Shown here one piece after another: positions 1 to 64,000 of a stretch of DNA of 64,000 bases. The stretch is from Euhalothece natronophila Z-M001. GTDB taxonomy: Bacteria; Cyanobacteriota; Cyanobacteriia; Cyanobacteriales; Rubidibacteraceae. The notes under the pieces were generated by a model. That model was not told the DNA's origin, made no database searches, and saw only the letters and a program-made list of their open reading frames with translations. A program made the translations under genes and the position numbers. The first letter of the stretch is position 1. The number at the start of each line of letters is the position of its first letter. Location of the stretch: contig NZ_CP042326.1 in NCBI RefSeq assembly GCF_007904085.1, positions 1,302,001 through 1,366,000 on the forward strand. Reading direction: 5' to 3'.

Positions 1-756
1 AATATCATCTCCAATGTGCCACAATAGGGAGTTAATGGCAGATTTACGGGAAGAGCCAGTTCCTACTACATCGCCGACATAGGCAACAGGTAAGCCTTTT
101 TCTTTTAGTTGGGCAATTTGTTCTAGTCCCTCTGGCATCCGTGACTCTAACATGGCAAGGGCATGAAGAGGAATATCAGGGCGTGTAGTGGCGTGTGTTG
201 CTGGAGAAAGATCGTCGGTGTTCGTTTCCCCTGGAACTTTAAAGACGGTAACGGTAATTGCTTCGGGGACTTCTGGCTTATTCTTAAACCAAGTCCCTTG
301 GGCCCATTCGTCGATTACCTGTTTAGCATAAGCATTATTTTGGGAGAGATCAAAAACATCATTAAACGCATCAAAGGCGAGAATGGTGTTGCTGAGTGCG
401 GTAGCTGCTTTTTGAGCAAGATTAGAATCAGAGGATTGGAGAAATTCAATTAAAGATTGGACATTGTATCCCCCAACCATAGTTCCTAAGAGTTCTACCG
501 CTTCTTCGGGGGTAAGGAGAGGAGAGGTAATTTCCTGTTTACCAATGGCGGTGAGGAAACTGGCTTTGACATAGGCTGCTTCGTCAACACCTGGGGGAAC
601 GCGATCGCGCAATAGATATAATAATTCTTCTTCTGTCCCTTCAGGAGGCTGTTTTAATAGTTCACATAATTCGGACGTTTGCTCGGCATTTAAGGCAAGA
701 GGAGGAATTCCTTGTTTTTCCCGTTCTGCTGTATGTGTGCGATACGCTTCTAACAT
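1..756 (-). CDS. acnB: Aconitate hydratase B, N-terminal part (truncated by window edge)
   Basis: The reverse strand is open from the ATG at 756 to the window edge, giving 252 codons with no stop. The protein begins MLEAYRTHTAEREKQGIPPL and continues with ALNAEQTSELCELLKQPP and RVPPGVDEAAYVKA, the signature N-terminus of bacterial aconitase B (bifunctional citrate/2-methylisocitrate (de)hydratase of the TCA cycle). The visible part covers the HEAT-like N-terminal domain and the start of the swivel domain (GDVVGTGSSRKSAINS). The Fe-S cysteines lie outside the window. An AGGAGA Shine-Dalgarno sits about 10 bases upstream of the ATG. The 379-base gap upstream should hold its promoter. Family assignment is secure. 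Confidence 0.96.
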   Translation of the reverse strand, partial: MLEAYRTHTAEREKQGIPPLALNAEQTSELCELLKQPPEGTEEELLYLLRDRVPPGVDEAAYVKASFLTAIGKQEITSPLLTPEEAVELLGTMVGGYNVQSLIEFLQSSDSNLAQKAATALSNTILAFDAFNDVFDLSQNNAYAKQVIDEWAQGTWFKNKPEVPEAITVTVFKVPGETNTDDLSPATHATTRPDIPLHALAMLESRMPEGLEQIAQLKEKGLPVAYVGDVVGTGSSRKSAINSLLWHIGDDI

Positions 757-1135
757 TTTTGACTGTGTTCTCCTATAATTGCTCTATACTAGTTCACCGA
801 TTATAGATTTATGTATTTATTGTTATTGTATCAAGCGCACCATCTCGTAAAGCTCAATGGGCAATGAGTTTGACAATTATAATACTTAATCATAACGATA
901 TGTCATACAAAATAGATCAATCATTGCTACAAGTGACTGCTCTAAAAACTTTCCTTACTCTTTTTAATAAAGGAAAAATATAATTGATCAGGATTGTTTT
1001 ATTTTCATATATTGGTTTCATTTAGTAATTTCAATTTCTTAATTTTGATCCACAGAGTGAATCTTGAAGGAAATTATGTTTACTTCCCCCATCCAAAACT
1101 AAAATGATAATGGGGAAAAGTAAACCTAGTATTTT
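757..1135. other. Intergenic region between acnB and rnr
   Basis: AT-rich stretch of 379 bases with no convincing ORF on either strand. It should contain the acnB promoter on the minus strand. Near its low-numbered rnr end it has one G/C-rich inverted repeat, listed separately. Nothing else recognisable. Confidence 0.6.
1082..1121 (-). terminator. Hairpin downstream of rnr
   Basis: Inverted repeat pairing positions 1082-1092 (ACTTCCCCCAT) with 1110-1121 (ATGGGGAAAAGT), with one bulge and an 18-base loop. It lies just past the rnr stop. There is no long T tract, so it may be a weak terminator or an mRNA 3'-end stabiliser. Confidence 0.35.
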
Positions 1136-3382
1136 TTAACTATCTAAATCTTCATCAGTAGCTGGAGTTGCCCCAGAAACGGTAACAAGATCAATTTGCT
1201 GACGATAATAGTCAACACTTTTTACTTGTACTTTTACCCGTGATCCCAGTCGATAGGCAATCCTATTTTTACGTCCCACTAAACAAGCATGACGGGCGCG
1301 ATATTCATACCAATCATCTTTAAGAGAACTAACATGAACTAATCCTTCCACTAATAAGTCTTCAATTTCTACGAAAAAGCCATAGGATTGTACGCCTGTA
1401 ATTAAACCAGAAAAGACTTCTCCTGTGCGTTCCTTCATTTTTTCGGCTTTATTAAGCCCTTTCAAGTCGTTTTCTGCATCTTCTACCATCTTGTCTCGTT
1501 CATTGAGATGATGAATAAAGCTAGCAATTTCTTCTTCGTATTCTGTAGCCATAGCAGGAGGAAGTACTTTCCAGTTAATTTTGCCATGACTGGTATTACT
1601 GTGGAGATCAACCCCTTCTTTTTGGGTTCTCACTCGCCGATCGCGCCCTTCGTGAAACACAGATTTTAAAATCCGTTGGTTCCACAAGTCAGCATAACGT
1701 CTTCCTGGAGAAATACAAGGGCTGTAAGGGCGATTCAAGGCTAAACCAAAATGTTCACTGGGTTTGGTGCTATATTTGGCTAGTTTGAGAGTGGACTTGA
1801 GGAAAAACATCAATACCCGAGAAGCATCGGAGTTGGCAATTTGTTGGCTAAAGTTTTGGTAATCTTGAGGGCGCAGTTCATCCTCATTTTCTAATTCGAG
1901 AGTTAACCCCAAGTTATTTCCCAATTTCATTAAGTCTTCAATTTCAGTGTAATCAGAAATATGTTGTACTCGATAAATTCCAGGTACACCAAGGGCTTGT
2001 AAATGCTGTCCCACTGCTTGTCCTGCCAAAATCATTAATTCTGTTAATAAAGCCCGTACAGGAAGGGAAGAAGTTGCAACTACTGTACCTAAGCGTCCTT
2101 CATCTTTAAATCCTCCTTGGGCTTCGGGTAATTCAATTTCAAAACCTCCCCGTTGTACCCGTTGCGATTTCACAACTGGACTCAAATTAAAGAATAAGTC
2201 ATTGAGAAGTTCTGCAGTAGCGGTGTTGTTATCAGTTCCGAGAAGAGATTGGGCTTGTTGATAGCTAACTTGTTCATCCACACGAATTACACTTTCTTGA
2301 ATTTCAAACCCTTCTATCTCTCCCATGGAATTGAGGGTTAACAAGATACTTACCGCAAGACGATCTTCCCCTGGGATTAAAGAAGCACATTGTTGCACTT
2401 CTGGGGGAAATAAAGGAATAACAAAATCATTTAAAAAGACCGCTGTTCCCCGTTGTTTGGCAGCGGTGTCCATTGCGGAATCTTTAGGAACATAATGGGC
2501 AATATCAGCAATATGAATTCCTAATTCCCAGTTTCCCTCCTTCGTTTTGTTTAAGGTAAGGGCATTTTCAATCAAGGAATCGGTGTTTTCTGAGGTTTCT
2601 TCAAGAGTAACGGTGAATAAATCTCGATAATCAACTCGCTTTTGTAAAGTCTTTTCATCGAGGGTGGGAGTTAAGGCTTTTGCTTCTTTGAGGGCTGTTG
2701 CGGAAAACTGTCTGGGAAGATCATGTTTACAACAGACAATATCTGTATCTGCAGCTTCTTCTGCATCACTGCCTAAAATTTTCGTGACGCGACCTACAGG
2801 AGGATGATCCCCAAGAGGATATCGTAAGACTTCCAGGTGAACTAAATGATCTACAGCACTTTCTAAGTCTTGTCCGTCGGGGCTAAGATCCAGTTCAAAC
2901 AATAACCGATCATCAAGGGGAACCGCTTGATAGTCTTTTTCGCTGTTGTCTTCTACCTTTCTGACTTGGGCAAGGAGAGAGGGATTTGCGCGATCGAGAA
3001 TTACTTGCACTTCTCCTTCAGGAGAGCGGCGACGGCTTCCATCTTTAATCACTTTCACTAAAACGCGATCGCCGTTCCAAGCACTACCAAGATAGGATTC
3101 TCGTACATAAATATCATCTGTTCCTTCCTGATCTTGAATAGCGAAACAAAAACCTTTACTCGAACAACGCAATTTCGCTTCCACCACATCATCTTGTGGA
3201 ACACGACGGTACTTTCCCCTTTCTTTGACAATCACTCCAACTCGTTCGAGGGCATCAAGGGCAATTTGTAGTTTTTGAATACTTGACTCCTCTTGCAAGT
3301 TTAGTTTTTTTTCGAGAACTTTTGGGGCGACTAGTTTATTATCACTTAAGTGGGAAAGAATTGTAGCGATTGAAAATTCCAT
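1136..3382 (-). CDS. rnr: RNase II/R family 3'-5' exoribonuclease
   Basis: 748-residue exoribonuclease of the RNB family, degrading RNA from the 3' end in mRNA turnover and structured-RNA decay. Order of parts: an N-terminal winged-helix-like region (about 1-65), cold-shock-like OB region, RNB catalytic core (about 250-580) with GIHIADIAHYV (metal-binding acidic site) and SPGRRYADL near its end, then a C-terminal S1 domain (about 650-735, GLITGVQSYGFFVEI). The presence of an S1 domain and the length fit RNase R/cyanobacterial RNase II. No clear Shine-Dalgarno precedes the ATG. It is monocistronic, divergent from the gene at 3696. RNase R versus RNase II specificity cannot be settled from sequence alone. 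Confidence 0.93.
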   Translation of the reverse strand: MEFSIATILSHLSDNKLVAPKVLEKKLNLQEESSIQKLQIALDALERVGVIVKERGKYRRVPQDDVVEAKLRCSSKGFCFAIQDQEGTDDIYVRESYLGSAWNGDRVLVKVIKDGSRRRSPEGEVQVILDRANPSLLAQVRKVEDNSEKDYQAVPLDDRLLFELDLSPDGQDLESAVDHLVHLEVLRYPLGDHPPVGRVTKILGSDAEEAADTDIVCCKHDLPRQFSATALKEAKALTPTLDEKTLQKRVDYRDLFTVTLEETSENTDSLIENALTLNKTKEGNWELGIHIADIAHYVPKDSAMDTAAKQRGTAVFLNDFVIPLFPPEVQQCASLIPGEDRLAVSILLTLNSMGEIEGFEIQESVIRVDEQVSYQQAQSLLGTDNNTATAELLNDLFFNLSPVVKSQRVQRGGFEIELPEAQGGFKDEGRLGTVVATSSLPVRALLTELMILAGQAVGQHLQALGVPGIYRVQHISDYTEIEDLMKLGNNLGLTLELENEDELRPQDYQNFSQQIANSDASRVLMFFLKSTLKLAKYSTKPSEHFGLALNRPYSPCISPGRRYADLWNQRILKSVFHEGRDRRVRTQKEGVDLHSNTSHGKINWKVLPPAMATEYEEEIASFIHHLNERDKMVEDAENDLKGLNKAEKMKERTGEVFSGLITGVQSYGFFVEIEDLLVEGLVHVSSLKDDWYEYRARHACLVGRKNRIAYRLGSRVKVQVKSVDYYRQQIDLVTVSGATPATDEDLDS

Positions 3383-3695
3383 CTGATATCAGTATCTCTT
3401 CAGGTTCACTTCCGATTAATTCAACAAGAAACGCTACTACTGCGCGATCGTTATTTTACAGGGGAATAAGTTTCCCATCTTTAAAACCGAACACTTATCA
3501 GCCTAGCAAAGGAGATTAGTTGTGATGTCTTTGGAGCGCATCAATTTCCATTGCCAGTTATAGCGTAGATCCACTAATAACGATTAAACTACAGTAGTAG
3601 TGTCATCTCAATTTATTTTATCTCTTTTTGCTCTCATTATTGCTTTATCTCTAAAGAAGAAAGCACTCACGAGGCATTAATTAATAACCATTATT
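3383..3695. promoter_or_regulatory. Divergent intergenic region, rnr / 3696 gene
   Basis: 313 bases separating two divergent genes, so promoters for both should lie here. It holds no ORF above 15 codons with supporting features. A GCGATCG core (3446-3452) is present; no defined operator was recognised. Confidence 0.4.
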
Positions 3696-4352
3696 ATGTT
3701 TGAGCAATTTCGCAGTCATTTTCCTCGGGGAAGTCTCATTAGCGAACTGGTACAAATTGATCACGGCAAATACATTGTCCGCGCTACAGTACAAAATGAG
3801 GGATTAACCCTTGCAACAGGACTAGCGGCGGCTGATACTGTGGAACAAGCCGAAGATCAAGCTCGCATTCGGGCCTTAGCAGTTTTAAACATTTCTATAA
3901 GTTCTTCTAAATCGGTACATCATTCTCCTCAAAGTTATTCTCAGGAGAAAACGCCACGCCCCACTGCTTCGTCTCAAACGGCTAATGCGAGTTCCTCGTC
4001 CTTGTCTCAAAATCTTTCATCAGAGGTTTCTTTTTCTGTAGAGAGTGAAGAAAAACCTGTAACGGAACTTTCTCAATCATCTCAGGAAACCATCTCCGAA
4101 CCCGAAACATCTGAATCAACAGTGAATGGTTCTGGTGAAAGTCACAGTAGCGATGAAAACTTCATCGATCATTCTGATATTATTGCTCGCACTAACGTAG
4201 AGTTACGAAGATTACAATGGACGAGCGAACAGGGGAGGAAATTTCTGCAAGAAACCTATGGCAAACGATCGCGCACTTTGCTCTCAGAGTCAGAGCTATT
4301 ACAGTTTCTAGAATACTTAGAGAAACAACCTACCCCACCCCAGCAAGAATAA
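3696..4352 (+). CDS. Conserved cyanobacterial protein with two terminal modules and a Ser-rich linker
   Basis: 218 residues in three parts. Residues 1-67 look like strand-strand-strand-helix (GSLISELVQIDHGKYIVRA, then a helix VEQAEDQARIRALAVL). Residues 70-155 are a low-complexity Ser/Thr/Glu/Gln linker. Residues 157-213 form a compact helical module (DIIARTNVELRRLQWTSEQG, then GKRSRTLLSESELLQFLEYL). The C-terminal module resembles tails I associate with cyanobacterial single-strand-annealing (Rad52-like) or other DNA-binding proteins. That is a recollection of pattern, not a search result, so no function is assigned. Single gene, divergent from rnr and convergent with clpP (31 bases apart). 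Confidence 0.75.
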   Translation: MFEQFRSHFPRGSLISELVQIDHGKYIVRATVQNEGLTLATGLAAADTVEQAEDQARIRALAVLNISISSSKSVHHSPQSYSQEKTPRPTASSQTANASSSSLSQNLSSEVSFSVESEEKPVTELSQSSQETISEPETSESTVNGSGESHSSDENFIDHSDIIARTNVELRRLQWTSEQGRKFLQETYGKRSRTLLSESELLQFLEYLEKQPTPPQQE

Positions 4353-4383
4353 ACAGGAGGAGGTAGGATCTTCAGAAAGAAAA

Positions 4384-4983
4384 TTAAGAGGGAGGGTTAC
4401 TTGCAGAAGGACGACGTTCAATAATGCGATCAATTAAGCCATATTCTAGAGACTCTTGAGGCGACATAAAGAAGTCACGTTCTGTGTCTTCTTGAATTTT
4501 TTCTAGAGGTTGACCGGTATGTTGCGCGAGATAGTTGTTTAGTTGTCCTTTGAGATACAGAATCTCTTTGGCTTGAATTTCAATATCGGAGGCTTGACCT
4601 TGCGCTCCCCCTAAGGGTTGGTGAATCATGATTCGAGAATGGGGTAGGCTGAGACGTTTACCTGGCTCTCCCGCACTGAGGAGAAACGCCCCCATACTGG
4701 CAGCTAATCCCAAGCAAATAGTAGAAACATTGGGAGTAATTTGGTTCATGGTGTCAAAAATGCCCATACCGGCACTGACAGAACCACCAGGAGAGTTAAT
4801 GTAGAGATAAATATCTTTTTCTGGTTCTTCTGCTTCCAAGTAAAGCATTTGGGCAACAATGAGATTGGCAATTTCATCATCTACCTGCTGCCCTAAGAAG
4901 ACAATTCTTTCTCGTAGAAGACGAGAGTAGATATCAAAAGCGCGTTCGCCACGACCAGAGGTTTCAATAACGGTAGGGATCAT
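4384..4983 (-). CDS. clpP: ATP-dependent Clp protease proteolytic subunit
   Basis: 199-residue serine peptidase of family S14, the barrel subunit of Clp protease. The catalytic triad is Ser96 (GLAASMGAF), His121 (MIHQPLGG) and Asp170 (TERDFFMSP). The strand/turn [17 protein letters not shown] is the usual substrate-binding strand region. The length is normal for an active ClpP. Cyanobacteria carry several clp paralogs; no clpX or clpR lies beside this copy, so which complex it joins cannot be told from context. Confidence 0.97.
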
Positions 4984-5185
4984 ATAAAGTTAGTTTTTTG
5001 TTGCTAGCTAATTGTCGTCTGCTCTTTAAGTTTGAGCTTTTTAGGGAGTGAAACCCCGTTGATGACTATCGAAACAATCTATGGATTAAACCCACATTGA
5101 TTTAGGGTTTTTTCTAATAATAACAGATCTCACCCAACCTGAAACCACTTAAGATAGAAGAGGAAGCGATTTTAGGGGAATAACG

Positions 5186-5509
5186 ATGCTGGAATCACTA
5201 TTTAAGCTATTAGGACGACAACCCAAAAATTATCAAGCCAATGTTGAAATTTATACTTGGCAAACTTGTCCTTTTTGTATTCGTGCCAAAATGCTTTTAG
5301 GTTGGAAAGGAGTTAAATATACTGAATATAAAATTGATGGGGATGATAGTGCTAGAAATCGTATGGCAGAACGAGCCAATGGTAAGCGCAGTGTTCCCCA
5401 AATTTTTATTAATAATCAGCACATAGGCGGTTGTGATGAACTGTATGCTCTTGACAAAGGCAAAAATTTAGATCAGTTATTGATGCAACCAGCCGATGCA
5501 GTGGGATAA
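5186..5509 (+). CDS. grxC: Glutaredoxin (dithiol, CPFC)
   Basis: 107-residue glutaredoxin with the redox site CPFC at residues 28-31, the cis-proline segment RSVPQIFINNQHIGG and the C-terminal helix. It reduces protein disulfides and glutathionylated cysteines with glutathione in the cytosol. About 20 residues at the N-terminus (MLESLFKLLGRQPKNYQANV) extend beyond the usual 85-90 residue domain. Its end overlaps the tadA start by 14 bases, implying co-transcription and possibly translational coupling. Confidence 0.93.
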   Translation: MLESLFKLLGRQPKNYQANVEIYTWQTCPFCIRAKMLLGWKGVKYTEYKIDGDDSARNRMAERANGKRSVPQIFINNQHIGGCDELYALDKGKNLDQLLMQPADAVG

Positions 5510-5990
5510 AGCCCGTTACGAGCAGCATTGCCATTGGATGGAGTATGCCCTGCAATTGGCACAAGAGGCTGGAAAAGCTGGAGAAATTCCTGTGGGGGCG
5601 GTGATTGTTGATGCTGAAAACAGGATTATCGGTGAAGGAAATAATCGTAAAGAGCGCGATCGCGCCCCTACCTCTCATGCAGAAATCATTGCCATTAATC
5701 AAGCAGCCCAAACCCTTGCTAATTGGCATCTTAATGGTCTTACCCTTTATGTCACGCTTGAACCTTGTCCTATGTGCAGTGGGGCAATCATTCAAGCTCG
5801 ACTGGGCACATTAGTTTATGGGGCAGATGATCCAAAAACAGGAGCAGTGCGCAGTGTTTTAAATCTTCCCGATAGTGCCGCTTCTAATCATCATTTAGAA
5901 GTTTTCGGCGGGATTTTAGATGATCGCTGTCGTGAACAGCTAAAACAGTGGTTTGCTCAAAAACGCATAATAAAAAAATCCCCCACCTGA
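5496..5990 (+). CDS. tadA: tRNA-specific adenosine deaminase
   Basis: 164-residue zinc deaminase that converts A34 to inosine in tRNA-Arg(ACG). Zinc ligands and catalytic Glu are in HAE (His61, Glu63) and PCPMC (Cys91, Cys94). The N-terminal YALQLAQEAGKAGEIPVGAV matches the family. The ATG inside the grxC 3' end is used because later starts would cut into the conserved first helix. The last codons (KKSPT) lie within the psbD terminator on the opposite strand. Confidence 0.95.
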   Translation: MQWDKARYEQHCHWMEYALQLAQEAGKAGEIPVGAVIVDAENRIIGEGNNRKERDRAPTSHAEIIAINQAAQTLANWHLNGLTLYVTLEPCPMCSGAIIQARLGTLVYGADDPKTGAVRSVLNLPDSAASNHHLEVFGGILDDRCREQLKQWFAQKRIIKKSPT

Positions 5991-5999
5991 GAGGCAGGG
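5972..5999 (-). terminator. Rho-independent terminator of psbD
   Basis: On the minus strand, 5999-5992 (CCCTGCCT) pairs with 5988-5981 (AGGTGGGG), two pairs being G-U, with a 3-base loop, followed by GATTTTTTTA. It lies 31 bases past the psbD stop and is embedded in the end of tadA, which converges on psbD. Confidence 0.75.
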
Positions 6000-6029
6000 A
6001 ATAATTGTCAGAACTGTCCTTGAGAGATG

Positions 6030-7091
6030 TTAGAGAGCGTTACCACGAGGTAAGACTTCTTCAGGGAATTCAAACTTCTGATGGGGTTGGTCATCCGTTG
6101 CCATCCAAGCACGGAGACCTTCGTTTAATAAGATGTTCTTGGTATAGAAGGTTTCAAATTCAGGGTCTTCTGCTGCCCGAATTTCTTGAGAGACGAAGTC
6201 ATAGGCACGAAGGTTTAATCCTAAGCCGACTACTCCGACTGAAGCCATCCATAGCCCTGTTACTGGCACAAACAGCATGAAGAAGTGTAACCACCGTTTG
6301 TTGGAGAAGGCAATGCCGAAAATCTGACTCCAGAAACGGTTGGCAGTCACCATGGAATAGGTTTCTTCTGATTGGGTGGGATTGAAGGCTCGGAAGGTGT
6401 TGTTACTTCCGTCTCCGTCTTCAAATAGGGTGTTTTCTACGGTAGCTCCGTGAATGGCACACAGAAGCGCACCGCCTAAGATTCCTGCTACTCCCATCAT
6501 GTGGAAGGGATTTAAGGTCCAGTTGTGGAATCCTTGGAAGAATAGAATGAAACGGAAGATTCCAGCTACCCCAAATGAGGGGGCAAAGAACCAACTGGAT
6601 TGTCCTAAGGGATACATGAGGAAGACGCTGACGAATACGGCAATCGGACCTGAAAACGCGATCGCGTTATAGGGTCGTACCCCCACTAGACGGGCAATTT
6701 CAAACTGACGTAGCATGAAGCCAATCAGTCCAAAGGCACCGTGTAGGGCGGTAAAGGTCCATAAACCGCCGATTTGACACCAGCGTACGAAGTCCCAGTT
6801 TGCTTCCGGTCCCCATAAAAAGAGTAGGGAATGTCCGAAGGCATCTGCTGGTGTTGATACCGCTACGGTTAAGAAGTTACAGCCTTCTAGGTAAGAGCTG
6901 GCTAGTCCGTGGGTGTACCACGAGGTGACAAAGGTGGTTCCGGTTAACCATCCCCCAATGGCTAGGTAAGCACAGGGGAATAGGAGTAAACCAGACCAGC
7001 CGATAAAGACGAATCTGTCGCGCTTGAGCCAATCATCGACTAGGTCGAAGATCCCTCTTTGTTGTTGGGCGCGTCCTACTGCAATTGTCAT
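6030..7091 (-). CDS. psbD: Photosystem II D2 protein (standalone copy)
   Basis: 353-residue D2 reaction-centre protein of the thylakoid membrane with five transmembrane helices. Key residues are present: Tyr160 (Y-D), His197 (P680 chlorophyll ligand in NPFHMMG), His214 (non-haem iron/QA region, AIHGATVE), and the second iron ligand His269 (KRWLHFF; His268 in the usual numbering). The one-residue offset comes from an extra residue in the stromal D-E loop (GDGSNNTF). There is a GGAG about 9 bases before the ATG. psbC, which normally overlaps psbD, is absent; the next gene downstream is convergent tadA. This is therefore the monocistronic psbD that many cyanobacteria keep alongside psbDC. Confidence 0.97.
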
Positions 7092-7347
7092 TGCTAATAC
7101 TCCAATTCTATATGGATGTTTACAGTTTGCTATCTATAATTACTTTTTTGCCCAATGCAAATTTTGAGCAAAGTTCTGAGAAAAGTTTACTTTTCTTTAC
7201 TAAACCTATCATAATCTAATTTTTCTTAATCTTCCACTCTTTCTTAATTAATTTTTAAATTTTGTTAAGTTGATCGGAGATAGTGGCGCGATCGCGCTTA
7301 AAAATGTCACACTGGCGACTAGGAAAAATGCTAGTTGCTTGTCTAAT

Positions 7348-7677
7348 ATGTCCAAACGTGGAATTAGTGCCTTTATTGGGGGATTAGCCTTAGGAAGTGC
7401 GGTAGGAAGCGCGATCGGGTTATTAGTTGCTCCTCGTTCTGGGCAAGAAACCAGAAAAATATTAAAAAAATCTGCCCTAGCTGTACCAGAAATTGCTCAA
7501 GATATTTCTAGCAGTGTACAGCTACAAGCTGATCGATTCTCAGAAACGACACTCAGTAATTGGGAAAGCACCCTCACTCGGTTACAAGAAGCGATTGCTG
7601 CTGGCGTGGAAGCCAGTAAAATGGAAACAACATCCTCAGAGCAAACTACTGAGTCTCTCTCTACTAAGTCAGAATGA
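7348..7677 (+). CDS. YtxH/gas-vesicle-protein-like small membrane protein
   Basis: About 109 residues from ATG 7348: MSKRGISAFIGGLALGSAVG leads a glycine-rich hydrophobic segment (SAIGLLVAPRSGQETR), then an amphipathic tail ending in a Thr/Ser/Glu-rich stretch. The GLLVAPRSGxETR motif is the hallmark of the YtxH-like family, whose function is poorly defined. An earlier in-frame ATG (7270) would add 26 non-conserved residues and is not preferred. Its stop overlaps the next gene's start (ATGA), so the two are probably coupled. Confidence 0.8.
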   Translation: MSKRGISAFIGGLALGSAVGSAIGLLVAPRSGQETRKILKKSALAVPEIAQDISSSVQLQADRFSETTLSNWESTLTRLQEAIAAGVEASKMETTSSEQTTESLSTKSE

Positions 7678-8078
7678 CGACAATTTCTCAACAGTCTCAG
7701 ATTAAATATCCACACAAAACCATTAGACGGGCGGAAATGGCTCTCAAATGTGCTCCCTTTCGCTTAAAATTATTTCAAGAAATGCGATCGCGCAGTGTCC
7801 CCCTTTCCCAAATTGCCAATCAAACAGGAGTAGAAAAACAACATATCGTTAAACCTCTTTCAGAATTAAAGGTTGAAAATGAGCTTGTTTGGCTTATTCA
7901 AGTAGGATTATTGCGAAGAGAAGTGGATGGACAAGGAATTACCGATAGTTTTCGCCTTACTCCTTTAGGGAGACAACTAGTGGCAAAATGGGAGGCAGAA
8001 AAGCAAGAAATCCCTGCTCCTTCTTGGCTAACTAGAATTCAATGCGCGATTATACGGTGGTTTCGTCTTCCGTTTTAA
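7674..8078 (+). CDS. Conserved cyanobacterial winged-helix-like protein
   Basis: 134 residues. A segment such as SVPLSQIANQTGVEKQHIVK suggests a helix-turn-helix. It is followed by LVWLIQVGLLRREVDGQGIT and DSFRLTPLGRQLVAKW, typical of a winged-helix second half. I recall similar proteins annotated as an Npun_F0494-type cyanobacterial family, but no function is known. It is translationally coupled to the YtxH-like gene and overlaps the convergent nth gene by 29 bases. Whether it binds DNA is inference. Confidence 0.75.
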   Translation: MTTISQQSQIKYPHKTIRRAEMALKCAPFRLKLFQEMRSRSVPLSQIANQTGVEKQHIVKPLSELKVENELVWLIQVGLLRREVDGQGITDSFRLTPLGRQLVAKWEAEKQEIPAPSWLTRIQCAIIRWFRLPF

Positions 8079-8721
8079 AACCTGTTAGTTTCCATGACGG
8101 ACAAATATCTGCTAAACTACAAGCCTCACACATAGGTTGACGGGCCTTGCACACTTCACGCCCATGATAAATTAAGCGAATTGACCAATTTTCCCACTCT
8201 GCTTGGGGTAAGAGAGTCATTAAGTCTTTTTCAATTTGTTTGGGGTCTTTTTTTTCTGTCAAACCCAAGCGGTTACTAAGACGTTTCACATGGGTATCTA
8301 CAGTTACCCCAGCATTGATGCCATAAGCATGGGCTAACACCACATTAGCTGTTTTTCGCGCTACTCCGGGCAATTTTAAAAGGTCACTCATAGTATCGGG
8401 AACTTTCCCCCCGAATTGAGAGACAATCATCTCACAAGCTCCCTGAATACTTTTGGCTTTATTTCGATAGAAACCAGTAGAACGAATGAGGGTTTCTATG
8501 TCTTCTCTCTTTGCTTCTGCCATGGCTTTGGCATCAGGAAAACGAGCGAATAATTCGGGGGTTACTTTATTCACTCGTTCATCTGTACATTGGGCAGAAA
8601 GAATCGTTGCCACTAATAATTGAACGGGGGTTTCGTAATTAAGGGTGCAGGTGGCATCGGGATATAAGGCTTTGAGACGGGCGAGTAGGGTTAACGCCCG
8701 TTCTTGTTGAGAAGCTGTCAT
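8050..8721 (-). CDS. nth: Endonuclease III (DNA glycosylase/AP lyase)
   Basis: 223-residue base-excision repair enzyme removing oxidised pyrimidines. The helix-hairpin-helix LPGVARKTA carries catalytic Lys123, and the Gly/Pro-Asp loop carries Asp142 (VTVDTHVKRL). The C-terminal 4Fe-4S cluster ligands are Cys191, Cys198, Cys201 and Cys207 (C-x6-C-x2-C-x5-C). Its ATG overlaps the rseP stop (TAATG), so the two are one transcription unit. The 3' end overlaps the convergent gene at 7674. Confidence 0.97.
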   Translation of the reverse strand: MTASQQERALTLLARLKALYPDATCTLNYETPVQLLVATILSAQCTDERVNKVTPELFARFPDAKAMAEAKREDIETLIRSTGFYRNKAKSIQGACEMIVSQFGGKVPDTMSDLLKLPGVARKTANVVLAHAYGINAGVTVDTHVKRLSNRLGLTEKKDPKQIEKDLMTLLPQAEWENWSIRLIYHGREVCKARQPMCEACSLADICPSWKLTGFKTEDETTV

Positions 8722-9839
8722 TATTGGAAAAATTCTTGCACTACCCCTAAGTTAGCAGTGTCTCGAATGACCAAAAAGATAGCCAACCCCAATAACATGA
8801 CAACACCCGTTTGCATGATGCCATCTTGAATTTTTTGGGGGAGAGGTTTACCGCGAATGCCTTCTAGAAGTAAAAAGACCAGTTGACCGCCATCTAATAC
8901 AGGTAGAGGAAGAATATTAATAATCCCTAAGTTAATGCTAATTAAGGCAGCAAACTGATATAAGCTGCTAGCATCGGAACTGGCAATATCAGCACCCACA
9001 GCGACGATGGCAACGGGTCCGGCAACTTGTTCGGCGGATTCTTGAAAATTACTGACTAATCTGCCTAATCCTTGGAAAGTAAGAGAAAAAATGCGTTGAT
9101 ATTCTTGCGTCGCTTGGGTAAAGGGTTGAAGGAAGTTATCGGGGCGTTCTCTTACCACTTCCCCATTGGGAGAAAGTAACACCCCAATTTTACCTTTACC
9201 GTCGTCTCCTGCTTGGGGAGTAACAGTGAGATTTAAAGTTTCTGTGTCCCGTTGAACGGTGATGTTTAAGGGCTCATTAACGGCATTTTGGATAGTGTCT
9301 TGTAAATTTTGAATGGCGGCTTGACCTTCGCCAAGGGATTCAGAGTTAATAGCAAGAATAATATCTCCAGCTTCTAATCCTGCTTCTTTAGCGGGAGAAT
9401 TTTCTTGTTGCACAACTTCTGGCACTTGAATCCCCGGTTCAAATTGCGGTTGGGGAATGCCTACAAATGCTGATTGGGCGACTAAAAGGAAATAGGCAAA
9501 GATAAAGTTTGCGATCACTCCCGCACTGATCACAATGGCGCGATCGCCGAGGGGACGATTTTTTAATAGGTTAGGATCATCAGGTTCAATTTCACTATCG
9601 GGATCATCATCCGGAAAACCAACAAATCCGCCTAGAGGAAAGGCACGAACCCCATATTCAACTTCTGGTCCTTGATATTTCCAGAGAATTGGCCCAAAGC
9701 CAATGGAAAATTTACTAACATGAATTCCCTGCACTCGGGCAGCAGAGAAATGCCCCAGTTCGTGAACAATAATTAAAATCGCCAAAACTGCGATCGCTGC
9801 CAATACTGACATAAGGCTATAACCAACTATACTAAACAT
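8721..9839 (-). CDS. rseP: RseP/site-2 type intramembrane zinc metalloprotease
   Basis: 372-residue membrane protease of family M50. HELGH (residues 26-30) is in the first transmembrane helix. A PDZ domain lies at about 130-205 (NSPAKEAGLEAGDIILAI), and the second metal-site motif LPLPVLDGG near 315. It cleaves transmembrane substrates such as anti-sigma factors or remnant signal peptides. The start at 9839 is chosen because GAGGGATAG precedes it; an internal Met10 has no such signal. Upstream of nth in the same unit. Confidence 0.94.
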   Translation of the reverse strand: MFSIVGYSLMSVLAAIAVLAILIIVHELGHFSAARVQGIHVSKFSIGFGPILWKYQGPEVEYGVRAFPLGGFVGFPDDDPDSEIEPDDPNLLKNRPLGDRAIVISAGVIANFIFAYFLLVAQSAFVGIPQPQFEPGIQVPEVVQQENSPAKEAGLEAGDIILAINSESLGEGQAAIQNLQDTIQNAVNEPLNITVQRDTETLNLTVTPQAGDDGKGKIGVLLSPNGEVVRERPDNFLQPFTQATQEYQRIFSLTFQGLGRLVSNFQESAEQVAGPVAIVAVGADIASSDASSLYQFAALISINLGIINILPLPVLDGGQLVFLLLEGIRGKPLPQKIQDGIMQTGVVMLLGLAIFLVIRDTANLGVVQEFFQ

Positions 9840-9876
9840 CTATCCCTCTATTTTAACCAGAGGCAAAAGTGAGTTC

Positions 9877-11394
9877 TTATTCAACCCAGTTTTTTGCCCG
9901 TGAAACCGCTTTTTGCCACATTAGGAAATCTTCTTGGGCTTGTTTTTGATTCTTACTAGGAATAAAACTACGATCGCGCTTTCGTTTTCCTACTAATTCC
10001 TCATAATCATCCCAGAAACCAACAGCTAACCCTGCACCAAAGGCAGCTCCTTGGGCTGTTGCATCCAGAATCGCTGGACGTTCTACAGGAATCCCTAATA
10101 CATCGGCTTGAAACTCCATTAGGAAATTATTTTGAGAAGCTCCACCATCCACTTTTAATAAAGAAATGGGAGTCTCACTATCTTTATTCATTGCATCCAC
10201 CACTTCTTTTACTTGAAACGCGATCGATTCTAAAACCGCTCTTACCATGTGTTCCCGTTGCACACCGCCTGTAATGCCAACAAATGCCCCTCTCGCACTC
10301 ATATCCCAATGGGGCGCACCTAATCCACTTAAAGCAGGGACAAAGTAAACCCCATCAGTATTCTCCACTTCTCGGGCTAAAATTTCCGTTTCGGGAGCAG
10401 ATTTAATTAATTTTAAGCCGTCTCGTAACCATTGAATACAAGCCCCTGTGGTAAACATGGCCCCTTCTAGAGCATAATTTGTAGTGGGTTTTCCGCCATT
10501 TGCTTCACTCCAGGCTACTGTGGAAAGGAGTTGATTGCGCGATCGCGTTAATTCTTGTCCACTTTGAGAAATGAGGAAGCAACCTGTGCCATAAGTACAT
10601 TTCAGCATTCCTTTCTGATTGCAACCATGGGCATATAACGCCGCCTGTTGATCCCCAAAAATAGCGCGAATGGGAATTTCTGTGCCCAAAATTTCTTCAT
10701 CAATCGTGCCAAAATCCCCTAAACTTGGCCGAATTTCGGGCATAAAGTGACGAGGAATCGTAAATAGATCTAATAACTCAGGATCCCAGTCATGAGTTCC
10801 CAAATTCATTAACATCGTGCGACTGGCATTACTTTGATCGGTAGCGTGAACCCGTCTCCCGGTCAAATTCCAGAGAATCCAAGTATCAATTGTTCCAGCT
10901 AACACATGATCTAAATTGACTTCGGGTTTATTTTGCTTTACCCAATCTAAAAGCCAAGCCAACTTACTCGCCGAAAAATAGGCATCTAAAACTAAGCCTG
11001 TCGTTTCTTGAATCTTCTCCGCATAGCCTTTTTCGCTTAACTCCCGACACTTTTGGGCAGTGCGTCTATCTTGCCAAACAATCGCTTTATGTAGCGGTTC
11101 ACCGGTTGTTTTATCCCAGAGTAAACAAGTTTCTCGTTGCACCGTCAACCCTGTTGCCGCAATCTCTTGGGGGGAAACTCCCGTACTTCTCAAAACCTGT
11201 TCCATGCAGCTACGGGTATCATGCCAAATTTCAAGAGGATCATGCTCTAACCAACCTGGATGAGGATAGTATTGCATTAATTCTCCATAAGATTGTCCAA
11301 CGAGTTCTCCATTTTTATCAAAAAGAATTGCACGGTTTCCTGTTGTTCCTAAATCGAGGGCAAGAACGTATTTTTGCTTATTAGTCACGGGCAT
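9877..11394 (-). CDS. glpK: Glycerol kinase
   Basis: 505-residue FGGY-family sugar kinase phosphorylating glycerol to glycerol-3-phosphate. Visible family motifs: ALDLGTTGNRAILFD (phosphate 1 loop), TVQRET, DQSNASRTMLMNL, the adenosine motif DGGASQNNFLMEFQADVLG and QGAAFGAGLAVGFW. The length is standard. It sits alone with no glpF or glpD beside it. A role in salvaging glycerol or osmolyte-derived glycerol is inference. Confidence 0.95.
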   Translation of the reverse strand: MPVTNKQKYVLALDLGTTGNRAILFDKNGELVGQSYGELMQYYPHPGWLEHDPLEIWHDTRSCMEQVLRSTGVSPQEIAATGLTVQRETCLLWDKTTGEPLHKAIVWQDRRTAQKCRELSEKGYAEKIQETTGLVLDAYFSASKLAWLLDWVKQNKPEVNLDHVLAGTIDTWILWNLTGRRVHATDQSNASRTMLMNLGTHDWDPELLDLFTIPRHFMPEIRPSLGDFGTIDEEILGTEIPIRAIFGDQQAALYAHGCNQKGMLKCTYGTGCFLISQSGQELTRSRNQLLSTVAWSEANGGKPTTNYALEGAMFTTGACIQWLRDGLKLIKSAPETEILAREVENTDGVYFVPALSGLGAPHWDMSARGAFVGITGGVQREHMVRAVLESIAFQVKEVVDAMNKDSETPISLLKVDGGASQNNFLMEFQADVLGIPVERPAILDATAQGAAFGAGLAVGFWDDYEELVGKRKRDRSFIPSKNQKQAQEDFLMWQKAVSRAKNWVE

Positions 11395-11543
11395 TATTCG
11401 CTGATTTCACTGGATTAAATTTTACCACTTCAGTTTTCATAATATCTGACAAAGAGTTAACTTTTTTAAAGAAAAGAAAATGGTTCGGATATTGCGACTA
11501 CTTTAGGATATGGAGCCGTACTCCTAATTGATTAGTTTTAGTT

Positions 11544-11612
11544 TACCTTAAAAGTGTAGGAAAAAATCCTCAAAGGTTTCTACAAGCATGGTTATTTTTG
11601 GAGGTATGAATT
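11544..11612 (+). promoter_or_regulatory. Leader of the small heat-shock gene with a possible SD-masking pairing
   Basis: A strong GGAGGT Shine-Dalgarno lies at 11600-11605, 8 bases before the ATG. UACCUU at 11544-11549 can pair with GAGGUA at 11601-11606, burying it. A short CCUC (11569-11572) offers an alternative partner. This would be the arrangement of a hsp17-type RNA thermometer. The transcript start is not known, so this is a candidate only. Confidence 0.3.
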
Positions 11613-12062
11613 ATGGCTTTAATTCGTTGGCAACCCTTCCGTGAAATGGACGAACTTCAACAAGAATTTAATCATATTTTTGATCGTTTAGGCTATAAAT
11701 ACTCTGATCAAAAAAATGATAACTTGACCGCCTTTGTTCCCCCAGCAGAAATGGAAGAAACGGAAGAAGCGTTTCATCTTCGGTTGGAAGTTCCCGGAAT
11801 GAACCCCGATGATTTAGATATTCAAGTGAGCGCAGAAAATATTTCTATTCGTGGGGAACGAAAATCAGAATCAAAAACTGAAGAAAATGGAATGAAACGA
11901 AGCGAGTTTCGCTATGGAACATTTCAACGCGTTATTCCGTTATCTAGTCGCATTGACCATAATAATGTCCAAGCTGACTACAAAAATGGTGTGCTAGAGT
12001 TAACCCTTCCTAAAGCTGAGGAAGAAAAACAAAAAGCGGTAAAAGTGAAAGTCAATCATTAA
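11613..12062 (+). CDS. hspA: Small heat-shock protein (Hsp20/alpha-crystallin)
   Basis: 149-residue chaperone that holds unfolding proteins and, in cyanobacteria, associates with thylakoids and phycobilisomes under heat. The alpha-crystallin domain spans about 45-140 (AFHLRLEVPGMNPDDLDIQV, VIPLSSRIDHNNVQADYKNG, with GVLEL). The N-terminal arm begins MALIRWQPFREMDELQQEFN and the C-terminus is basic. Single gene with its own leader and a strong terminator. No CIRCE element was found upstream. Confidence 0.96.
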   Translation: MALIRWQPFREMDELQQEFNHIFDRLGYKYSDQKNDNLTAFVPPAEMEETEEAFHLRLEVPGMNPDDLDIQVSAENISIRGERKSESKTEENGMKRSEFRYGTFQRVIPLSSRIDHNNVQADYKNGVLELTLPKAEEEKQKAVKVKVNH

Positions 12063-12071
12063 TGGTTTTCT

Positions 12072-12097
12072 AGGTGGGTTACTCCCACCTTTTTTTT
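12072..12097 (+). terminator. Rho-independent terminator of the Hsp20 gene
   Basis: Perfect 7-bp stem AGGTGGG (12072-12078) / CCCACCT (12084-12090), loop TTACT, followed by a run of eight T. It begins 10 bases after the stop codon. Confidence 0.92.
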
Positions 12098-12118
12098 ACT
12101 CTATTTTGATCAGGAAAG

Positions 12119-13012
12119 TTAATCTTCTAATTTACGGCGGATATTGAGAGAACACCATTCCTTGCGTCGCCAAAGAGTTCCCACTTTCCAACCATGTTCT
12201 TCCAGACGGTCAGCTATAGGCTGAGCTTTTTCCATTAAGATACCACTTAATATGCCCCAAGTGTGGGAGTGCGCGATCGCGCTAAAGTGGGGAATCAAAT
12301 CAAGAATTACTTCTGCCAAAATATTACAAACAAAGCCATCAAAGCGATGAGGATACATGGAGAGAAGTTGCTGAACACTTCCTTCCTCTACTTGTAAGCG
12401 TTTTGGTTCAATTTGATTGAGATCGCGATTAGAACGAGTTGCCTTAACTGCAAGAGGATCTGTATCTGTAGCATAGACTTGATCAGCCCCAAATAATAAG
12501 CTAGCAATGGATAAAATCCCTGAACCACAACCAATATCAGCAATCACGCCTCCTGTATTACCAAAGCCATAGCGCATTTCTAAAGATTCTAAACACAGTT
12601 GGGTAGTGGGATGAACACCAGTACCAAATGCCACACCTGGATCTAAGCGCAAGATCAGCCGCTCCGTTTCAGGAGGAGTTATCCACGCCGGACAGACTAA
12701 AACGCGATCGCCGATTTCTTGAGGACTCCAATGCTGTTTCCAGCTACTTGCCCAATCTTCCTCATCAATTAAACGCCAACTCACTTGGGGGGAAGCTGTT
12801 TCCATAACCATGGCATCTTGGCGCAGCCAGAGAGATAAAGCGGCTAAATCTAAAGGATGTGCTCGTAATTGTGGCAAATAAGCCCGTACCAAAAAATCAT
12901 TATTTCGTTTTTCGCTTGCCATGCCATCACAGCCAAACCGATTCAATCGCCAAAAAATTATGTCTTCTAGCGTTGAATCACAGATAATTTGGATTTCCCA
13001 CCAAGTTGCCAT
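12119..13012 (-). CDS. prmA: Ribosomal protein L11 methyltransferase
   Basis: 297-residue SAM-dependent methyltransferase that trimethylates ribosomal protein L11. The N-terminal substrate-recognition domain (MATWWEIQI...) precedes the Rossmann domain with motif [21 protein letters not shown], the acidic [12 protein letters not shown], and the catalytic region [15 protein letters not shown]. It follows serA on the same strand, separated by a 72-base gap with a large hairpin. Confidence 0.94.
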
Positions 13013-13034
13013 CTTTAATTACTTGATTAGATCA

Positions 13035-13069
13035 ATGTGGGGCTTCAGCACAGTGGCTGACTCCCACAT
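13035..13069 (-). terminator. Two-tier hairpin between serA and prmA
   Basis: Outer stem ATGTGGG/CCCACAT (about 13035-13041 with 13063-13069) and an inner stem TCAGC/GCTGA (13045-13049 with 13056-13060). No T run follows, so it may be a partial terminator or a processing site in a serA-prmA transcript. Confidence 0.35.
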
Positions 13070-13084
13070 CGTTATTCTACCTGT

Positions 13085-14665
13085 TTAGAGCTTAATTATG
13101 TAAGCATCACGAATGCCAGTTACTTTAGTAATCTCTTCTAAAACGCCTTCAGGAAGGGGGTCATCAATACTGAGAACCATCACAGCATCCCCACGCACAA
13201 TTTTTCGTCCTACCTGCATACTGGCAATATTGACATTAAACCCACCGAGTAGAGAGCCAATTTTACCAATTACCCCAGGCATATCACGGTGCAAGGTGAA
13301 TAACATATAGTTATTGGGTGGAACATTAATTGGAAAACCATCAACATTAGTAATCCGCATTTCCTGATCACTTAGTAATGCACCGCTTACAGAATGCTCA
13401 CCTAAAGCGCCAGTGGCTTCTAAACGCAACGAACCTGAATAATCATGAACTGAGGCATCTTTAGTTTCAATCACTCGGATTCCCCGTTCTTTTGCCTCGA
13501 TGGAGGCGTTGACATAATTAACTCGTTCTTGTAGAGCCGGAGAAAGCAATCCTTTGAGAGCGGCAATGACAATGGGTTGACTTTGACTATCAGTTAATTC
13601 TCCTTGTAAGCGGACATTAAGTTGATCAATGCGTCCCCCTGCTAACTGACCCACTAAATTACCTAACGTTTCTGCTAATTGTAAGAAAGGACGTAATTTT
13701 TCCACAACCTCAGGATTGAGACCAGGAATATTAACTGCAGAACGCGCTGGTAAACCGAGCAACACATCCCGAATTTGCTCCGCGACATCGACCGCAACAT
13801 TGGTTTGTGCTTCTTCGGTAGAAGCTCCGAGGTGAGGGGTTAAGACAATATTAGAACCCACCTCTCGTAAGCGAGATTCTCCTAGGGGTTCTTCGGAAAA
13901 TACATCTAAAGCAGCTCCAGCAATTGTGCCTTTTTCAACAGCCTCAGCAATAGCTTCTTCATCAATTACCCCACCCCGAGAGCAGTTAATAATGCGAGTC
14001 GTTGGCTTCATTTTTGCCAAAGTTTCGGCATTAATTAAATTTTCTGTCTCTGGCGTGCGGGGGATATGTAGAGTAATATAATCAGCTTCGGTAAAGATAA
14101 TATCGAGATCAACTAAGCGACAGCCTAATTGTTCGGCACGTTCGGCAGAAATGAAGGGATCATAAGCCAACAATTTCATCCCCATAGATCGAGCTACTGT
14201 CGCTACATGAGACCCAATTTTTCCTAAGCCCACAATGCCAAGGGTTTTTTGGTAAACTTCTGACCCAATAAACTGTTTACGTTCCCACTTTTTTTCCTTA
14301 ACCGATTGATTTGCCTCAGGAATATGGCGAGACAGAGATAACATCATCGCTAAGGTATGTTCGGCAGCGGCAATGGTATTCCCTTCAGGAGAGTTAACCA
14401 CCATGATGCCTCGACGAGTGGCTGCCTCGACATCAATATTATCGACACCAACCCCAGCACGACCGATAATTTTGAGTTGGTTTCCCGCTTCGATAACATC
14501 TGAGGTTACTTGTGTTCCTGAACGGATCATGAGGGCATCATAGTCTGGAATTGCTTGGATCAGTTCTTCGGGAGAGAGTTTGGTGTTGATATCTACTTGT
14601 GCTACTTGCGAGAGGATATCAATTCCTGCTTGATCGACTGAGTCTGATACTAAAACTTTTGCCAT
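13085..14665 (-). CDS. serA: D-3-phosphoglycerate dehydrogenase
   Basis: 526-residue NAD-dependent enzyme that starts the phosphorylated serine pathway. The NAD fold motif GLGKIG is at 146-151. Catalytic residues are Arg230 (NCSRGGVIDEEA), Glu259 (DVFSEEP) and His278 (TPHLGASTEEA). After it come the intervening domain (about 320-450) and a C-terminal ACT domain (about 455-526, NYMLFTLHRDMPGVIGKIGS) that usually senses serine. The long form with the extra domain is usual in cyanobacteria. It is divergent from the gene at 14956, with a G-rich repeat tract in the shared upstream region. Confidence 0.97.
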   Translation of the reverse strand: MAKVLVSDSVDQAGIDILSQVAQVDINTKLSPEELIQAIPDYDALMIRSGTQVTSDVIEAGNQLKIIGRAGVGVDNIDVEAATRRGIMVVNSPEGNTIAAAEHTLAMMLSLSRHIPEANQSVKEKKWERKQFIGSEVYQKTLGIVGLGKIGSHVATVARSMGMKLLAYDPFISAERAEQLGCRLVDLDIIFTEADYITLHIPRTPETENLINAETLAKMKPTTRIINCSRGGVIDEEAIAEAVEKGTIAGAALDVFSEEPLGESRLREVGSNIVLTPHLGASTEEAQTNVAVDVAEQIRDVLLGLPARSAVNIPGLNPEVVEKLRPFLQLAETLGNLVGQLAGGRIDQLNVRLQGELTDSQSQPIVIAALKGLLSPALQERVNYVNASIEAKERGIRVIETKDASVHDYSGSLRLEATGALGEHSVSGALLSDQEMRITNVDGFPINVPPNNYMLFTLHRDMPGVIGKIGSLLGGFNVNIASMQVGRKIVRGDAVMVLSIDDPLPEGVLEEITKVTGIRDAYIIKL

Positions 14666-14810
14666 GGGTTATTTTTTTGAAATCAACAGTATATAGAAGG
14701 TGTCCTCTGCTTATGAGTTTAAGGGACAATGGTTTACTTTCGGTGAGAATTGATCCTGATCTAGCGAGGAGCACCCGTTGTATCTTTTCATAATTTGGGA
14801 CATTCTGGGA

Positions 14811-14900
14811 GGGGGGATAGGGGGATGGGGAGATGGGGAGATGGGGAGATAGGGAGATGGGGAGATGGGGGGAAAGGGAGATGGGGAGATGGGGAGAGAT
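14811..14900 (+). repeat. G-rich 8-bp tandem repeat (GGGGAGAT)n, possible G-quadruplex
   Basis: About 90 bases made almost wholly of GGGGAGAT units and slight variants (GGGGGATA, AGGGAGAT, GGGGGGAAAG). Only purines plus single T occur on this strand; the opposite strand reads CCCCATCT. Four or more G4 tracts with 4-5 base spacers meet the intramolecular G-quadruplex pattern. It lies in the 290-base region between divergent serA and the gene at 14956. It creates spurious ORFs on both strands (Met-Gly-Arg-Trp and Ser-Pro-His-Leu repeats). Confidence 0.95.
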
Positions 14901-14955
14901 TAAGGTTAAGATAAAATGGAGGTTCAATGGTGCTAAGGATAAGAATTTAAGGGTA

Positions 14956-15465
14956 ATGAAATATTTAATTGCTGTTTTGGGGAATCGGATTCAAGCGGAA
15001 GATGCTTATACTACCCTCTTAAAAGAAGGAATTAATGAACAACAGGTAGATATGGTGGGGAGGGGTTATAAAACGGCGGATGAGTTTGGGTTGATTAATC
15101 CCAATAGTCAAGCGAAACAGCAGATTATGCGGATGGCAATGTGGTTGTTTCCCTTTGGGTTTGCTGCTGGGTATATCTTTAATGTATTAACAGAGATTTA
15201 TTTATTTGACTGGGCGGGTGAGTTTGGTAATCATGTGATTGGTGGCTTTTTTGGCGCGATCGCGGCTTTAATGGGGGCTTTTTTTGTTGGTGGCGGTGTG
15301 GGAATTGCTTTTGGCAGTGGGGATGCCCTTCCTTATCGCAATCGCCTTAATGAAGGAAAATATTTAATTGTGGTGAAAGGATCAGATTTAATTAAAGAAC
15401 AGGCAACTCGCATTTTACGCCAGTTTAATCCTGAAAGTTTACAGGGGTACGAAGAACAAGAATAA
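14956..15465 (+). CDS. Conserved membrane protein, cyanobacterial
   Basis: 169 residues from ATG 14956 (MKYLIAVLGNRIQAEDAYTT). The N-terminal part looks like a small alpha/beta domain (residues 1-50). Next is a central glycine-rich hydrophobic region with two to three membrane segments (MAMWLFPFGFAAGYIFNVL; VIGGFFGAIAALMGAFFVGG). A soluble tail with KYLIVVKGSDLIKEQATRIL follows. The organisation resembles general-stress DUF1269-like membrane proteins, but I cannot name a function. An upstream in-frame extension is repeat-encoded and rejected. The stop overlaps the next start (TAATG), so the pair is co-translated. Confidence 0.82.
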   Translation: MKYLIAVLGNRIQAEDAYTTLLKEGINEQQVDMVGRGYKTADEFGLINPNSQAKQQIMRMAMWLFPFGFAAGYIFNVLTEIYLFDWAGEFGNHVIGGFFGAIAALMGAFFVGGGVGIAFGSGDALPYRNRLNEGKYLIVVKGSDLIKEQATRILRQFNPESLQGYEEQE

Positions 15466-16244
15466 TGCTACCAAAAGAAGAAATATTAAAAGGAGTAGAA
15501 AATCGGGATGAAATTAAGCGCATTATTGATTTAGCTGAACAAGCGATTAAAACTTGGGAAGTAGTCTGTACCGACTTTCTCTCTCCCCCTGTCATGGTAG
15601 AAGCTAAGGAAAAGTTTTCTCCCCTAACTGATATTCAGTTTGTGGTGGGAGGTGGCTATCCCCAAGCGGAACGAACGCGCATGGCAATTACTCGCGCAGA
15701 ATTAGACTTAGATCCCTCGCAAATTCCTCTGGCTGCCATTGATATTGCTGGTAATTTCCTCTTTGATACAGCAACCCATCGTGATTTTTTAGGGGCAATT
15801 TTAGGCACAGGAGTTGTCCGAGGAAAAGTAGGCGATATTATTGTTTTAGGAGAACGAGGGGCACAAATTGTAGTTGTGCCTGAATTGGTGCAGTTTTTAG
15901 AAGCGAATTTAAGCCAAGTGCGATCCGTGCCTGTCAAGGTGAGAGAAATTGGCTTAGAGGAACTTAAAATCCGTCCCCCCAAAAAGAAAGAAATGACAAC
16001 CGTAGAGGCTTCTATGCGCTTAGATGCGGTGGCTTCGGCAGCATTTGGGATGTCGCGGAGTAAGATGGCAAGCGCGATCGCGCAAGGAAATGTTCGCGTG
16101 AATTGGAAACCCGTCACTCAAGCTAGTCACACCCTAGAAGAGGGAGATTTAATTGCAGTCCAAGGTAAAGGACGAGCAGAAGTGGGAGAAGTTTCTATAA
16201 CCAAAAAACAACGCTATCGGATTCAATTGACTCGTTACCGCTAG
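15465..16244 (+). CDS. S4-domain protein (photosystem II S4 domain protein, YlmH-like)
   Basis: 259 residues. The N-terminal two-thirds match the YlmH/Sll1252-type RNA-associated fold (FVVGGGYPQAERTRMAI; LAAIDIAGNF; FLGAILGTGVVRGKVGDIIV). An S4 RNA-binding domain occupies about 180-245 (MRLDAVASAAFGMSRSKMAS; GNVRVNWKPV). Cyanobacterial members are annotated as photosystem II S4 domain proteins from work on Synechocystis. The molecular role (probably rRNA or ribosome binding) is inferred. It is coupled to the membrane protein upstream and overlaps the convergent gene at 16241 by 4 bases. Confidence 0.88.
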   Translation: MLPKEEILKGVENRDEIKRIIDLAEQAIKTWEVVCTDFLSPPVMVEAKEKFSPLTDIQFVVGGGYPQAERTRMAITRAELDLDPSQIPLAAIDIAGNFLFDTATHRDFLGAILGTGVVRGKVGDIIVLGERGAQIVVVPELVQFLEANLSQVRSVPVKVREIGLEELKIRPPKKKEMTTVEASMRLDAVASAAFGMSRSKMASAIAQGNVRVNWKPVTQASHTLEEGDLIAVQGKGRAEVGEVSITKKQRYRIQLTRYR

Positions 16245-18778
16245 GGAATGAGCCAACGGGCGGGAGAAATTCTTTGCCAAGTGTCTTGGGGCGAATTCCG
16301 TTCAAATACCTCTAGGTGGGGATCAGCCCGTCGGGTTTGACGAATATGTTGTAAAAGATTATGGCGAGAGTAGTGGTGTCCCGCCCGAATATAGCCATAC
16401 TGTTCTGAGTTGAGATTGGCAAGATAGGGATCACTTTCGGGAGGAACCGCAGAACGTAGTTTTTCATAGAGTTGTTCTCGTTCATGTCCAATTAGAAATC
16501 TCGTTTCTCTTGCTTGCACTTTGCGGTGAGTTTCAGGGGCAAGATATTCAATGTAAGGAAAGGTATCTGTATTGAGAGGATAGTCTTCAAATAGTCCGCT
16601 AGCAGTAATATTGCCAACATAGAGTCGCAGTAAAAGGGCTTGTAAACTCTCTGTTGTCCAATCTTCGGTCATTTCTTGACCCCGTTCGCTGATAATATTC
16701 GGGTCTAAGGTTTGCTCTTGTTTGTGTCCCACGAGTGCCACAATAGAACGACTAGAACCGAGATCGCCGCGCCAGAGAACTACTTGGGGGAAAACTTCAC
16801 TCATCGTCCGAGCAATAATTCCAAATTCTCGTTCTGAAACTTGATAGAGGGGAATCCATTGTACATAAACGCCATCAGGTTTTAACCGTTCCCTCGCGAT
16901 TTGATAATTTTCTAGAGTGTAAAGGTTTCCTGTTCCTTGTTTCCAGGGGGTAAATAAGTCGCTGATAATTAGGTTATAGGTTTGAGGGCTGCGACTGAGA
17001 CAATTTCGTCCATCTTCAGCATGAATAGTAACTCGTTCATCAGTAAATAAGCCATTTGTCCATTCTCCAAAGTGCGCTTCCGCGAGGGAAACCACTTCGG
17101 GTAAAATTTCACACACAGTTACGTGCTTCACAGGAAAAGGCATGGCTGCCCCTGCACTAATCCCTGTTCCCATTCCCAAATAAAAGAGATCATCTGGTTG
17201 AGAATGATTCATTAAGGGAATAACGCTTTGATTTCTTTCTAAATGTAAGTTTTGGGAACTACCAAGGGTATAATAAGTATTAACTCGGATGGCACGTCCC
17301 CCTCTGGCAGTATCGACAACGGCAACATTAGCATGAGAGCCTTCTTTCATCGCCACGAGTTGATCATTTTGCCCTGCCCCAAAGGTAACGGCTTGTAAGG
17401 GGTGTAATTCCATTCCACTGATTATGATGGTAAGGGCAATAGAAGATACCGCGATCGCGCTCCGAAGCCAACTTACACGAGATAATGCAATTCCCCCTAA
17501 CATTAAAGGATAAATTGCGGCTAAAACCAGTAAGGTGCGCCAACTTCCCACAAGGGGTAATAGCAGAAAACCTGCTCCGACAGAGCCTAAAATTCCCCCA
17601 ACTGTATCCGCTGCCATTAAGCGACCAATAATCTCACTGGGCTGGCGGGGATCAGCCTCTAAAATTCGTATTAGATAAGGAAGCACTGTTCCTAAAATCA
17701 TTCCTGGGAGAAACATTACCACAAAGGCAACCCCAGCGATGTTGAACAGATAATCCCACCAGCCTAAGCCTCTGCCAATATAAGACAAACCATCAGTTAC
17801 CTCATAGAATACCCAAGGAGAGATGGCCGTTGCTAATCCTGCTAAGAATAATAATAGTCCTAAAATAAGAAGTGGGGGAAATTGACGAAAGCGAGCTAAT
17901 CCATGCGCGATCGCGCTTCCCGTGGCTAAAGCCAGCAAGAAAGTTGCTAAAACAACCGAATAAGTATAAGCTGAATTATGTAAAACTTGTGAAAATAATC
18001 TTGTCCAAATCACCTCAATCCCCAAAGAAGCAAATCCAGAACTAAAAGCAATCCCCGAAATCACCACGGGAGAAATATGCGTCAATTTCCGAGGTAAAGT
18101 TTGGTTTGTTGTGGAGAAAGTTTCTAGCTTAGAACGCTCTTTATCATTAGTAGCAGGGTAGCCTGATAGAAATAGGGCAACGCTTCCGACTACAATATCT
18201 AAACTCACTGCCAATAAATAAGCATTCTGAAACCCCAAAGTTAGAGGAAACACAAAAGCAGAAGCTAACGTTCCTGTAGCCGAACCTAACGTATTGACAG
18301 CATAAAATTGAGTAGCTTGTGTTGCCAAATCTTTCCGTTGACGAACTAAATGCTGCACCATCAATGGTAAAGTTCCTCCCATAAGAAAAGAGGGAGGTAA
18401 CAATAGAGTTACAGCAATAAGAGCCTTGATGCTTGTATCTAAAACGGGAGAATCCCCAACAAGGCTATAAAATATTGGATAAAGCTGATGGTAAGTATCA
18501 ACTAAAATAAAATGGCTAAGAGCAGTAATCCCAATGCCAATTTCTAGAAAGCCAAACCACCGTAAGCTAGAGGAAAAATAAGGCGCGCGTTTTCCCCAAA
18601 ACCACCCCCCAGAGGCTAACCCCGTAAAAAACACAGCAATAGTTAAAGCAGCTGCTTGAGCCGTACTACCAAATAAAAGCCCCAACTCTCGCATCCACAG
18701 CACTTGATAAACCAGCGCCGCAAAACCTGAGACAAAAAAAAGAATAACTAAAAGACTAACTTCCCAACGTTTCATCAC
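16241..18778 (-). CDS. Fused membrane transporter-like / spermidine synthase-like protein
   Basis: 845 residues. The first ~450 are hydrophobic with a dozen or so transmembrane segments resembling an MFS-like fold (FVSGFAALVYQVLWMRELGL, LPPSFLMGGTLPLMVQHLVR). Residues about 465-700 form a SAM-type Rossmann domain of the spermidine synthase family (LFYLGMGTGISAGAA, VTVCEILPEVVSLAEAHFGE, HAEDGRNCLS, YNLIISDLFTPWKQGTGNLY). A short C-terminal region follows. Such fusions are common in bacteria but their substrate is unknown; true spermidine synthesis is not shown. Confidence 0.87.
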   Translation of the reverse strand: MMKRWEVSLLVILFFVSGFAALVYQVLWMRELGLLFGSTAQAAALTIAVFFTGLASGGWFWGKRAPYFSSSLRWFGFLEIGIGITALSHFILVDTYHQLYPIFYSLVGDSPVLDTSIKALIAVTLLLPPSFLMGGTLPLMVQHLVRQRKDLATQATQFYAVNTLGSATGTLASAFVFPLTLGFQNAYLLAVSLDIVVGSVALFLSGYPATNDKERSKLETFSTTNQTLPRKLTHISPVVISGIAFSSGFASLGIEVIWTRLFSQVLHNSAYTYSVVLATFLLALATGSAIAHGLARFRQFPPLLILGLLLFLAGLATAISPWVFYEVTDGLSYIGRGLGWWDYLFNIAGVAFVVMFLPGMILGTVLPYLIRILEADPRQPSEIIGRLMAADTVGGILGSVGAGFLLLPLVGSWRTLLVLAAIYPLMLGGIALSRVSWLRSAIAVSSIALTIIISGMELHPLQAVTFGAGQNDQLVAMKEGSHANVAVVDTARGGRAIRVNTYYTLGSSQNLHLERNQSVIPLMNHSQPDDLFYLGMGTGISAGAAMPFPVKHVTVCEILPEVVSLAEAHFGEWTNGLFTDERVTIHAEDGRNCLSRSPQTYNLIISDLFTPWKQGTGNLYTLENYQIARERLKPDGVYVQWIPLYQVSEREFGIIARTMSEVFPQVVLWRGDLGSSRSIVALVGHKQEQTLDPNIISERGQEMTEDWTTESLQALLLRLYVGNITASGLFEDYPLNTDTFPYIEYLAPETHRKVQARETRFLIGHEREQLYEKLRSAVPPESDPYLANLNSEQYGYIRAGHHYSRHNLLQHIRQTRRADPHLEVFERNSPQDTWQRISPARWLIP

Positions 18779-18991
18779 TTATAAATTACAGCCACCTCAT
18801 GAATTTTAACCCTTGTTAAAAGCGTAGGTTACAGGCAATTCTTCATGATATAATATTCTTAATAAAAAGTTCTCCAATTCTCCTTAATTAGGGGAAAAGA
18901 GGGCTAAATTAAATTCTTTCTTGACGGCTTCCTATTGAGGTAAAAATACCCTTTTTCCTAGCAAGGGGAGTGTCACCGATCCTGATAACTG

Positions 18992-20479
18992 ATGTTTTTA
19001 AAAAACCTATTAAGCAAAGCGGAAAAAAATCAGCAATGGCAACCCATCATCAAAGCCTTTGAACAAGTGGTGGGAAAAGATGGAGTAGTTCAACGTAAAG
19101 ATGAACTGCTCACTTATGAGTGTGATGGGTTAGCAAGTTACCGTCAACGTCCAGCAGTGGTAGTGCTTCCCCGTACCACCGAACAAGTTGCCGGGGCAGT
19201 GAAAGTTTGTAATCAGTATGATCTCCCTTGGGTAGCAAGAGGAGCTGGAACAGGGCTGTCTGGAGGTGCATTACCCATTGAAAATGGGGTTTTGATTGTT
19301 ACTGCACGGATGAATCAAATTTTAGAAACTGATCTTCCTAACCAGCGTGTAGTGGTACAGCCTGGAGTAATTAATAATTGGGTGACACAGGCGGTAAGTG
19401 GAAAAGGCTTTTATTATGCCCCAGATCCTTCTAGTCAGATTATTTGTTCTATTGGGGGCAATGTTGCTGAAAATTCAGGTGGCGTTCACTGTCTCAAATA
19501 TGGAGTAACGACAAATCATGTATTGGGACTCAAAATTGTCACCGCAGAGGGGTCAATATTAGATATTGGGGGAACCCTCCCAGAAATGCCTGGCTATGAC
19601 CTCACGGGCTTATTTGTCGGGTCTGAGGGAACATTGGGCATTGCTACCGAGATTACTTTGCGAATATTAAAAGCCCCTGAGTCTGTAGCCGTTTTACTTG
19701 CCGATTTTGAAACCATCGAAGAGGCGGGAAATGCTGTTGCAGCCATTATTGGGGATGGCATTATCCCGGCGGGAATGGAAATGATGGACAACCTGACCAC
19801 TAATGCTGTAGAGGATGTAGTAGGGGCGGGATGTTATCCGCGCGATGCTGGGGCAATTTTATTAGTAGAATTAGATGGATTAGAAGTAGAAGTTACCCAT
19901 AATATTGAGCGTACTGCAGAAATTTGTCGGAAAAATGGAGCGAGAGACACTACTATTGCTAAGGATGCTGAAAAACGAGCTAAATTATGGAAAGGACGAA
20001 AAGCTGCTTTTGCCGCCGCGGGACATTTAAGCCCTGATTATTTTGTGCAAGATGGAGTTATACCGCGTACCCAGTTGGCAACGGTGTTACGAGATATAGA
20101 AGCGTTAAGTAAGGAGTATGGCTATCGCATTGCCAATGTCTTTCATGCTGGAGATGGTAATTTACATCCTCTGATTTTGTATGATGAGTCTGTTGAGGGA
20201 TCGTTAGAAGTGGTGGAAGAAATTGGGGGAGAAATTCTTAAGCGTTGTGTGGAAGCTGGAGGTAGTATCTCTGGGGAACATGGCATCGGTGCGGATAAAA
20301 ATTGCTATATGCCCCAAATGTTTAATCAGGTAGATATTGAAACCATGCAGTATGTTCGCAATGCGTTTAACCCGAAAGGGTTGGCAAACCCTACAAAGTT
20401 ATTTCCAACGCCTCGCACTTGTGGGGAAGCAGCGAATGCTAAAAAAACGACAGAATTGAAGGGGGCGCAGTTATATTGA
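18992..20479 (+). CDS. glcD: Glycolate dehydrogenase FAD-linked subunit
   Basis: 495-residue FAD-linked oxidase with a PCMH-type FAD-binding domain (RPAVVVLPRTTEQVAGAV; WVARGAGTGLSGGALPIENG) and a C-terminal domain with FHAGDGNLHPLIL and GGSISGEHGIGADK. It is closest in pattern to GlcD, which oxidises photorespiratory 2-phosphoglycolate-derived glycolate to glyoxylate. glcE/glcF are not adjacent, the usual situation in cyanobacteria. A D-lactate dehydrogenase role cannot be excluded from sequence, since the two activities share this family. Confidence 0.92.
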   Translation: MFLKNLLSKAEKNQQWQPIIKAFEQVVGKDGVVQRKDELLTYECDGLASYRQRPAVVVLPRTTEQVAGAVKVCNQYDLPWVARGAGTGLSGGALPIENGVLIVTARMNQILETDLPNQRVVVQPGVINNWVTQAVSGKGFYYAPDPSSQIICSIGGNVAENSGGVHCLKYGVTTNHVLGLKIVTAEGSILDIGGTLPEMPGYDLTGLFVGSEGTLGIATEITLRILKAPESVAVLLADFETIEEAGNAVAAIIGDGIIPAGMEMMDNLTTNAVEDVVGAGCYPRDAGAILLVELDGLEVEVTHNIERTAEICRKNGARDTTIAKDAEKRAKLWKGRKAAFAAAGHLSPDYFVQDGVIPRTQLATVLRDIEALSKEYGYRIANVFHAGDGNLHPLILYDESVEGSLEVVEEIGGEILKRCVEAGGSISGEHGIGADKNCYMPQMFNQVDIETMQYVRNAFNPKGLANPTKLFPTPRTCGEAANAKKTTELKGAQLY

Positions 20480-20541
20480 TAAGGCTATTTCTGGATGATT
20501 ATGGGTTATAACAAAGGAGATAGCTACGAAGAAAAGATTTT

Positions 20542-21705
20542 TCAAATTTTACCTGATTTGGAGTTTTTATTTTTTTTCTTAGGATAAGTAAAAGCCCGCG
20601 ATCGAATTGAATCTATTTCAGGAATATCAGTTGCTTTTTCCATGTTTTCTTTTTCTTGATCTAACTGCAAAATTGCATGACCAATTGCTTTTGCCATCAA
20701 CGGCGGAACGGCATTTCCAATCTGTCGCCACTGTTGAGTCACTGTTCCACAAAAAATATAGTTTGCAGGAAAGGATTGAATGGCAGCGGCTTCTCTTGCG
20801 GTAAGATATCGATCTTCTGTGGGATGATAGAAAGTTGTACGGCTGGTGTTAATTGTACCAGCACAAGCAGCGCGATCGAGCCGTCTTAATTTTGCTTCTC
20901 GAAAACGTCTTTCTAATAACTGTTCCCAATCAACATCAAACCACAATTCAGGAGGTAAATAAGTTTTTTGATCTCTTTCATATCGAATACTTCCCCCTTC
21001 TGGAATATAACTTAAACGTTTTTTCTCCAGAGGATTAGCAATTTGAGCTTTTTCTAGATCATGATTAAACATTTGATTATCATCTGTTTTTAAATGCTCA
21101 AACGCCCAAGCTACTGTTGTGGGTAAAGAAGAACCTTTTTCCTCTTCTTCAGGATCAGTAAATACAATTTCAGGATACAAGTTTTGAACTTGAAAGCGAT
21201 TAGCTAATAAAATGCTTCGTCTTCTTTTTTCAGGAACACCATAATGATGTGCTGATAAAACTCTGATATCAACCCGATAGCCAAGTTTTCTAAAACTATC
21301 AAGAATTACCTTGAGAGTAGATTCATTTCTTCTTGATAAAAGTCCTGTTACATTTTCCATAATGACATAATCAGGGGAAAGACCTTCGATAATACGTAAG
21401 AAGTCCCCAAAAAGAAAATTCCGTTGATCTTGATGATTATTTTGACCAATTGTAGAAAATCCTTGACAGGGTGGTCCTCCACAAATTAAATCAATTTTTT
21501 CATAACCCACTGCTTCCTGAATTGTCTCTAGAGAAATTCCTCTTAAATCGCCAATAATAGTTTCTGCTTTTTCATGGTTTAATTGAAAAGTTTTAATAGC
21601 TGTTGCGTCGTAATCAACTCCCAGTAAACATTGAAATCCTGCCATCTCTAGTCCACAGGACATTCCACCAGCTCCTGAAAATAAATCAATAAATTTCTTT
21701 TTCAT
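20542..21705 (-). CDS. C5-cytosine DNA methyltransferase
   Basis: 387-residue m5C methyltransferase. Motif I DLFSGAGGMSCGLEMAGF, motif IV with catalytic Cys in GGPPCQGFSTIG, motif VI ENVTGLL, motif VIII near RRRSILLANRF, and motifs IX-X (LTAREAAAIQSFPANY; QIGNAVPPLMAKAIG) occur in canonical order. The variable target-recognition region lies about 190-290. A Lys/Asn-rich tail ends the protein. No endonuclease gene is adjacent, so it looks solitary or has lost its partner. It is relatively AT-rich with no full HIP1 octamer inside, unlike many neighbours. Target site unknown; CGATCG (HIP1 core) is one candidate because some cyanobacterial solitary m5C enzymes act there. Confidence 0.95.
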   Translation of the reverse strand: MKKKFIDLFSGAGGMSCGLEMAGFQCLLGVDYDATAIKTFQLNHEKAETIIGDLRGISLETIQEAVGYEKIDLICGGPPCQGFSTIGQNNHQDQRNFLFGDFLRIIEGLSPDYVIMENVTGLLSRRNESTLKVILDSFRKLGYRVDIRVLSAHHYGVPEKRRRSILLANRFQVQNLYPEIVFTDPEEEEKGSSLPTTVAWAFEHLKTDDNQMFNHDLEKAQIANPLEKKRLSYIPEGGSIRYERDQKTYLPPELWFDVDWEQLLERRFREAKLRRLDRAACAGTINTSRTTFYHPTEDRYLTAREAAAIQSFPANYIFCGTVTQQWRQIGNAVPPLMAKAIGHAILQLDQEKENMEKATDIPEIDSIRSRAFTYPKKKNKNSKSGKI

Positions 21706-21726
21706 AGTTGTATTATTATGCTATCT

Positions 21727-21930
21727 TTAGTATTTATATTTGTTTTGTCGTTCTTTAGCTCTAATTTTAGGTTTTGTTTTAGCAATTTTAGCTACTTTTT
21801 GCCATTCTGCCTCATCTAAAAGGACATCTAAAACATCTGAAATATTACATTTCTGTTCAAAAGCAATCCGTCGCAATATGTCATGATGTTTAGGTTGGAT
21901 ATAAACAGGTTTTCTGTGTGTTTGAGCCAT
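21727..21930 (-). CDS. Small ribbon-helix-helix-like protein upstream of the methyltransferase
   Basis: 67 residues: a short strand-like start (HRKPVYIQPKHHDILRRIAF) followed by NISDVLDVLLDEAEWQKVAK and a Lys/Arg-rich tail. The YIQPKHHDILRRIAFEQ...ISDVLDVLL pattern resembles CopG/Arc ribbon-helix-helix proteins. It ends 21 bases before the methyltransferase start on the same strand, so the two probably form an operon. A regulator of the methyltransferase or an antitoxin-like remnant are both possible. Confidence 0.65.
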   Translation of the reverse strand: MAQTHRKPVYIQPKHHDILRRIAFEQKCNISDVLDVLLDEAEWQKVAKIAKTKPKIRAKERQNKYKY

Positions 21931-22140
21931 CTTAATTTATTGAGCTATCTTTTTTCTAATTATAGCAATAATTAGCTAATTAGCTATTTAGAATACAGGA
22001 TATAGGGAATCTTCGAGAACTATTAATGAGTTCAATAGGGTAGTGACATGAGGAAAAAAAACGGACGATCGCGCTTCTGTACCGTTTCGATATAAGATAA
22101 AATTGCCAAAAATTGACCCATCATTTTATATTACTGGTTT

Positions 22141-22539
22141 ATGGAACCTCCTGTAGAACGGATTCGCTTGTCTAAAATGGGGCGCGATCAACTGATTAAA
22201 CTTAAACGCTATACAAAAATTGAGCAATGGAATATTCTCTGTCGTTGGGGGTTTTGTCGTTCTCTAGCTGAACCAACTAAGCCGTCTCCTGTTCCCATTC
22301 CAGCAGATAGTAACTTAGAACTAACTTGGCGCGTCTTTGGGGGAGAAATGTCAGATTTGTTAGTAATTGCCCTCAAACAGCGCTGTTATCAGGATGGGTT
22401 AGGCACTGATTCAGAAACCCTTGCCCAGCAGTTTCGATTACATCTTCATCGCGGTATTAGCTATTTAGCAGGGGATATTAATATAAAAAGCATTGAAGAT
22501 TTGGTGAAAACAGTTGAGAGGAAAGAGTCAGCATCGTGA
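22141..22539 (+). CDS. dndE: DndE-like DNA sulfur modification protein (solitary)
   Basis: 132 residues beginning MEPPVERIRLSKMGRDQLIK and containing IEQWNILCRWGFCRSLAEP, ADSNLELTWRVFGGEMSDLL and LAQQFRLHLHRGISYLAG. This is the characteristic pattern of DndE, the small partner of the DndBCD phosphorothioation complex (family knowledge). dndB, dndC, dndD and the dndFGH restriction genes are not in the flanking 20 kb on either side. Its stop overlaps the GTG start of the downstream esterase (GTGA). It lies 200 bases from the divergent RHH-methyltransferase unit. Whether it acts with remote dnd genes cannot be seen here. Confidence 0.88.
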   Translation: MEPPVERIRLSKMGRDQLIKLKRYTKIEQWNILCRWGFCRSLAEPTKPSPVPIPADSNLELTWRVFGGEMSDLLVIALKQRCYQDGLGTDSETLAQQFRLHLHRGISYLAGDINIKSIEDLVKTVERKESAS

Positions 22540-23723
22540 TCCTTTTACAAGTTCTAAGTTTAATCGTTGCTGTTTTGGGAATTTTTCTTGCACTTTGGAT
22601 AGTTCTTCCAGCGCCTACAATGTTTTTCTTACCTTTTGGGGTGGTGGCAGCCGAAGTGAGTCCATGGTTAGTCGTTTTCAACCTGATCGCGCTTTTGTTA
22701 ACAACCTTTTTTCTTCCCTTGAATTGGTTACAGTATAGTTTAATCAGTGGTAGCGCGATCGCGCTGATAGTTAGTACCCTCCCCCTCCTTCAATTTCCAA
22801 GAAGTCATACTCACTTTACTCAGGAAATGGAAACTCAATTAGGGAGTGATTATCTCAAGGAAGTTCCCGAGGCAATTCAAGGCAAAATGCGCCCTCAACC
22901 CCTTGTAGTGACAGACATAGTAAGAGGAATTTCTCTGCCAGAGATTCGCATCCAAAGAGACATTCCCTTTGCCCATCCTGAAGGAGTAGAACTTAAACTT
23001 AACACTTATCAGCCCTTAGAAACTGGAAAACATCCCACCCTTGTAATCATTTATGGAGGCGCGTGGCGACAAGGAAACCCCAGTAATAACGAAGCCTTTA
23101 GTCGCTACATGGCTAGTCAAAACTATACCGTCATTGCCATTGATTATCGCCATGCCCCACAACACAAATTTCCAGCACAGCTAGAAGATGTCCAAACTGC
23201 TCTCCAGTATATCCAAGATCATGCTGATGAATTAGAAGTAGATACAGAACGCATGGCAATTATGGGGCGATCTGCAGGCGGTCATCTTGCCATGCTTGCC
23301 GCTTATCAGCCTCATGGGATGAAATTTCGCGCAGTTGTTAACTATTATGGCCCGATCAACCTTAGTAATGGTTATTATGATCTCCCCTCTCCTGATCCCA
23401 TTAATATACAAGCCGTGCTTCGTAATTTCTTAGGGGGAACACCTGAAGAGTTACCAGAACGCTATCAAGAGGCTTCCCCATCTAGTTATTTAAGACCCAA
23501 TCTCCCCCCATCTTTACTGATATATGCAGGGCGCGATCACTTAGTACAAGCAAAGTTTGGGAAGAGACTGGATCAAAACTTGCAAGCTAAAGATAATCTG
23601 TCGGTTTATTTAGAAATCCCTTGGGCAGAACACGCCTTTGATGCACTGTTTTCTGGGATTAGTAATCAGCTAGCTTTATACCATACCGAACGCTTTCTGG
23701 CATGGGCTTTACGTAAGAATTAA
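22536..23723 (+). CDS. Membrane-anchored alpha/beta hydrolase (BD-FAE/esterase-lipase type)
   Basis: 395 residues from GTG 22536. Three hydrophobic segments occupy about 1-90. The alpha/beta hydrolase domain follows: oxyanion-region [16 protein letters not shown], nucleophile elbow MGRSAGGH, acid in YAGRDHLVQ and catalytic His in AEHAFDALF. It resembles BD-FAE/carboxylesterase proteins acting on acyl esters. It is translationally coupled with dndE, an unexpected partner; no known role in DNA sulfur chemistry. Overlaps convergent amiE by 4 bases. Confidence 0.87.
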
Positions 23724-24805
23724 CCTTTGACTTGCACCGAGTTCGTGGCTGACTCTGATTTTGTTGCAGGCTGAACCTTGGACTGATTAGGCAATCCTTC
23801 CATAGGACATTCTTCAGTTCCAACCGTGTCACGAGTGATGGCTTCTGCTTTTTCTTTAGCTTTTTCTGGGTCAAGAATCCATTCCCGATAGAAATCATAG
23901 GGACATTGTTGCATTCCATCTTCATCATCCCCAGAGTTAATCATACCTGTATAGCCGCGATGGAGGAGCTTAAAGAGATGATTTTGAGATTGGGCATTTT
24001 TGCGGAAATCACGGATAGCAAATTTAGAAAGAGTCGCATACTGCACCCCATTTTCTTCCTCGCCACATTCTCCAAGCGTCCGCCCATCAAAGCCGACAAT
24101 TGCAGAGTGACCAAAATAGCTGTAAACGCCATCAAACCCAGACGCATTGGCTACCGCCACATAAGTATTATTCATCCAAGCCATTGCTTTGGAAACCATA
24201 ATTTGCTGTTCTTTCGCAGGATACATATAACCCTGACAGCGAACAATTAATTCTGCCCCTTTCATGGCACAATCGCGCCAGATTTCAGGGTAATTCCCAT
24301 CATCACAAATAATCAAGCTAATTTTAAGTCCTTTAGGCCCTTCTGAAACATAGGTATGTTCTCCGGGATACCAGCCTTCAATGGGACACCAAGGCATAAT
24401 TTTGCGGTATTTTTGAACAATCTCCCCCTGATCATTCATTAAAATTAGGGTGTTGTAGGGAACTTTTTTCGGGTGGTCTTCGTGCTTTTCACCTGTAAGG
24501 GAAAAAACGCCCCAAGTGCGGTTACGAATACAGGCTTCGGCAAAAATTTCGGTTTCTGCACCCGGAATATCAGAAGCCGTTGCCATCATCTCATCAGGAT
24601 CATACATAATGCCATGAGTGGAATACTCGGGAAAAATTACTAAATCCATTCCAGGTAATCCCACTTTTAGCCCATCCATAACTGAGGCAATATTCTTACA
24701 GTTCTCAATTACCTCTTCTTTTGTATGCAAACGAGGCATCTTGTAGTTAACCACTGCTACCCCAACTGCATCTGCGCTGGATGAAATATCGCCATGATAT
24801 GCCAT
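23720..24805 (-). CDS. amiE: Aliphatic amidase
   Basis: 361-residue nitrilase-superfamily enzyme hydrolysing short aliphatic amides to acids and ammonia. The catalytic triad is Glu60 ([10 protein letters not shown]), Lys135 (QKYRKIMPW) and Cys167 ([11 protein letters not shown]). Strong landmarks of AmiE over formamidase are [20 protein letters not shown] and the C-terminal [18 protein letters not shown]. The C-terminal ~20 residues ([20 protein letters not shown]) extend past the usual 346 residues. Likely a nitrogen scavenging enzyme, fitting the nitrate and urease genes nearby. Confidence 0.95.
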
Positions 24806-24917
24806 ATATAGTTTTGCTTATCGTAATGTTAAGTTTTTTGAATCTTAGGGAAACAATACGGCAATGAGGCAGAAGCAGTCTGTATCTGACTTAACAAAAT
24901 TTTTTCTTTGCCTAGAG

Positions 24918-24949
24918 AAAGGGTTGAGAATTGTGCAACTTCCCAACCC
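24918..24949 (-). terminator. Hairpin downstream of petL
   Basis: Minus-strand 24949-24940 (GGGTTGGGAA) pairs with 24930-24921 (TTCTCAACCC), 10 bp with one G-U, loop 9 bases. A weak TTTCTC tract follows. Positioned 14 bases past the petL stop. Confidence 0.55.
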
Positions 24950-24962
24950 CGAGTTAATCGAC

Positions 24963-25058
24963 TTAGATAATTTTGGCTGCACGTAACCCAAAATAGAGTC
25001 CTAAACCTAGTACGGTATAACCAATTAAGATACCAAGATATGCAATTGCACCAGACAT
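24963..25058 (-). CDS. petL: Cytochrome b6f complex subunit PetL
   Basis: 31-residue single-span membrane protein: MSGAIAYLGILIGYTVLGLG followed by LYFGLRAAKII. The hydrophobic helix with a basic C-terminus ending FGLRxAKxI is typical of cyanobacterial PetL, a peripheral subunit of the thylakoid b6f complex. GGAG lies about 12 bases before the ATG, and a hairpin follows the stop. It stands alone. The short length limits certainty; another single-span photosynthetic subunit is the alternative. Confidence 0.78.
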   Translation of the reverse strand: MSGAIAYLGILIGYTVLGLGLYFGLRAAKII

Positions 25059-25240
25059 AATTTTAAGCTCCAATTTAATTATCTTTCCTAGATTAGCAAG
25101 TTTTGGGCAAGGATTCACTACCTGCTGTTAGTTGACACTCTCCCATTAAATCAAAGATTATAATGAGAAATTCTTGCTTCTAACTACTGAACTTGGTTCA
25201 GCAGACGACCAACCTTAAAGATAAAGGAAAATTATTTACT

Positions 25241-25939
25241 ATGAAAGTTTTAATAGTAGTTACTTCTCATGACAAGCTCGGTGATACAGGAAACCCTACA
25301 GGATTTTGGTTAGAAGAACTAGCTGCTCCTTACTATGTTTTTAAAGATGCTGGAGCAGAGGTTACCATTGCTTCTCCTCAAGGGGGACAAGTTCCTATAG
25401 ATCCCAAAAGTCAACAGCCAGAATTTCAAACAGAAGCAACCCATCGTTTTAATCAAGACTCACAAGCCAAAGCCGCGATCGCGAATACAGTTAAACTCTC
25501 AACGGTTTCTCCTAGCGATTATGACAGTTTATTTTATCCAGGGGGTCATGGTCCCTTATGGGATTTAGCTCAAGATTCAGACTCAATTCGTTTAATTGAA
25601 ACCATGTATCAAGCAGATAAACCTGTAGCAGCAGTTTGTCATGGTCCCTGTGTTTTTCGAGAGGCTAAAGTAGCGGATGGTTCTCCTCTGGTGCAGGGAA
25701 AACCTGTTACCAGTTTTTCCAATACAGAAGAAAGTGCTGTGGGCTTAACTGAGGTGGTTCCTTTCTTGGTAGAAGACGAATTCAAAGCCAAGGGTGGTCA
25801 TTACTCAAGAACAGATGATTGGCACCCTCATGTGGTCAGTGCTGACAACTTAATCACAGGTCAAAATCCAGCGTCATCAGAAGCTACAGCAAAGGCAGTT
25901 CTTGAACAACTAAGTGTGAATCCTTCCCAACTAAGCTAG
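25241..25939 (+). CDS. DJ-1/PfpI family glutamine amidotransferase-like protein
   Basis: About 232 residues from ATG 25241 (MKVLIVVTSHDKLGDTGNPT). It carries the nucleophile elbow in VAAVCHGPCVFREA and FYPGGHGPLWDLAQD, with a Glu in WLEELAAPYYVF, which fits the class I glutamine amidotransferase-like/Hsp31-type group. These act as methylglyoxalases/deglycases or stress chaperones. The earlier TTG (25193) would add residues without support, while AAAGG precedes the ATG. No operon neighbours. Confidence 0.88.
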   Translation: MKVLIVVTSHDKLGDTGNPTGFWLEELAAPYYVFKDAGAEVTIASPQGGQVPIDPKSQQPEFQTEATHRFNQDSQAKAAIANTVKLSTVSPSDYDSLFYPGGHGPLWDLAQDSDSIRLIETMYQADKPVAAVCHGPCVFREAKVADGSPLVQGKPVTSFSNTEESAVGLTEVVPFLVEDEFKAKGGHYSRTDDWHPHVVSADNLITGQNPASSEATAKAVLEQLSVNPSQLS

Positions 25940-25994
25940 AGGCTGTAGTTGGGAATTCTCTGTGATCACTAATTCTAATGTGATCACTTCTAGT

Positions 25995-26471
25995 TTATTC
26001 TGGCATCAGGGAAGAATGGTGATGTTCAATTAACCACTCACCATCATGATAGCTGTAAACGAAGGAATAGCGAGCAGTTTCCTCAGTTTCATTGCCCTCT
26101 TCATCAACGAGAGTAAAGGTATAAACGCCAGCATCGTAGGCAGCATTGCAGCCAATTTTAATGTTGCGCTCATCAATGACTCCTTGCGGTTCTTGCGCCA
26201 CAAAGTCCACAAAATAGTCCCTAATTAAATCTGGCGTATCTCGCGTTTCATCGGATAATGTTGGCAGTAGAACAGCATCAGGACTGTAATTATCAACAAC
26301 TTGATCTGGGTCTAATGTAGCTAGCGAATCATTCCAGCGATCAAATAGGGCGGCTATATCGTCTTCACTAGCTTCTGCACATTCAGGAGATTCAGAACTA
26401 TAACTAGGTAAGGGAGTTAGGGACAGTAATAGGCTTGCCGAGAGAGTTGATAATAGAGCGTTTTTTGCCAA
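25995..26471 (-). CDS. Exported NTF2/SnoaL-like protein
   Basis: 158 residues with a probable signal peptide (MAKNALLSTLSASLLLSLTP, then LPSYSS). The mature part (ALFDRWNDSLATLDPDQVVD; YSPDAVLLP; ending SYHDGEWLIEHHHSSLMP) resembles the CaMKII-association-domain/SgcJ subgroup of NTF2-like proteins, often of unknown function. TTG at 26471 is the only start available before an in-frame stop; there is no Shine-Dalgarno, so the exact N-terminus is uncertain. Confidence 0.78.
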   Translation of the reverse strand: MAKNALLSTLSASLLLSLTPLPSYSSESPECAEASEDDIAALFDRWNDSLATLDPDQVVDNYSPDAVLLPTLSDETRDTPDLIRDYFVDFVAQEPQGVIDERNIKIGCNAAYDAGVYTFTLVDEEGNETEETARYSFVYSYHDGEWLIEHHHSSLMPE

Positions 26472-26574
26472 AAAATCATGATAGCTTTTTTATGTAGGAT
26501 AGACTTGATCTTGTTTATAATACATTTTTATAAACCCCTAACTCCAAAAACAATTAACTTGAGTTTTGATGTTT

Positions 26575-27030
26575 TTAAGCATTATCAGTTAGCCCAAATT
26601 CTTCTAATGCAGGATAAAAGTTTTTATTTTCGTGACTTGGACGAGATAATTTAATTAAGGCAAATCGCTGTAAAGGCGTTAACTGCTTCCATTGTTGCTC
26701 CGTAATTGTTAAATTAAATTCTGAGGCTTTAGTTTGTAATTGTTCTGGAATCGCATTGGAATTTAGCCACGGCGGATTGGGATCAATTTCTAATTCTTTC
26801 GCTGGACTACCAGTATGACTAACAACCAAAGTTTGCAAATATTCTTTATAAGCCTTTGCCTCTTCAGATGTTTCACAAGGCTTTTTTACTAATTCTTCCC
26901 GTTCGGTTTGACTAAATTCATGCCAATGGTGCAATTTTAATTTAACACCACAAGTATCTAATTTTAGCCGTACCTGCATGGGAATACAGCGTAAACTTTC
27001 TACAAAATCAGCTTCAAATTGGAAGAACAT
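26575..27030 (-). CDS. narM: Nitrate reductase associated protein NarM
   Basis: 151 residues: MFFQFEADFVESLRCIPMQV, then RLKLDTCGVKLKL and the strongly conserved end LTPLQRFALIKLSRPSHENK. This matches NarM, required for nitrate reductase activity in cyanobacteria (established for Synechococcus elongatus). It is last in the nrtP-narB-narM unit; a GGACAAA-type dispersed repeat lies in the short gap before it. Confidence 0.93.
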   Translation of the reverse strand: MFFQFEADFVESLRCIPMQVRLKLDTCGVKLKLHHWHEFSQTEREELVKKPCETSEEAKAYKEYLQTLVVSHTGSPAKELEIDPNPPWLNSNAIPEQLQTKASEFNLTITEQQWKQLTPLQRFALIKLSRPSHENKNFYPALEEFGLTDNA

Positions 27031-27050
27031 ATTTGTTATTCGTTATCAGG

Positions 27051-27075
27051 GGACAAAGGACAAAGGACAAACAAC
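27051..27075 (+). repeat. GGACAAA triplet repeat, copy A of a dispersed family
   Basis: Three direct copies of GGACAAA between narM and narB, ending CAAC. The same GGACA-rich core occurs at 40305-40392 and, inverted, at 49711-49756. Confidence 0.7.
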
Positions 27076-27078
27076 AAA

Positions 27079-29298
27079 TTAAATTGGCAATAACTTTTTC
27101 AGAGACTCTTGTAATTTGGGTTCAGCATTGATTGCTGTTTCTGAAGAAGGTTTATTAATAGGAATAATTTGCACTGCACAGGCTTTTAATTCGGGTTGTT
27201 TAGATGATGGACAAGATTCAGGATGGGTAAGGGCATTAGCTTCCGCATCATCGGCCCAAAGTGCGCCCCAGTGCATGGGAATAAAAACAGTGCCAGGGGC
27301 AATAGCTTTGGTAATTTTAACCCGTAGTCGGGCTTTACCGCGGCGCGATCGCGCTTCTACCCAAATTTCCTCTTTTGTCTCTTCTAACCCTAATTTCTTG
27401 GCATCCCGAGGATGAACTTCTAACTCAGGATAGGGGTGCATTTTGGTGATTTTGGGAATATTGCCCGTGCGGGTTTGAGTGTGCCAGTGACCATATAAGC
27501 GTCCTGTTGTCAAGACATAGGGATAATTTTCGTCTTCGGGTTCGGCGAGTCCTCTAGAATGATAGCCAGCAAAGTTAGCGCGACCATCTGCTGTGGGGAA
27601 GTGTAAGTTAGTGTAAAGGCGTTTCCCTGAGGAAATAGTTTCTGTTTCCCCTTCTGGACAGGGCCACTGAATGGGGCCTTCTTCTCGTAATCGTTGGTGG
27701 GATAATCCACTTAAATCACAAACGCGATCGCGCGTCAAGCCCACAAACTCCTGATAAACCTCCGCCGCATTCGCAAAATTAAACTCTTTTTCAAACCCTA
27801 ACCGTCGTCCTACGGCTGCAAAAATCTCCCAATCTGCTTTTGCCTCTCCGGGAGGATTGCGAAATGCTGGACACAGGGTAACGACTCGTTCTGAATTGGT
27901 CATTGCCCCTGTTTTCTCTCCCCATTGCGACGCTGGAAGCACTAAATGTGCATAACCTGCGGTTTCTGTGGGGTAGTAGGCATCTTGACAAACCGTAAAA
28001 TTAGACTTTAACAAGGCTTTCTTCGTGCGTTCAATATCGGGCATACTCACAGCAGGATTGGTTGCTGCAACCCAAAACAGTCCGACTTCACCTGTTTCTA
28101 AACCGCGAATCATGTCCCAACCATCGCGCCCAGGGTTGGGATTAATGCGACCTTCAGGCAATCCCCACGCTTGTTCTACGGCCGCACGGTGTTGAGGATT
28201 TTTCACCACCCGATATCCCGGGAGAATGTGGGCAAGTCCTCCTGCTTCTCGACCTCCCATCGCGTTGGGTTGTCCTGTGAGGGAAAATGGCCCCGCCCCC
28301 AGTTTACCAATATTCCCTGTCATTAAATGTAAATCAATCAAGGTGCGAACTTTCGCTGTTCCTTCTGACGATTGATTCATGCCCATTGACCAGAGGGATA
28401 ACACTCGTTCTGAGTCTCCCCAATACTGAGCAGCTTCTTCTAGATGATCAATGCGAATTCCGCATTTTCTTGCCACTAATTCTGGGGGATACTGTTTAAT
28501 CACTTCCACAAACTCAGGAAAGCCCTTGGTACATTCATCAATAAAGATGCTTTCAAATTTGCCCCAACGCAACAGTAAATGGGCAATTCCATTCATTAAA
28601 TCAATATCAGTTCCCGGCTTAATGGCTAAATGGAGATCCGCCGCTTCTGCGGTTTTGGTTTTACGGGGATCAACCACAATCATTTTTACATCCCGATTAC
28701 GCTTATGATGTTTCCGCAGCCGATTAAAAACAATGGGGTGACAGTCAGCAGTATTAGTGCCAATGAGAAACGCACAGTCTGTTTGTTCTAAATCGTCATA
28801 GCAACAGGGGGGGCCATCAGAACCCAAACTTTGCATATAGCCAGCAACCGCTGAAGACATACACAAGCGAGAATTGGCATCAAAATTATTCGTCCCTAAA
28901 CAGCCTTTGAGCAGTTTTTGGGCAGTATAATAATCTTCAGTTTGAAATTGCCCAGAACCATACATACAGATGCCATCTGCCCCATGAGTCAGAGACACTT
29001 TTTTAATCTCATCAGTGAGGCGAGTTAAGGCTTCTTCCCAACTCACCCGACGGAAGGGCTGATCAAGAGAGTCTCGTAACAGGGGATATTTCAGGCGATT
29101 TTTATGGGTAGATTCAGTAATGGTTGCCCCTTTGACACAAACCATCCCCTTGCTAGAAGGATGAGCGCGATCGCCGCGTACTTGCCAAATGGGATTCCCT
29201 TCACTATCACGATGGACAGATTTCCCAGGTTGGGCGGGTGGCAAAACTTCTAACCCACAACCAACACCACAGTAAGGACAAAGTGTTTTTTCAGTCAT
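27079..29298 (-). CDS. narB: Ferredoxin-nitrate reductase
   Basis: 739-residue molybdopterin enzyme reducing nitrate to nitrite with ferredoxin in the cytosol. N-terminal 4Fe-4S ligands occur in [13 protein letters not shown] and GMVCVKG. Mo-bis-MGD domains include [13 protein letters not shown] and [20 protein letters not shown], and a C-terminal molydopterin dinucleotide-binding domain contains [17 protein letters not shown]. Start taken at the second ATG (29298) because AGGAG lies 10 bases before it; the first ATG would place this SD inside the gene. It lies between nrtP and narM on one strand. Confidence 0.96.
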
Positions 29299-29342
29299 TT
29301 GTTGTTTCTCCTTGGTCATTGCTTTGTCACCCCTATCAACTC

Positions 29343-30857
29343 TTACTCAGAAATATTACGATTAGAAACTGGTTCAGCCACGGGTTCTAACTCCTCTTCT
29401 CCTTCATGGAACTCAGAGAACGAGCCTTTGGGTTCTTTCAAGAAAAAGACACAGAGGAAGCCGACAATTAACCCTGCAACTCCCAGCATTTGGAAGAAAG
29501 TCCGATCAGCAGGAGGCCCTGAAGGCATCAAGCTATAGATGGTTAAATAAGCTACCGCACCGACATTACCGTAAGCGCCGACACTGCCAGCAATTTGCCC
29601 TGTTACCCGACGTTTAATTAGGGGAACAATCGCATAAGTAGAACCCTCTGAAGCCTGAACAAAGAAGGAACACATCATAGTTACGACTACCGCTAAGGGT
29701 AAAAACCAACTGCTGTTGATCATGCCCATCATTAAGAAGCCAATTCCCATGGCAATCAGTAATACTGCCATCGTCCATTTCCGACTTCCCATTTTGTCGG
29801 AGATAAGTCCTCCACCGGGGCGAGACATCAGGTTCATAAAGGCAAAACTAGAGGCAATCATGCCAGCACGAGCAGGATCCAATTCAAACGTCATCTCAAA
29901 GAAAGCAGGTAACATGGAAACAACTGCTAATTCTGCGCCAAAGTTAACCACATAAGTTAGCTGTAAAATTGCCACTTGCTTAAACTCATAGCGATCTTCG
30001 GCAGGATACCGTTTCTTACCTGTCATTAAAGCCTTATTAGCATCCCATGCTTTATAGGATTGATAGGCATAGAGAGCCACTAACCCTAAACAGATCAAGA
30101 GAAACTGTTGCTGACTGAGAAAATCAACTCGGGTTAAACGCCAGGCAAGAACTCCTAAAATTCCAACGAGAGGAATATTCATTAATAAGGAGAACCAAAA
30201 GTCCCGTTTGGTGGTTACTTCCATGCCACCGCTACGTTCAGGACGCTGATAAACTCGTCCTGGTGGAGTATCTTCAACATTAAAGAAGTAAATCACTCCA
30301 TAAACCGCTGCAATCACCCCTGTGAGCATAATTGCTAAACGCCAGTTGTAGTCCCCAGCCGCAAAAACGCCAAATCCAAGAGCAATACTGGGAAGGCTAA
30401 AAGCAGCAGCAGCCGAGCCAAAATTCCCCCAACCCCCATAAATTCCTTCTGCAACGCCAATTTCTTTCGGGGGAAACCACTCGGAAACCATGCGAATGCC
30501 AATGACAAATCCAGCCCCAACAATTCCTAGTAGCAAACGACCAATAACAAGGGTATTAAAGTCTTGTGCTGAGGCAAAAATGAAACAAGGAATTGCCGCA
30601 TAAACGAGCAAGGCTGAATAGGTAATTCGGGGGCCAAATCGATCCAAAGCCATCCCAATTAAAATCCGTGCAGGTACTGTCAAGGCAACATTGGCAATAC
30701 CAAGGGTTCTCATTTGGTCAGAGTCTAATCCCATATCCCTCATAATGGTGGTTTCTAAGGGAGCCATGTTGAACCAGACCACAAAACTGAGGAAAAAGGC
30801 AAACCACGTTAGGTGTAAAATTCGATAACGACCTTGAAAAGATAAAATGTTCATCAT
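29343..30857 (-). CDS. nrtP: Nitrate/nitrite MFS transporter NrtP/NarK type
   Basis: About 504 residues, 12 transmembrane segments, with the two nitrate-signature regions of the NNP family ([32 protein letters not shown]). It takes up nitrate and nitrite through the plasma membrane. A soluble segment joins halves around 200-290, and a Glu-rich tail ends it. It is the NrtP form seen in marine/saline cyanobacteria rather than the NrtABCD ABC transporter (none is in this window). Start at the ATG pair 30857/30854. It heads the operon, behind an NtcA promoter. Confidence 0.94.
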
Positions 30858-30954
30858 AAGCAATTTTTTGGTATTTTCGAGTTAGTTAGAGATCATCTTT
30901 TTCTCTTGAGAAATAACCAAGATCAGAGATGGCATACCGCTCTGAATTTCCTCT

Positions 30955-30996
30955 AATTTACTGATTGTTTTTAGATACTTGTGTAGCTTTTTTTAC
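30955..30996 (-). promoter_or_regulatory. NtcA-activated promoter of nrtP-narB-narM
   Basis: The palindrome GTA-N8-TAC spans 30983-30996 and on the minus strand reads GTAAAAAAAGCTAC. Exactly 22 bases downstream is TAAATT (30955-30960), matching TAN3T. This equals the textbook class II NtcA promoter GTAN8TACN22TAN3T. The predicted transcript start would be about 90 bases before the nrtP ATG. Confidence 0.88.
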
Positions 30997-31240
30997 AAAA
31001 TACAAATTATTATTACAAAATTGCATTAATGGTTTTCCTTTTTTACATTAAAATTGATATTGATTGCTATTTGATGCACTCAGGATGCAGCTTTATGATC
31101 AATTCTCTTGCTTTGTGTAGCCCATTGAGGGATTCCTATGGCGATGGGCTGGAATGATCAATGACGATGACTAATGACGGCATTTGGGTAGTCAAACAAG
31201 CTACACTGAAGCAAAAACAGTAAATTAATGGAGAAGACTA
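30997..31240. other. Rest of the nrtP/31241 divergent region
   Basis: About 240 bases with no ORF of merit. An inverted repeat AGCCCAT...ATGGGCT lies near 31119-31151 on the side of the flavin reductase-like gene. Promoter elements for that gene were not identified. Confidence 0.4.
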
Positions 31241-31723
31241 TTGCTAGACGAAAAGGCGAAAAAAACAATTTTGCGTAAGATCCCCCATGGGCTTTATATT
31301 TGTGGGGTCAAAGATGGTGAAGAAATTAATGGTTTTACTGCTAGTTGGGTTATGCAAACCTCTTTTCAGCCCCCTCTAATCATTAATTGTGTGCGTCAAG
31401 ACTCTGGTTCCCATGAGATGATTAAAAATAGTGGGGTGTTTGCCCTTAGTTTTCTCGATAGTGAACAGAAGGACGTGGCTGCTCAGTTTTTTAAGCCCCA
31501 ACGACGAGTGGGTAATAAATTAGCAGATGTAGAATTTTATTCAGGTGAGGAAACAGGTTGCCCGATCATTAAGGATACCCTTGGTTATGTAGAATGCCAG
31601 GTGGTGGAATCAGTAATGAAAGGCGATCACACGATTTTTGTTGCTGAAGTGATTGGGGCTGGCGTTCATCGCGAAGGCAGTGCCCTTTTATTAGAAACCA
31701 CAGGCTGGCAATATGGAGGATAG
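31241..31723 (+). CDS. Flavin reductase-like domain protein
   Basis: 160 residues: an FMN-binding split barrel (IPHGLYICGVKDGEEINGFT, ASWVMQTSFQPPLIINCVRQ) typical of flavin reductase-like proteins. Start is TTG 31241 with GGAGAAG about 8 bases upstream; the nearby ATG at 31228 is out of frame. It is divergent from the nitrate operon, but a role in nitrate metabolism is not shown. The substrate cannot be told. Confidence 0.85.
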   Translation: MLDEKAKKTILRKIPHGLYICGVKDGEEINGFTASWVMQTSFQPPLIINCVRQDSGSHEMIKNSGVFALSFLDSEQKDVAAQFFKPQRRVGNKLADVEFYSGEETGCPIIKDTLGYVECQVVESVMKGDHTIFVAEVIGAGVHREGSALLLETTGWQYGG

Positions 31724-31758
31724 TTTGCTGACTCTAACATTAATCAAGGAGGAGTTTT

Positions 31759-32112
31759 ATGCCTTTAATTAAAGTTCATACCTCAGTAGCGAAGCCTGAT
31801 CAAAGTCAAGTAGAAGATTTACTTAAGACTTTATCAGGAAAATTATCTAAGCATTTAGGAAAACCTGAGTCTTATGTAATGACGGCTTTACAACCTGATG
31901 TGTCAATGACATTTTCAGGAACAACTGATCCTGTTTGCTACATTGAAATTAAAAATGTTGGCAGTATGAAACCTGACCAAACACGCTCTATGAGTGAAGA
32001 TTTTTGTCAAGAAGTGGAGAAAAATTTAGGAGTTCCTGCTAATCGTACTTATATTGAATTTGCTGATGCTAAAGGGGCAATGTGGGGCTGGAATGGCTCA
32101 ACTTTAGGTTAA
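31759..32112 (+). CDS. MIF/phenylpyruvate tautomerase-like protein
   Basis: 117 residues: MPLIKVHTSVAKPDQSQVED places the catalytic Pro right after the initiator Met. The middle KPESYVMTALQPDVSMTFSG and end NRTYIEFADAKGAMWGWNGS fit the MIF superfamily (tautomerase trimer). AAGGAGG precedes the start. It sits 35 bases behind the flavin reductase-like gene, so probably one transcript. Confidence 0.92.
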   Translation: MPLIKVHTSVAKPDQSQVEDLLKTLSGKLSKHLGKPESYVMTALQPDVSMTFSGTTDPVCYIEIKNVGSMKPDQTRSMSEDFCQEVEKNLGVPANRTYIEFADAKGAMWGWNGSTLG

Positions 32113-32138
32113 AATTAGTCCTGCAATTGTTCACTACT

Positions 32139-32173
32139 GTAGGTTGGGCAGAAAGTACGCTAACCCAACCTAC
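32139..32173. repeat. REP-like palindrome (GTAGGTTGGG / CCCAACCTAC)
   Basis: Perfect 10-bp inverted repeat, 32139-32148 and 32164-32173, with a 15-base centre. GTAGGTTGGG...CCCAACCTAC is a common dispersed palindrome in many bacterial genomes. It lies between the tautomerase-like gene and the next exported protein, overlapping neither from its chosen start. Confidence 0.8.
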
Positions 32174-32183
32174 CAAAAGCTCT

Positions 32184-32876
32184 ATGATATTTAAAACTAT
32201 TAAAGTCTCTTTTCCTTTCTTCTTATTTTTTATCTTTTTTTCCCACTTAGAAGCCAGGGCTAACCCTGATTTGGCAGAAGAATTAGACTTAGATCCAGAG
32301 GTTATTGAAAACAGTCCTGTTTTACAAAAATGGGGAGACGAAATTCCTAATGTTTTAAGAGAAATTCGCCATGATCCCAGTTTTAAGACAAGAGTACAAT
32401 TTGGGGTTGTGCAATATCCCTCTAGTGATGATATTGGTGGTTTTAAAGTAGGAGTTGAAGATATTTTTCTGGGAGAAACTGGGCTTACCGCAAATTTAGG
32501 CTATAGTCAGAGTTTTAATCGCGATCGCGCTCATTTTGAAAGTAATCTTGCTTATTCTCTTCTCCCGATGGGAAACTACTTTAATGTCGCTCCCATCGTT
32601 GGCTATCATTCTATTGAAACAGAAGAATTTAGTGAAGATGGGGTAAATGTGGGGTTACAGTTGCGATTAACGTTATCTCGCACAGGGGCAGCTGATTTAC
32701 GACTCACACAAAGTTTTATTTCCCCCGGACAAGATGGGGAAGTGGGATTAACAACGATCGCTGCTGGTTATAGCGTAACCGAACAATTGCGCTTAGGGGT
32801 AGAAATTCAAAAACAAAATTCTTCCTTTGCTAATGATAGTCGTGTTGGTATTTTAAGCGAGTGGCAATTTCGTTAA
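32184..32876 (+). CDS. Exported probable beta-barrel or beta-rich protein
   Basis: 230 residues from ATG 32184. A signal peptide (MIFKTIKVSFPFFLFFIFFS, cut near EARA-NPD) precedes a short helical segment and about 180 residues of alternating strands with repeated Gly and aromatic residues (TGLTANLGYSQSFNRDRAHF, ESNLAYSLLPMGNYFNVAPI, SVTEQLRLGVEIQKQNSSFA, ending EWQFR). A C-terminal Phe-Arg rather than a free Phe weakens an outer-membrane assignment. No function recognised. The upstream in-frame extension runs through the palindrome and is rejected. Confidence 0.72.
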   Translation: MIFKTIKVSFPFFLFFIFFSHLEARANPDLAEELDLDPEVIENSPVLQKWGDEIPNVLREIRHDPSFKTRVQFGVVQYPSSDDIGGFKVGVEDIFLGETGLTANLGYSQSFNRDRAHFESNLAYSLLPMGNYFNVAPIVGYHSIETEEFSEDGVNVGLQLRLTLSRTGAADLRLTQSFISPGQDGEVGLTTIAAGYSVTEQLRLGVEIQKQNSSFANDSRVGILSEWQFR

Positions 32877-33005
32877 ACTATACCTAGCGATTTATGCTAT
32901 GATACTGAAGTAATTGGGGTACAGAGAGACTAGCACAAACTTAGTGCATTTTCTTTGTAAATCAATATTAAAATTTATTTTTTGCTTTCGGAGTCTGTTT
33001 TTTTC

Positions 33006-33296
33006 ATGTCGATTTATGTTGGTAACTTGCCTTACGAAGTTACAGAACAAGAACTGAACGAAGTTTTTTCTGACTATGGAACTGTAAAGCGTGTGACTAT
33101 TCCAGTTGACCGGGAAACTGGTAAAGTGCGCGGTTTCGGTTTTGTGGAAATGGAAACTGAGTCTGATGAATCCCCAGCTATTGAAGCTCTTGATGGCGCA
33201 GAATGGATGGGAAGAGAGTTACGAGTAAATAAAGCTCGCCCTCGTAGTGAAAATAACAATCGCAATCGCGGGAGAGGGGATAGAGAGCGTTTTTAA
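33006..33296 (+). CDS. rbpA: RNA-binding protein, RRM type
   Basis: 96 residues with one RRM: RNP2 IYVGNLPYEV and RNP1 RGFGFVEM, then a short Asn/Arg/Gly tail (RSENNNRNRGRGDRERF). Cyanobacterial Rbp proteins bind RNA and many are cold-induced. The start at 33006 matches the family N-terminus. An AT-rich leader of about 100 bases precedes it. The arrangement rbpA followed by rpsU is the classic cold-shock pair. Confidence 0.95.
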   Translation: MSIYVGNLPYEVTEQELNEVFSDYGTVKRVTIPVDRETGKVRGFGFVEMETESDESPAIEALDGAEWMGRELRVNKARPRSENNNRNRGRGDRERF

Positions 33297-33358
33297 AATC
33301 TAGTTAAGACGAATTGTCAATCTCTAGATGATGGGGATTGTATGTTACAATGGCTAAC

Positions 33359-33382
33359 AGGGAAAGCGAGAAAGTTTTCCCT
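33359..33382 (+). terminator. Hairpin in the rbpA-rpsU spacer
   Basis: Stem AGGGAAA (33359-33365) / TTTCCCT (33376-33382) with a 10-base loop, followed by ATTTATT. It could partially end rbpA transcripts before rpsU. The T tract is weak. Confidence 0.35.
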
Positions 33383-33550
33383 ATTTATTGCTGTTAATTT
33401 AGTTTGTGTAGAAAATTTTAAGAAAATTGCTCAAACCTTTATTCACAAATCTAAGGTTGATGTTCATCAAGTAGTGGTCAGAACGACTCAAATCTGACAC
33501 TAGCTTAATTAATATTATAGTTGCGAGTATTGTATATTAAGGAGGTATCT

Positions 33551-33730
33551 ATGACTCAAGTGACCGTTGGTCAAAACGAAAATATTGAATCAGCACTGCG
33601 TCGTTTTAAGCGTCAAGTGTCCAAGGCGGGGATTTTTGCAGATATTAAGCGCACTCGCTTCCACGAAACTCCAATTGAAAAGAAAAAACGTAAAGAAATT
33701 GCTCGTCGTAAGAAGCGTTTTCGTAATTAA
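33551..33730 (+). CDS. rpsU: 30S ribosomal protein S21
   Basis: 59 residues from ATG 33551: [20 protein letters not shown], then [20 protein letters not shown] and a Lys/Arg-rich end. GGAGG lies 5-10 bases before the ATG, which decides the start over an upstream in-frame codon. It follows rbpA with a 254-base spacer. Confidence 0.96.
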
Positions 33731-33747
33731 TTAGTGTGATTCCTGTT

Positions 33748-33770
33748 TCCCGCGCTAGCTACTCGCGGGG
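33748..33770 (+). terminator. G/C-rich hairpin after rpsU
   Basis: CCCGCG (33749-33754) pairs with CGCGGG (33764-33769), with loop CTAGCTACT. No T run follows (AATTCCC), so efficiency is doubtful. Confidence 0.35.
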
Positions 33771-33815
33771 AATTCCCAAATGATTTAAGTTTACTTTCAT
33801 CCCGACAAAAGGTAA

Positions 33816-35645
33816 TTGTCAATTTTGTTAGAGCAATTTTCTTCTTTATGCGCGATCGCGCCCACTTCTAAAGCGATAAAAACGCTACAACCTCTCTGTA
33901 ATCGCAGTGGTATCACCTTATTTGTTCCCGATGATTTAGAAAATTTTACCCCGAATACAGTAACTTATAAGGGGAAGTTAAGTCAGCATTTAGAGGAAAT
34001 TTGGTCCCAGTATCAGGGAATTATTTTTGTTTTTGCTACAGGGGCAGTAGTGAGATTAATTGCCCCTTTATTACAAGATAAAAAGAGTGATCCTGCAGTT
34101 ATTGTGATGGATGAAGCAGGGGAGAATATTGTTAGTTTATGTGGAGGACATCAGGGCGGTGGTGAAACTCTCAGCCGTTGCCTAGCGCAAGAGTTAGGTG
34201 GCAAGGCGATTATTACTGGGGCTTCAGCAAGTTTGAATCTCCCAGGAATTGATGTCATCGGTAAGCCCTTTGGTTGGCGGAAAGGGAAGGGAAATTGGAC
34301 AGCAGTCAGTCGCGCGATCGCGCATCAAAAGCCAGTTGCAGTTATTCAAGAAGTGGGATCAACCCTCTGGCAAAATCATCTCCCCGAAAACCATTGTTTT
34401 CAGTTTGAAACCAGAGAAACTGAAGCACAAGTAATTATTACTGATCGTGCTGTAGAAATTAATCCACAGTTATCACAAGTTCTCTGGCATCCTCGCGTAT
34501 TGTGGGTGGGAATTGGCTGTGAACGCGGAACTCCCCAAAACGTTATTCAAGAAGCCTTAGAAACAACATTTAAGGAGTTTGGACTCAGTGAAAGCGCGAT
34601 CGCAGGATTAGCAACCATTGATATTAAAGCCGATGAATTAGGGCTTGTAGAACTAGCAACAGAGCAAAATTACCCCTTAAAAACTTATACTCCCGAAGAA
34701 TTAAACTTAGTAAGAGTGCCCAATCCCTCCTCCGTTGTTGCCCAAGAAGTGGGAACAGCCAGTGTAGCTGAAGCAGCAGCCTTAAAAGTCGCCCAAGCCT
34801 CAGAGTTAGTGGTTAATAAGCAAATTTTTAAGTCAGATCAGGGCGCGGTTACCATAGCAGTAGCGCGATCGCGCAATGAGTATATTGGAAAGAGTGGACA
34901 ACTTTACCTTATTGGCACCGGGCCTGGAGATATTAATCAAATTACCCCTGCAGCCCGAGCTGCCATTACTGAAGCCGATGTCATTCTTGGTTATGGGCTA
35001 TATCTCGACTTAATTCACTCCCTGCAACGCCCCGGGCAAATCATTGAACGTTATGCCATTACTGAAGAGAAAAAACGGGCTGAACGTGCCATTAGCCTTG
35101 CTAATTGGGGATTAAACGTTGCTATGGTCTCTTCAGGAGATGCAGGAATTTATGGCATGGCGGGATTAGTCTTTGAAGAATTAACCACCGAAAATTGGGA
35201 TGGCAAAACTCCTGCAGTAGAAGTATTTCCCGGAATTACTGCCATGCAAGCGGCGGCGGCGAAAATAGGTGCTCCCCTTATGCACGATTTTTGTGCGATT
35301 AGTCTCAGCGATTTATTAACCCCATGGAACGTCATTAAAAAACGCCTAATGGCAGCTGCAGAGGGAGACTTTATTACCAGTTTATACAATCCGCGATCGC
35401 GCAGCCGTACTGAACACATTAAAATTGCTCAACAAATTTTTAGTAAACATCGTCCCCCGGATACCCCAGTTGCACTTGTGCGTTCTGTTTCCCGAGAGGA
35501 TGAACAAATAACATTAACCACTCTCCAAGAAATGTTAGATCATCCGATTGATATGCTAACCGTTGTTATTATCGGTAATTCTAGCACCCGACAGCATCAT
35601 CACTGGATGATTACACCGAGGGGATATTTAGGATTTCAACCGTAA
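33816..35645 (+). CDS. cobJ: CbiG-CobJ fusion (cobalamin biosynthesis)
   Basis: 609 residues. The N-terminal half (about 1-340) is CbiG-like (VFATGAVVRLIAPLLQDKKS; LCGGHQGGGETLSRCLAQEL; VGIGCERGTPQNVIQEALE), the lactone-opening step. The C-terminal half (about 362-609) is precorrin-3B/cobalt-factor III C17-methyltransferase (YLIGTGPGDINQITPAARAA; VSSGDAGIYGMAGL; FITSLYNPRSRSRTEHIKIA). Start is TTG with AAAGG just upstream; a second in-frame TTG lies nine bases on. Cyanobacteria make pseudocobalamin by the anaerobic route. Confidence 0.92.
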   Translation: MSILLEQFSSLCAIAPTSKAIKTLQPLCNRSGITLFVPDDLENFTPNTVTYKGKLSQHLEEIWSQYQGIIFVFATGAVVRLIAPLLQDKKSDPAVIVMDEAGENIVSLCGGHQGGGETLSRCLAQELGGKAIITGASASLNLPGIDVIGKPFGWRKGKGNWTAVSRAIAHQKPVAVIQEVGSTLWQNHLPENHCFQFETRETEAQVIITDRAVEINPQLSQVLWHPRVLWVGIGCERGTPQNVIQEALETTFKEFGLSESAIAGLATIDIKADELGLVELATEQNYPLKTYTPEELNLVRVPNPSSVVAQEVGTASVAEAAALKVAQASELVVNKQIFKSDQGAVTIAVARSRNEYIGKSGQLYLIGTGPGDINQITPAARAAITEADVILGYGLYLDLIHSLQRPGQIIERYAITEEKKRAERAISLANWGLNVAMVSSGDAGIYGMAGLVFEELTTENWDGKTPAVEVFPGITAMQAAAAKIGAPLMHDFCAISLSDLLTPWNVIKKRLMAAAEGDFITSLYNPRSRSRTEHIKIAQQIFSKHRPPDTPVALVRSVSREDEQITLTTLQEMLDHPIDMLTVVIIGNSSTRQHHHWMITPRGYLGFQP

Positions 35646-35997
35646 AACTTGTGCAAAGGATAAAAAAATTCGTTCAAGAATTTTTGAAAAATTTTTTATA
35701 ATGATCTAACTTTTTTCAGTATAAGTCAAAGCATTTTTAGCTTTAATTTTTTCTTTAATAGCTTCAGTTAGTTCGGCTATTTTTTTAGCCACAAAACTTT
35801 TCTGTTTTTGTTAATCCCGTGCCTGAATCCTTAGATTAGTTATTAGTCATAAGGTTAAAAACTGCTATATTTACATAATTTTACAAACAAAAGTGAGATT
35901 ACCTCCATATAATAAACTTAAACCAATCTTCCCCCATGAGTGAACTGTACTGCATCGTTTCAATTCCAATGTTTTTCTATTTTATGAAGTAAACAAA
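35646..35997. other. Intergenic region before the secreted repeat protein
   Basis: 352 AT-rich bases. It begins with a hairpin plus T tract ending cobJ and should hold a promoter for the gene at 35998. On the minus strand a short fragment encodes about 28 codons of a helical Lys-rich peptide, too short to call. Confidence 0.4.
35664..35697 (+). terminator. Terminator of cobJ
   Basis: AAAAATTC (35664-35671) pairs with GAATTTTT (35678-35685) around GTTCAA, followed closely by ATTTTTT. A/T-rich stem, so moderate confidence. Confidence 0.45.
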
Positions 35998-36522
35998 ATG
36001 AAAACAATTTTGCTGTCCGTCGTGACCATTCTGTCTGCAAGCGCTTTCATGAGTTCAGCCCAAGGAGTTCCTCTTTACCAACATCAGGACGCAGCAGAAC
36101 CGCAAAGAGATAAAGAGGCTAGTGATATTGTTGGTGAGAATGGGATGCCAAGTCCTCAACGGATGGAACCTGGGTCAGGGGTAGGTCCTTATCCTCACCT
36201 GAAACCTCGGCATGGCATCGATACGCCCACAGTGCCACAGTTAGATCGAGCTAACCCGCGACTTCGTCCTGGATATGGCACTACTACTCCAACTGAGCCA
36301 GATGGACATGGTACGGGGCCCACAGTGCCAGAGTTAGATCGAGCTAATCCACAAATTAACCCTGGAGATGGAGTAGCAACCCCAACCCGTACCATACTAG
36401 GTGATGCTTTTAATTGTGATCCTGCAATCGCAGGATGTGGTCCGATTGGCCCTGATGGGAATCCTGCGCCTTCAGGACCTAATCCTTGCCATGGACCTTA
36501 TTGTCCTCCAAGAATTCCTTAG
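35998..36522 (+). CDS. Secreted Pro/Gly-rich protein with tandem repeats
   Basis: 174 residues. Signal peptide MKTILLSVVTILSASAFMSS-AQG. The mature part contains two imperfect repeats, about 77-103 (PTVPQLDRANPRLRPGYGTT) and 108-132 (PTVPELDRANPQINPGDGVA). The C-terminus has four Cys (140, 147, 164, 169) in a Pro/Gly-rich stretch (FNCDPAIAGCGPIGPDGNP). The encoding DNA repeats start CCCACAGTGCCA. No family is recognised. It is monocistronic and convergent with psbA across a terminator. It may be a cell-surface or extracellular protein (inference). Confidence 0.72.
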   Translation: MKTILLSVVTILSASAFMSSAQGVPLYQHQDAAEPQRDKEASDIVGENGMPSPQRMEPGSGVGPYPHLKPRHGIDTPTVPQLDRANPRLRPGYGTTTPTEPDGHGTGPTVPELDRANPQINPGDGVATPTRTILGDAFNCDPAIAGCGPIGPDGNPAPSGPNPCHGPYCPPRIP

Positions 36523-36530
36523 TCAACCAT

Positions 36531-36557
36531 AAAAAACCCCCCTCCCGAAAGAGGGGG
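36531..36557 (-). terminator. Rho-independent terminator of psbA
   Basis: 7-bp G/C stem CCCCCTC (36538-36544) / GAGGGGG (36551-36557) with loop CCGAAA; the minus strand then has a TTTTTT run (36531-36536). It lies 26 bases past the psbA stop and also bounds the convergent gene at 35998. Confidence 0.92.
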
Positions 36558-36582
36558 TGAAATCGAACTAGCTAACTAGAAA

Positions 36583-37719
<1,137 letters not shown>

Positions 37720-37729
37720 CTACACCTTT

Positions 37730-37758
37730 AATTTAAACAATACATTGCGTTTTGTAAA
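37730..37758 (-). promoter_or_regulatory. psbA promoter (-35/-10)
   Basis: On the minus strand TTTACA (37753-37758) and TAAATT (37730-37735) are separated by 17 bases. The inferred leader of about 58 bases contains a small hairpin CACTA/TAGTG (37686-37700). Consistent with a sigma-70-type cyanobacterial psbA promoter. Confidence 0.65.
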
Positions 37759-37795
37759 GACTGTTCATAAAAAATTAATTCTTAGGGTATAGGGC

Positions 37796-38347
37796 TTAAT
37801 TACTATGGCTACGGGGTTGAATGTCAGGTTTGCTTTTTTGAGGAGGATTTGAAGAATTGACTTGTGAGGTTTCCCCTTTTTGAACTTGATAGGGGAGGGT
37901 CTCATTTTTTTCTAAGGCTTGTAAATTTTTGTCTAGGACAGATTGAGGTTGTTCACCAATCACTGACGCGATCGCGCTTCCCTCTCGATCTAAAAAGGCA
38001 AAGTGAGGAATACCATCAACTTTATACTGCACCATCTCTGGCAACCATTTATCGTTATCAACATTGAGCATGACAAAATTAATATTGTCGCGATATTTTT
38101 CTTTCAATTCCCCAATCTCTTCCGCCATAGCCTGACAGCTGGTACACCAATTGGCATAAAATTCTAGGAAAGTAGGTTTATTATTCCCAAGGGCTACCTC
38201 TAGAGGCGTTGAGGTTTCTGCTTGCTTTTCTAGAGATAAAGAAGGATTATCACTTTGTAAGCCGAAAAAAAGAGCAAAACTAATGGCAATTGCCCCGAAG
38301 GCGATTATAAGGTTACGAATGCGGGTGCTAAGGTCGGACTGAGTCAT
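37796..38347 (-). CDS. txlA: Membrane-anchored thioredoxin-like protein TxlA
   Basis: 183 residues: N-terminal anchor (about 11-30, NLIIAFGAIAISFALFFGLQ), a thioredoxin fold with WCTSC (Cys68, Cys71) and cis-Pro in DGIPHFAF, and a disordered C-terminal tail. It matches cyanobacterial TxlA/HCF164-like proteins, which carry reducing power across the thylakoid for cytochrome assembly. It lies just upstream of psbA on the same strand, 131 bases away, but psbA has its own promoter. Confidence 0.9.
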   Translation of the reverse strand: MTQSDLSTRIRNLIIAFGAIAISFALFFGLQSDNPSLSLEKQAETSTPLEVALGNNKPTFLEFYANWCTSCQAMAEEIGELKEKYRDNINFVMLNVDNDKWLPEMVQYKVDGIPHFAFLDREGSAIASVIGEQPQSVLDKNLQALEKNETLPYQVQKGETSQVNSSNPPQKSKPDIQPRSHSN

Positions 38348-38422
38348 TGTTACTTTCCTTTACATTAATTCATTTTTTCCTCCATTGTTACAGTAACAAG
38401 TAAAAGACTTTCCTTAATTGCC

Positions 38423-38827
38423 ATGAAAAAACGAGTTACTCTCACCTTTCCTAAAAACCGTGTTCCGATGCCAGTTACTTACCGTTTGGCAAAAGATTTT
38501 AATGTTGCCGGTAATATTATTCGCGCTCAAGTTGCACCCAACCGCACGAGTAAATTAGTGGTGGAGTTATTGGGGGATATTGATGAAATTGAAGCTGCCA
38601 TTGAGTGGATGAAGCTACAAGATATTAGCGTCTCTCTAGCCAGTCGAGAAATTATCATTGATGAAGAGAGTTGTGTTGATTGTGGCTTATGCACAGGAGT
38701 GTGTCCAACAGAAGCGTTGACCCTTGATCCTGAGAGTTTTAAGCTCAATTTTACCCGATCGCGCTGTGTCGTCTGTGAACAATGCATTCCCACTTGCCCT
38801 GTGCAAGCCATTTCTACTAATTTCTAG
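38423..38827 (+). CDS. NIL-domain 2[4Fe-4S] ferredoxin-like protein
   Basis: 134 residues. The first ~75 form a NIL domain (KKRVTLTFPKNRVPMPVTY; GDIDEIEAAIEWMKLQ). The C-terminal part has two Cx2Cx2CxxxCP motifs (CVDCGLCTGVCP; CVVCEQCIPTCP) binding two 4Fe-4S clusters. NIL domains often bind methionine/sulfur ligands in transporters, and these fusions are common in cyanobacteria with undefined partners. Overlaps the 3' end of the SpoIID-like gene by 11 bases. Confidence 0.92.
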   Translation: MKKRVTLTFPKNRVPMPVTYRLAKDFNVAGNIIRAQVAPNRTSKLVVELLGDIDEIEAAIEWMKLQDISVSLASREIIIDEESCVDCGLCTGVCPTEALTLDPESFKLNFTRSRCVVCEQCIPTCPVQAISTNF

Positions 38828-39956
38828 CGAGGTCAGTTTCTAACCTTGCTAATTTTACTTGTCGATAGTAATGCCCTAAAATTTGGCGATAGTTCGCTCC
38901 TTCTTGGGCAAGGTAATGAGCACCCCATTGGCTTAATCCAATCCCGTGACCAAAGCCGCGTCCTGTAATCACAAACCTGTCACTCTTCTTTTGAACTTGA
39001 AAGAGAGTGCTACGTAGATTCAGAGCGTGACGAAACTGATCCCCACTCAAGGTTCTAGTATCGCGATCGCCGACTACTTTTAAGCGTCTTATCCGTCCTT
39101 GAGGGCTAGCTTGTTGCGGAATGATTTCTTGTACTGTTCCAACTCTTAAACGACGACCCATTGCCGTAGGAGAAAAGGCTTGTTGCCATTGATAAACCGG
39201 TGCTGTCTGATCATAATCAGCAACTCCCCGTAAATAAGGTAAGGGGCTACTCCATACATCCTCAACATTTTCAGTATGTCCCCCTGAAGAGGAATGAAAC
39301 ACCGCTAAAATGACATTTCCATTATGTTGTAAGACTTCTCCTTCAGTGCTATTAACGGCTTGATGAGTGCGTTCAGTTTCACTATTCACACCTTTATACA
39401 CTTGAGAAGCTGTAGTGCTTTGTACATCATAGAGCCCATTCCCAGTATTTTCTTGCTGATGCAAAGCATAGGATCGGGCGGCTACTGCTTGGGCTTTTAA
39501 CGCTTCTAGGGGCCAACTCGGGGGCATTTCTGCGCCTACAACACTGTAAAGATAATCCTCTAAATTCACCTTATTAATGACTGTCAAATTGGAGTCACGA
39601 TTCACTAATCGGACTTTTCCGCGATACCAACGATTCCCAATCCATACATAGCCATCATCTCGGGGGGTAATCGAAAGTTGATTGGCTTGCCAGTCCCCTA
39701 ACTTAACTCCTTGGCCACTTCCCACAGCCCGAAACGCACTCATGCCCTCAATTTCCCCTAAAGCATTTCCTTGAGCATCTTTCACTACGGCAGTGGTAGA
39801 ACTGCCAACGGGCACTTGTTTAGCATTTTCCTGTAAGAGAACCCTTAATGCTGTTGTGGCTTGGGCTGAAGCTGACAGTAATAGCCATAAAAACACACTG
39901 GATAAAAGAGACTGTAAGAACACACGAAACTCCTTCTTCGGGGCGGACAATATCAT
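38817..39956 (-). CDS. SpoIID/LytB domain protein
   Basis: 379 residues with an N-terminal signal/anchor (FRVFLQSLLSSVFLWLLLSA). The SpoIID domain has LEDYLYSVVGAEMPPSWPLE, ALKAQAVAARSYAL and ASQVYKGV, ending GRGFGHGIGLSQWGAHYLA. SpoIID enzymes are lytic transglycosylases acting on peptidoglycan. In non-sporulating cyanobacteria such proteins probably remodel the wall; this is inference. Confidence 0.9.
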   Translation of the reverse strand: MILSAPKKEFRVFLQSLLSSVFLWLLLSASAQATTALRVLLQENAKQVPVGSSTTAVVKDAQGNALGEIEGMSAFRAVGSGQGVKLGDWQANQLSITPRDDGYVWIGNRWYRGKVRLVNRDSNLTVINKVNLEDYLYSVVGAEMPPSWPLEALKAQAVAARSYALHQQENTGNGLYDVQSTTASQVYKGVNSETERTHQAVNSTEGEVLQHNGNVILAVFHSSSGGHTENVEDVWSSPLPYLRGVADYDQTAPVYQWQQAFSPTAMGRRLRVGTVQEIIPQQASPQGRIRRLKVVGDRDTRTLSGDQFRHALNLRSTLFQVQKKSDRFVITGRGFGHGIGLSQWGAHYLAQEGANYRQILGHYYRQVKLARLETDLARN

Positions 39957-40097
39957 AACCGAACACTCCTCTGTAAATGGTTATCTGGGTTTAATCATGG
40001 ATCGATCATCGTTTTCATTAGTAACTTCTTGACTTTAATCCATAACTATGATTAACTCAAGCGTGATGTTTAACTTGATTTGGATAAGGACTTAACT

Positions 40098-40304
40098 ATG
40101 CCTGAAATTGTTTCCTTCTCTCCTGAGGATTTCACGTCATTCTCACAGTATAATAATACAGTTGTCATTGCTCAGGCAATTGAAGACCCAGATGTTTTAC
40201 AACAAATTGAGGACGGGTGGAACAACTTTATTGAGTCTGGGCAGGTATGGGCTTTAATTATTGGATTTTTCTTAGGTTATCTGCTTCGTACCTTTATTTC
40301 CTAA
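40098..40304 (+). CDS. Small single-span membrane protein
   Basis: 68 residues from ATG 40098 with AAGGA 7 bases upstream: an acidic N-terminal region (MPEIVSFSPEDFTSFSQYNN; EDPDVLQQIEDGWNNFIESG) and one C-terminal helix (QVWALIIGFFLGYLLRTFIS). I do not recognise a family. A tandem repeat follows the stop directly. Confidence 0.6.
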   Translation: MPEIVSFSPEDFTSFSQYNNTVVIAQAIEDPDVLQQIEDGWNNFIESGQVWALIIGFFLGYLLRTFIS

Positions 40305-40392
40305 AGTCATTAGTCATTGGTCATTAGTCATTGGTCATTAGTCATTGGTTTACAAACAACGAAGGACAAAAGACAGAGGACAAACAACTAAA
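40305..40392 (+). repeat. AGTCATTGGTCATT repeats plus GGACA core, copy B
   Basis: 40305-40349 holds repeated (A/G)GTCATT units, followed by GGTTTACAAACAACGAAGGA and further GGACA motifs. The inverted form of this combination occurs at 49711-49756 and a GGACAAA triplet at 27051, showing a dispersed intergenic family. Confidence 0.85.
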
Positions 40393-40437
40393 ATCAAATA
40401 TGCTAGATTATTAGCAAGTCTAGACTAAAAGAATTTA

Positions 40438-40614
40438 ATGAATCGCGGAAAAATTATTGCTATTATCACTGGGGCAATTTCAGTGCTTATTGCCGTTGCT
40501 TACTTAGTTTTAGTATTAATTTTGGATAGTCGTGGCGAGATGAAGCCTGCTCCGATTACTGAAACAACTCCCATCATAGAAATACACCAACCTATAACTA
40601 GCTATTTTTTCTGA
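40438..40614 (+). CDS. Small conserved membrane protein
   Basis: 58 residues: MNRGKIIAIITGAISVLIAV, AYLVLVLILDSRGEMKPAPI and a short tail. One hydrophobic helix (about 5-30) with a basic start and the RGEMKPAP motif after it. It resembles a short cyanobacterial membrane protein I have seen next to other membrane genes. Its stop is one base before the start of the AI-2E-type gene, so the two form an operon. Confidence 0.7.
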   Translation: MNRGKIIAIITGAISVLIAVAYLVLVLILDSRGEMKPAPITETTPIIEIHQPITSYFF

Positions 40615-40615
40615 A

Positions 40616-41647
40616 ATGAGTAATCTAGATCGTGATTCTTGGTGGGAATATTTAAGCACATCACGCCTAGTTTATTATTTACTATTGTTTGCATTTGGTT
40701 GGGCAATTACCCAGATTTTAGCCTATTTCCAAACTGTTATTATAATCTTTGTTTTTGCCACCATTTTAGCTTTCTTATTACATTATCCAGTGCGCTGGTT
40801 AGAACAATATACAACTCATACTTTTGCGACAGTTGTTATTTTTTTAGGTAGCTTATTTTTATTCACGATCTTAATTTTTACACTAGGCGCAACTGTGATC
40901 GCTGAGTTGCAAGTATTTTTGGAACAAGCACCTGAAGTGGCAGCGTCTTTAATAGAGGGATTAGAGCAAATCGAAGCATGGTTAGAGGAACTTACGATCC
41001 CTGTTGATTTTGGTGTTTTAGAAGAAGAATTACAAAGACAGCTAGGAAATGCCGTTGGGATTAGTACTACTTTAGTTACCAATATTTTAACTAGTTTTGT
41101 TGAATTAATTATTATCCTAGTGATTGCATTTTTTATGCTTTTAGATGGGGAAAAACTTTGGCAGTTTATTGTTCAATTATTTCCTGAGCGATGGCAAGCT
41201 GAAATTACTTCTTCTTTAAGAGATAATTTTCTAGGTTTTTTTCGAGGCAGATTAATTTTATCAATCTTTTTTGGGGTTTCTGCCTTTTTTGTTTATTGGG
41301 CTTTACAAACTCCCTATCCTTGGTTATTAGCCGCGATCGCGGGCGTATTTGATTTAATTCCAGGGATAGGTGCTACCTTAGGAGTAGGATTAACAGGGTT
41401 AATGGTATTGCCACAAGGACTTTTAATTAGTTTACAGGTGGTGGTTTATTGTGTTGTTTTACAGCAAATCGAAGAAAATGTTTTGATGCCACGCATTATG
41501 CAAGACTCTGTTAATCTCAATCCTGTAGTTATCTTTTTTTCTTTACTCGTAGGGGCAAGAATTGCAGGATTTTTAGGGATATTTTTAGCAATTCCTACAG
41601 CTGCGGTGATTGTTGGGTTATTTAGGTTAGATGCAATGAAAAGTTAG
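40616..41647 (+). CDS. AI-2E family transporter-like membrane protein
   Basis: 343 residues with seven to eight transmembrane segments. The family pattern includes a helical pair (WAITQILAYFQTVIIIFVFA), a soluble segment (about 90-150) and the end PYPWLLAAIAGVFDLIPGIG, QQIEENVLMPRIM and GFLGIFLAIPTAAVI. Members range from quorum-signal exporters to sodium/proton antiporters; the substrate cannot be chosen. It overlaps the convergent gene at 41644 by 4 bases. Confidence 0.9.
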   Translation: MSNLDRDSWWEYLSTSRLVYYLLLFAFGWAITQILAYFQTVIIIFVFATILAFLLHYPVRWLEQYTTHTFATVVIFLGSLFLFTILIFTLGATVIAELQVFLEQAPEVAASLIEGLEQIEAWLEELTIPVDFGVLEEELQRQLGNAVGISTTLVTNILTSFVELIIILVIAFFMLLDGEKLWQFIVQLFPERWQAEITSSLRDNFLGFFRGRLILSIFFGVSAFFVYWALQTPYPWLLAAIAGVFDLIPGIGATLGVGLTGLMVLPQGLLISLQVVVYCVVLQQIEENVLMPRIMQDSVNLNPVVIFFSLLVGARIAGFLGIFLAIPTAAVIVGLFRLDAMKS

Positions 41648-42024
41648 AGGGATGTTAAAAAATCAGGGGTATTAATAATATCAAAATAGAGTAATACCAC
41701 AATTACAACCGTATAAAGAGTGGAACCCGTTAGCCCTAAAATCATATCGCGTTTCCAATTGGACTGGCGTTCCTCAAAGAATAAGTCAAATGTTCCCCAT
41801 TGCATCATTAAAATGCCAATAATGTTGGAAAGCCAATAACCAATGACGGTTAAGATCATAAAGGCATCGGTAAACATCCAATTAAATAGATAAGCAAAGG
41901 CATAAGCAATGGGAAGATTAAAGAATAAATCATTCCACCAAGACAGGGGAGATAAGAGATAACCTAATCCTACTAAAAATGTTCCTTTTGATTTTTTAAT
42001 TATTGAGCGACTTTGGGACGACAT
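41644..42024 (-). CDS. Conserved membrane protein of unknown function
   Basis: 126 residues with about three to four transmembrane segments (GTFLVGLGYLLSPLSWWNDL; LPIAYAFAYLFNWMFTDAF; MILGLTGSTLYTVVIVVLL). No family recognised. Its start lies 25 bases inside the end of cobA on the same strand, so it probably follows cobA in one transcript. Confidence 0.75.
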   Translation of the reverse strand: MSSQSRSIIKKSKGTFLVGLGYLLSPLSWWNDLFFNLPIAYAFAYLFNWMFTDAFMILTVIGYWLSNIIGILMMQWGTFDLFFEERQSNWKRDMILGLTGSTLYTVVIVVLLYFDIINTPDFLTSL

Positions 42025-42779
42025 TGATGCAATACAGAATGTAAATCAACAACATGACCAATAATAGCAACTGCAGGGGCACTAAAGTCTGCTTCTTTCA
42101 TTTTCTCGATTATTGTCTCAAGAGAGCCTGTTATTTCTTCTTGTTCGGGACAAGTTCCCCATCTTACTAAGGCGATGGGCGTTTGAGGGGTTAATCCTGC
42201 TTTTAAGAGTTCCCCAATAATGTTTTCTAGGTTGTGAATGCCCATATAAATGACGATGGTTTCTGATCCTTGCGCGATCGCGCTCCAGTTAATTTTCGGG
42301 CGATATTTCCCTGCGGCTTCATGTCCCGTGACAAAAGTGACTGAGGAACTAATATTACGGTGAGTCAGAGGGATTCCTGCATAAGCTGGGGCAGCCACTC
42401 CTGCAGTAATGCCAGGGATAACTTCTACAGCAACCCCTGCTTCAACTAAATCTCCCATTTCTTCGCCACCGCGCCCAAATACAAAAGGATCGCCTCCTTT
42501 TAAGCGGACAACTACCGCATGATCTTGGGCTTTTTCGATCATTAACTGGGTGGTTTCTCCTTGCAGTTTAGAATGTCGTCCGCGCCGTTTGCCAGCGTTA
42601 ATTTTCTCCGCTTGGGGATTAATCATGGCTAAAATCCCAGGGCTAACTAAGGCATCATAAATGACCACATCAGCGTGTTCCAGTAAGGTTTTTCCTTTCA
42701 GGGTAAATAACCCAGGATCCCCTGGCCCTGCGCCAATTAAATAAACTTTACCAAGCAGTGTTTGATCAGTCATAGACAA
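42000..42779 (-). CDS. cobA: Uroporphyrinogen-III C-methyltransferase
   Basis: 259-residue SAM-dependent enzyme forming precorrin-2, the precursor of siroheme and cobalamin. Motifs: VYLIGAGPGDPGLFTLKG, KRRGRHSKLQGETTQLMIEK, VVRLKGGDPFVFGRGGEEM, VIPGITAGVAAPAYAGIPLT and ETIVIYMGIHNLENI. The standalone form lacks a CysG dehydrogenase/chelatase part. Its start overlaps the end of the CbiX-type chelatase by 10 bases. Siroheme made here would serve nitrite and sulfite reductases. Confidence 0.95.
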   Translation of the reverse strand: MSMTDQTLLGKVYLIGAGPGDPGLFTLKGKTLLEHADVVIYDALVSPGILAMINPQAEKINAGKRRGRHSKLQGETTQLMIEKAQDHAVVVRLKGGDPFVFGRGGEEMGDLVEAGVAVEVIPGITAGVAAPAYAGIPLTHRNISSSVTFVTGHEAAGKYRPKINWSAIAQGSETIVIYMGIHNLENIIGELLKAGLTPQTPIALVRWGTCPEQEEITGSLETIIEKMKEADFSAPAVAIIGHVVDLHSVLHQCRPKVAQ

Positions 42780-43558
42780 ATATATTCCTGAAGAATTAAA
42801 TCAGCAAGGGAGAGGCGATCGCTGAGGGGATTTCCGAACTCGAACCTAACTTGGGGAAACTGAGTTTGTAAGGTGTGAACCTGTTGCGCGATCGCGTCAG
42901 TAATTCCCCCTGGAAAGAGAAAATACGGAATAATCTCAATTTCCTGCTTCCCTTCAGCGATTAAGGCTTCTACTTGTTCGCTTAAGGTGGGAGATACTGA
43001 CCAATAGGCAACATTTGCCTTTAACTGTTTCCCTAGAGTCGCGATCGGTAAATTCCCTCCTTTACGCCGACTTCCATGTGAGATTATTATTTTAGCGGAT
43101 GAGGGAGAATTAAATGGAAGCGAGGGGGAGGCAGTGCTTGCAATTTTTTGTGCCATGAGGGGGGATGATCCCAAATAAGACTTAAGATCAATCGTGAAGC
43201 GGTGTCCCACCTGTTCTTGTGCCTGTAAAATTGCGTTAGGGATATCTTCTTGAACATGAACCCCTGGTAGGAGAAAAAGGGGAATAACTTGTAAGTGAGT
43301 TTTCCCTTGCTGTTGCATTTTCGGGACAATTTCTTGCGCGATCGTTTCCTCAAGGCTAAGAGGAGCTAATTCCAACGCCGCAGCTGCCACAAAGGGTTCT
43401 GGAGGTCTTGTCATTACCGTTGCCCTCGATGAGGCAGAAACCGCCAATTCCATCGCCATTTGATGACGTACCCCTTGTACTAACTTAGAAACCTCTTTAG
43501 CGGGGCGAGGATCGCGACTGCCATGATATACCAGTAAATAAGCAGTTTTGTCTAACAA
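42770..43558 (-). CDS. cbiX: Sirohydrochlorin chelatase (CbiX/SirB, long form)
   Basis: 262 residues with two related halves (LLVYHGSRDPRPAKEVSKLV; and IIISHGSRRKGGNLPIATLG), each with an HGSR metal-binding loop, plus VIPLFLLPGVHVQEDIPNA and IIPYFLFPGGITDAI. It inserts Fe (siroheme) or Co (cobalamin) into sirohydrochlorin. Start is TTG 43558 with no Shine-Dalgarno, so the start is uncertain. It is the first gene of cbiX-cobA-(41644 gene). Confidence 0.9.
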   Translation of the reverse strand: MLDKTAYLLVYHGSRDPRPAKEVSKLVQGVRHQMAMELAVSASSRATVMTRPPEPFVAAAALELAPLSLEETIAQEIVPKMQQQGKTHLQVIPLFLLPGVHVQEDIPNAILQAQEQVGHRFTIDLKSYLGSSPLMAQKIASTASPSLPFNSPSSAKIIISHGSRRKGGNLPIATLGKQLKANVAYWSVSPTLSEQVEALIAEGKQEIEIIPYFLFPGGITDAIAQQVHTLQTQFPQVRFEFGNPLSDRLSLADLILQEYICL

Positions 43559-43640
43559 CAGCTATAAATTGCAACTAAACTTAACGTCTAGCCTCATCAT
43601 AACCTGAGACGACAAAATAAGCTGTAACATTTGTACCACA

Positions 43641-44285
43641 TTAAGGCGCTAACCGTTCTCGCAACCAATTGCCATCAGACTGCTGATTGTAGCGAATTCG
43701 ATCATGTAGCCGATTCGGACGACCCTGCCAAAATTCAATTTCTGTAGGAATGAGACGATAACCTCCCCAATGAGGGGGCTTGGGAATAGCTTTATTGTGA
43801 TACTTCTGTTCTAATTCCCAACTTTTTTCTTCTAACACGCGACGAGATTCAATTACCCGACTTTGAGGAGAAGCCCACGCCCCTAATTGAGAACCAAAAG
43901 GACGACTGGCAAAGTATTCTTCTGATTCCGCTTCCGATACCTTTTCAACAGATCCTTCAATGCGAACTTGACGTTCTAGTTCCGCCCACCAAAACACTAA
44001 CGCCGCGCTAGGATTCTCAGCTAATTGCTCTCCTTTGCGACTTTTATAATTGGTATAAAACACAAAGCCTGTCTCATCCACCCCTTTGAGTAACACAATA
44101 CGCGCTGACGGTTTTCCCTCAGAATCAGCCGTAGCCAACGTCATAGCATTGGGTTCAGGTAAGTCAGCATCAAGGGCTTGATCAAACCAAGTTTGAAACT
44201 GAATTAAAGGATTGGGATCAGTTTCACTTTTACTTAAGCCAGCGCGACTATAATTTCGACGTAAGTTAGCAACATGAGAAGTCAT
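43641..44285 (-). CDS. pdxH: Pyridoxamine 5'-phosphate oxidase
   Basis: 214-residue FMN enzyme of vitamin B6 salvage. Pattern: [80 protein letters not shown] and the C-terminal [20 protein letters not shown]. Full length and typical. It lies downstream of the Nudix gene on the same strand (30-base gap). Confidence 0.96.
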
Positions 44286-44315
44286 AGATTAATTCGTGCT
44301 TAAATTCATTCCCCA

Positions 44316-44747
44316 TTACATATATTCTAGAATAGGCTCAGGCACAACTCTGACTTGTCTGGAGCGACATTTTTCTAAATCAACCCAACGTGCTATTTTT
44401 TTGCGTTCTCCCTCATTAAAAGTAATTTCTTCTAATTGATAAAAGTTTGGATTAGCAAAATCACATTGATAAACTTGGATCACTTCATGGCCAGGTTGAC
44501 CATTAAAAGAAAAAATGCTTTCTAAACAAGTGACATATTGAATATTAACTAACTCAGCATTTAACTCTTCTTGAAATTCTCGTTTGAGAGCTTTTAAGCT
44601 ACTTTCACCAAAGTCAACGCCTCCTCCTAAAGCGCGATAAAAATATTCTTGTTTGATTTTGTCGTAACCTTCTGAGAGAAAAACCCGATTATTGTGATCT
44701 TTAATTAAACCGAGTACCAAAAAACGAATTTCATTAGGATCGTGCAT
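44316..44747 (-). CDS. Nudix hydrolase
   Basis: 143 residues with the Nudix box GGGVDFGESSLKALKREFQE followed by EL (G-x5-E-x7-REFQEEL). It hydrolyses nucleoside diphosphates linked to other moieties. The substrate cannot be told from sequence. Likely co-transcribed with pdxH. Confidence 0.92.
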   Translation of the reverse strand: MHDPNEIRFLVLGLIKDHNNRVFLSEGYDKIKQEYFYRALGGGVDFGESSLKALKREFQEELNAELVNIQYVTCLESIFSFNGQPGHEVIQVYQCDFANPNFYQLEEITFNEGERKKIARWVDLEKCRSRQVRVVPEPILEYM

Positions 44748-44854
44748 AATGATTAAAATAGTGCCTTTAATCGCCCAAAACTATACTTAAAGCGGAATAC
44801 AGTTTAAATTGACAAATAATTTCCTTATGGTAAAGCAAGAAAACCCTGAAATCA

Positions 44855-45346
44855 ATGGCTTCTATGGAACCCATGGGTCTTAATGACCTCGCTACAGTGA
44901 CGGCGATTTTTAACGAAGCAATTAAAGCTGGGGAAACCACCCAAGCCCTTGAACCAAAAACGATTCAGCAATGTCAGAGTTGGCTACTGAATAACAAGCC
45001 TGAGTATGAGGCTTATGTGTATAGGGAAAAAGCTGAAATCAAGGGTTGGATGGCGCTTACCCCTTTCCATGAGCGTGAAGCCTATTCTCCAACAGTAGAA
45101 TTATCAGTTTATGTCACGCTATCTGCTCGCAGTCAGGGAATTGGTAATCAACTCGCAAAACTAGGGTTAACGAGAGCTAGAACACTGGGATTTCATTCTG
45201 CGATGTTATTACTGTTTCCTCAACCAGTTTATCGTTTAAATTGGGCTAAACGGTTAGGCTTTGTAGAGCGAGGTCGCTTAGAGGGAGTAGTGCCAATAGA
45301 ACAGGGGTGGCGAGATGTCATGTTATTTCAACTTTACTGTATTTAA
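44855..45346 (+). CDS. GNAT N-acetyltransferase, copy 1
   Basis: 163 residues of the GNAT fold similar to the phosphinothricin acetyltransferase-like group: ATVTAIFNEAIKAGETTQAL, an acetyl-CoA pyrophosphate loop in LSARSQGIGNQLAKLGLTRA, and WAKRLGFVERGRLEGVV. The first of two adjacent paralogs (next starts 14 bases after its stop). Confidence 0.9.
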   Translation: MASMEPMGLNDLATVTAIFNEAIKAGETTQALEPKTIQQCQSWLLNNKPEYEAYVYREKAEIKGWMALTPFHEREAYSPTVELSVYVTLSARSQGIGNQLAKLGLTRARTLGFHSAMLLLFPQPVYRLNWAKRLGFVERGRLEGVVPIEQGWRDVMLFQLYCI

Positions 45347-45360
45347 AGAGTGAGGAGCTT

Positions 45361-45864
45361 ATGATTCGTGCTGCTGATCCGTCTGATGCTGTAGCCATTG
45401 CTAGAATTTATAATCAAGCCATTACCGATGGGAGCTATGCCACTTGTGATCTTAAACCTGTTTCTGCAGAGAGTCGCATAGATTGGTTAAAGCAACATCA
45501 ACCTCCCTATCCTGTCTTTGTCTGGGAAAATCAATTGGGAGAAGTCATTGGATATTCGGCACTGAGTCCTTTTTCGATTCGACCATCTTATCGCTCTATT
45601 GCTGAGGTTGCTATCTATGTTGACCAAGCCCAGAGAAGGGGAATTGTCGGAGGGCGACTATTGATTCATCTTATGAAAACTGCTAAAAAGTTGGGCTTTC
45701 GGGCTTTAGTCGCTCTTATTTTAGAAAAAAATCAATCTAGTTTTGAGGCGGCAATAGGCTTAGGATTTCAAAGGGTTGCTTATCTTCCAGAAGTGGCAAA
45801 GATGAAACAACAGTGGGAAGGCGTAATTTGGGTGCAAAAAGATCTCACTGCTTCATCTCAGTAA
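45361..45864 (+). CDS. GNAT N-acetyltransferase, copy 2
   Basis: 167 residues from ATG 45361 (MIRAADPSDAVAIARIYNQA), with AGGAG 5-9 bases upstream deciding the start. It contains FVWENQLGEVIGYSALSPFS, the CoA loop DQAQRRGIVGGRLLIHLMKT and GFQRVAYLPEVAKM. Same phosphinothricin-acetyltransferase-like type as copy 1, so a tandem duplication or an operon of divergent paralogs. Confidence 0.9.
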   Translation: MIRAADPSDAVAIARIYNQAITDGSYATCDLKPVSAESRIDWLKQHQPPYPVFVWENQLGEVIGYSALSPFSIRPSYRSIAEVAIYVDQAQRRGIVGGRLLIHLMKTAKKLGFRALVALILEKNQSSFEAAIGLGFQRVAYLPEVAKMKQQWEGVIWVQKDLTASSQ

Positions 45865-45897
45865 ATGTTAGTTATTATTGTTGCTGCGATACTCGCA

Positions 45898-46128
45898 TCA
45901 CTGATACTTCTCAGTCAGATAGGTGACATAATCCGCTTGGGCATTGCTTTCGCCTGTAGCTACCGAAATTTTGGCAATACCTCGCAAATGCGATAGATTT
46001 CTCCGCTTGGGCTTGAGGTTTGCTTCCCGTTTCAGAGAGTCTAAAAGAACTTGTACCAACTGCCAGCGATCACCATTTGAAAGTTGTAGTGCTTGCTTTT
46101 GTAAGTTTTGTAATTCTTGTGATGTCAT
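45898..46128 (-). CDS. Antitoxin-like small protein
   Basis: 76 residues: MTSQELQNLQKQALQLSNGD, RWQLVQVLLDSLKREANLK, then a basic segment and YVTYLTEKYQ. The first half resembles cyanobacterial helical antitoxin N-termini often paired with PIN or RelE toxins. No such toxin is adjacent; the upstream same-strand gene (46185) is HEPN-like. Confidence 0.6.
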   Translation of the reverse strand: MTSQELQNLQKQALQLSNGDRWQLVQVLLDSLKREANLKPKRRNLSHLRGIAKISVATGESNAQADYVTYLTEKYQ

Positions 46129-46184
46129 TTGTAGTGAGCGTAATGAACGAAAAATCCCTCCGAGTTCAGGGAATTATTAGGCAT

Positions 46185-46820
46185 TCATTGAATCAGCTTC
46201 TTAATATCTGATATAACAGCTTCCGGCATATTCCATTCTAATGCGTCCAGTATCGATAAACAATTGTTCTTGCCAACTTCAACCGTGATTCCTAGATCAG
46301 TTTCCAATGCATCAAGCATATTTCTCACCTGTTCTCTCGGAGCCCCCTCATCCCAATGCATGGCATGATTGCGACCCTCCCAGACCACGTCCACAATATT
46401 CTGTGTCCCCACCGATCTAGCGTACGGAAGATCTGGTTTTCCTGCGTAACGTATGGACAGCGCCTGTTTCGCAATCTGTAAGACCGCACCCGCCAGGCTA
46501 GACATTGATTCGATAGTTGACCCCATATTGAAAAGTGCCCTTTCTATTTTTTCCACCTTATTTTCTTGAGCCTCGGCTCTCTGCTTTTCTAGCGCTTCCA
46601 TGCGCGTTCTGTACTGTGCATAGTTATGATTGGCATTGGGAGACCACTGATCACGATACATAAATAGATCAGAAAAGAACTGTTTGGAGTTTTCGACTTC
46701 CTCAACAGTAGCCTCAGCCCTTTTTAAAACTTCCTCATACGCACCTAGTGCATCGAAAAGGTGTTCAATTGCAGGGCGACTGTTTTCAATGAACTTTTCA
46801 GCTTGTTCTTTCATAGCCAT
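46185..46820 (-). CDS. HEPN-like protein of unknown function
   Basis: 211 residues, helical with coiled-coil tendency at 60-110. Residues 150-155 (RNHAMH) form an R-x4-H motif in a helical context (VVWEGRNHAMHWDEG), the catalytic signature of HEPN RNases, but overall family membership is unproven. Base composition and codon choice are more GC-rich than in neighbours, with no HIP1 octamer. Located 56 bases upstream of the antitoxin-like gene on the same strand. Likely horizontally acquired. Confidence 0.6.
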   Translation of the reverse strand: MAMKEQAEKFIENSRPAIEHLFDALGAYEEVLKRAEATVEEVENSKQFFSDLFMYRDQWSPNANHNYAQYRTRMEALEKQRAEAQENKVEKIERALFNMGSTIESMSSLAGAVLQIAKQALSIRYAGKPDLPYARSVGTQNIVDVVWEGRNHAMHWDEGAPREQVRNMLDALETDLGITVEVGKNNCLSILDALEWNMPEAVISDIKKLIQ

Positions 46821-46873
46821 ACTGATTCCTAACTGCCATACATTTCATTAAGGGTTATTTTACTAATTAGGAA

Positions 46874-48313
46874 TTACAACTCCCCAAAGCCTTTCTTTTT
46901 CTTCTTCTTTTTCTTCTTCTTGCCCGTACCGGCAGGTTGACGGAAACCAGGTTGGGTTTGACCGCCGCCACCGCCAAACATTCCACCGAGTCCGCCCATG
47001 CCAGGCATCTCCATATTCCCTTGTCCCATTTGTTGCATCATGGAACGCATTTTAGTAAAGTCGCTGACTAATTTTTCCACATCTTTTTGTTCATGTCCTG
47101 AGCCTTTGCCAACACGACGACGACGACTGGGAGATTTCGCTAATAATTCTGGCTGTTCCCGTTCTTCTTTGGTCATGGAGTTAATCATCGCCTCAGTGCG
47201 TTTGAGTTGACTTTCTCCTTTCTCTAAATCTGACCCACTGAGTTTATTCATCCCCGGAATCATTTTCATCACGCTACCGAATGATCCCATATTTTTTAGC
47301 AGGCGCATTTGTTTCAGGAAGTCGTTAAAGTCAAATCGCGCTTCCATCATTTTTGCCTGCATTGCTTCGGCATCTGCCATGTCGATTTCTTCTTGGGCTT
47401 TTTCGACCAGAGAAACCACATCGCCCATGCCAAGGATACGAGATGCCATTCTTTCAGGATAAAAGGGTTGTAGGGCTTCTACTTTTTCTCCTACCCCGAT
47501 AAATTTAATGGGTTGTCCAGAAACTTGGCGCACGGATAAGGCAGCCCCACCACGGGTATCGCCATCAAGTTTGGTTAGAATTGCCCCAGTAACTCCAACT
47601 TGTTCATGGAAGGTTGCGGTGAGACTGGCCGCTTCTTGTCCTGTCATCGCATCCACGACTAACAAGACTTCATGGGGAGAAACAGCATTTTTAATGCTAA
47701 TCAGTTCCTCCATCATGTCTTGGTCAATTTGCAAGCGTCCGGCGGTGTCAATGATGACGGTATTAATCCCTTCTGCTTGTGCTTTCTCGATGCCTTTTTG
47801 GGCTACTTCTACGGGGTTGGCTTCTGTTCCCATTTCAAACACAGGAACTTCTATTTGTTCGCCAAGGGTTTTTAATTGGTCAATGGCAGCCGGGCGATAT
47901 ACGTCTGTTCCTACCATTAAGGCACTGCGCTCTTGTTTACGCAGATGCAGGGCAAGTTTTGCAGTGGCAGTGGTTTTCCCTGTTCCTTGTAACCCTGCCA
48001 TCAGAATAATTGTGGGTGGGGTATCGGCTTCGGCAAGGGGAACATTGCTTTCTCCCATCACCTTGACCAGTTCATCGTTGACAATTTTGATGAATTGCTG
48101 GTCAGGACGTACGCCAGAAATTACGTCTGCCCCTTGAGCAGCTTTTTCTACGTCGGCAATAAAGTTTTTGACAACTTGTAAGTTAACATCTGCTGAGAGG
48201 AGGGAACGACGGACTTCTTGTAGGGCAGGTTTAATGTTGTTGGCGGTAATTTTATCTTGACCGCGCAGTTTTTTCCAAGCTGATTCTAAACTTTCTGAGA
48301 GGGCATCAAACAT
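46874..48313 (-). CDS. ffh: Signal recognition particle protein Ffh
   Basis: 479-residue SRP54 GTPase guiding membrane proteins to the translocon. N domain (1-90), G domain with GLQGTGKTTATAKLA, DTAGRLQIDQ and TKLDGDTRGGAALS, then the Met-rich M domain (MKMIPGMNKLSGSDLEKGES; MPGMGGLGGMFGGGGGQ). A C-terminal poly-Lys tail is present. Standalone gene. Confidence 0.97.
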   Translation of the reverse strand: MFDALSESLESAWKKLRGQDKITANNIKPALQEVRRSLLSADVNLQVVKNFIADVEKAAQGADVISGVRPDQQFIKIVNDELVKVMGESNVPLAEADTPPTIILMAGLQGTGKTTATAKLALHLRKQERSALMVGTDVYRPAAIDQLKTLGEQIEVPVFEMGTEANPVEVAQKGIEKAQAEGINTVIIDTAGRLQIDQDMMEELISIKNAVSPHEVLLVVDAMTGQEAASLTATFHEQVGVTGAILTKLDGDTRGGAALSVRQVSGQPIKFIGVGEKVEALQPFYPERMASRILGMGDVVSLVEKAQEEIDMADAEAMQAKMMEARFDFNDFLKQMRLLKNMGSFGSVMKMIPGMNKLSGSDLEKGESQLKRTEAMINSMTKEEREQPELLAKSPSRRRRVGKGSGHEQKDVEKLVSDFTKMRSMMQQMGQGNMEMPGMGGLGGMFGGGGGQTQPGFRQPAGTGKKKKKKKKKKGFGEL

Positions 48314-48435
48314 AGCTTTTCGATCTTATAAGAGTTTCAGTATAAAGTCTTTCTCTAATTTAGCAAGGAGAGGGGCTTAGTGATGAGATAAACTGGGGAG
48401 TTGCTAGGTTGTGGAATTAATCTGAAATTATCTCT

Positions 48436-49674
48436 ATGGTCAAAATTAACGAAAATTATCTCAAACTGAAAGCAGGCTATCTTTTTCCTGAAATTGCGCG
48501 ACGGGTGAATACGTTTGCAGAAAATAACCCTGATGCCGATATTATTAAGTTGGGAATTGGGGATGTGACAGAACCGTTACCGCAGGCTTGCTGTGATGCC
48601 ATGGCGAAGGCGGTGGATGAAATGCGCGATCGCGCTACCTTTAAAGGATATGGCCCCGAACAAGGATATCCTTGGCTACGAGAGAAGATTGCTTCCCATG
48701 ATTACCAACGCCGTGGTTGTGACATTGATGCCTCTGAGATTTTTATTTCCGATGGCTCTAAGTGCGACACAGGGAATATCTTAGATATTTTAGGGGATGA
48801 TAACGCGATCGCGGTTACTGATCCAGTTTATCCTGTTTATGTGGATACCAATGTCATGGCAGGACACACGGGGCCAGCCAATGATGAGGGAAAATATGAG
48901 GGATTACTGTATATTCCCATCACTGCTGATAATAACTTTACTGCCAAAGTGCCCACCGATCAGAAAGTAGATTTAATCTATCTCTGTTTTCCCAATAACC
49001 CCACTGGTGCGGTAGCCACTAAGGAACATCTACAAGAGTGGGTTAATTATGCTAAATCTGTGGATGCTCTGATTTTATTTGATGCGGCTTACGAAGCCTA
49101 TATTACGGATGACAGTCTCCCTCATTCCATTTATGAAGTGGAAGGGGCAAAAGATTGCGCGATCGAGTTTCGCTCTTTCTCAAAAAATGCTGGTTTCACA
49201 GGAACACGGTGTGCTTTAACCGTTATCCCTAAAACCCTTACCGCTAAGGCTTCTGATGGCTCTGAGGTGCAACTGTGGCAACTGTGGAATCGTCGCCACT
49301 CCACCAAATTTAATGGCGTTTCCTACATTGTACAACGCGGTGCTGAGGCAGTTTATTCAGAACAAGGACAAGCAGAAGTGAAAGCCCTTGTTAACTTCTA
49401 TCTCGAAAATGCCAAAATTATTCGGGAAAAACTCACCGCAGCCGGATTAACTGTTTATGGTGGCATTCATGCGCCCTATATTTGGGTGCAAGCACCAGAA
49501 GGGCTTTCGAGTTGGGATTTATTCGATAAATTGCTTAATGCTGCTAATATCGTGGGAACTCCTGGTTCTGGTTTTGGAGCAGCAGGAGAAGGCTATTTCC
49601 GCATTTCTGCTTTTAACAGCCGTGAAAATGTCAATGAAGCAATGAAACGCATTACTGAGAACTTAAAAGTTTAA
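48436..49674 (+). CDS. dapL: LL-diaminopimelate aminotransferase
   Basis: 412-residue fold type I PLP aminotransferase converting tetrahydrodipicolinate to LL-diaminopimelate in lysine and cell-wall synthesis. Motifs: [34 protein letters not shown], the PLP Lys region [20 protein letters not shown] and [18 protein letters not shown]. The DapL route is typical of cyanobacteria and plants. Confidence 0.97.
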
Positions 49675-49683
49675 TTTTCTATT

Positions 49684-49706
49684 TCCCCCAAAATGGGGGA
49701 TTTTTT
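49684..49706 (+). terminator. Rho-independent terminator of dapL
   Basis: TCCCCC (49684-49689) pairs with GGGGGA (49695-49700), loop AAAAT, followed by TTTTTT (49701-49706). Confidence 0.92.
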
Positions 49707-49710
49707 GGAT

Positions 49711-49756
49711 TCGTCCTCTGTCCTTTGTTATTTGTAAACCAATAACCAATGACTAA
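49711..49756 (-). repeat. Dispersed repeat, copy C (inverted)
   Basis: On the minus strand it reads TTAGTCATTGGTTATTGG, then TTTACAAATAACAAAGGACA and GAGGACGA, closely matching copy B at 40330-40380 in order and sequence. Confidence 0.75.
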
Positions 49757-49794
49757 GTTTCTACCTCAACAGATTAAGAAGCGCTATAAAACTA

Positions 49795-49995
49795 CTACTT
49801 ATCATCTGACTTAGAACGACGATACTCCTGTACCAGTTCAAAAAATTGTACAGAATCTACTTCACCATAAGCTTGTCTCTCAGGTTGTTCATCTACACGC
49901 TCCATTAAAGCCTGAAAAGCAGCATGATCATTTCGGTTCTCTAATACGTATTTTTTAAGTTCTTTTATGGTCATCGTTTGAAATTCAGAGTTCAT
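49795..49995 (-). CDS. Small conserved cyanobacterial protein, partner 2 of a pair
   Basis: 66 residues from ATG 49995 (MNSEFQTMTIKELKKYVLEN): ending EYRRSKSDDK. GGAG precedes this ATG and overlaps the end of the upstream gene. Pairs of this kind (a MTIKELKKYVL protein with an NGNWRF protein) recur in cyanobacteria; I recall DUF6887/DUF6888 labels but cannot check. Function unknown. Confidence 0.7.
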   Translation of the reverse strand: MNSEFQTMTIKELKKYVLENRNDHAAFQALMERVDEQPERQAYGEVDSVQFFELVQEYRRSKSDDK

Positions 49996-50167
49996 AGATA
50001 AATCTCCAGTTTCCATTGGGGTAAACCTCGATTAAAACTTCATTTCCTGCAATAATGACACAAGATCCCGTTCTCATATCTAAGCGAAGCATATCTATAG
50101 GAAGATACATATCGGTGAGGTTTTGGCAAAGCTGAAAACAGCGTAGTGCTTGTTCAACTGTTGGCAA
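49985..50167 (-). CDS. Small conserved cyanobacterial protein, partner 1 of a pair
   Basis: 60 residues: MPTVEQALRCFQLCQNLTDM, YLPIDMLRLDMRTGSCVIIA and the end EVYPNGNWRFIYEL. Its stop overlaps the start of the next gene by 11 bases, implying coupled translation. Function unknown; the two-small-overlapping-gene layout is reminiscent of toxin-antitoxin modules. Confidence 0.7.
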   Translation of the reverse strand: MPTVEQALRCFQLCQNLTDMYLPIDMLRLDMRTGSCVIIAGNEVLIEVYPNGNWRFIYEL

Positions 50168-50285
50168 GTGTTTGATTCTCCTATAATGTAGCTTACATAT
50201 CTTACTAGCAAAGTGATGATGAAATCTTCTTAAAAACTGTAATTCCCACTAGAAAGGCGACTAAGCAATACCTAGGATGTAATTC

Positions 50286-50414
50286 ATGAGTCAAATTTAA
50301 CTTGATGCGAAAGAAAAAGAGATTCTGCACGTAACAAGTCGCTTAACTCGAAAATCTGGGCAAAACAAATTAGTTGAAAGCGCGATCACGTTAAAAAGCA
50401 GTCATAGAAAATAA
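50286..50414 (+). pseudogene. RHH antitoxin-like pseudogene
   Basis: ATG AGT CAA ATT is followed at once by an in-frame TAA (50298-50300). The same frame then encodes LDAKEKEILHVTSRLTRKSG, QNKLVESAI and a short tail, with a stop at 50412. The pattern S-R-L-T-x-K-S-x-Q-x-L-x-x-x-A-I is that of ribbon-helix-helix antitoxins. The early stop makes it a likely decayed gene; there is no intact toxin beside it. Confidence 0.5.
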
Positions 50415-50591
50415 AGACATTTGTTTATATTGTGTAGTATTCCCCTCCATATATTGTTTAAGTGCAGAAGCAATATATTTCGCTAACTTGACGGGAACTG
50501 CATTAGCAATCGTCAGTTCAATATTTGCATGGCGCGATACAATTAAAAAGTTCTTAACGCCAATAAGGGCGACCTCGCCAAAAAACTCCAA
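50391..50591 (-). CDS. Possible small protein, uncertain
   Basis: 66 codons: MEFFGEVALIGVKNFLIVSR, HANIELTIANAVPVKLAKYI and a short tail. It overlaps the upstream membrane gene by 38 bases and a pseudogene on the other strand. The middle reads like real protein, but there is no recognised family, so this may be a fragment. Confidence 0.35.
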   Translation of the reverse strand: MEFFGEVALIGVKNFLIVSRHANIELTIANAVPVKLAKYIASALKQYMEGNTTQYKQMSLFSMTAF

Positions 50592-50970
50592 TGATTACGC
50601 CAATAAAAATCGGATAAGAGAACCGTAGTAAAAAACTGGGAAAGGGAATTAAAGCATTAACGCCTAAAGCAATCATCAAGCAAAGCACTAACGCCCATAA
50701 ACTCCCTGCATTGAGGAATATTTTTGAGCGATAGTAATCACAAATAGAAACCCCTAATGCCCCCACTCCTGCTGCAACGGCTAGAGGAATTAAAATGCCC
50801 AATGGTGGGGATAAAAGTAAGCGAATACTGTCTTGTATGGCAGCAACATTGGAAATTAGAAAAATTAATAAAAAGTCAAGGACAGAAACAGCAATAACAG
50901 TAGCAAAAGCAACTCCAAAAAGCGGTTTCCAAGGTTGAGACTTTAAGCGACGGATGGGGTCATTCATCAT
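50554..50970 (-). CDS. Conserved membrane protein
   Basis: 138 residues with three to four transmembrane segments (LFGVAFATVIAVSVLDFLLI; LLLSPPLGILIPLAVAAGV; LWALVLCLMIALGVNALI) and a basic end (FWRGRPYWR). Function not recognised. It sits 11 bases after the ABA4-like gene in a run of same-strand genes (52203 to 50554). Confidence 0.75.
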   Translation of the reverse strand: MMNDPIRRLKSQPWKPLFGVAFATVIAVSVLDFLLIFLISNVAAIQDSIRLLLSPPLGILIPLAVAAGVGALGVSICDYYRSKIFLNAGSLWALVLCLMIALGVNALIPFPSFLLRFSYPIFIGVIIGVFWRGRPYWR

Positions 50971-50981
50971 CAGACTTTTAC

Positions 50982-51434
50982 CTAGCTAGAGGTGGCTTCA
51001 GTGGTTTCAGTTGTCTTCAAAAATCGTTCAGTAATATTACTGGTAATAATATGAGAAAGGAGTCCTACTGGCCCAGCAAATAAACATAAAATAATGGAAT
51101 GAACAGTAAAGATTCCCTTTTCTTGTCCTTGCCAATATACCCAACGTCCAACAAATAAATCCATCACTAAAAAGTGAGCCCAACCTGTTGCAGCAGCATT
51201 TTCTTCAGAGAAGAACTTGGCAATTGTGGGCAAGTCTGGGTTTGACAAGGCTTGGGCTGATTCTCCACTTAAGGTATTGGCAAAAAAGAAAATATAAAAC
51301 CCAACTAAGATAATAAAGGGGATAAAAGAGGACATAACTTTTTTGGTTACGCCCCAATTCGGAAGGAAAATCATTAAAGCCCAAAAGGGTAAGACAAAGA
51401 GGTTAGCGATATCAAAAACTAAGCTAATATTCAT
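50982..51434 (-). CDS. ABA4-like (DUF4281) membrane protein
   Basis: 150 residues with four transmembrane segments. The motif WAHFLVMDLFVGRWVYWQGQ and the neighbouring FFSEENAAATG mark the ABA4-like/DUF4281 family. Plant ABA4 is needed for neoxanthin synthesis; cyanobacterial members have no fixed function. It follows the DUF1995 gene by 10 bases. Confidence 0.85.
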   Translation of the reverse strand: MNISLVFDIANLFVLPFWALMIFLPNWGVTKKVMSSFIPFIILVGFYIFFFANTLSGESAQALSNPDLPTIAKFFSEENAAATGWAHFLVMDLFVGRWVYWQGQEKGIFTVHSIILCLFAGPVGLLSHIITSNITERFLKTTETTEATSS

Positions 51435-51444
51435 GGTAATTATT

Positions 51445-52203
51445 TTACTGACTGAGTGCTTTTAAGAAACGTTGTAAATTACTAAAAATTCCTTGCTTTT
51501 GTGAGGATTTATTCGCAAAAACAGCTTCCTCTTCTGCGGAAACATCTTCTCCCGCAGCTTTTCTTAGCAAGCGATCTAAATCATCTCCAACTGGCTTTTC
51601 AGGTTCTTCACAGAAAAATTCATATTGATTTTCTGCTTTTTCAAGCCAAATTTGCCAGCCAGACGGATAATGTCTCAAGATTGCTGCATCTTCTAGAGGC
51701 TGTAAATAATAGCAAGTGGTAATGGTACTTAAAAAGCGTTCTCTGAGTTGTCGCGCGGCATAACCAATGCCAACTGTTGCCACATCTTCTAATTGTGGAA
51801 TTAATAAAATAACGGGTCGATCTCCTGCTAAGTTACAGAGTTTTTCTACTTTTTGTACTTCTACCGCCGAAGGAGAAATAATTAAGAAAAGCTGATCTTC
51901 CTCTGATATTTTGTTCTCAATTGGTGTGTTACGACTCCCTAAATCATTGACGTAAAATGGAATATCTTCCCAGTTGCGTCTGGCTAAAGCGGCTGCCCCC
52001 GTATCAGGAAATAAGACTTTTAAGCCTGCGCCATAGTCATCAGCAAATAAGTCAGCAAATTGTTTCGCAATGACTTCTCCTTGCAGGGCAATTTCAGGAA
52101 TTTTTAATTCCACTTGTAAGCGGGTTTCTCCTGCTTCAAGGGCGGTAAGGGTGGCTTGTTTGGATTGCGCGATCGCGCTTTCTAATGTGGTTGGAAACTC
52201 CAT
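51445..52203 (-). CDS. DUF1995 family protein (LPA3-like)
   Basis: 252 residues: MEFPTTLESAIAQSKQATLT, RLQVELKIPEIALQGEVIAK, ARRNWEDIPFYVNDLGSRN and DRPVILLIPQLEDVATVGIG. Plant LPA3-type proteins of this family assist photosystem II assembly; the cyanobacterial role is undefined. Just downstream of the cysteine desulfurase gene (6 bases). Confidence 0.85.
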   Translation of the reverse strand: MEFPTTLESAIAQSKQATLTALEAGETRLQVELKIPEIALQGEVIAKQFADLFADDYGAGLKVLFPDTGAAALARRNWEDIPFYVNDLGSRNTPIENKISEEDQLFLIISPSAVEVQKVEKLCNLAGDRPVILLIPQLEDVATVGIGYAARQLRERFLSTITTCYYLQPLEDAAILRHYPSGWQIWLEKAENQYEFFCEEPEKPVGDDLDRLLRKAAGEDVSAEEEAVFANKSSQKQGIFSNLQRFLKALSQ

Positions 52204-52209
52204 AATTCC

Positions 52210-53379
52210 TTATTGTGCTAAAACCAAACTTGATTCTTGTCTTAACCGTTGTAACACTTGTTTGAAAACCATTGCTGTCCATTCAATATCTTCGGCAGTG
52301 GTACTACGCCCTAAGGTTAATCGTAACCCTGATAACGCTCTTTTTTCGGAATAGCCCATTGCCAATAAAACGGGACTTGGTTTCAGTTTACCACTATTAC
52401 AAGCTGATCCAGCACTAACCCCAATTCCTGCTAAATTCAGTTGTCTAACTAAGGTTTTTCCAGTAATATTTTCCAGAGGCGAATCAACGATCAAGCTGAC
52501 ATGATGGGGCAGACGATGAGCGCGATCGCCAGTGGGAATCACATAAGGACAATCGGCTAATAAATCAAATAATTGTTCCCGTAACCCTTCTAAACGGGGA
52601 GTTTCTTGAGGCATTTCTAAACGGGCAAGTTTGGCTGCCACCCCTAAAGCCGCGATCGCGCTAACCGCTTGTGTTCCAGATCGCAATCCTCGTTCTTGCC
52701 CTCCCCCAATTAGCCAAGGCTGAATTTCTAATCCCTCTCGCACATATAAAGCGCCAGCCCCCTGTACCCCATACATTTTATGTCCAGACAAAGACAGTAA
52801 ATCCACATCTAGCTGTTGCACATCAATCGGTAATCTGCCAGCCACTTGCACCGCATCAGTATGAAATAAAATGCCCTGAGAGCGAGCAATTTTGGCTAAC
52901 TCAGGAATCGGCTGTAAAGTTCCCACCTCACTTTGCCCATAAATAATAGAAATTAGAACTGTATTCGGTTGAATCGCTTGTTCTAAATCCCACGGATGAA
53001 CGCGCCCTTTTTCATTCACTGGAAGACAAGTCACTTCCCATCCCCAAGACTCTAAGCGTTGGGCAGTTTTAGCAATTGCTGAATGTTCCACACTGGAAAT
53101 AATCAGATGTTGGGGAGAGGCATATTGTTCCGCTACCCCCAATAAGGCTAAATTATCCGCTTCTGTTCCCCCTGAGGTGAAAATAATATTCTCAGGCTTT
53201 GGGGCCTTAATTAACTGGGCAGTTTCCACACGCGCCATTTCTAACTCCATAGCAGAACGTTCTCCCCAAGCATGAAGACTAGAGGGATTGCCCCATTGTT
53301 CGCTTAAAACAGCTTGGACTTTTGCTATGACATCAGGATGGGGGGGAGTGGTTGCGCTGTGGTCGAGATAAATCTGCAT
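52210..53379 (-). CDS. Cysteine desulfurase (NifS/IscS-like)
   Basis: 389-residue PLP enzyme taking sulfur from cysteine for Fe-S clusters or tRNA thiolation. Pattern: IYLDHSATTPPHPDVIAKVQ, FTSGGTEADNLALLGVAEQ, the PLP Lys motif SLSGHKMYGVQGAGALYV, and active Cys in GVSAGSACNSGKLKPSPVL. Head of a four-gene same-strand run. Which of the several cyanobacterial homologs it is (IscS1/2 or others) cannot be told. Confidence 0.94.
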   Translation of the reverse strand: MQIYLDHSATTPPHPDVIAKVQAVLSEQWGNPSSLHAWGERSAMELEMARVETAQLIKAPKPENIIFTSGGTEADNLALLGVAEQYASPQHLIISSVEHSAIAKTAQRLESWGWEVTCLPVNEKGRVHPWDLEQAIQPNTVLISIIYGQSEVGTLQPIPELAKIARSQGILFHTDAVQVAGRLPIDVQQLDVDLLSLSGHKMYGVQGAGALYVREGLEIQPWLIGGGQERGLRSGTQAVSAIAALGVAAKLARLEMPQETPRLEGLREQLFDLLADCPYVIPTGDRAHRLPHHVSLIVDSPLENITGKTLVRQLNLAGIGVSAGSACNSGKLKPSPVLLAMGYSEKRALSGLRLTLGRSTTAEDIEWTAMVFKQVLQRLRQESSLVLAQ

Positions 53380-53578
53380 AAGGGATATTAAAAATGATTG
53401 ATCAATCGTGCCAGTTTATTTTCTATGTTAAAGCTGCTACCTATTGCCTTCACTCTTTCGTTAGATTTTAACTTTTGTAAAGAGCGTTAACATTAATAAT
53501 AAAGTCAGTCAGAGGTTACACCTTTCTAAAAGAAAAGAGCCTGCTCTGACCGTTGGTTAAATAACTTCCGACATTCTT

Positions 53579-53902
53579 ATGGCTTCCGAATCAGAACAAC
53601 AATTATTAAAAGCAGTTTTAGCGCCGTTATTGGATGACTTTCAATATTGGTTTTCCCATTCCCGCGAGATTCTTGAATCTCAAGATGTGGCTGTTTTATC
53701 TCCCCAAGAACAAGCAGATTTATTAGAGCGCGTTAAGTCTGCCCAACAGGAAGTAACAGCAAGCCAAAGTTTATTTCAAGCTACTGACGGTACGATTGGG
53801 TTAGAAATGTCGACGATCGCGCCCTGGCACCAGTTAGTGACAGAATGCTGGCAGGTAGCCCAACGAAATCGACAATACCAATCCGGATCAGAGAATAGCT
53901 GA
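53579..53902 (+). CDS. DUF2605 family protein
   Basis: 107 residues: LKAVLAPLLDDFQYWFSHSR, LSPQEQADLLERVKSAQQEV and APWHQLVTECWQVAQRNRQ. Small soluble cyanobacterial family of unknown function. Followed by a DUF2973 gene, as commonly seen. Confidence 0.85.
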   Translation: MASESEQQLLKAVLAPLLDDFQYWFSHSREILESQDVAVLSPQEQADLLERVKSAQQEVTASQSLFQATDGTIGLEMSTIAPWHQLVTECWQVAQRNRQYQSGSENS

Positions 53903-54018
53903 TACAGGTTAGAATATGAATTAATAACAAAATTCTAAACTGCCTAGTTCACTCAAACTTTTTTGTGTTGCTTATTCATTTAGTAAATTTCTAGAACTTC
54001 AGTCATTTCGAGGAAACT

Positions 54019-54345
54019 ATGTTGCACCTACTCTACATTATTGCTTTTACGGTCATCGCTTTTTTTGCCGTCAGTAACTTAATCCGTAGCCTAATTAATG
54101 TTGGCTTTGAATCCCAAAAAATAGGCAACAACTGGAATACCGATGGAAATCGAGGCAATCCTTCCAATCGTCGCTATACTCCCTCATCAACTACTCCCCA
54201 CCCTGAGTTGTTAGACGACCAAGGGAAACCTGTTAATGAACCTTTGTTAGTCATGCGTTCTGTGAATGTGGATGATGAGCGAGAAAGACTAGATGCCTTA
54301 TATAATGACTCCCCTGGCAATACTTCCGATGAAAGCAAAGGATAA
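54019..54345 (+). CDS. DUF2973 family membrane protein
   Basis: 108 residues: N-terminal span MLHLLYIIAFTVIAFFAVSN, conserved LIRSLINVGFE, then a soluble Asn/Ser-rich part with HPELLDDQGKPVNEPLLVMR. A cyanobacterial family of unknown role, paired with DUF2605. A terminator follows. Confidence 0.85.
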   Translation: MLHLLYIIAFTVIAFFAVSNLIRSLINVGFESQKIGNNWNTDGNRGNPSNRRYTPSSTTPHPELLDDQGKPVNEPLLVMRSVNVDDERERLDALYNDSPGNTSDESKG

Positions 54346-54366
54346 CATTCTTCTGTTAGCTCTGAC

Positions 54367-54401
54367 CCAGCTACAAGTTTCTTAGAGAGTAGCTGGTTTT
54401 T
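54367..54401 (+). terminator. Rho-independent terminator of the DUF2605-DUF2973 unit
   Basis: Stem CCAGCTAC (54367-54374) / GTAGCTGG (54389-54396), 14-base loop, then TTTTT. Confidence 0.9.
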
Positions 54402-54489
54402 CCATCTGGATCAGAATAAAATTAGAGCTTGCGCCTTAGCTATCCTTGAGGTTGAGCAGAGCAAGCCCTTTTTTAGCTTTAAATTAAAA

Positions 54490-54561
54490 CTCCCCAGGCA
54501 GGATTCGAACCTGCGACTAATCGGTTAACAGCCGACCGCTCTACCGCTGAGCTACTGAGGA
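54490..54561 (-). tRNA. tRNA-Asn (GTT)
   Basis: 72-nt cloverleaf on the minus strand from TCCTCAGTAGCTCAGCGGTA. The acceptor stem TCCTCAG pairs with CTGGGGA (one G-U), the anticodon loop has CTGTTAA (anticodon GTT), and the T arm has GCAGGTTCGAATCCTGC. CCA is not encoded. A T run follows. Confidence 0.97.
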
Positions 54562-54707
54562 TTAAGTGAGTTGCCTTTTCGACAACAGTAACTAATTATA
54601 TACATAGGAGAATGATCTTGGCAAGTAATTTGGTAAAAAATTTTCCCCGAGACTTTCCAGAACTTGATAAACTGTGAGAACGGATTTTTGGACGGCTCTC
54701 CTAGATT

Positions 54708-56858
54708 ATGGTCAGTTACCTGTTAGAAGTTGGTACAGAAGAACTCCCTGCAGATTTTGTAGAAAGCGCGATCGCGCAGTGGCAAACTCGGATTCCGACT
54801 ACGCTACAAGAACAATTTTTAACCCCAGAAACGGTTAAGGTTTATGGTACGCCGCGTCGTTTAGCCATGGTAATTACAGGATTACCACCCAAACAAGCGG
54901 ATCGAGAAGAGGAAATTAAAGGTCCACCAGCACAAATGGCTTTCAAAGATGGTGAACCCACTAAGGCAGCCCAAGGTTTTGCCAAAAAACAAGGGGTTAC
55001 TGTCGAAGACCTTGAAATTCGCCCCACTGACAAGGGAGACTTTGTTTTCCTCAAAAAAAATCTAATCGGTCGTTCTACTGCTGAGATTTTGCAGGAATTG
55101 ACCCCAGAATGGATTTTAGGATTAGAGGGGAAACGATTTATGCGCTGGGGGGATGGCAATTTAAGATTTGCACGCCCAATTCGTTGGCTAGTTGCCCTTT
55201 TAGATGAGGAAGTTTTACCTATAACGCTGGAAAATGGCTCAGAAACTATTGCTGCGGATCGGTATGCTTGGGGGCATCGTGTCTTATCCCCCTACCAAAT
55301 TGAAATTTCCCATCCTGAAGCCTATGTGGAAACCCTAAGACAAGCTCAAATTACTGTTGATCCTGAAGAAAGAAAAAGCGCGATCGCTGAACAAGTGCAA
55401 GTGGAGGCAAAAACGAAAGGCGGTTATGCACTGATTGATGAGGAATTATTAGCAGAAGTAACCCACCTAGTCGAATTTCCCTTTGTGGTTACAGGCAATT
55501 TTGATCAGGAATTTCTCAATTTACCGCCAGAAGTGATTACTACCGAAATGAGTAGCCATCAGCGTTACTTCCCGATTTGGAAAGATGAAAATGCGACCAC
55601 TCTTTTACCTTATTTTATTACTGCAGCCAATGGGGATCCCAAAAAAGCTGATTTAATTATTCGGGGTAATGAACGGGTGATTCGGGCACGGTTAGCTGAT
55701 GGTCAATTTTTCTATAATGCTGACTTAAGTAAGCCATTAGCCGATTATGTTCCAGACTTAGATCAGGTTACTTTTCAAGAGAAATTAGGCTCAATTGGGG
55801 ACAAGGTTCAACGCATTCATAAATATGCTCACTGGATTGGTGAACAATTAGGAATTTCCGAGGGAGAAAGCAAGCAAATTCAACGCGCTGTGCAACTGTG
55901 TAAAGCTGATTTAGTGACGCAAATGGTGGATGAATTTCCTGAATTACAGGGGATTATGGGCGAAAAATATGCCCGTGCTAGTGGTGAAACTGAAGCCGTA
56001 GCAACTGCAATTTCTCAACATTATCTCCCAAAAGGAGCCGATGATGATCTCCCTGAAAACATTATTGCTCAAGTGGTTGCCATCAGCGATCGCGCTGACA
56101 CCTTAGTTAGCATTTTTGGCTTAGGAATGCTTCCTACCGGCTCATCTGATCCTTTTGCTCTGCGTCGGGCTGCCAATGGCATTATTAGAATTATGTGGGA
56201 AAATCATCTTTCTCTCAACCTGCAACAACTCTTAAGCCAAGGAGTGGAGGACTTTATTGTAACCTTTGGAGAAAGCGAACATACTGCCAATTTGTTTTCC
56301 CAACTGCAAGATTTCTTTTTACAACGGATACGTGTTCTCTTAGGAGAGAAAAATATTGATTATGATTTGATCAATGCTGTACTAGGAGATAATGACGAAG
56401 AATATCGTCAACGAGCCTTAACTGCAGTTCTAGATGTAGAAGCCCGCGCCCACTTTTTAAAACTAATTCGGGAAAATCAAGTTCTAGATGCCATTTATGA
56501 AACGGTGAATCGTTCTACGCGACTAGCAGCCAAAGGAACCCTAGACACCGCTACTCTTGATCCTAGAGCAGTCATTGATCCCAATTTATTTGAACAAACC
56601 TCAGAGCAAACCTTGTACAATCAATTAATCGACTTACTTCCTAAAACTCAAGCAAGTCAGCAACAACGGGATTATCAGCAACTCGTCGATGGATTAGCCC
56701 AAATTTCTCCTGCAGTTAGTGCCTTCTTTGACGGAGAAGATAGTGTTTTAGTTATGGCAAAAGATCCTGCTGTTCAACAAAATCGCTTAAACTTATTAGG
56801 AGTCTTACGCAATCATGGCAGAGTTTTAGCTGACTTTGGACAAATTGTTAAAAACTAG
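54708..56858 (+). CDS. glyS: Glycine-tRNA ligase beta subunit
   Basis: 716-residue tRNA-binding subunit of the alpha2beta2 GlyRS. Pattern: [76 protein letters not shown], then anticodon-binding helices ([39 protein letters not shown]). Full length. glyQ is not in the window. Confidence 0.97.
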
Positions 56859-56923
56859 AGTGATTTTCTAATCAAGTTCGGAAATTCTAGCCCAGATTGC
56901 TCTCCACAGGTGAAATCAATCCC

Positions 56924-57610
56924 TTAATTGGCAAAAGAGCGTTGCGTGAGATTAGCCTGTTTAATTTGGGCAATGTCTAAAGTGGGGGCAAAAGACCCCA
57001 TTTCCGTTAACTCTTTTTGCGCCGCTTCTTCCCAGACTTGTTCCATAGTAGAAGCTAATTCTAAACGCAACTGTTGAGCTTGAATATGTCCTAAAATCCC
57101 TAATCGAATGGCAGCTCCCATTATTCCAGTCACAAAGCCATGAAGATAGGCTAAAGCAGCATCATTTTCCTCTAACCTTGCAGCTCGACTAACCACCGCA
57201 AAAATAATGGGATGTAAGCCATAGCAGGGACTTTCTCTTGATGAGAGAGCTTCTAACTGGGAATCCAACCAGACAGGAGTGGCAACGCTTAACAAAGCCC
57301 GACCACTGCGAAGGAGACTATCTCGGGTGGTTGTGACCAAAGTTTGTGACCAAAGGTGTTGTTCTATTTGCGCGATCGCGCTGATGTTTCCCTGTTGACT
57401 CGCGCGATGGGTGTGAATTAGTGCAACCAGTTCACTCGCTCCCACCTTTTGCCATAACGCCAGTTCTATCATGTCTCTTAATTCTTGGCTAGAGGTAATT
57501 TCACCTGTTTGTACAAAGGTTTCTAGCCCATGGGAAAGAGTATAAGTTCCCGAAGGAAAAAAAGAATCCGCTAATTGCAGTAAAGCTAACTGTTGAGAAG
57601 ATTGCACCAT
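56924..57610 (-). CDS. ureF: Urease accessory protein UreF
   Basis: 228 residues: LALLQLADSFFPSGTYTLSH, GLETFVQTGEITSSQELRDM and the helical remainder. UreF works with UreD and UreG to load nickel into urease. Last gene of the operon, 3 bases after ureE. Confidence 0.94.
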   Translation of the reverse strand: MVQSSQQLALLQLADSFFPSGTYTLSHGLETFVQTGEITSSQELRDMIELALWQKVGASELVALIHTHRASQQGNISAIAQIEQHLWSQTLVTTTRDSLLRSGRALLSVATPVWLDSQLEALSSRESPCYGLHPIIFAVVSRAARLEENDAALAYLHGFVTGIMGAAIRLGILGHIQAQQLRLELASTMEQVWEEAAQKELTEMGSFAPTLDIAQIKQANLTQRSFAN

Positions 57611-57613
57611 GAT

Positions 57614-58108
57614 TTAATGGCTATGATGAGTGTAAAAAGTCAATGTATCGGCTTGGTATTCCTCATAACGAATTTCTAACCCAGGAATCCCCAAGGAGTG
57701 AATTAGGGCTTCCATCATTTTTGGTTCTGTCACCAGTTTGATATAAAGGCAGTTTTCTTGAATCTGAATGGGATAATGATGATTCCCTAAAACGTGACCA
57801 AAATTAATAAAATCCTGAAGTTGATAAGAAATCTGAGAATCCCATTGCACAACCATAACCGTTTCCCGTTGTAACGTAATTAATAACCAATGTCCCTGAT
57901 CCGTTTTGAAAATATCACCCTCTCGTAAAGACTGAAATCGCTCTTTAATAATGCCTATGGGGTTTCCTTGCCGCGTTTGGGTATAAATGCGCCCTTTACG
58001 GTTCTCTTCTGGGGTAATTTCTACCTCTAAATAAGTTTCTTGCTGAATTTGATGCTTTAACTCAGACTGATCTTGAATATTGCCGAAATAATGACGGGCT
58101 GTCCACAT
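57614..58108 (-). CDS. ureE: Urease accessory metallochaperone UreE
   Basis: 164 residues: N-terminal peptide-binding-like domain (VEITPEENRKGRIYTQTRQG), and the metal-binding domain with LGNHHYPIQIQ. Histidines at the C-terminus (HHSH) extend it as nickel ligands. It delivers Ni to UreG/apourease. Its start shares bases with the ureD stop. Confidence 0.93.
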   Translation of the reverse strand: MWTARHYFGNIQDQSELKHQIQQETYLEVEITPEENRKGRIYTQTRQGNPIGIIKERFQSLREGDIFKTDQGHWLLITLQRETVMVVQWDSQISYQLQDFINFGHVLGNHHYPIQIQENCLYIKLVTEPKMMEALIHSLGIPGLEIRYEEYQADTLTFYTHHSH

Positions 58109-58947
58109 TACTTGGGTATCTCCGGTAACGTTGGTAATCCTAAAAAATGGCGAAAGAGACTGACCGCTTCCTTGATATAGTGGAGACTATCACTAGCATG
58201 ACTGGCTAGTAAACGAATCAGTAATCCTTCACAGTTGGGTAGAGTTGAAACCCCTACTTTCAAATCTTTGCCATAGTCTTTTACCAATATTTGTAATTTC
58301 TCTTGTAAGACAGATAGCGTGATTGCCTTCGGGGGGACTAAATAAAGTGTTCCCATAATCGGCAATGCTGTTAAAAGATGACTCTTTCTCAAGGGATTTT
58401 TCTTGCCAAACAGTTGACCTGAATCTTGAAAAAGACATTTCCCCTGTTGATTCTTCACAATGAATTGATTACTGTAATGGCGAAATTGATAAGATTCTCC
58501 TCGCGCCAGCCGTCCGGGGATAAGAATTTCACTGATGGCAAATCCTGAGTTGTCAGCAATGGTAATTTCCGATTTTTGCTGAAAACAAGCATCTTGATAA
58601 AGGATAATGGGTTCTGGTAGCCATTCTAGAAAAGCCCCCTCCGCAAGCGTGACGCAATGGGTTAATTGTGCTGATTCTTCAAGGTTAGGCATGGTATGAA
58701 CTTTAGTCGCCGCTTGATCTGTAAGAAATAAATGGCTATTTTTTGCGAGGGTAATTTCCCCAAAACAGCCATCGCCAGCTAACCAACCTGGCGCAGTATT
58801 CATGAGATAGAGATAAAGACAGCGTCGATCCTGAGAAGATAGCATCAGCGGGGGAGACAAGCGAAATGGATAGGTTGCATAAGTTCGCATGGCTTGGGAA
58901 TAACCTTGAGCATCTTGACCCACTTTTAACTGTAAATGTAGAGTCAT
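58108..58947 (-). CDS. ureD: Urease accessory protein UreD
   Basis: 279 residues: [52 protein letters not shown] and [20 protein letters not shown]. UreD (UreH) scaffolds the UreDFG-apourease complex. Overlaps ureG by 4 bases. Confidence 0.92.
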
Positions 58948-59576
58948 AACGAAACCGAATCAACAAATAATAAGGTTTGGAAAATAAATTCCATTACAGA
59001 AGATAAGCCCTCCCCAGTTTTACAGTTGGTATAAATAACAGGTTTTCCTTGCCGATTGGCAGTTGCTTCTTCTCGAATTACCTTGAGATCTGCCCCCACG
59101 TATGGCGCTAAATCAATTTTGTTAATTACTACCAAATCAGCTTGGGTAAAGCCAGGGCCGCGCTTAGAAGGAATATCATCTCCGGCCCCCACATCAAGGA
59201 CAAAAATATAGGCATCTACCAAATCATAGCTAAACGTTGAGGCTAAATTATCGCCACCACTTTCCACTAAAATTAAATCTAGGTCTGGAAAGCGTTGTTC
59301 TAAATCAGCGATCGCGAGTAAATTCATGGAAGGATCTTCACGAATCGCCGTATGAGGGCAACTTCCAGTTTCTACCCCCACAATGCGCTCTGTAGGTAAT
59401 AAACTCCCTCGTTTTAATCGATCTGCATCTTGTTGGGTGAGTAAATCATTGGTGACAATGGCTAACTGAATCTCTTTGTCTAGGAGTCGTGGCACTAAAT
59501 TTTCAATTAAGGCTGTTTTTCCACTGCCAACTGGACCACCAATCCCTAAGCGAGCAACAGAAGGGCTTTCCATCAT
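58944..59576 (-). CDS. ureG: Urease accessory GTPase UreG
   Basis: 210-residue SIMIBI GTPase: P-loop [54 protein letters not shown] and [15 protein letters not shown]. Hydrolyses GTP to insert nickel into urease. Follows ureC by 8 bases. Confidence 0.95.
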
Positions 59577-59584
59577 TTTTTACC

Positions 59585-61291
59585 TCAACGGAACATATAA
59601 AGTCGTCCTAAAGGAACGCGATCAACGGGATTACAGGTTGCAATTTCCCCATCCACTCGCACTTGGAAGGTATCAGGATCTACCTCAATTTCTGGACACG
59701 CTGTATTATGCTTTAAGTCTGCTTTACTCAGTTGACGAGTATTCTGCACAGGTAAGAAGGCTTTGTTTAAGCCCAAGCGGTCAGCAATCCCATAATCAAG
59801 TGCCGATTGTGTCACAAAACAGGCTGAAGTGGCAGCGGCGGCTGTCCCATGGCTTCCCCATTGTGGTCGATATAAAATTGGCTCACAAGTCATTAATGAG
59901 GCATTCGATTCTCCCATCGCAGACCATGCAATAAAGCCTCCTTTAATAATTACTTCTGGCTTAATCCCAAAAAATCCAGGTTGCCAAAGCACAATGTCTG
60001 CCATTTTCCCTGTTTCTAATGAACCGACATGATCAGCAATCCCATAGGTAATCGCAGGATTAATCGTGTATTTGGCTAGGTAGCGCAGAATCCGTTGGTT
60101 ATCATTGCGGTCATTATCTTCGGGAAGGGGGCCCCGTTGATCCTTCATTTTGGAAGCGAGTTGCCATGTGCGACAAATAACCTCGCCAATGCGCCCCATC
60201 CCTTGGCTATCGGATCCCATCATTGTGATACTGCCAAGATCATGAAGAATATCCTCAGCGGCAATAGTTTCTGCACGAATCCGAGATTCTGCAAAGGCAA
60301 CATCTTCAGGAATACGACGGTTGAGATGATGACACACCATCACCATATCTAAATGTTCATCAAACGTATTAACTGTATAGGGATTTGTGGGATTAGTCGA
60401 AGAAGGAAGACAGTTAGCAACTCCAGCAACTTTAATAATATCAGGAGCATGACCGCCTCCTGCCCCTTCTGCATGATACATATGAATGGTACGTCCCGCG
60501 ATCGCGCTTAAGGTATCTTCCACATACCCTGATTCATTAAGGGTATCTGTATGCAATTGCACCTGAAAATCATAAGTATCAGCTACTTGCAAGCATTGAT
60601 CAATGGTAGCTGGCATTGCCCCCCAGTCTTCATGAATTTTTAGCCCGATCGCGCCTCCTAATATCTGTTCTACTAAACTTGACGGCAAACTGGAACTCCC
60701 TTTGCCAATAAAGCCAAAATTAAGGGGAAAGTCTTCAGACGCTCGCAACATCATCTCTAAATTGCGTCTGCCACTAGAACAAATTCCCACAGTAACTGGA
60801 CCTAATCCCCCTCCTATCATCGTCGTAATGCCACTGGATAGAGCCTCTGGACATAACCCAGCACTATCAAAATGAACGTGACCATCTAACCCCCCAGCAG
60901 TGGCAATTAATCCTTCTCCTGCGCGGACATCTGTATTGGCACTGACAATTAAGTTGGGATCTACCCCATCCATAATCCCGGGGTTTCCAGCCTTGCCAAT
61001 CCCTGCAATTTTTCCATTTTTGATTCCAATATCCCCCTTAATAATGCCCAGTACAGGATCCATTACCGTTACATTCGTAATTACAAAGTCCAGCGCCCCT
61101 TCGGCAGCCGTTACCCCAGCCGCTAACCCTAAGCCATCTCTGAGAGTTTTCCCTCCACCAAACACACATTCATCCCCATAAGTGGTGAAATCCTGTTCTA
61201 CTTCAGCAACTAAAGAGGTATCTGCCAACCGAATTCGATCTCCTGTGGTGGGACCAAATAACTCTGCATATCGCTCACGACTAATTCGCAT
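59585..61291 (-). CDS. ureC: Urease subunit alpha (divergent form)
   Basis: 568-residue nickel amidohydrolase catalysing urea hydrolysis. Metal and catalytic residues are intact: His138/His140 (DGHVHF), Lys218 (GLKIHEDWG, carbamylated), His220, His247 (QLHTDTLNE), His273 ([10 protein letters not shown]), Cys320-His321 (MVCHHLN) and Asp361 (GSDSQGMGR). The stretch around 141-175 ([32 protein letters not shown]) differs from the usual ICPQQ and GT-A/N-TTCTPG patterns I know for cyanobacterial UreC, indicating a distinct clade. The start ATG is close to ureB. Confidence 0.96.
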
Positions 61292-61309
61292 CCTTTCTGT
61301 TCCTTCAAG

Positions 61310-61696
61310 CTAGTTAAATCCGTTTTCTTCAGCCTTTTTTAGGGCTCGTTTTCGCGCCATTTCTTCTTGGCAATTCCCATTCACTAAATTGTTCAATCCG
61401 ATAACTGTTTTGTCTCCCCCTAAAGCCACTAAGGTAACTTCTTTCGTGTCGCCAGGTTCAAATCTCACCGCTGTTCCAGCAGGAATATCAAGGCGAAATC
61501 CTAGAGCTTTTTTTCGGTCAAATTTTAAGGCGCGATTAACTTCAAAAAAGTGATAATGTGACCCAACTTGAATTGGTCGATCTCCTTCGTTAGCCACTCT
61601 AATTTGACAACTTTCGCGATTTTTATTGAGTTCAATTTCTCCTTCAACACAATCAATTTGACCGGGAAATTCAAAGGGAAATGAGCTTTCTGTCAT
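61310..61696 (-). CDS. ureB: Urease subunit beta
   Basis: 128 residues: [40 protein letters not shown] and [31 protein letters not shown] Lys/Glu-rich C-terminal tail ([15 protein letters not shown]) extends beyond the standard ~100 residues. Between ureA and ureC. Confidence 0.96.
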
Positions 61697-61701
61697 TAAT
61701 A

Positions 61702-62019
61702 TTACTCCTCAAAAACAGGACGAATCGGATTATCAATACTGACTAATTTAGTTCCATCGGCAAAATGAGCTTCTACTTGAATAATAGGAATTAATTGAGC
61801 AACCCCGGGCAAAACATCCTCTGTTGTCAATAAAGTAGCCCCTTCTGACATTAACTGAGCCACTGATTTATCTTCCCTTGCCCCTTCAATAATGACATCC
61901 GTAATAAAAGCAATCGCCTCAGGAACATTCAATTTCAGACCTTTTTCCTTTCGCCGTCGTGCAATTTCAGCAGCGGTAAAAATGGTTAATCGCTCTTGCT
62001 CTTTGGGCGTGAGATACAT
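61702..62019 (-). CDS. ureA: Urease subunit gamma
   Basis: 105 residues: [60 protein letters not shown] and [12 protein letters not shown]. First gene of the urease operon, about 77 bases from its NtcA-type site. Confidence 0.96.
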
Positions 62020-62066
62020 AAGTTCAAAAAATAATTTGACAGGATTTAATCTTGAAGTGACTTTTT

Positions 62067-62109
62067 AACCTATCATTTCGTTAGCTAAACAGTTTGTAGC
62101 GTTTAATAC
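62067..62109 (-). promoter_or_regulatory. NtcA-activated promoter of the urease operon
   Basis: GTA-N8-TAC at 62096-62109 (on the plus strand GTAGCGTTTAATAC). On the minus strand TAGGTT (62067-62072) follows after 23 bases, fitting TAN3T. It lies between the glutamine synthetase-family stop (62115) and ureA, reading toward ureA. Confidence 0.8.
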
Positions 62110-62114
62110 CATTA

Positions 62115-63446
62115 TTAACAATCTAGCGTTTGAGTTAACTCCCAAGGGGTAATTTCTTGATGGTAATGTTGCCATTCTTGTTGTTTTAATTTTAGATAAG
62201 ACGCGACAAATTCTTCCCCAAGTCGGGGAATGAGAATTTGATCAGCTTCTAGATAGCGTAGGGCATCGAGTAAATTGCCTGGAAGTTGTTTCACTTTTTC
62301 CAAGGGGAGGGGATCAGTATAATTGTTATTATCAAATCGTGGACCCGGATCGCGCTGTTGGCTAGCCCCATCAAGTCCAGCAGCAATCATCGCCGCTTGT
62401 AAGAGATAGGGATTGGCAGAACCATCTCCCATACGAAGTTCAAAGCGATCGCGATCGGGAATCCGAATGGCATGAGTGCGATTGTTCCCGCCATAACTCG
62501 CGGTATTGGGTGACCAAGTTGCCCCAGACGCGGTGGCAGCGGCATTAATGCGTTTATAAGAATTAATAGTAGGATTACTAAAGGCACATAAGGCTTGGGA
62601 AGAATGAAGAATACCTGCAATAAACTGATAAGCCAGATTAGATAACCCTAATTCCCCTTGCGGATCGCAAAATAGATTCTTGTTGTCATCATTCCAAACT
62701 GATATATGAACATGACAACCATTCCCTGTCAGATGCTGAAAAGGCTTGGGCATAAACGTTGCCCTTAATCCATGTTTTTCCGCAATAGATTTCACCATAT
62801 ACTTAAAAAACGTATGGCGATCGGCTGTGGTTAAAGCATCTGCATAATCCCAATTCATCTCAAATTGACCATTGGCATCTTCATGATCATTTTGATAAGG
62901 ATTCCAGCCAAGGACTTGCATCCCATCACAAATTTCTCGAATTACCTCATAGCGACGCATTAAGGCTTGTTGATCATAACAAGGTTTACTTTGTTGATCG
63001 AAACCATCGGCAATTTGATCCCCTTGGGAAGTGAGTAGGAAATATTCGCATTCTACGCCCGTTTTCACTTGATAGCCTTGGGCTTTTGCCTCAGCAAGCA
63101 CTCGCTTTAAAACTAATCGGGGAGTTTGTAATAAAGGATCACCGTCACTGGTATAAATATCGGCAGGCATCCATGCAATATCTGATTGCCAAGGTAACTG
63201 AAAAAGGCGATCGCGATCGGGAATTGCTAAAATATCAGGGTCAGCTGGGGTTAAGTCTAACCAAGCGGCAAACCCAGCAAAGCCAGCCCCACTTTCTGCC
63301 ATGGTATCAATACTACTGGCTGGAACCAGTTTAGATCGCTGTACCCCAAATAAATCGGTAAACGAAATTAAAAAATAGCGGATTCCTTTTTCCGTTGCCA
63401 GTTGAGATAGCGTTTCTTGGGTCATTTTTTTTGTTAGCCACTGCAT
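62115..63446 (-). CDS. glnT: Glutamine synthetase family protein (GlnT/type III-like)
   Basis: 443 residues of the GS fold: KTGVECEYFLLTSQGDQIAD, DHEDANGQFEMNWDYADALT (substrate/metal Glu), KPFQHLTGNGCHVHISVWND, NRTHAIRIPDRDRFELRMGD. The N-terminal motif FLISFTDLFGVQRSKLVPA and length favour GlnT-type (type III glutamate-ammonia ligase or gamma-glutamylmethylamide synthetase-like) over the classical GSI of cyanobacteria. Actual amine substrate unknown. Upstream of the urease operon on the same strand. A Met at residue 8 is an alternative start. Confidence 0.85.
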   Translation of the reverse strand: MQWLTKKMTQETLSQLATEKGIRYFLISFTDLFGVQRSKLVPASSIDTMAESGAGFAGFAAWLDLTPADPDILAIPDRDRLFQLPWQSDIAWMPADIYTSDGDPLLQTPRLVLKRVLAEAKAQGYQVKTGVECEYFLLTSQGDQIADGFDQQSKPCYDQQALMRRYEVIREICDGMQVLGWNPYQNDHEDANGQFEMNWDYADALTTADRHTFFKYMVKSIAEKHGLRATFMPKPFQHLTGNGCHVHISVWNDDNKNLFCDPQGELGLSNLAYQFIAGILHSSQALCAFSNPTINSYKRINAAATASGATWSPNTASYGGNNRTHAIRIPDRDRFELRMGDGSANPYLLQAAMIAAGLDGASQQRDPGPRFDNNNYTDPLPLEKVKQLPGNLLDALRYLEADQILIPRLGEEFVASYLKLKQQEWQHYHQEITPWELTQTLDC

Positions 63447-63543
63447 CCTTGCCCTGTATTATCTATCGCTAGTGAGAGGGGAAATGTGTTGTGTGATACT
63501 CCAACAAGAAATCCTTTACGTTATCTCTAGAATCGGTGAATAA

Positions 63544-64000
63544 ATGGATATTGATTTTATGTTAAGCCAATCAACACAACAGCAAAATTTGAAGCCTCAA
63601 CAACTACTCCCTGTAGAAACTCTGAAAAGCCTTAATCAACGCTCTAATGTCAAAGGAATTTTGCAATTAATGGCGCACTTAATGGTTATGGGGGTTAGTG
63701 GCTATCTTTGGGGAAGTCAGGTTTTAGAAGGTTGGCTAGCTGTTCCGTTTCTCGTAATCTACGGCTTTAGTTTGGCTTCAATGTTTGCCACGCTTCATGA
63801 GTGTGTCCATCGCACAGCCTTTGCGAGTCAACGTTTTAATGATCTTGTTGCCTGGTGGGCTGGCGTTTTATCCCTTTATAACAGTACCTACTACCGCCCT
63901 TATCACAAGTGGCATCACCGTTACACCCAAATTCCAGGTAAAGATCCCGAACTCGCCGAGGCAAAACCAAGTAACTGGCGTGAGTATCTTTTACATTTAA
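63544..64000 (+). CDS. Fatty acid desaturase, N-terminal part (truncated by window edge)
   Basis: 152 codons from ATG 63544 run off the window. Hydrophobic segments (LQLMAHLMVMGVSGYLWGSQ; WLAVPFLVIYGFSLASM) are followed by the first His box HECVH and the second HKWHH (YYRPYHKWHHRYTQIPGKDP), typical of membrane di-iron fatty acid desaturases/hydroxylases. The third His box is outside. Divergent from the glutamine synthetase-family gene. Substrate cannot be decided from this half. Confidence 0.9.
   Translation, partial: MDIDFMLSQSTQQQNLKPQQLLPVETLKSLNQRSNVKGILQLMAHLMVMGVSGYLWGSQVLEGWLAVPFLVIYGFSLASMFATLHECVHRTAFASQRFNDLVAWWAGVLSLYNSTYYRPYHKWHHRYTQIPGKDPELAEAKPSNWREYLLHL

What the first reader, a model, noticed from the sequence alone, without database searches (positions are those of the whole stretch)
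22141..22539. Solitary dndE without dndBCD
DndE is normally encoded with dndB, dndC and dndD for DNA phosphorothioation. Here it stands 200 bases from a divergent methyltransferase unit and is translationally coupled (GTGA) to a membrane esterase. No other dnd or dnd-restriction gene lies in the window. It may be a relic, a remote partner, or a DndE recruited to another role.
Basis: partly seen in the sequence, partly recalled or inferred. Interest (0 to 1): 0.7.

Follow-up and report, generated by a model that had tools for sequence, protein, structure and literature searches.

The report
DndE working far from its partners
The small DNA-sulfur-modification gene that looked orphaned is a real, well-conserved DndE whose partner genes lie elsewhere on the same chromosome, and many related cyanobacteria keep this machine as a scattered set of genes.

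Summary
The ORF at 22141-22539 is a genuine DndE: Pfam and NCBIfam scores are well over cut-off and the predicted fold matches solved DndE. It is solitary only in the window. The same contig carries dndC and dndD as a pair 767 kb away, a CxC-type ABC ATPase 179 kb away and dpa4 1.75 Mb away. All 6 genomes of the genus have DndE, DndC and DndD; dndE is certainly apart from dndD in 4, so an assembly break is excluded. In 291 sampled genomes of the phylum DndE occurs in 74; 71 of these also have DndC and DndD over cut-off. Of 73 genomes with DndD and DndE, 47 keep them within 10 kb, 23 are certainly apart, 3 undetermined. DndE is under purifying selection. The esterase is near dndE in 0 of 15 other loci. 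Best reading: a working phosphorothioation subunit supplied in trans. This contradicts a published statement that DndD and DndE are always linked; some splitting in cyanobacteria was already reported. Side finding: Dpa4 is predicted to have a DndE-like fold. Phosphorothioate itself was not tested.

The parts
22141..22539 (+). dndE, 132 aa, DNA phosphorothioation subunit DndE (predicted double ribbon-helix-helix DNA-binding protein)
   Evidence: PF08870 148.6 bits; TIGR03184 124.4 bits; AlphaFold2 mean pLDDT 91.2; best PDB match DndE 7x4e, Foldseek E 7.8e-06, TM 0.84 by target length, 0.73 by query length
22536..22539 (+). GTGA overlap between the dndE stop codon and the GTG start of the downstream esterase ORF; not seen at the other loci examined
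   Evidence: sequence; the esterase is not near dndE in 15 other loci
22536..23723 (+). neighbour, not thought to be part of the system: 395-aa alpha/beta hydrolase (BD-FAE / Abhydrolase_3) with a hydrophobic N-terminus
   Evidence: Pfam 147.8 and 90.7 bits; pairing not conserved
20542..21930 (-). neighbour, not thought to be part of the system: C5-cytosine DNA methyltransferase (20542-21705) and 67-aa ORF (21727-21930)
   Evidence: PF00145 246.7 bits; TIGR00675 204.8 bits; not found beside dndE elsewhere, apart from one 37% partial methyltransferase match about 7.6 kb from dndE in L042

Best explanation
The ORF is the DndE subunit of a working DNA phosphorothioation system whose genes are scattered over the chromosome. 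SHOWN here: the gene is an intact, conserved DndE; the same contig encodes full-length DndC and DndD 767 kb away; the three genes occur together in all 6 genomes of the genus; across the order DndE is kept together with DndC and DndD with few exceptions. INFERRED from the literature: DndE is made from its own transcription unit, diffuses to DndD, binds its second coiled coil through hydrophobic helices, and the DndC-DndD-DndE complex closes round DNA and swaps sulfur for oxygen at a short motif, with sulfur from a housekeeping cysteine desulfurase, since only half of a dndA/sspA-like gene lies beside dndC. Loss of operon order did not stop the proteins from assembling. By the published pattern for the DndC specificity loop (here Arg-Asn-Arg, which fits Arg-x-Lys/Arg) the target would be GGCC; that step is a weak inference, since genus mates G001-G003 have Arg-Gln-Gly there.
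For: Profile and fold membership. E. coli DndE R5, K18 and K20 align with R7, K20 and K22; R7 and K20 are invariant and K22 nearly so in 18 cyanobacterial DndEs (roles from passages of PMC12193691 and PMC4182426). dndC 673.9 and dndD 668.7 bits on the same contig. Genus: 6 of 6 genomes have DndE, DndC and DndD over cut-off (in G005 DndD is cut by a contig end). D-E distance 767 kb, 365 kb and 1.16 Mb in the three with chromosome-scale contigs, and at least 22 kb in G004 from its contig ends; in G003 and G005 they are on different contigs, distance unknown. Phylum sample of 291: DndE 74, DndC over cut-off 73, DndD over cut-off 74, all three 71. In the order 72 of 83 have DndE, of which 70 have DndC and 71 DndD over cut-off; of the 11 without DndE, 9 lack DndC and DndD over cut-off too. 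DndE dN/dS 0.059-0.145 in six pairs of the genus, like dndC and dndD. DndE distances follow DndD after control for DnaG (partial r 0.46 in 40 genomes, 0 of 2000 permutations).
Against: No direct evidence of phosphorothioate. dndB not found by two models and only the C-terminal half of a DndA/SspA-like desulfurase lies by dndC. E. coli K17 aligns with I19. In the 15 genomes scored as unlinked the DndE-DndD correlation beyond DnaG is weak (0.21, 23 of 2000), and DndE follows DnaG better (0.49 given C and D). dS in the genus pairs is 0.77-1.83, near saturation, so the ratios are rough. G006, a family member, keeps DndE but no DndC or DndD over cut-off. G070 and G169 also lack a DndC over cut-off; G016 and G058 have DndC but no DndE.
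Confidence: 0.8

Rival explanations
1. The remote DndE mainly serves the CxC-type ABC ATPase (PbeC-like) rather than DndD, that is, it has been recruited to another role.
For: The genome has a CxC-type ATPase (CIC motif at residue 339). G006 keeps DndE, the CxC ATPase and Dpa4 but no DndC or DndD over cut-off.
Against: The CxC ATPase has a better candidate of its own: Dpa4, predicted to have a DndE-like fold, present in all 70 genomes in which I counted a CxC ATPase from the capped list, and within 5 kb of it in 37. G080 and G209 keep DndC, DndD and DndE although they lack Dpa4 and gave only one DndD-like match each (in one search only 4 candidates per genome were scored, so a second one could have been missed).
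Confidence: 0.08
2. The gene is a relic of a dismantled dnd operon, still intact by chance.
For: dndB and a full dndA are not seen (a full dndA was not searched genome-wide); G006 may be such a case, with dndCD missing and the TIGR04096 gene in pieces; a dpa4 remnant with five stops persists in G266.
Against: DndE dN/dS 0.059-0.145 in the genus; DndE over cut-off in 6 of 6 genus genomes, with DndC and DndD in each.
Confidence: 0.07
3. DndE and the esterase form a functional pair, as the GTGA coupling might suggest.
For: Overlapping stop and start.
Against: The esterase is not found near dndE in any of 15 other loci, 7 of them (from 6 genomes) in the same family, where DndE itself is 73-89% identical.
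Confidence: 0.02

Closest known systems
Canonical dndBCDE phosphorothioation operon (Streptomyces, Salmonella, E. coli B7A)
   Same: DndC, DndD and DndE all present and full length; DndE has the same fold and three of the published key residues aligned
   Different: dndE lies 767 kb from dndCD; dndB not found by two models; only half of a desulfurase gene beside dndC
Cyanobacteriales dnd system of Jian et al. 2021 (PMC8569181; passages and section 7 read)
   Different: In the parts read, no count of genomes where dndE is remote from dndD while the parts are kept; here 23 of 73. They report clusters only in that order; here two genomes of other orders of the class, G169 and G191, also have DndE and DndD
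Split dnd in Microcoleus and toxic Microcystis (PMC8546630, passages read)
   Same: dnd genes reported apart: dndBC and dndDE on different contigs, at least 40 kb apart
   Different: There dndD and dndE are named as one group, and the split was read as possibly influencing function; here dndE is apart from dndD and the parts are kept in the same genomes
PbeABCD / CxC ABC ATPase systems (PMC6459918 passages; PMC10853773 passages and section 16)
   Same: The genome has a CxC-type ATPase and Dpa4, of about the size given for PbeD (152 aa) and with a predicted DndE-like fold
   Different: The two genes are 1.57 Mb apart in the window's genome; PbeA and PbeB were not searched for there

Membership tests
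DndE protein family | Match to curated DndE models over cut-off | tested here: met
   PF08870 148.6 bits vs 25; TIGR03184 124.4 vs 71.85
DndE protein family | Fold of solved DndE (two ribbon-helix-helix units per PMC10853773) | tested here: met
   AlphaFold2 model pLDDT 91.2, strands and helices in the order E-H-H-E-H-H-H; Foldseek 7x4e E 7.8e-06, TM 0.84, and 4lrv
DndE protein family | Required for DNA phosphorothioation | not testable with these tools
   needs a deletion mutant and LC-MS/MS
Dnd phosphorothioation system | DndC and DndD encoded in the same genome | tested here: met
   673.9 and 668.7 bits, both over cut-off
Dnd phosphorothioation system | DndB encoded (not essential for modification per PMC8569181) | tested here: inconclusive
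   no match with TIGR03233 or TIGR03187; PF14072 was not searched genome-wide
Dnd phosphorothioation system | Phosphorothioate present in genomic DNA | not testable with these tools
   needs LC-MS/MS or iodine cleavage
[quoted passage not shown]
   767 kb apart on one contig; certainly apart in 23 of 73 genomes with both, 47 linked, 3 undetermined
PbeABCD system | CxC-type ABC ATPase (PbeC) | tested here: met
   CIC motif mid-protein in 7 of 7 such ATPases checked and in 0 of 75 DndDs. PADLOC PbeC 917.3 bits does not decide it, since the true DndD also scores best with a PbeC model (957.5 against 770.2 for DndD)
PbeABCD system | PbeA and PbeB present | not tested

The most novel reading that the evidence does not exclude
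In Cyanobacteriales phosphorothioation has become a lasting chromosomal function rather than a mobile defence cassette: two ABC ATPase / double-RHH pairs (DndD with DndE, and the CxC ATPase with Dpa4), plus DndC, are encoded at up to five separate loci, inherited vertically, and assembled in trans, with the RHH subunits as diffusible target-scanning parts.
Probability: 0.35. Interest if true: 0.65.

Novelty: new variant of a known kind. Interest (0 to 1): 0.45.

Why it matters
Defence and modification systems are usually found, and annotated, by looking for neighbouring genes. Here a set would be called 'orphan' or 'incomplete' by such rules although its parts are kept together at genome level. 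It contradicts the statement that DndD and DndE always sit side by side, gives a natural test of whether they must be made together to assemble, and argues that in these cyanobacteria the modification is a lasting chromosomal function. The DndE-like fold predicted for Dpa4 gives that poorly described family a testable role.

Tried and rejected
Rejected: assembly artefact. Three genus members with chromosome-scale contigs have dndE 365 kb, 767 kb and 1.16 Mb from dndD, and G004 at least 22 kb by its contig ends. Rejected: dndE-esterase or dndE-methyltransferase unit; of 10 window neighbours searched for at E 1e-8 in 15 other dndE loci, the only hit was a 37% partial C5-methyltransferase match in L042, about 7.6 kb from dndE. 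Promoter and terminator scan of 21700-23900 gave no more sites than shuffles (3 against a mean of 4.3; 1 against 1.8), so whether dndE has its own promoter is open.

Weaker than hoped: co-evolution. With DndC as the only control the DndE-DndD partial correlation was 0.70 in 73 genomes and 0.59 in 17 (G169 and G172 were dropped beforehand for divergent or split DndC). With DnaG as control it fell to 0.46 in 40 genomes that I chose out of those with dnd, and to 0.21 in the 15 scored as unlinked; the 'rest' group of that test still held G105, G111 and G122, which are also apart. In the unlinked set DndE follows DnaG (raw 0.89; 0.49 given DndC and DndD) better than DndD, which mainly shows vertical inheritance.

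Dpa4: sequence profiles of DndE and Dpa4 do not align (hhalign probability 1.2). Foldseek gave no match under E 0.001 (best 0.45; the first nine rows are all DndE). VIA-align 2 gave Z 9.4, 9.3 and 8.7 against 2.3 for the next entry, but that tool warns that Z under about 13 for mostly helical models may mean only a common arrangement, and the five models varied (pLDDT 67.7-81.1). PADLOC and Pfam do not recognise Dpa4. PADLOC's PbeC models do not tell DndD from the CxC ATPase. The GGCC guess: 39 of 75 DndC loops fit Arg-x-Lys/Arg, 25 have another triplet, in 11 the pattern was not found; G000 and G004 fit, G001, G002 and G003 do not. TIGR04096 methyltransferase is not specific to dnd genomes (84 of 291 over cut-off, several without dnd). 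Counts over named loci are biased: 80 best of 520 confirmed were kept; of the 35 with at least 9.5 kb on both sides 31 have DndD nearby and 4 do not. The genome searches scored only a few candidates per genome for DndD (4).

Full report
WHAT IS THERE. The ORF at 22141-22539 (132 aa) is a DndE by Pfam (148.6 bits, whole profile) and by the NCBIfam equivalog (124.4 bits against a cut-off of 71.85). An AlphaFold2 model built on 18 cyanobacterial DndEs has mean pLDDT 91.2, and its best solved matches are DndE of Natronorubrum bangense (7x4e, Foldseek E 7.8e-06, TM 0.84 by target length) and of E. coli B7A (4lrv). In the alignment to the E. coli chain R5, K18 and K20 fall on R7, K20 and K22, while K17 falls on I19; R7 and K20 are invariant and K22 nearly invariant in the 18 sequences. 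PMC12193691 (passages and section 10 read) predicts that R5 points to the DNA space; PMC4182426 (passages read) calls K18 and K20 the two most essential lysines for nicked-DNA binding in vitro, though no single mutant abolished modification in vivo.

IT IS NOT ALONE IN THE GENOME. The window is G000:C1:1302001-1366000 on a 3.33 Mb contig. That contig carries dndC (552489-553823) and dndD (554984-556945) as a pair, the only DndE match at 1324159-1324491, a CxC-type ABC ATPase at 1503410-1505359 and dpa4 at 3071904-3072359. dndD and dndE are 767 kb apart. The ATPase has the CIC motif mid-protein, as have 7 of 7 such proteins checked and 0 of 75 DndDs. dndB was not found by TIGR03233 or TIGR03187.

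THE LAYOUT IS REAL. All 6 genomes of the genus have DndE, DndC and DndD over cut-off (DndD of G005 is cut by a contig end). In the three with chromosome-scale contigs dndE lies 767 kb, 365 kb and 1.16 Mb from dndD; in G004 at least 22 kb by contig ends; in G003 and G005 the genes are on different contigs at unknown distance. The genus includes a MAG named Halothece sp., judged by identical contig numbers and lengths. In the phylum sample of 291 genomes DndE is found in 74, DndC over cut-off in 73, DndD over cut-off in 74, all three in 71. DndE without DndC: G006, G070, G169; without DndD: G006; DndC without DndE: G016, G058; DndD without DndE: G016. In the order 72 of 83 sampled genomes have DndE, 70 of them with DndC and 71 with DndD over cut-off; of the 11 without DndE, 9 lack DndC and DndD over cut-off too.

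HOW OFTEN THE DYAD IS BROKEN. Of 73 genomes with DndD and DndE, 47 have them within 10 kb, 12 have them on one contig more than 100 kb apart, 11 on different contigs at least 10 kb apart for certain, and 3 are undetermined. In families f2 and f8 all three genes are apart in 8 of 8 genomes where they share one contig, and the CxC ATPase and dpa4 lie elsewhere again (the CxC position of G144 was not listed). On a quick DnaG tree of 40 chosen genomes (18 apart, 22 linked; 12 of 37 inner branches unsupported) the state needs at least 5 changes. [quoted passage not shown] the prefix 'cyanobacter' does not occur in its main text). A 2008 paper said dndC-D-E are still clustered in cyanobacteria (PMC2442094, passages).

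IS THE REMOTE COPY KEPT BY SELECTION? Pairwise dN/dS for DndE in the genus is 0.059-0.145 in six pairs among five genomes, in the range of dndC (0.062-0.126) and dndD (0.086-0.112); dS is 0.77-1.83, so the ratios are rough. Outside the genus DndE gave 0.022-0.165 in six pairs and no value in two saturated ones. DndE distances follow DndD distances after control for DnaG (0.46 in 40 genomes, 0 of 2000 permutations; 0.21 in the 15 unlinked, 23 of 2000), while they do not follow DndC (0.05 and 0.04). The figure for the unlinked set is weak, and there DndE follows DnaG better than DndD.

THE NEIGHBOURS. The GTGA overlap with the esterase exists, but the esterase is not found near dndE in 15 other loci, 7 of them (6 genomes) from the same family with DndE 73-89% identical. 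Of 10 window neighbours searched for, the only hit was a 37% partial C5-methyltransferase match in L042. Three of those loci are short or cut at a contig end (L043, L056, L057).

STAGES OF LOSS. G006, of another genus in the family, keeps DndE, the CxC ATPase and Dpa4 but shows no DndC or DndD over cut-off, and its TIGR04096 gene is in pieces; it is a draft of about 200 contigs, so a gap cannot be excluded. G007 and G008 have no DndE, no DndC and no DndD over cut-off. G266 holds a dpa4 remnant with five stop codons.

A SECOND DndE-LIKE PROTEIN. Dpa4 (TIGR04062) is over cut-off in 74 of 291 genomes. I counted a CxC ATPase in 70 genomes from the capped list, picking by length and score; all 70 have Dpa4, within 5 kb in 37. 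Four genomes with Dpa4 had no CxC ATPase in that list (G019, G097, G144, G150). A Dpa4 model from 20 rows (pLDDT 81.1) aligns to DndE structures with Z 9.4, 9.3 and 8.7 against 2.3 for the next entry, though neither sequence profiles nor Foldseek (E 0.45) reach significance and the tool warns about helical folds. PMC6459918 (passages) gives PbeD 152 aa; the Dpa4 proteins here are 152-159 aa. I infer that Dpa4 is the DndE-type partner of the CxC ATPase. 'TIGR04062' and 'phosphorothioation-associated' do not occur in the main text of PMC10853773, and a search for the phrase 'DNA phosphorothioation-associated protein' listed one paper, a Rhodococcus genome (listing only).

MECHANISM. Shown: the parts, their positions and their conservation. 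Inferred from literature: DndE binds the second coiled coil of DndD, and the DndCDE complex encircles DNA and inserts sulfur (PMC12193691, largely predicted structures with pull-downs). The own DndC has the loop GYPAPRNRFRW, which fits the Arg-x-Lys/Arg pattern that paper links to GGCC; 39 of 75 cyanobacterial loops fit, and three of the four genus mates examined do not. Sulfur probably comes from a housekeeping desulfurase, since the gene beside dndC is only the C-terminal half of a DndA/SspA-like protein.

WHAT IS NEW. Vertical inheritance and disordered dnd loci in Cyanobacteriales are known (PMC8569181, passages and section 7), and dndBC/dndDE splitting is reported for Microcoleus and toxic Microcystis (PMC8546630, passages). 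I found no account of co-retained but fully scattered sets with dndE remote from dndD in searches and the passages read; subscription papers and supplements were not seen. I file this as a new variant of a known kind.

Noticed in passing
L190:5889-6362 (own genome C1:3071904-3072359) and relatives: Dpa4 (TIGR04062) has a predicted DndE-like fold (VIA Z 9.4 to 7x4e, model of the relative in L202) and was present in all 70 genomes counted with a CxC ATPase; sequence methods do not show the relation.
   Followed up: partly
L039:1532-7038 (own genome, upstream of dndC): A truncated SspC-like ORF (PADLOC 980.9 bits over 711 of 1104 positions), an ORF with an HNH_4 domain, and the C-terminal half of a DndA/SspA-like desulfurase lie in a row before dndC, after an ORF that looks like a TnpB (recalled, not scanned).
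   Followed up: partly
L063:6301-7506: In G169 a divergent DndC-like gene (137.5 bits, below cut-off 290.4) sits next to dndE and dndD, while only a C-terminal fragment of canonical dndC was matched nearby.
   Followed up: no
L063:16365-18485 and L064:12620-13591: Beside the dnd genes of G169 lies a PbeA-like nuclease-helicase (PADLOC 804.6 bits), and in G191 a protein like phosphorothioated-DNA restriction enzymes (NF045808 151.7 bits, below its cut-off of 180).
   Followed up: no
   Followed up: no
G266:C1:991789-991995: A dpa4 remnant with five stop codons in a genome without DndE, DndC or DndD matches.
   Followed up: no
L056 and L057 (G005): Two DndE copies, each at a contig end of an 85% complete MAG; a duplicate or a mixed bin.
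   Followed up: no
window 20542-21930: C5-cytosine methyltransferase with a 67-aa ORF that weakly resembles a plasmid copy-control protein (19.3 bits, below cut-off).
   Followed up: no
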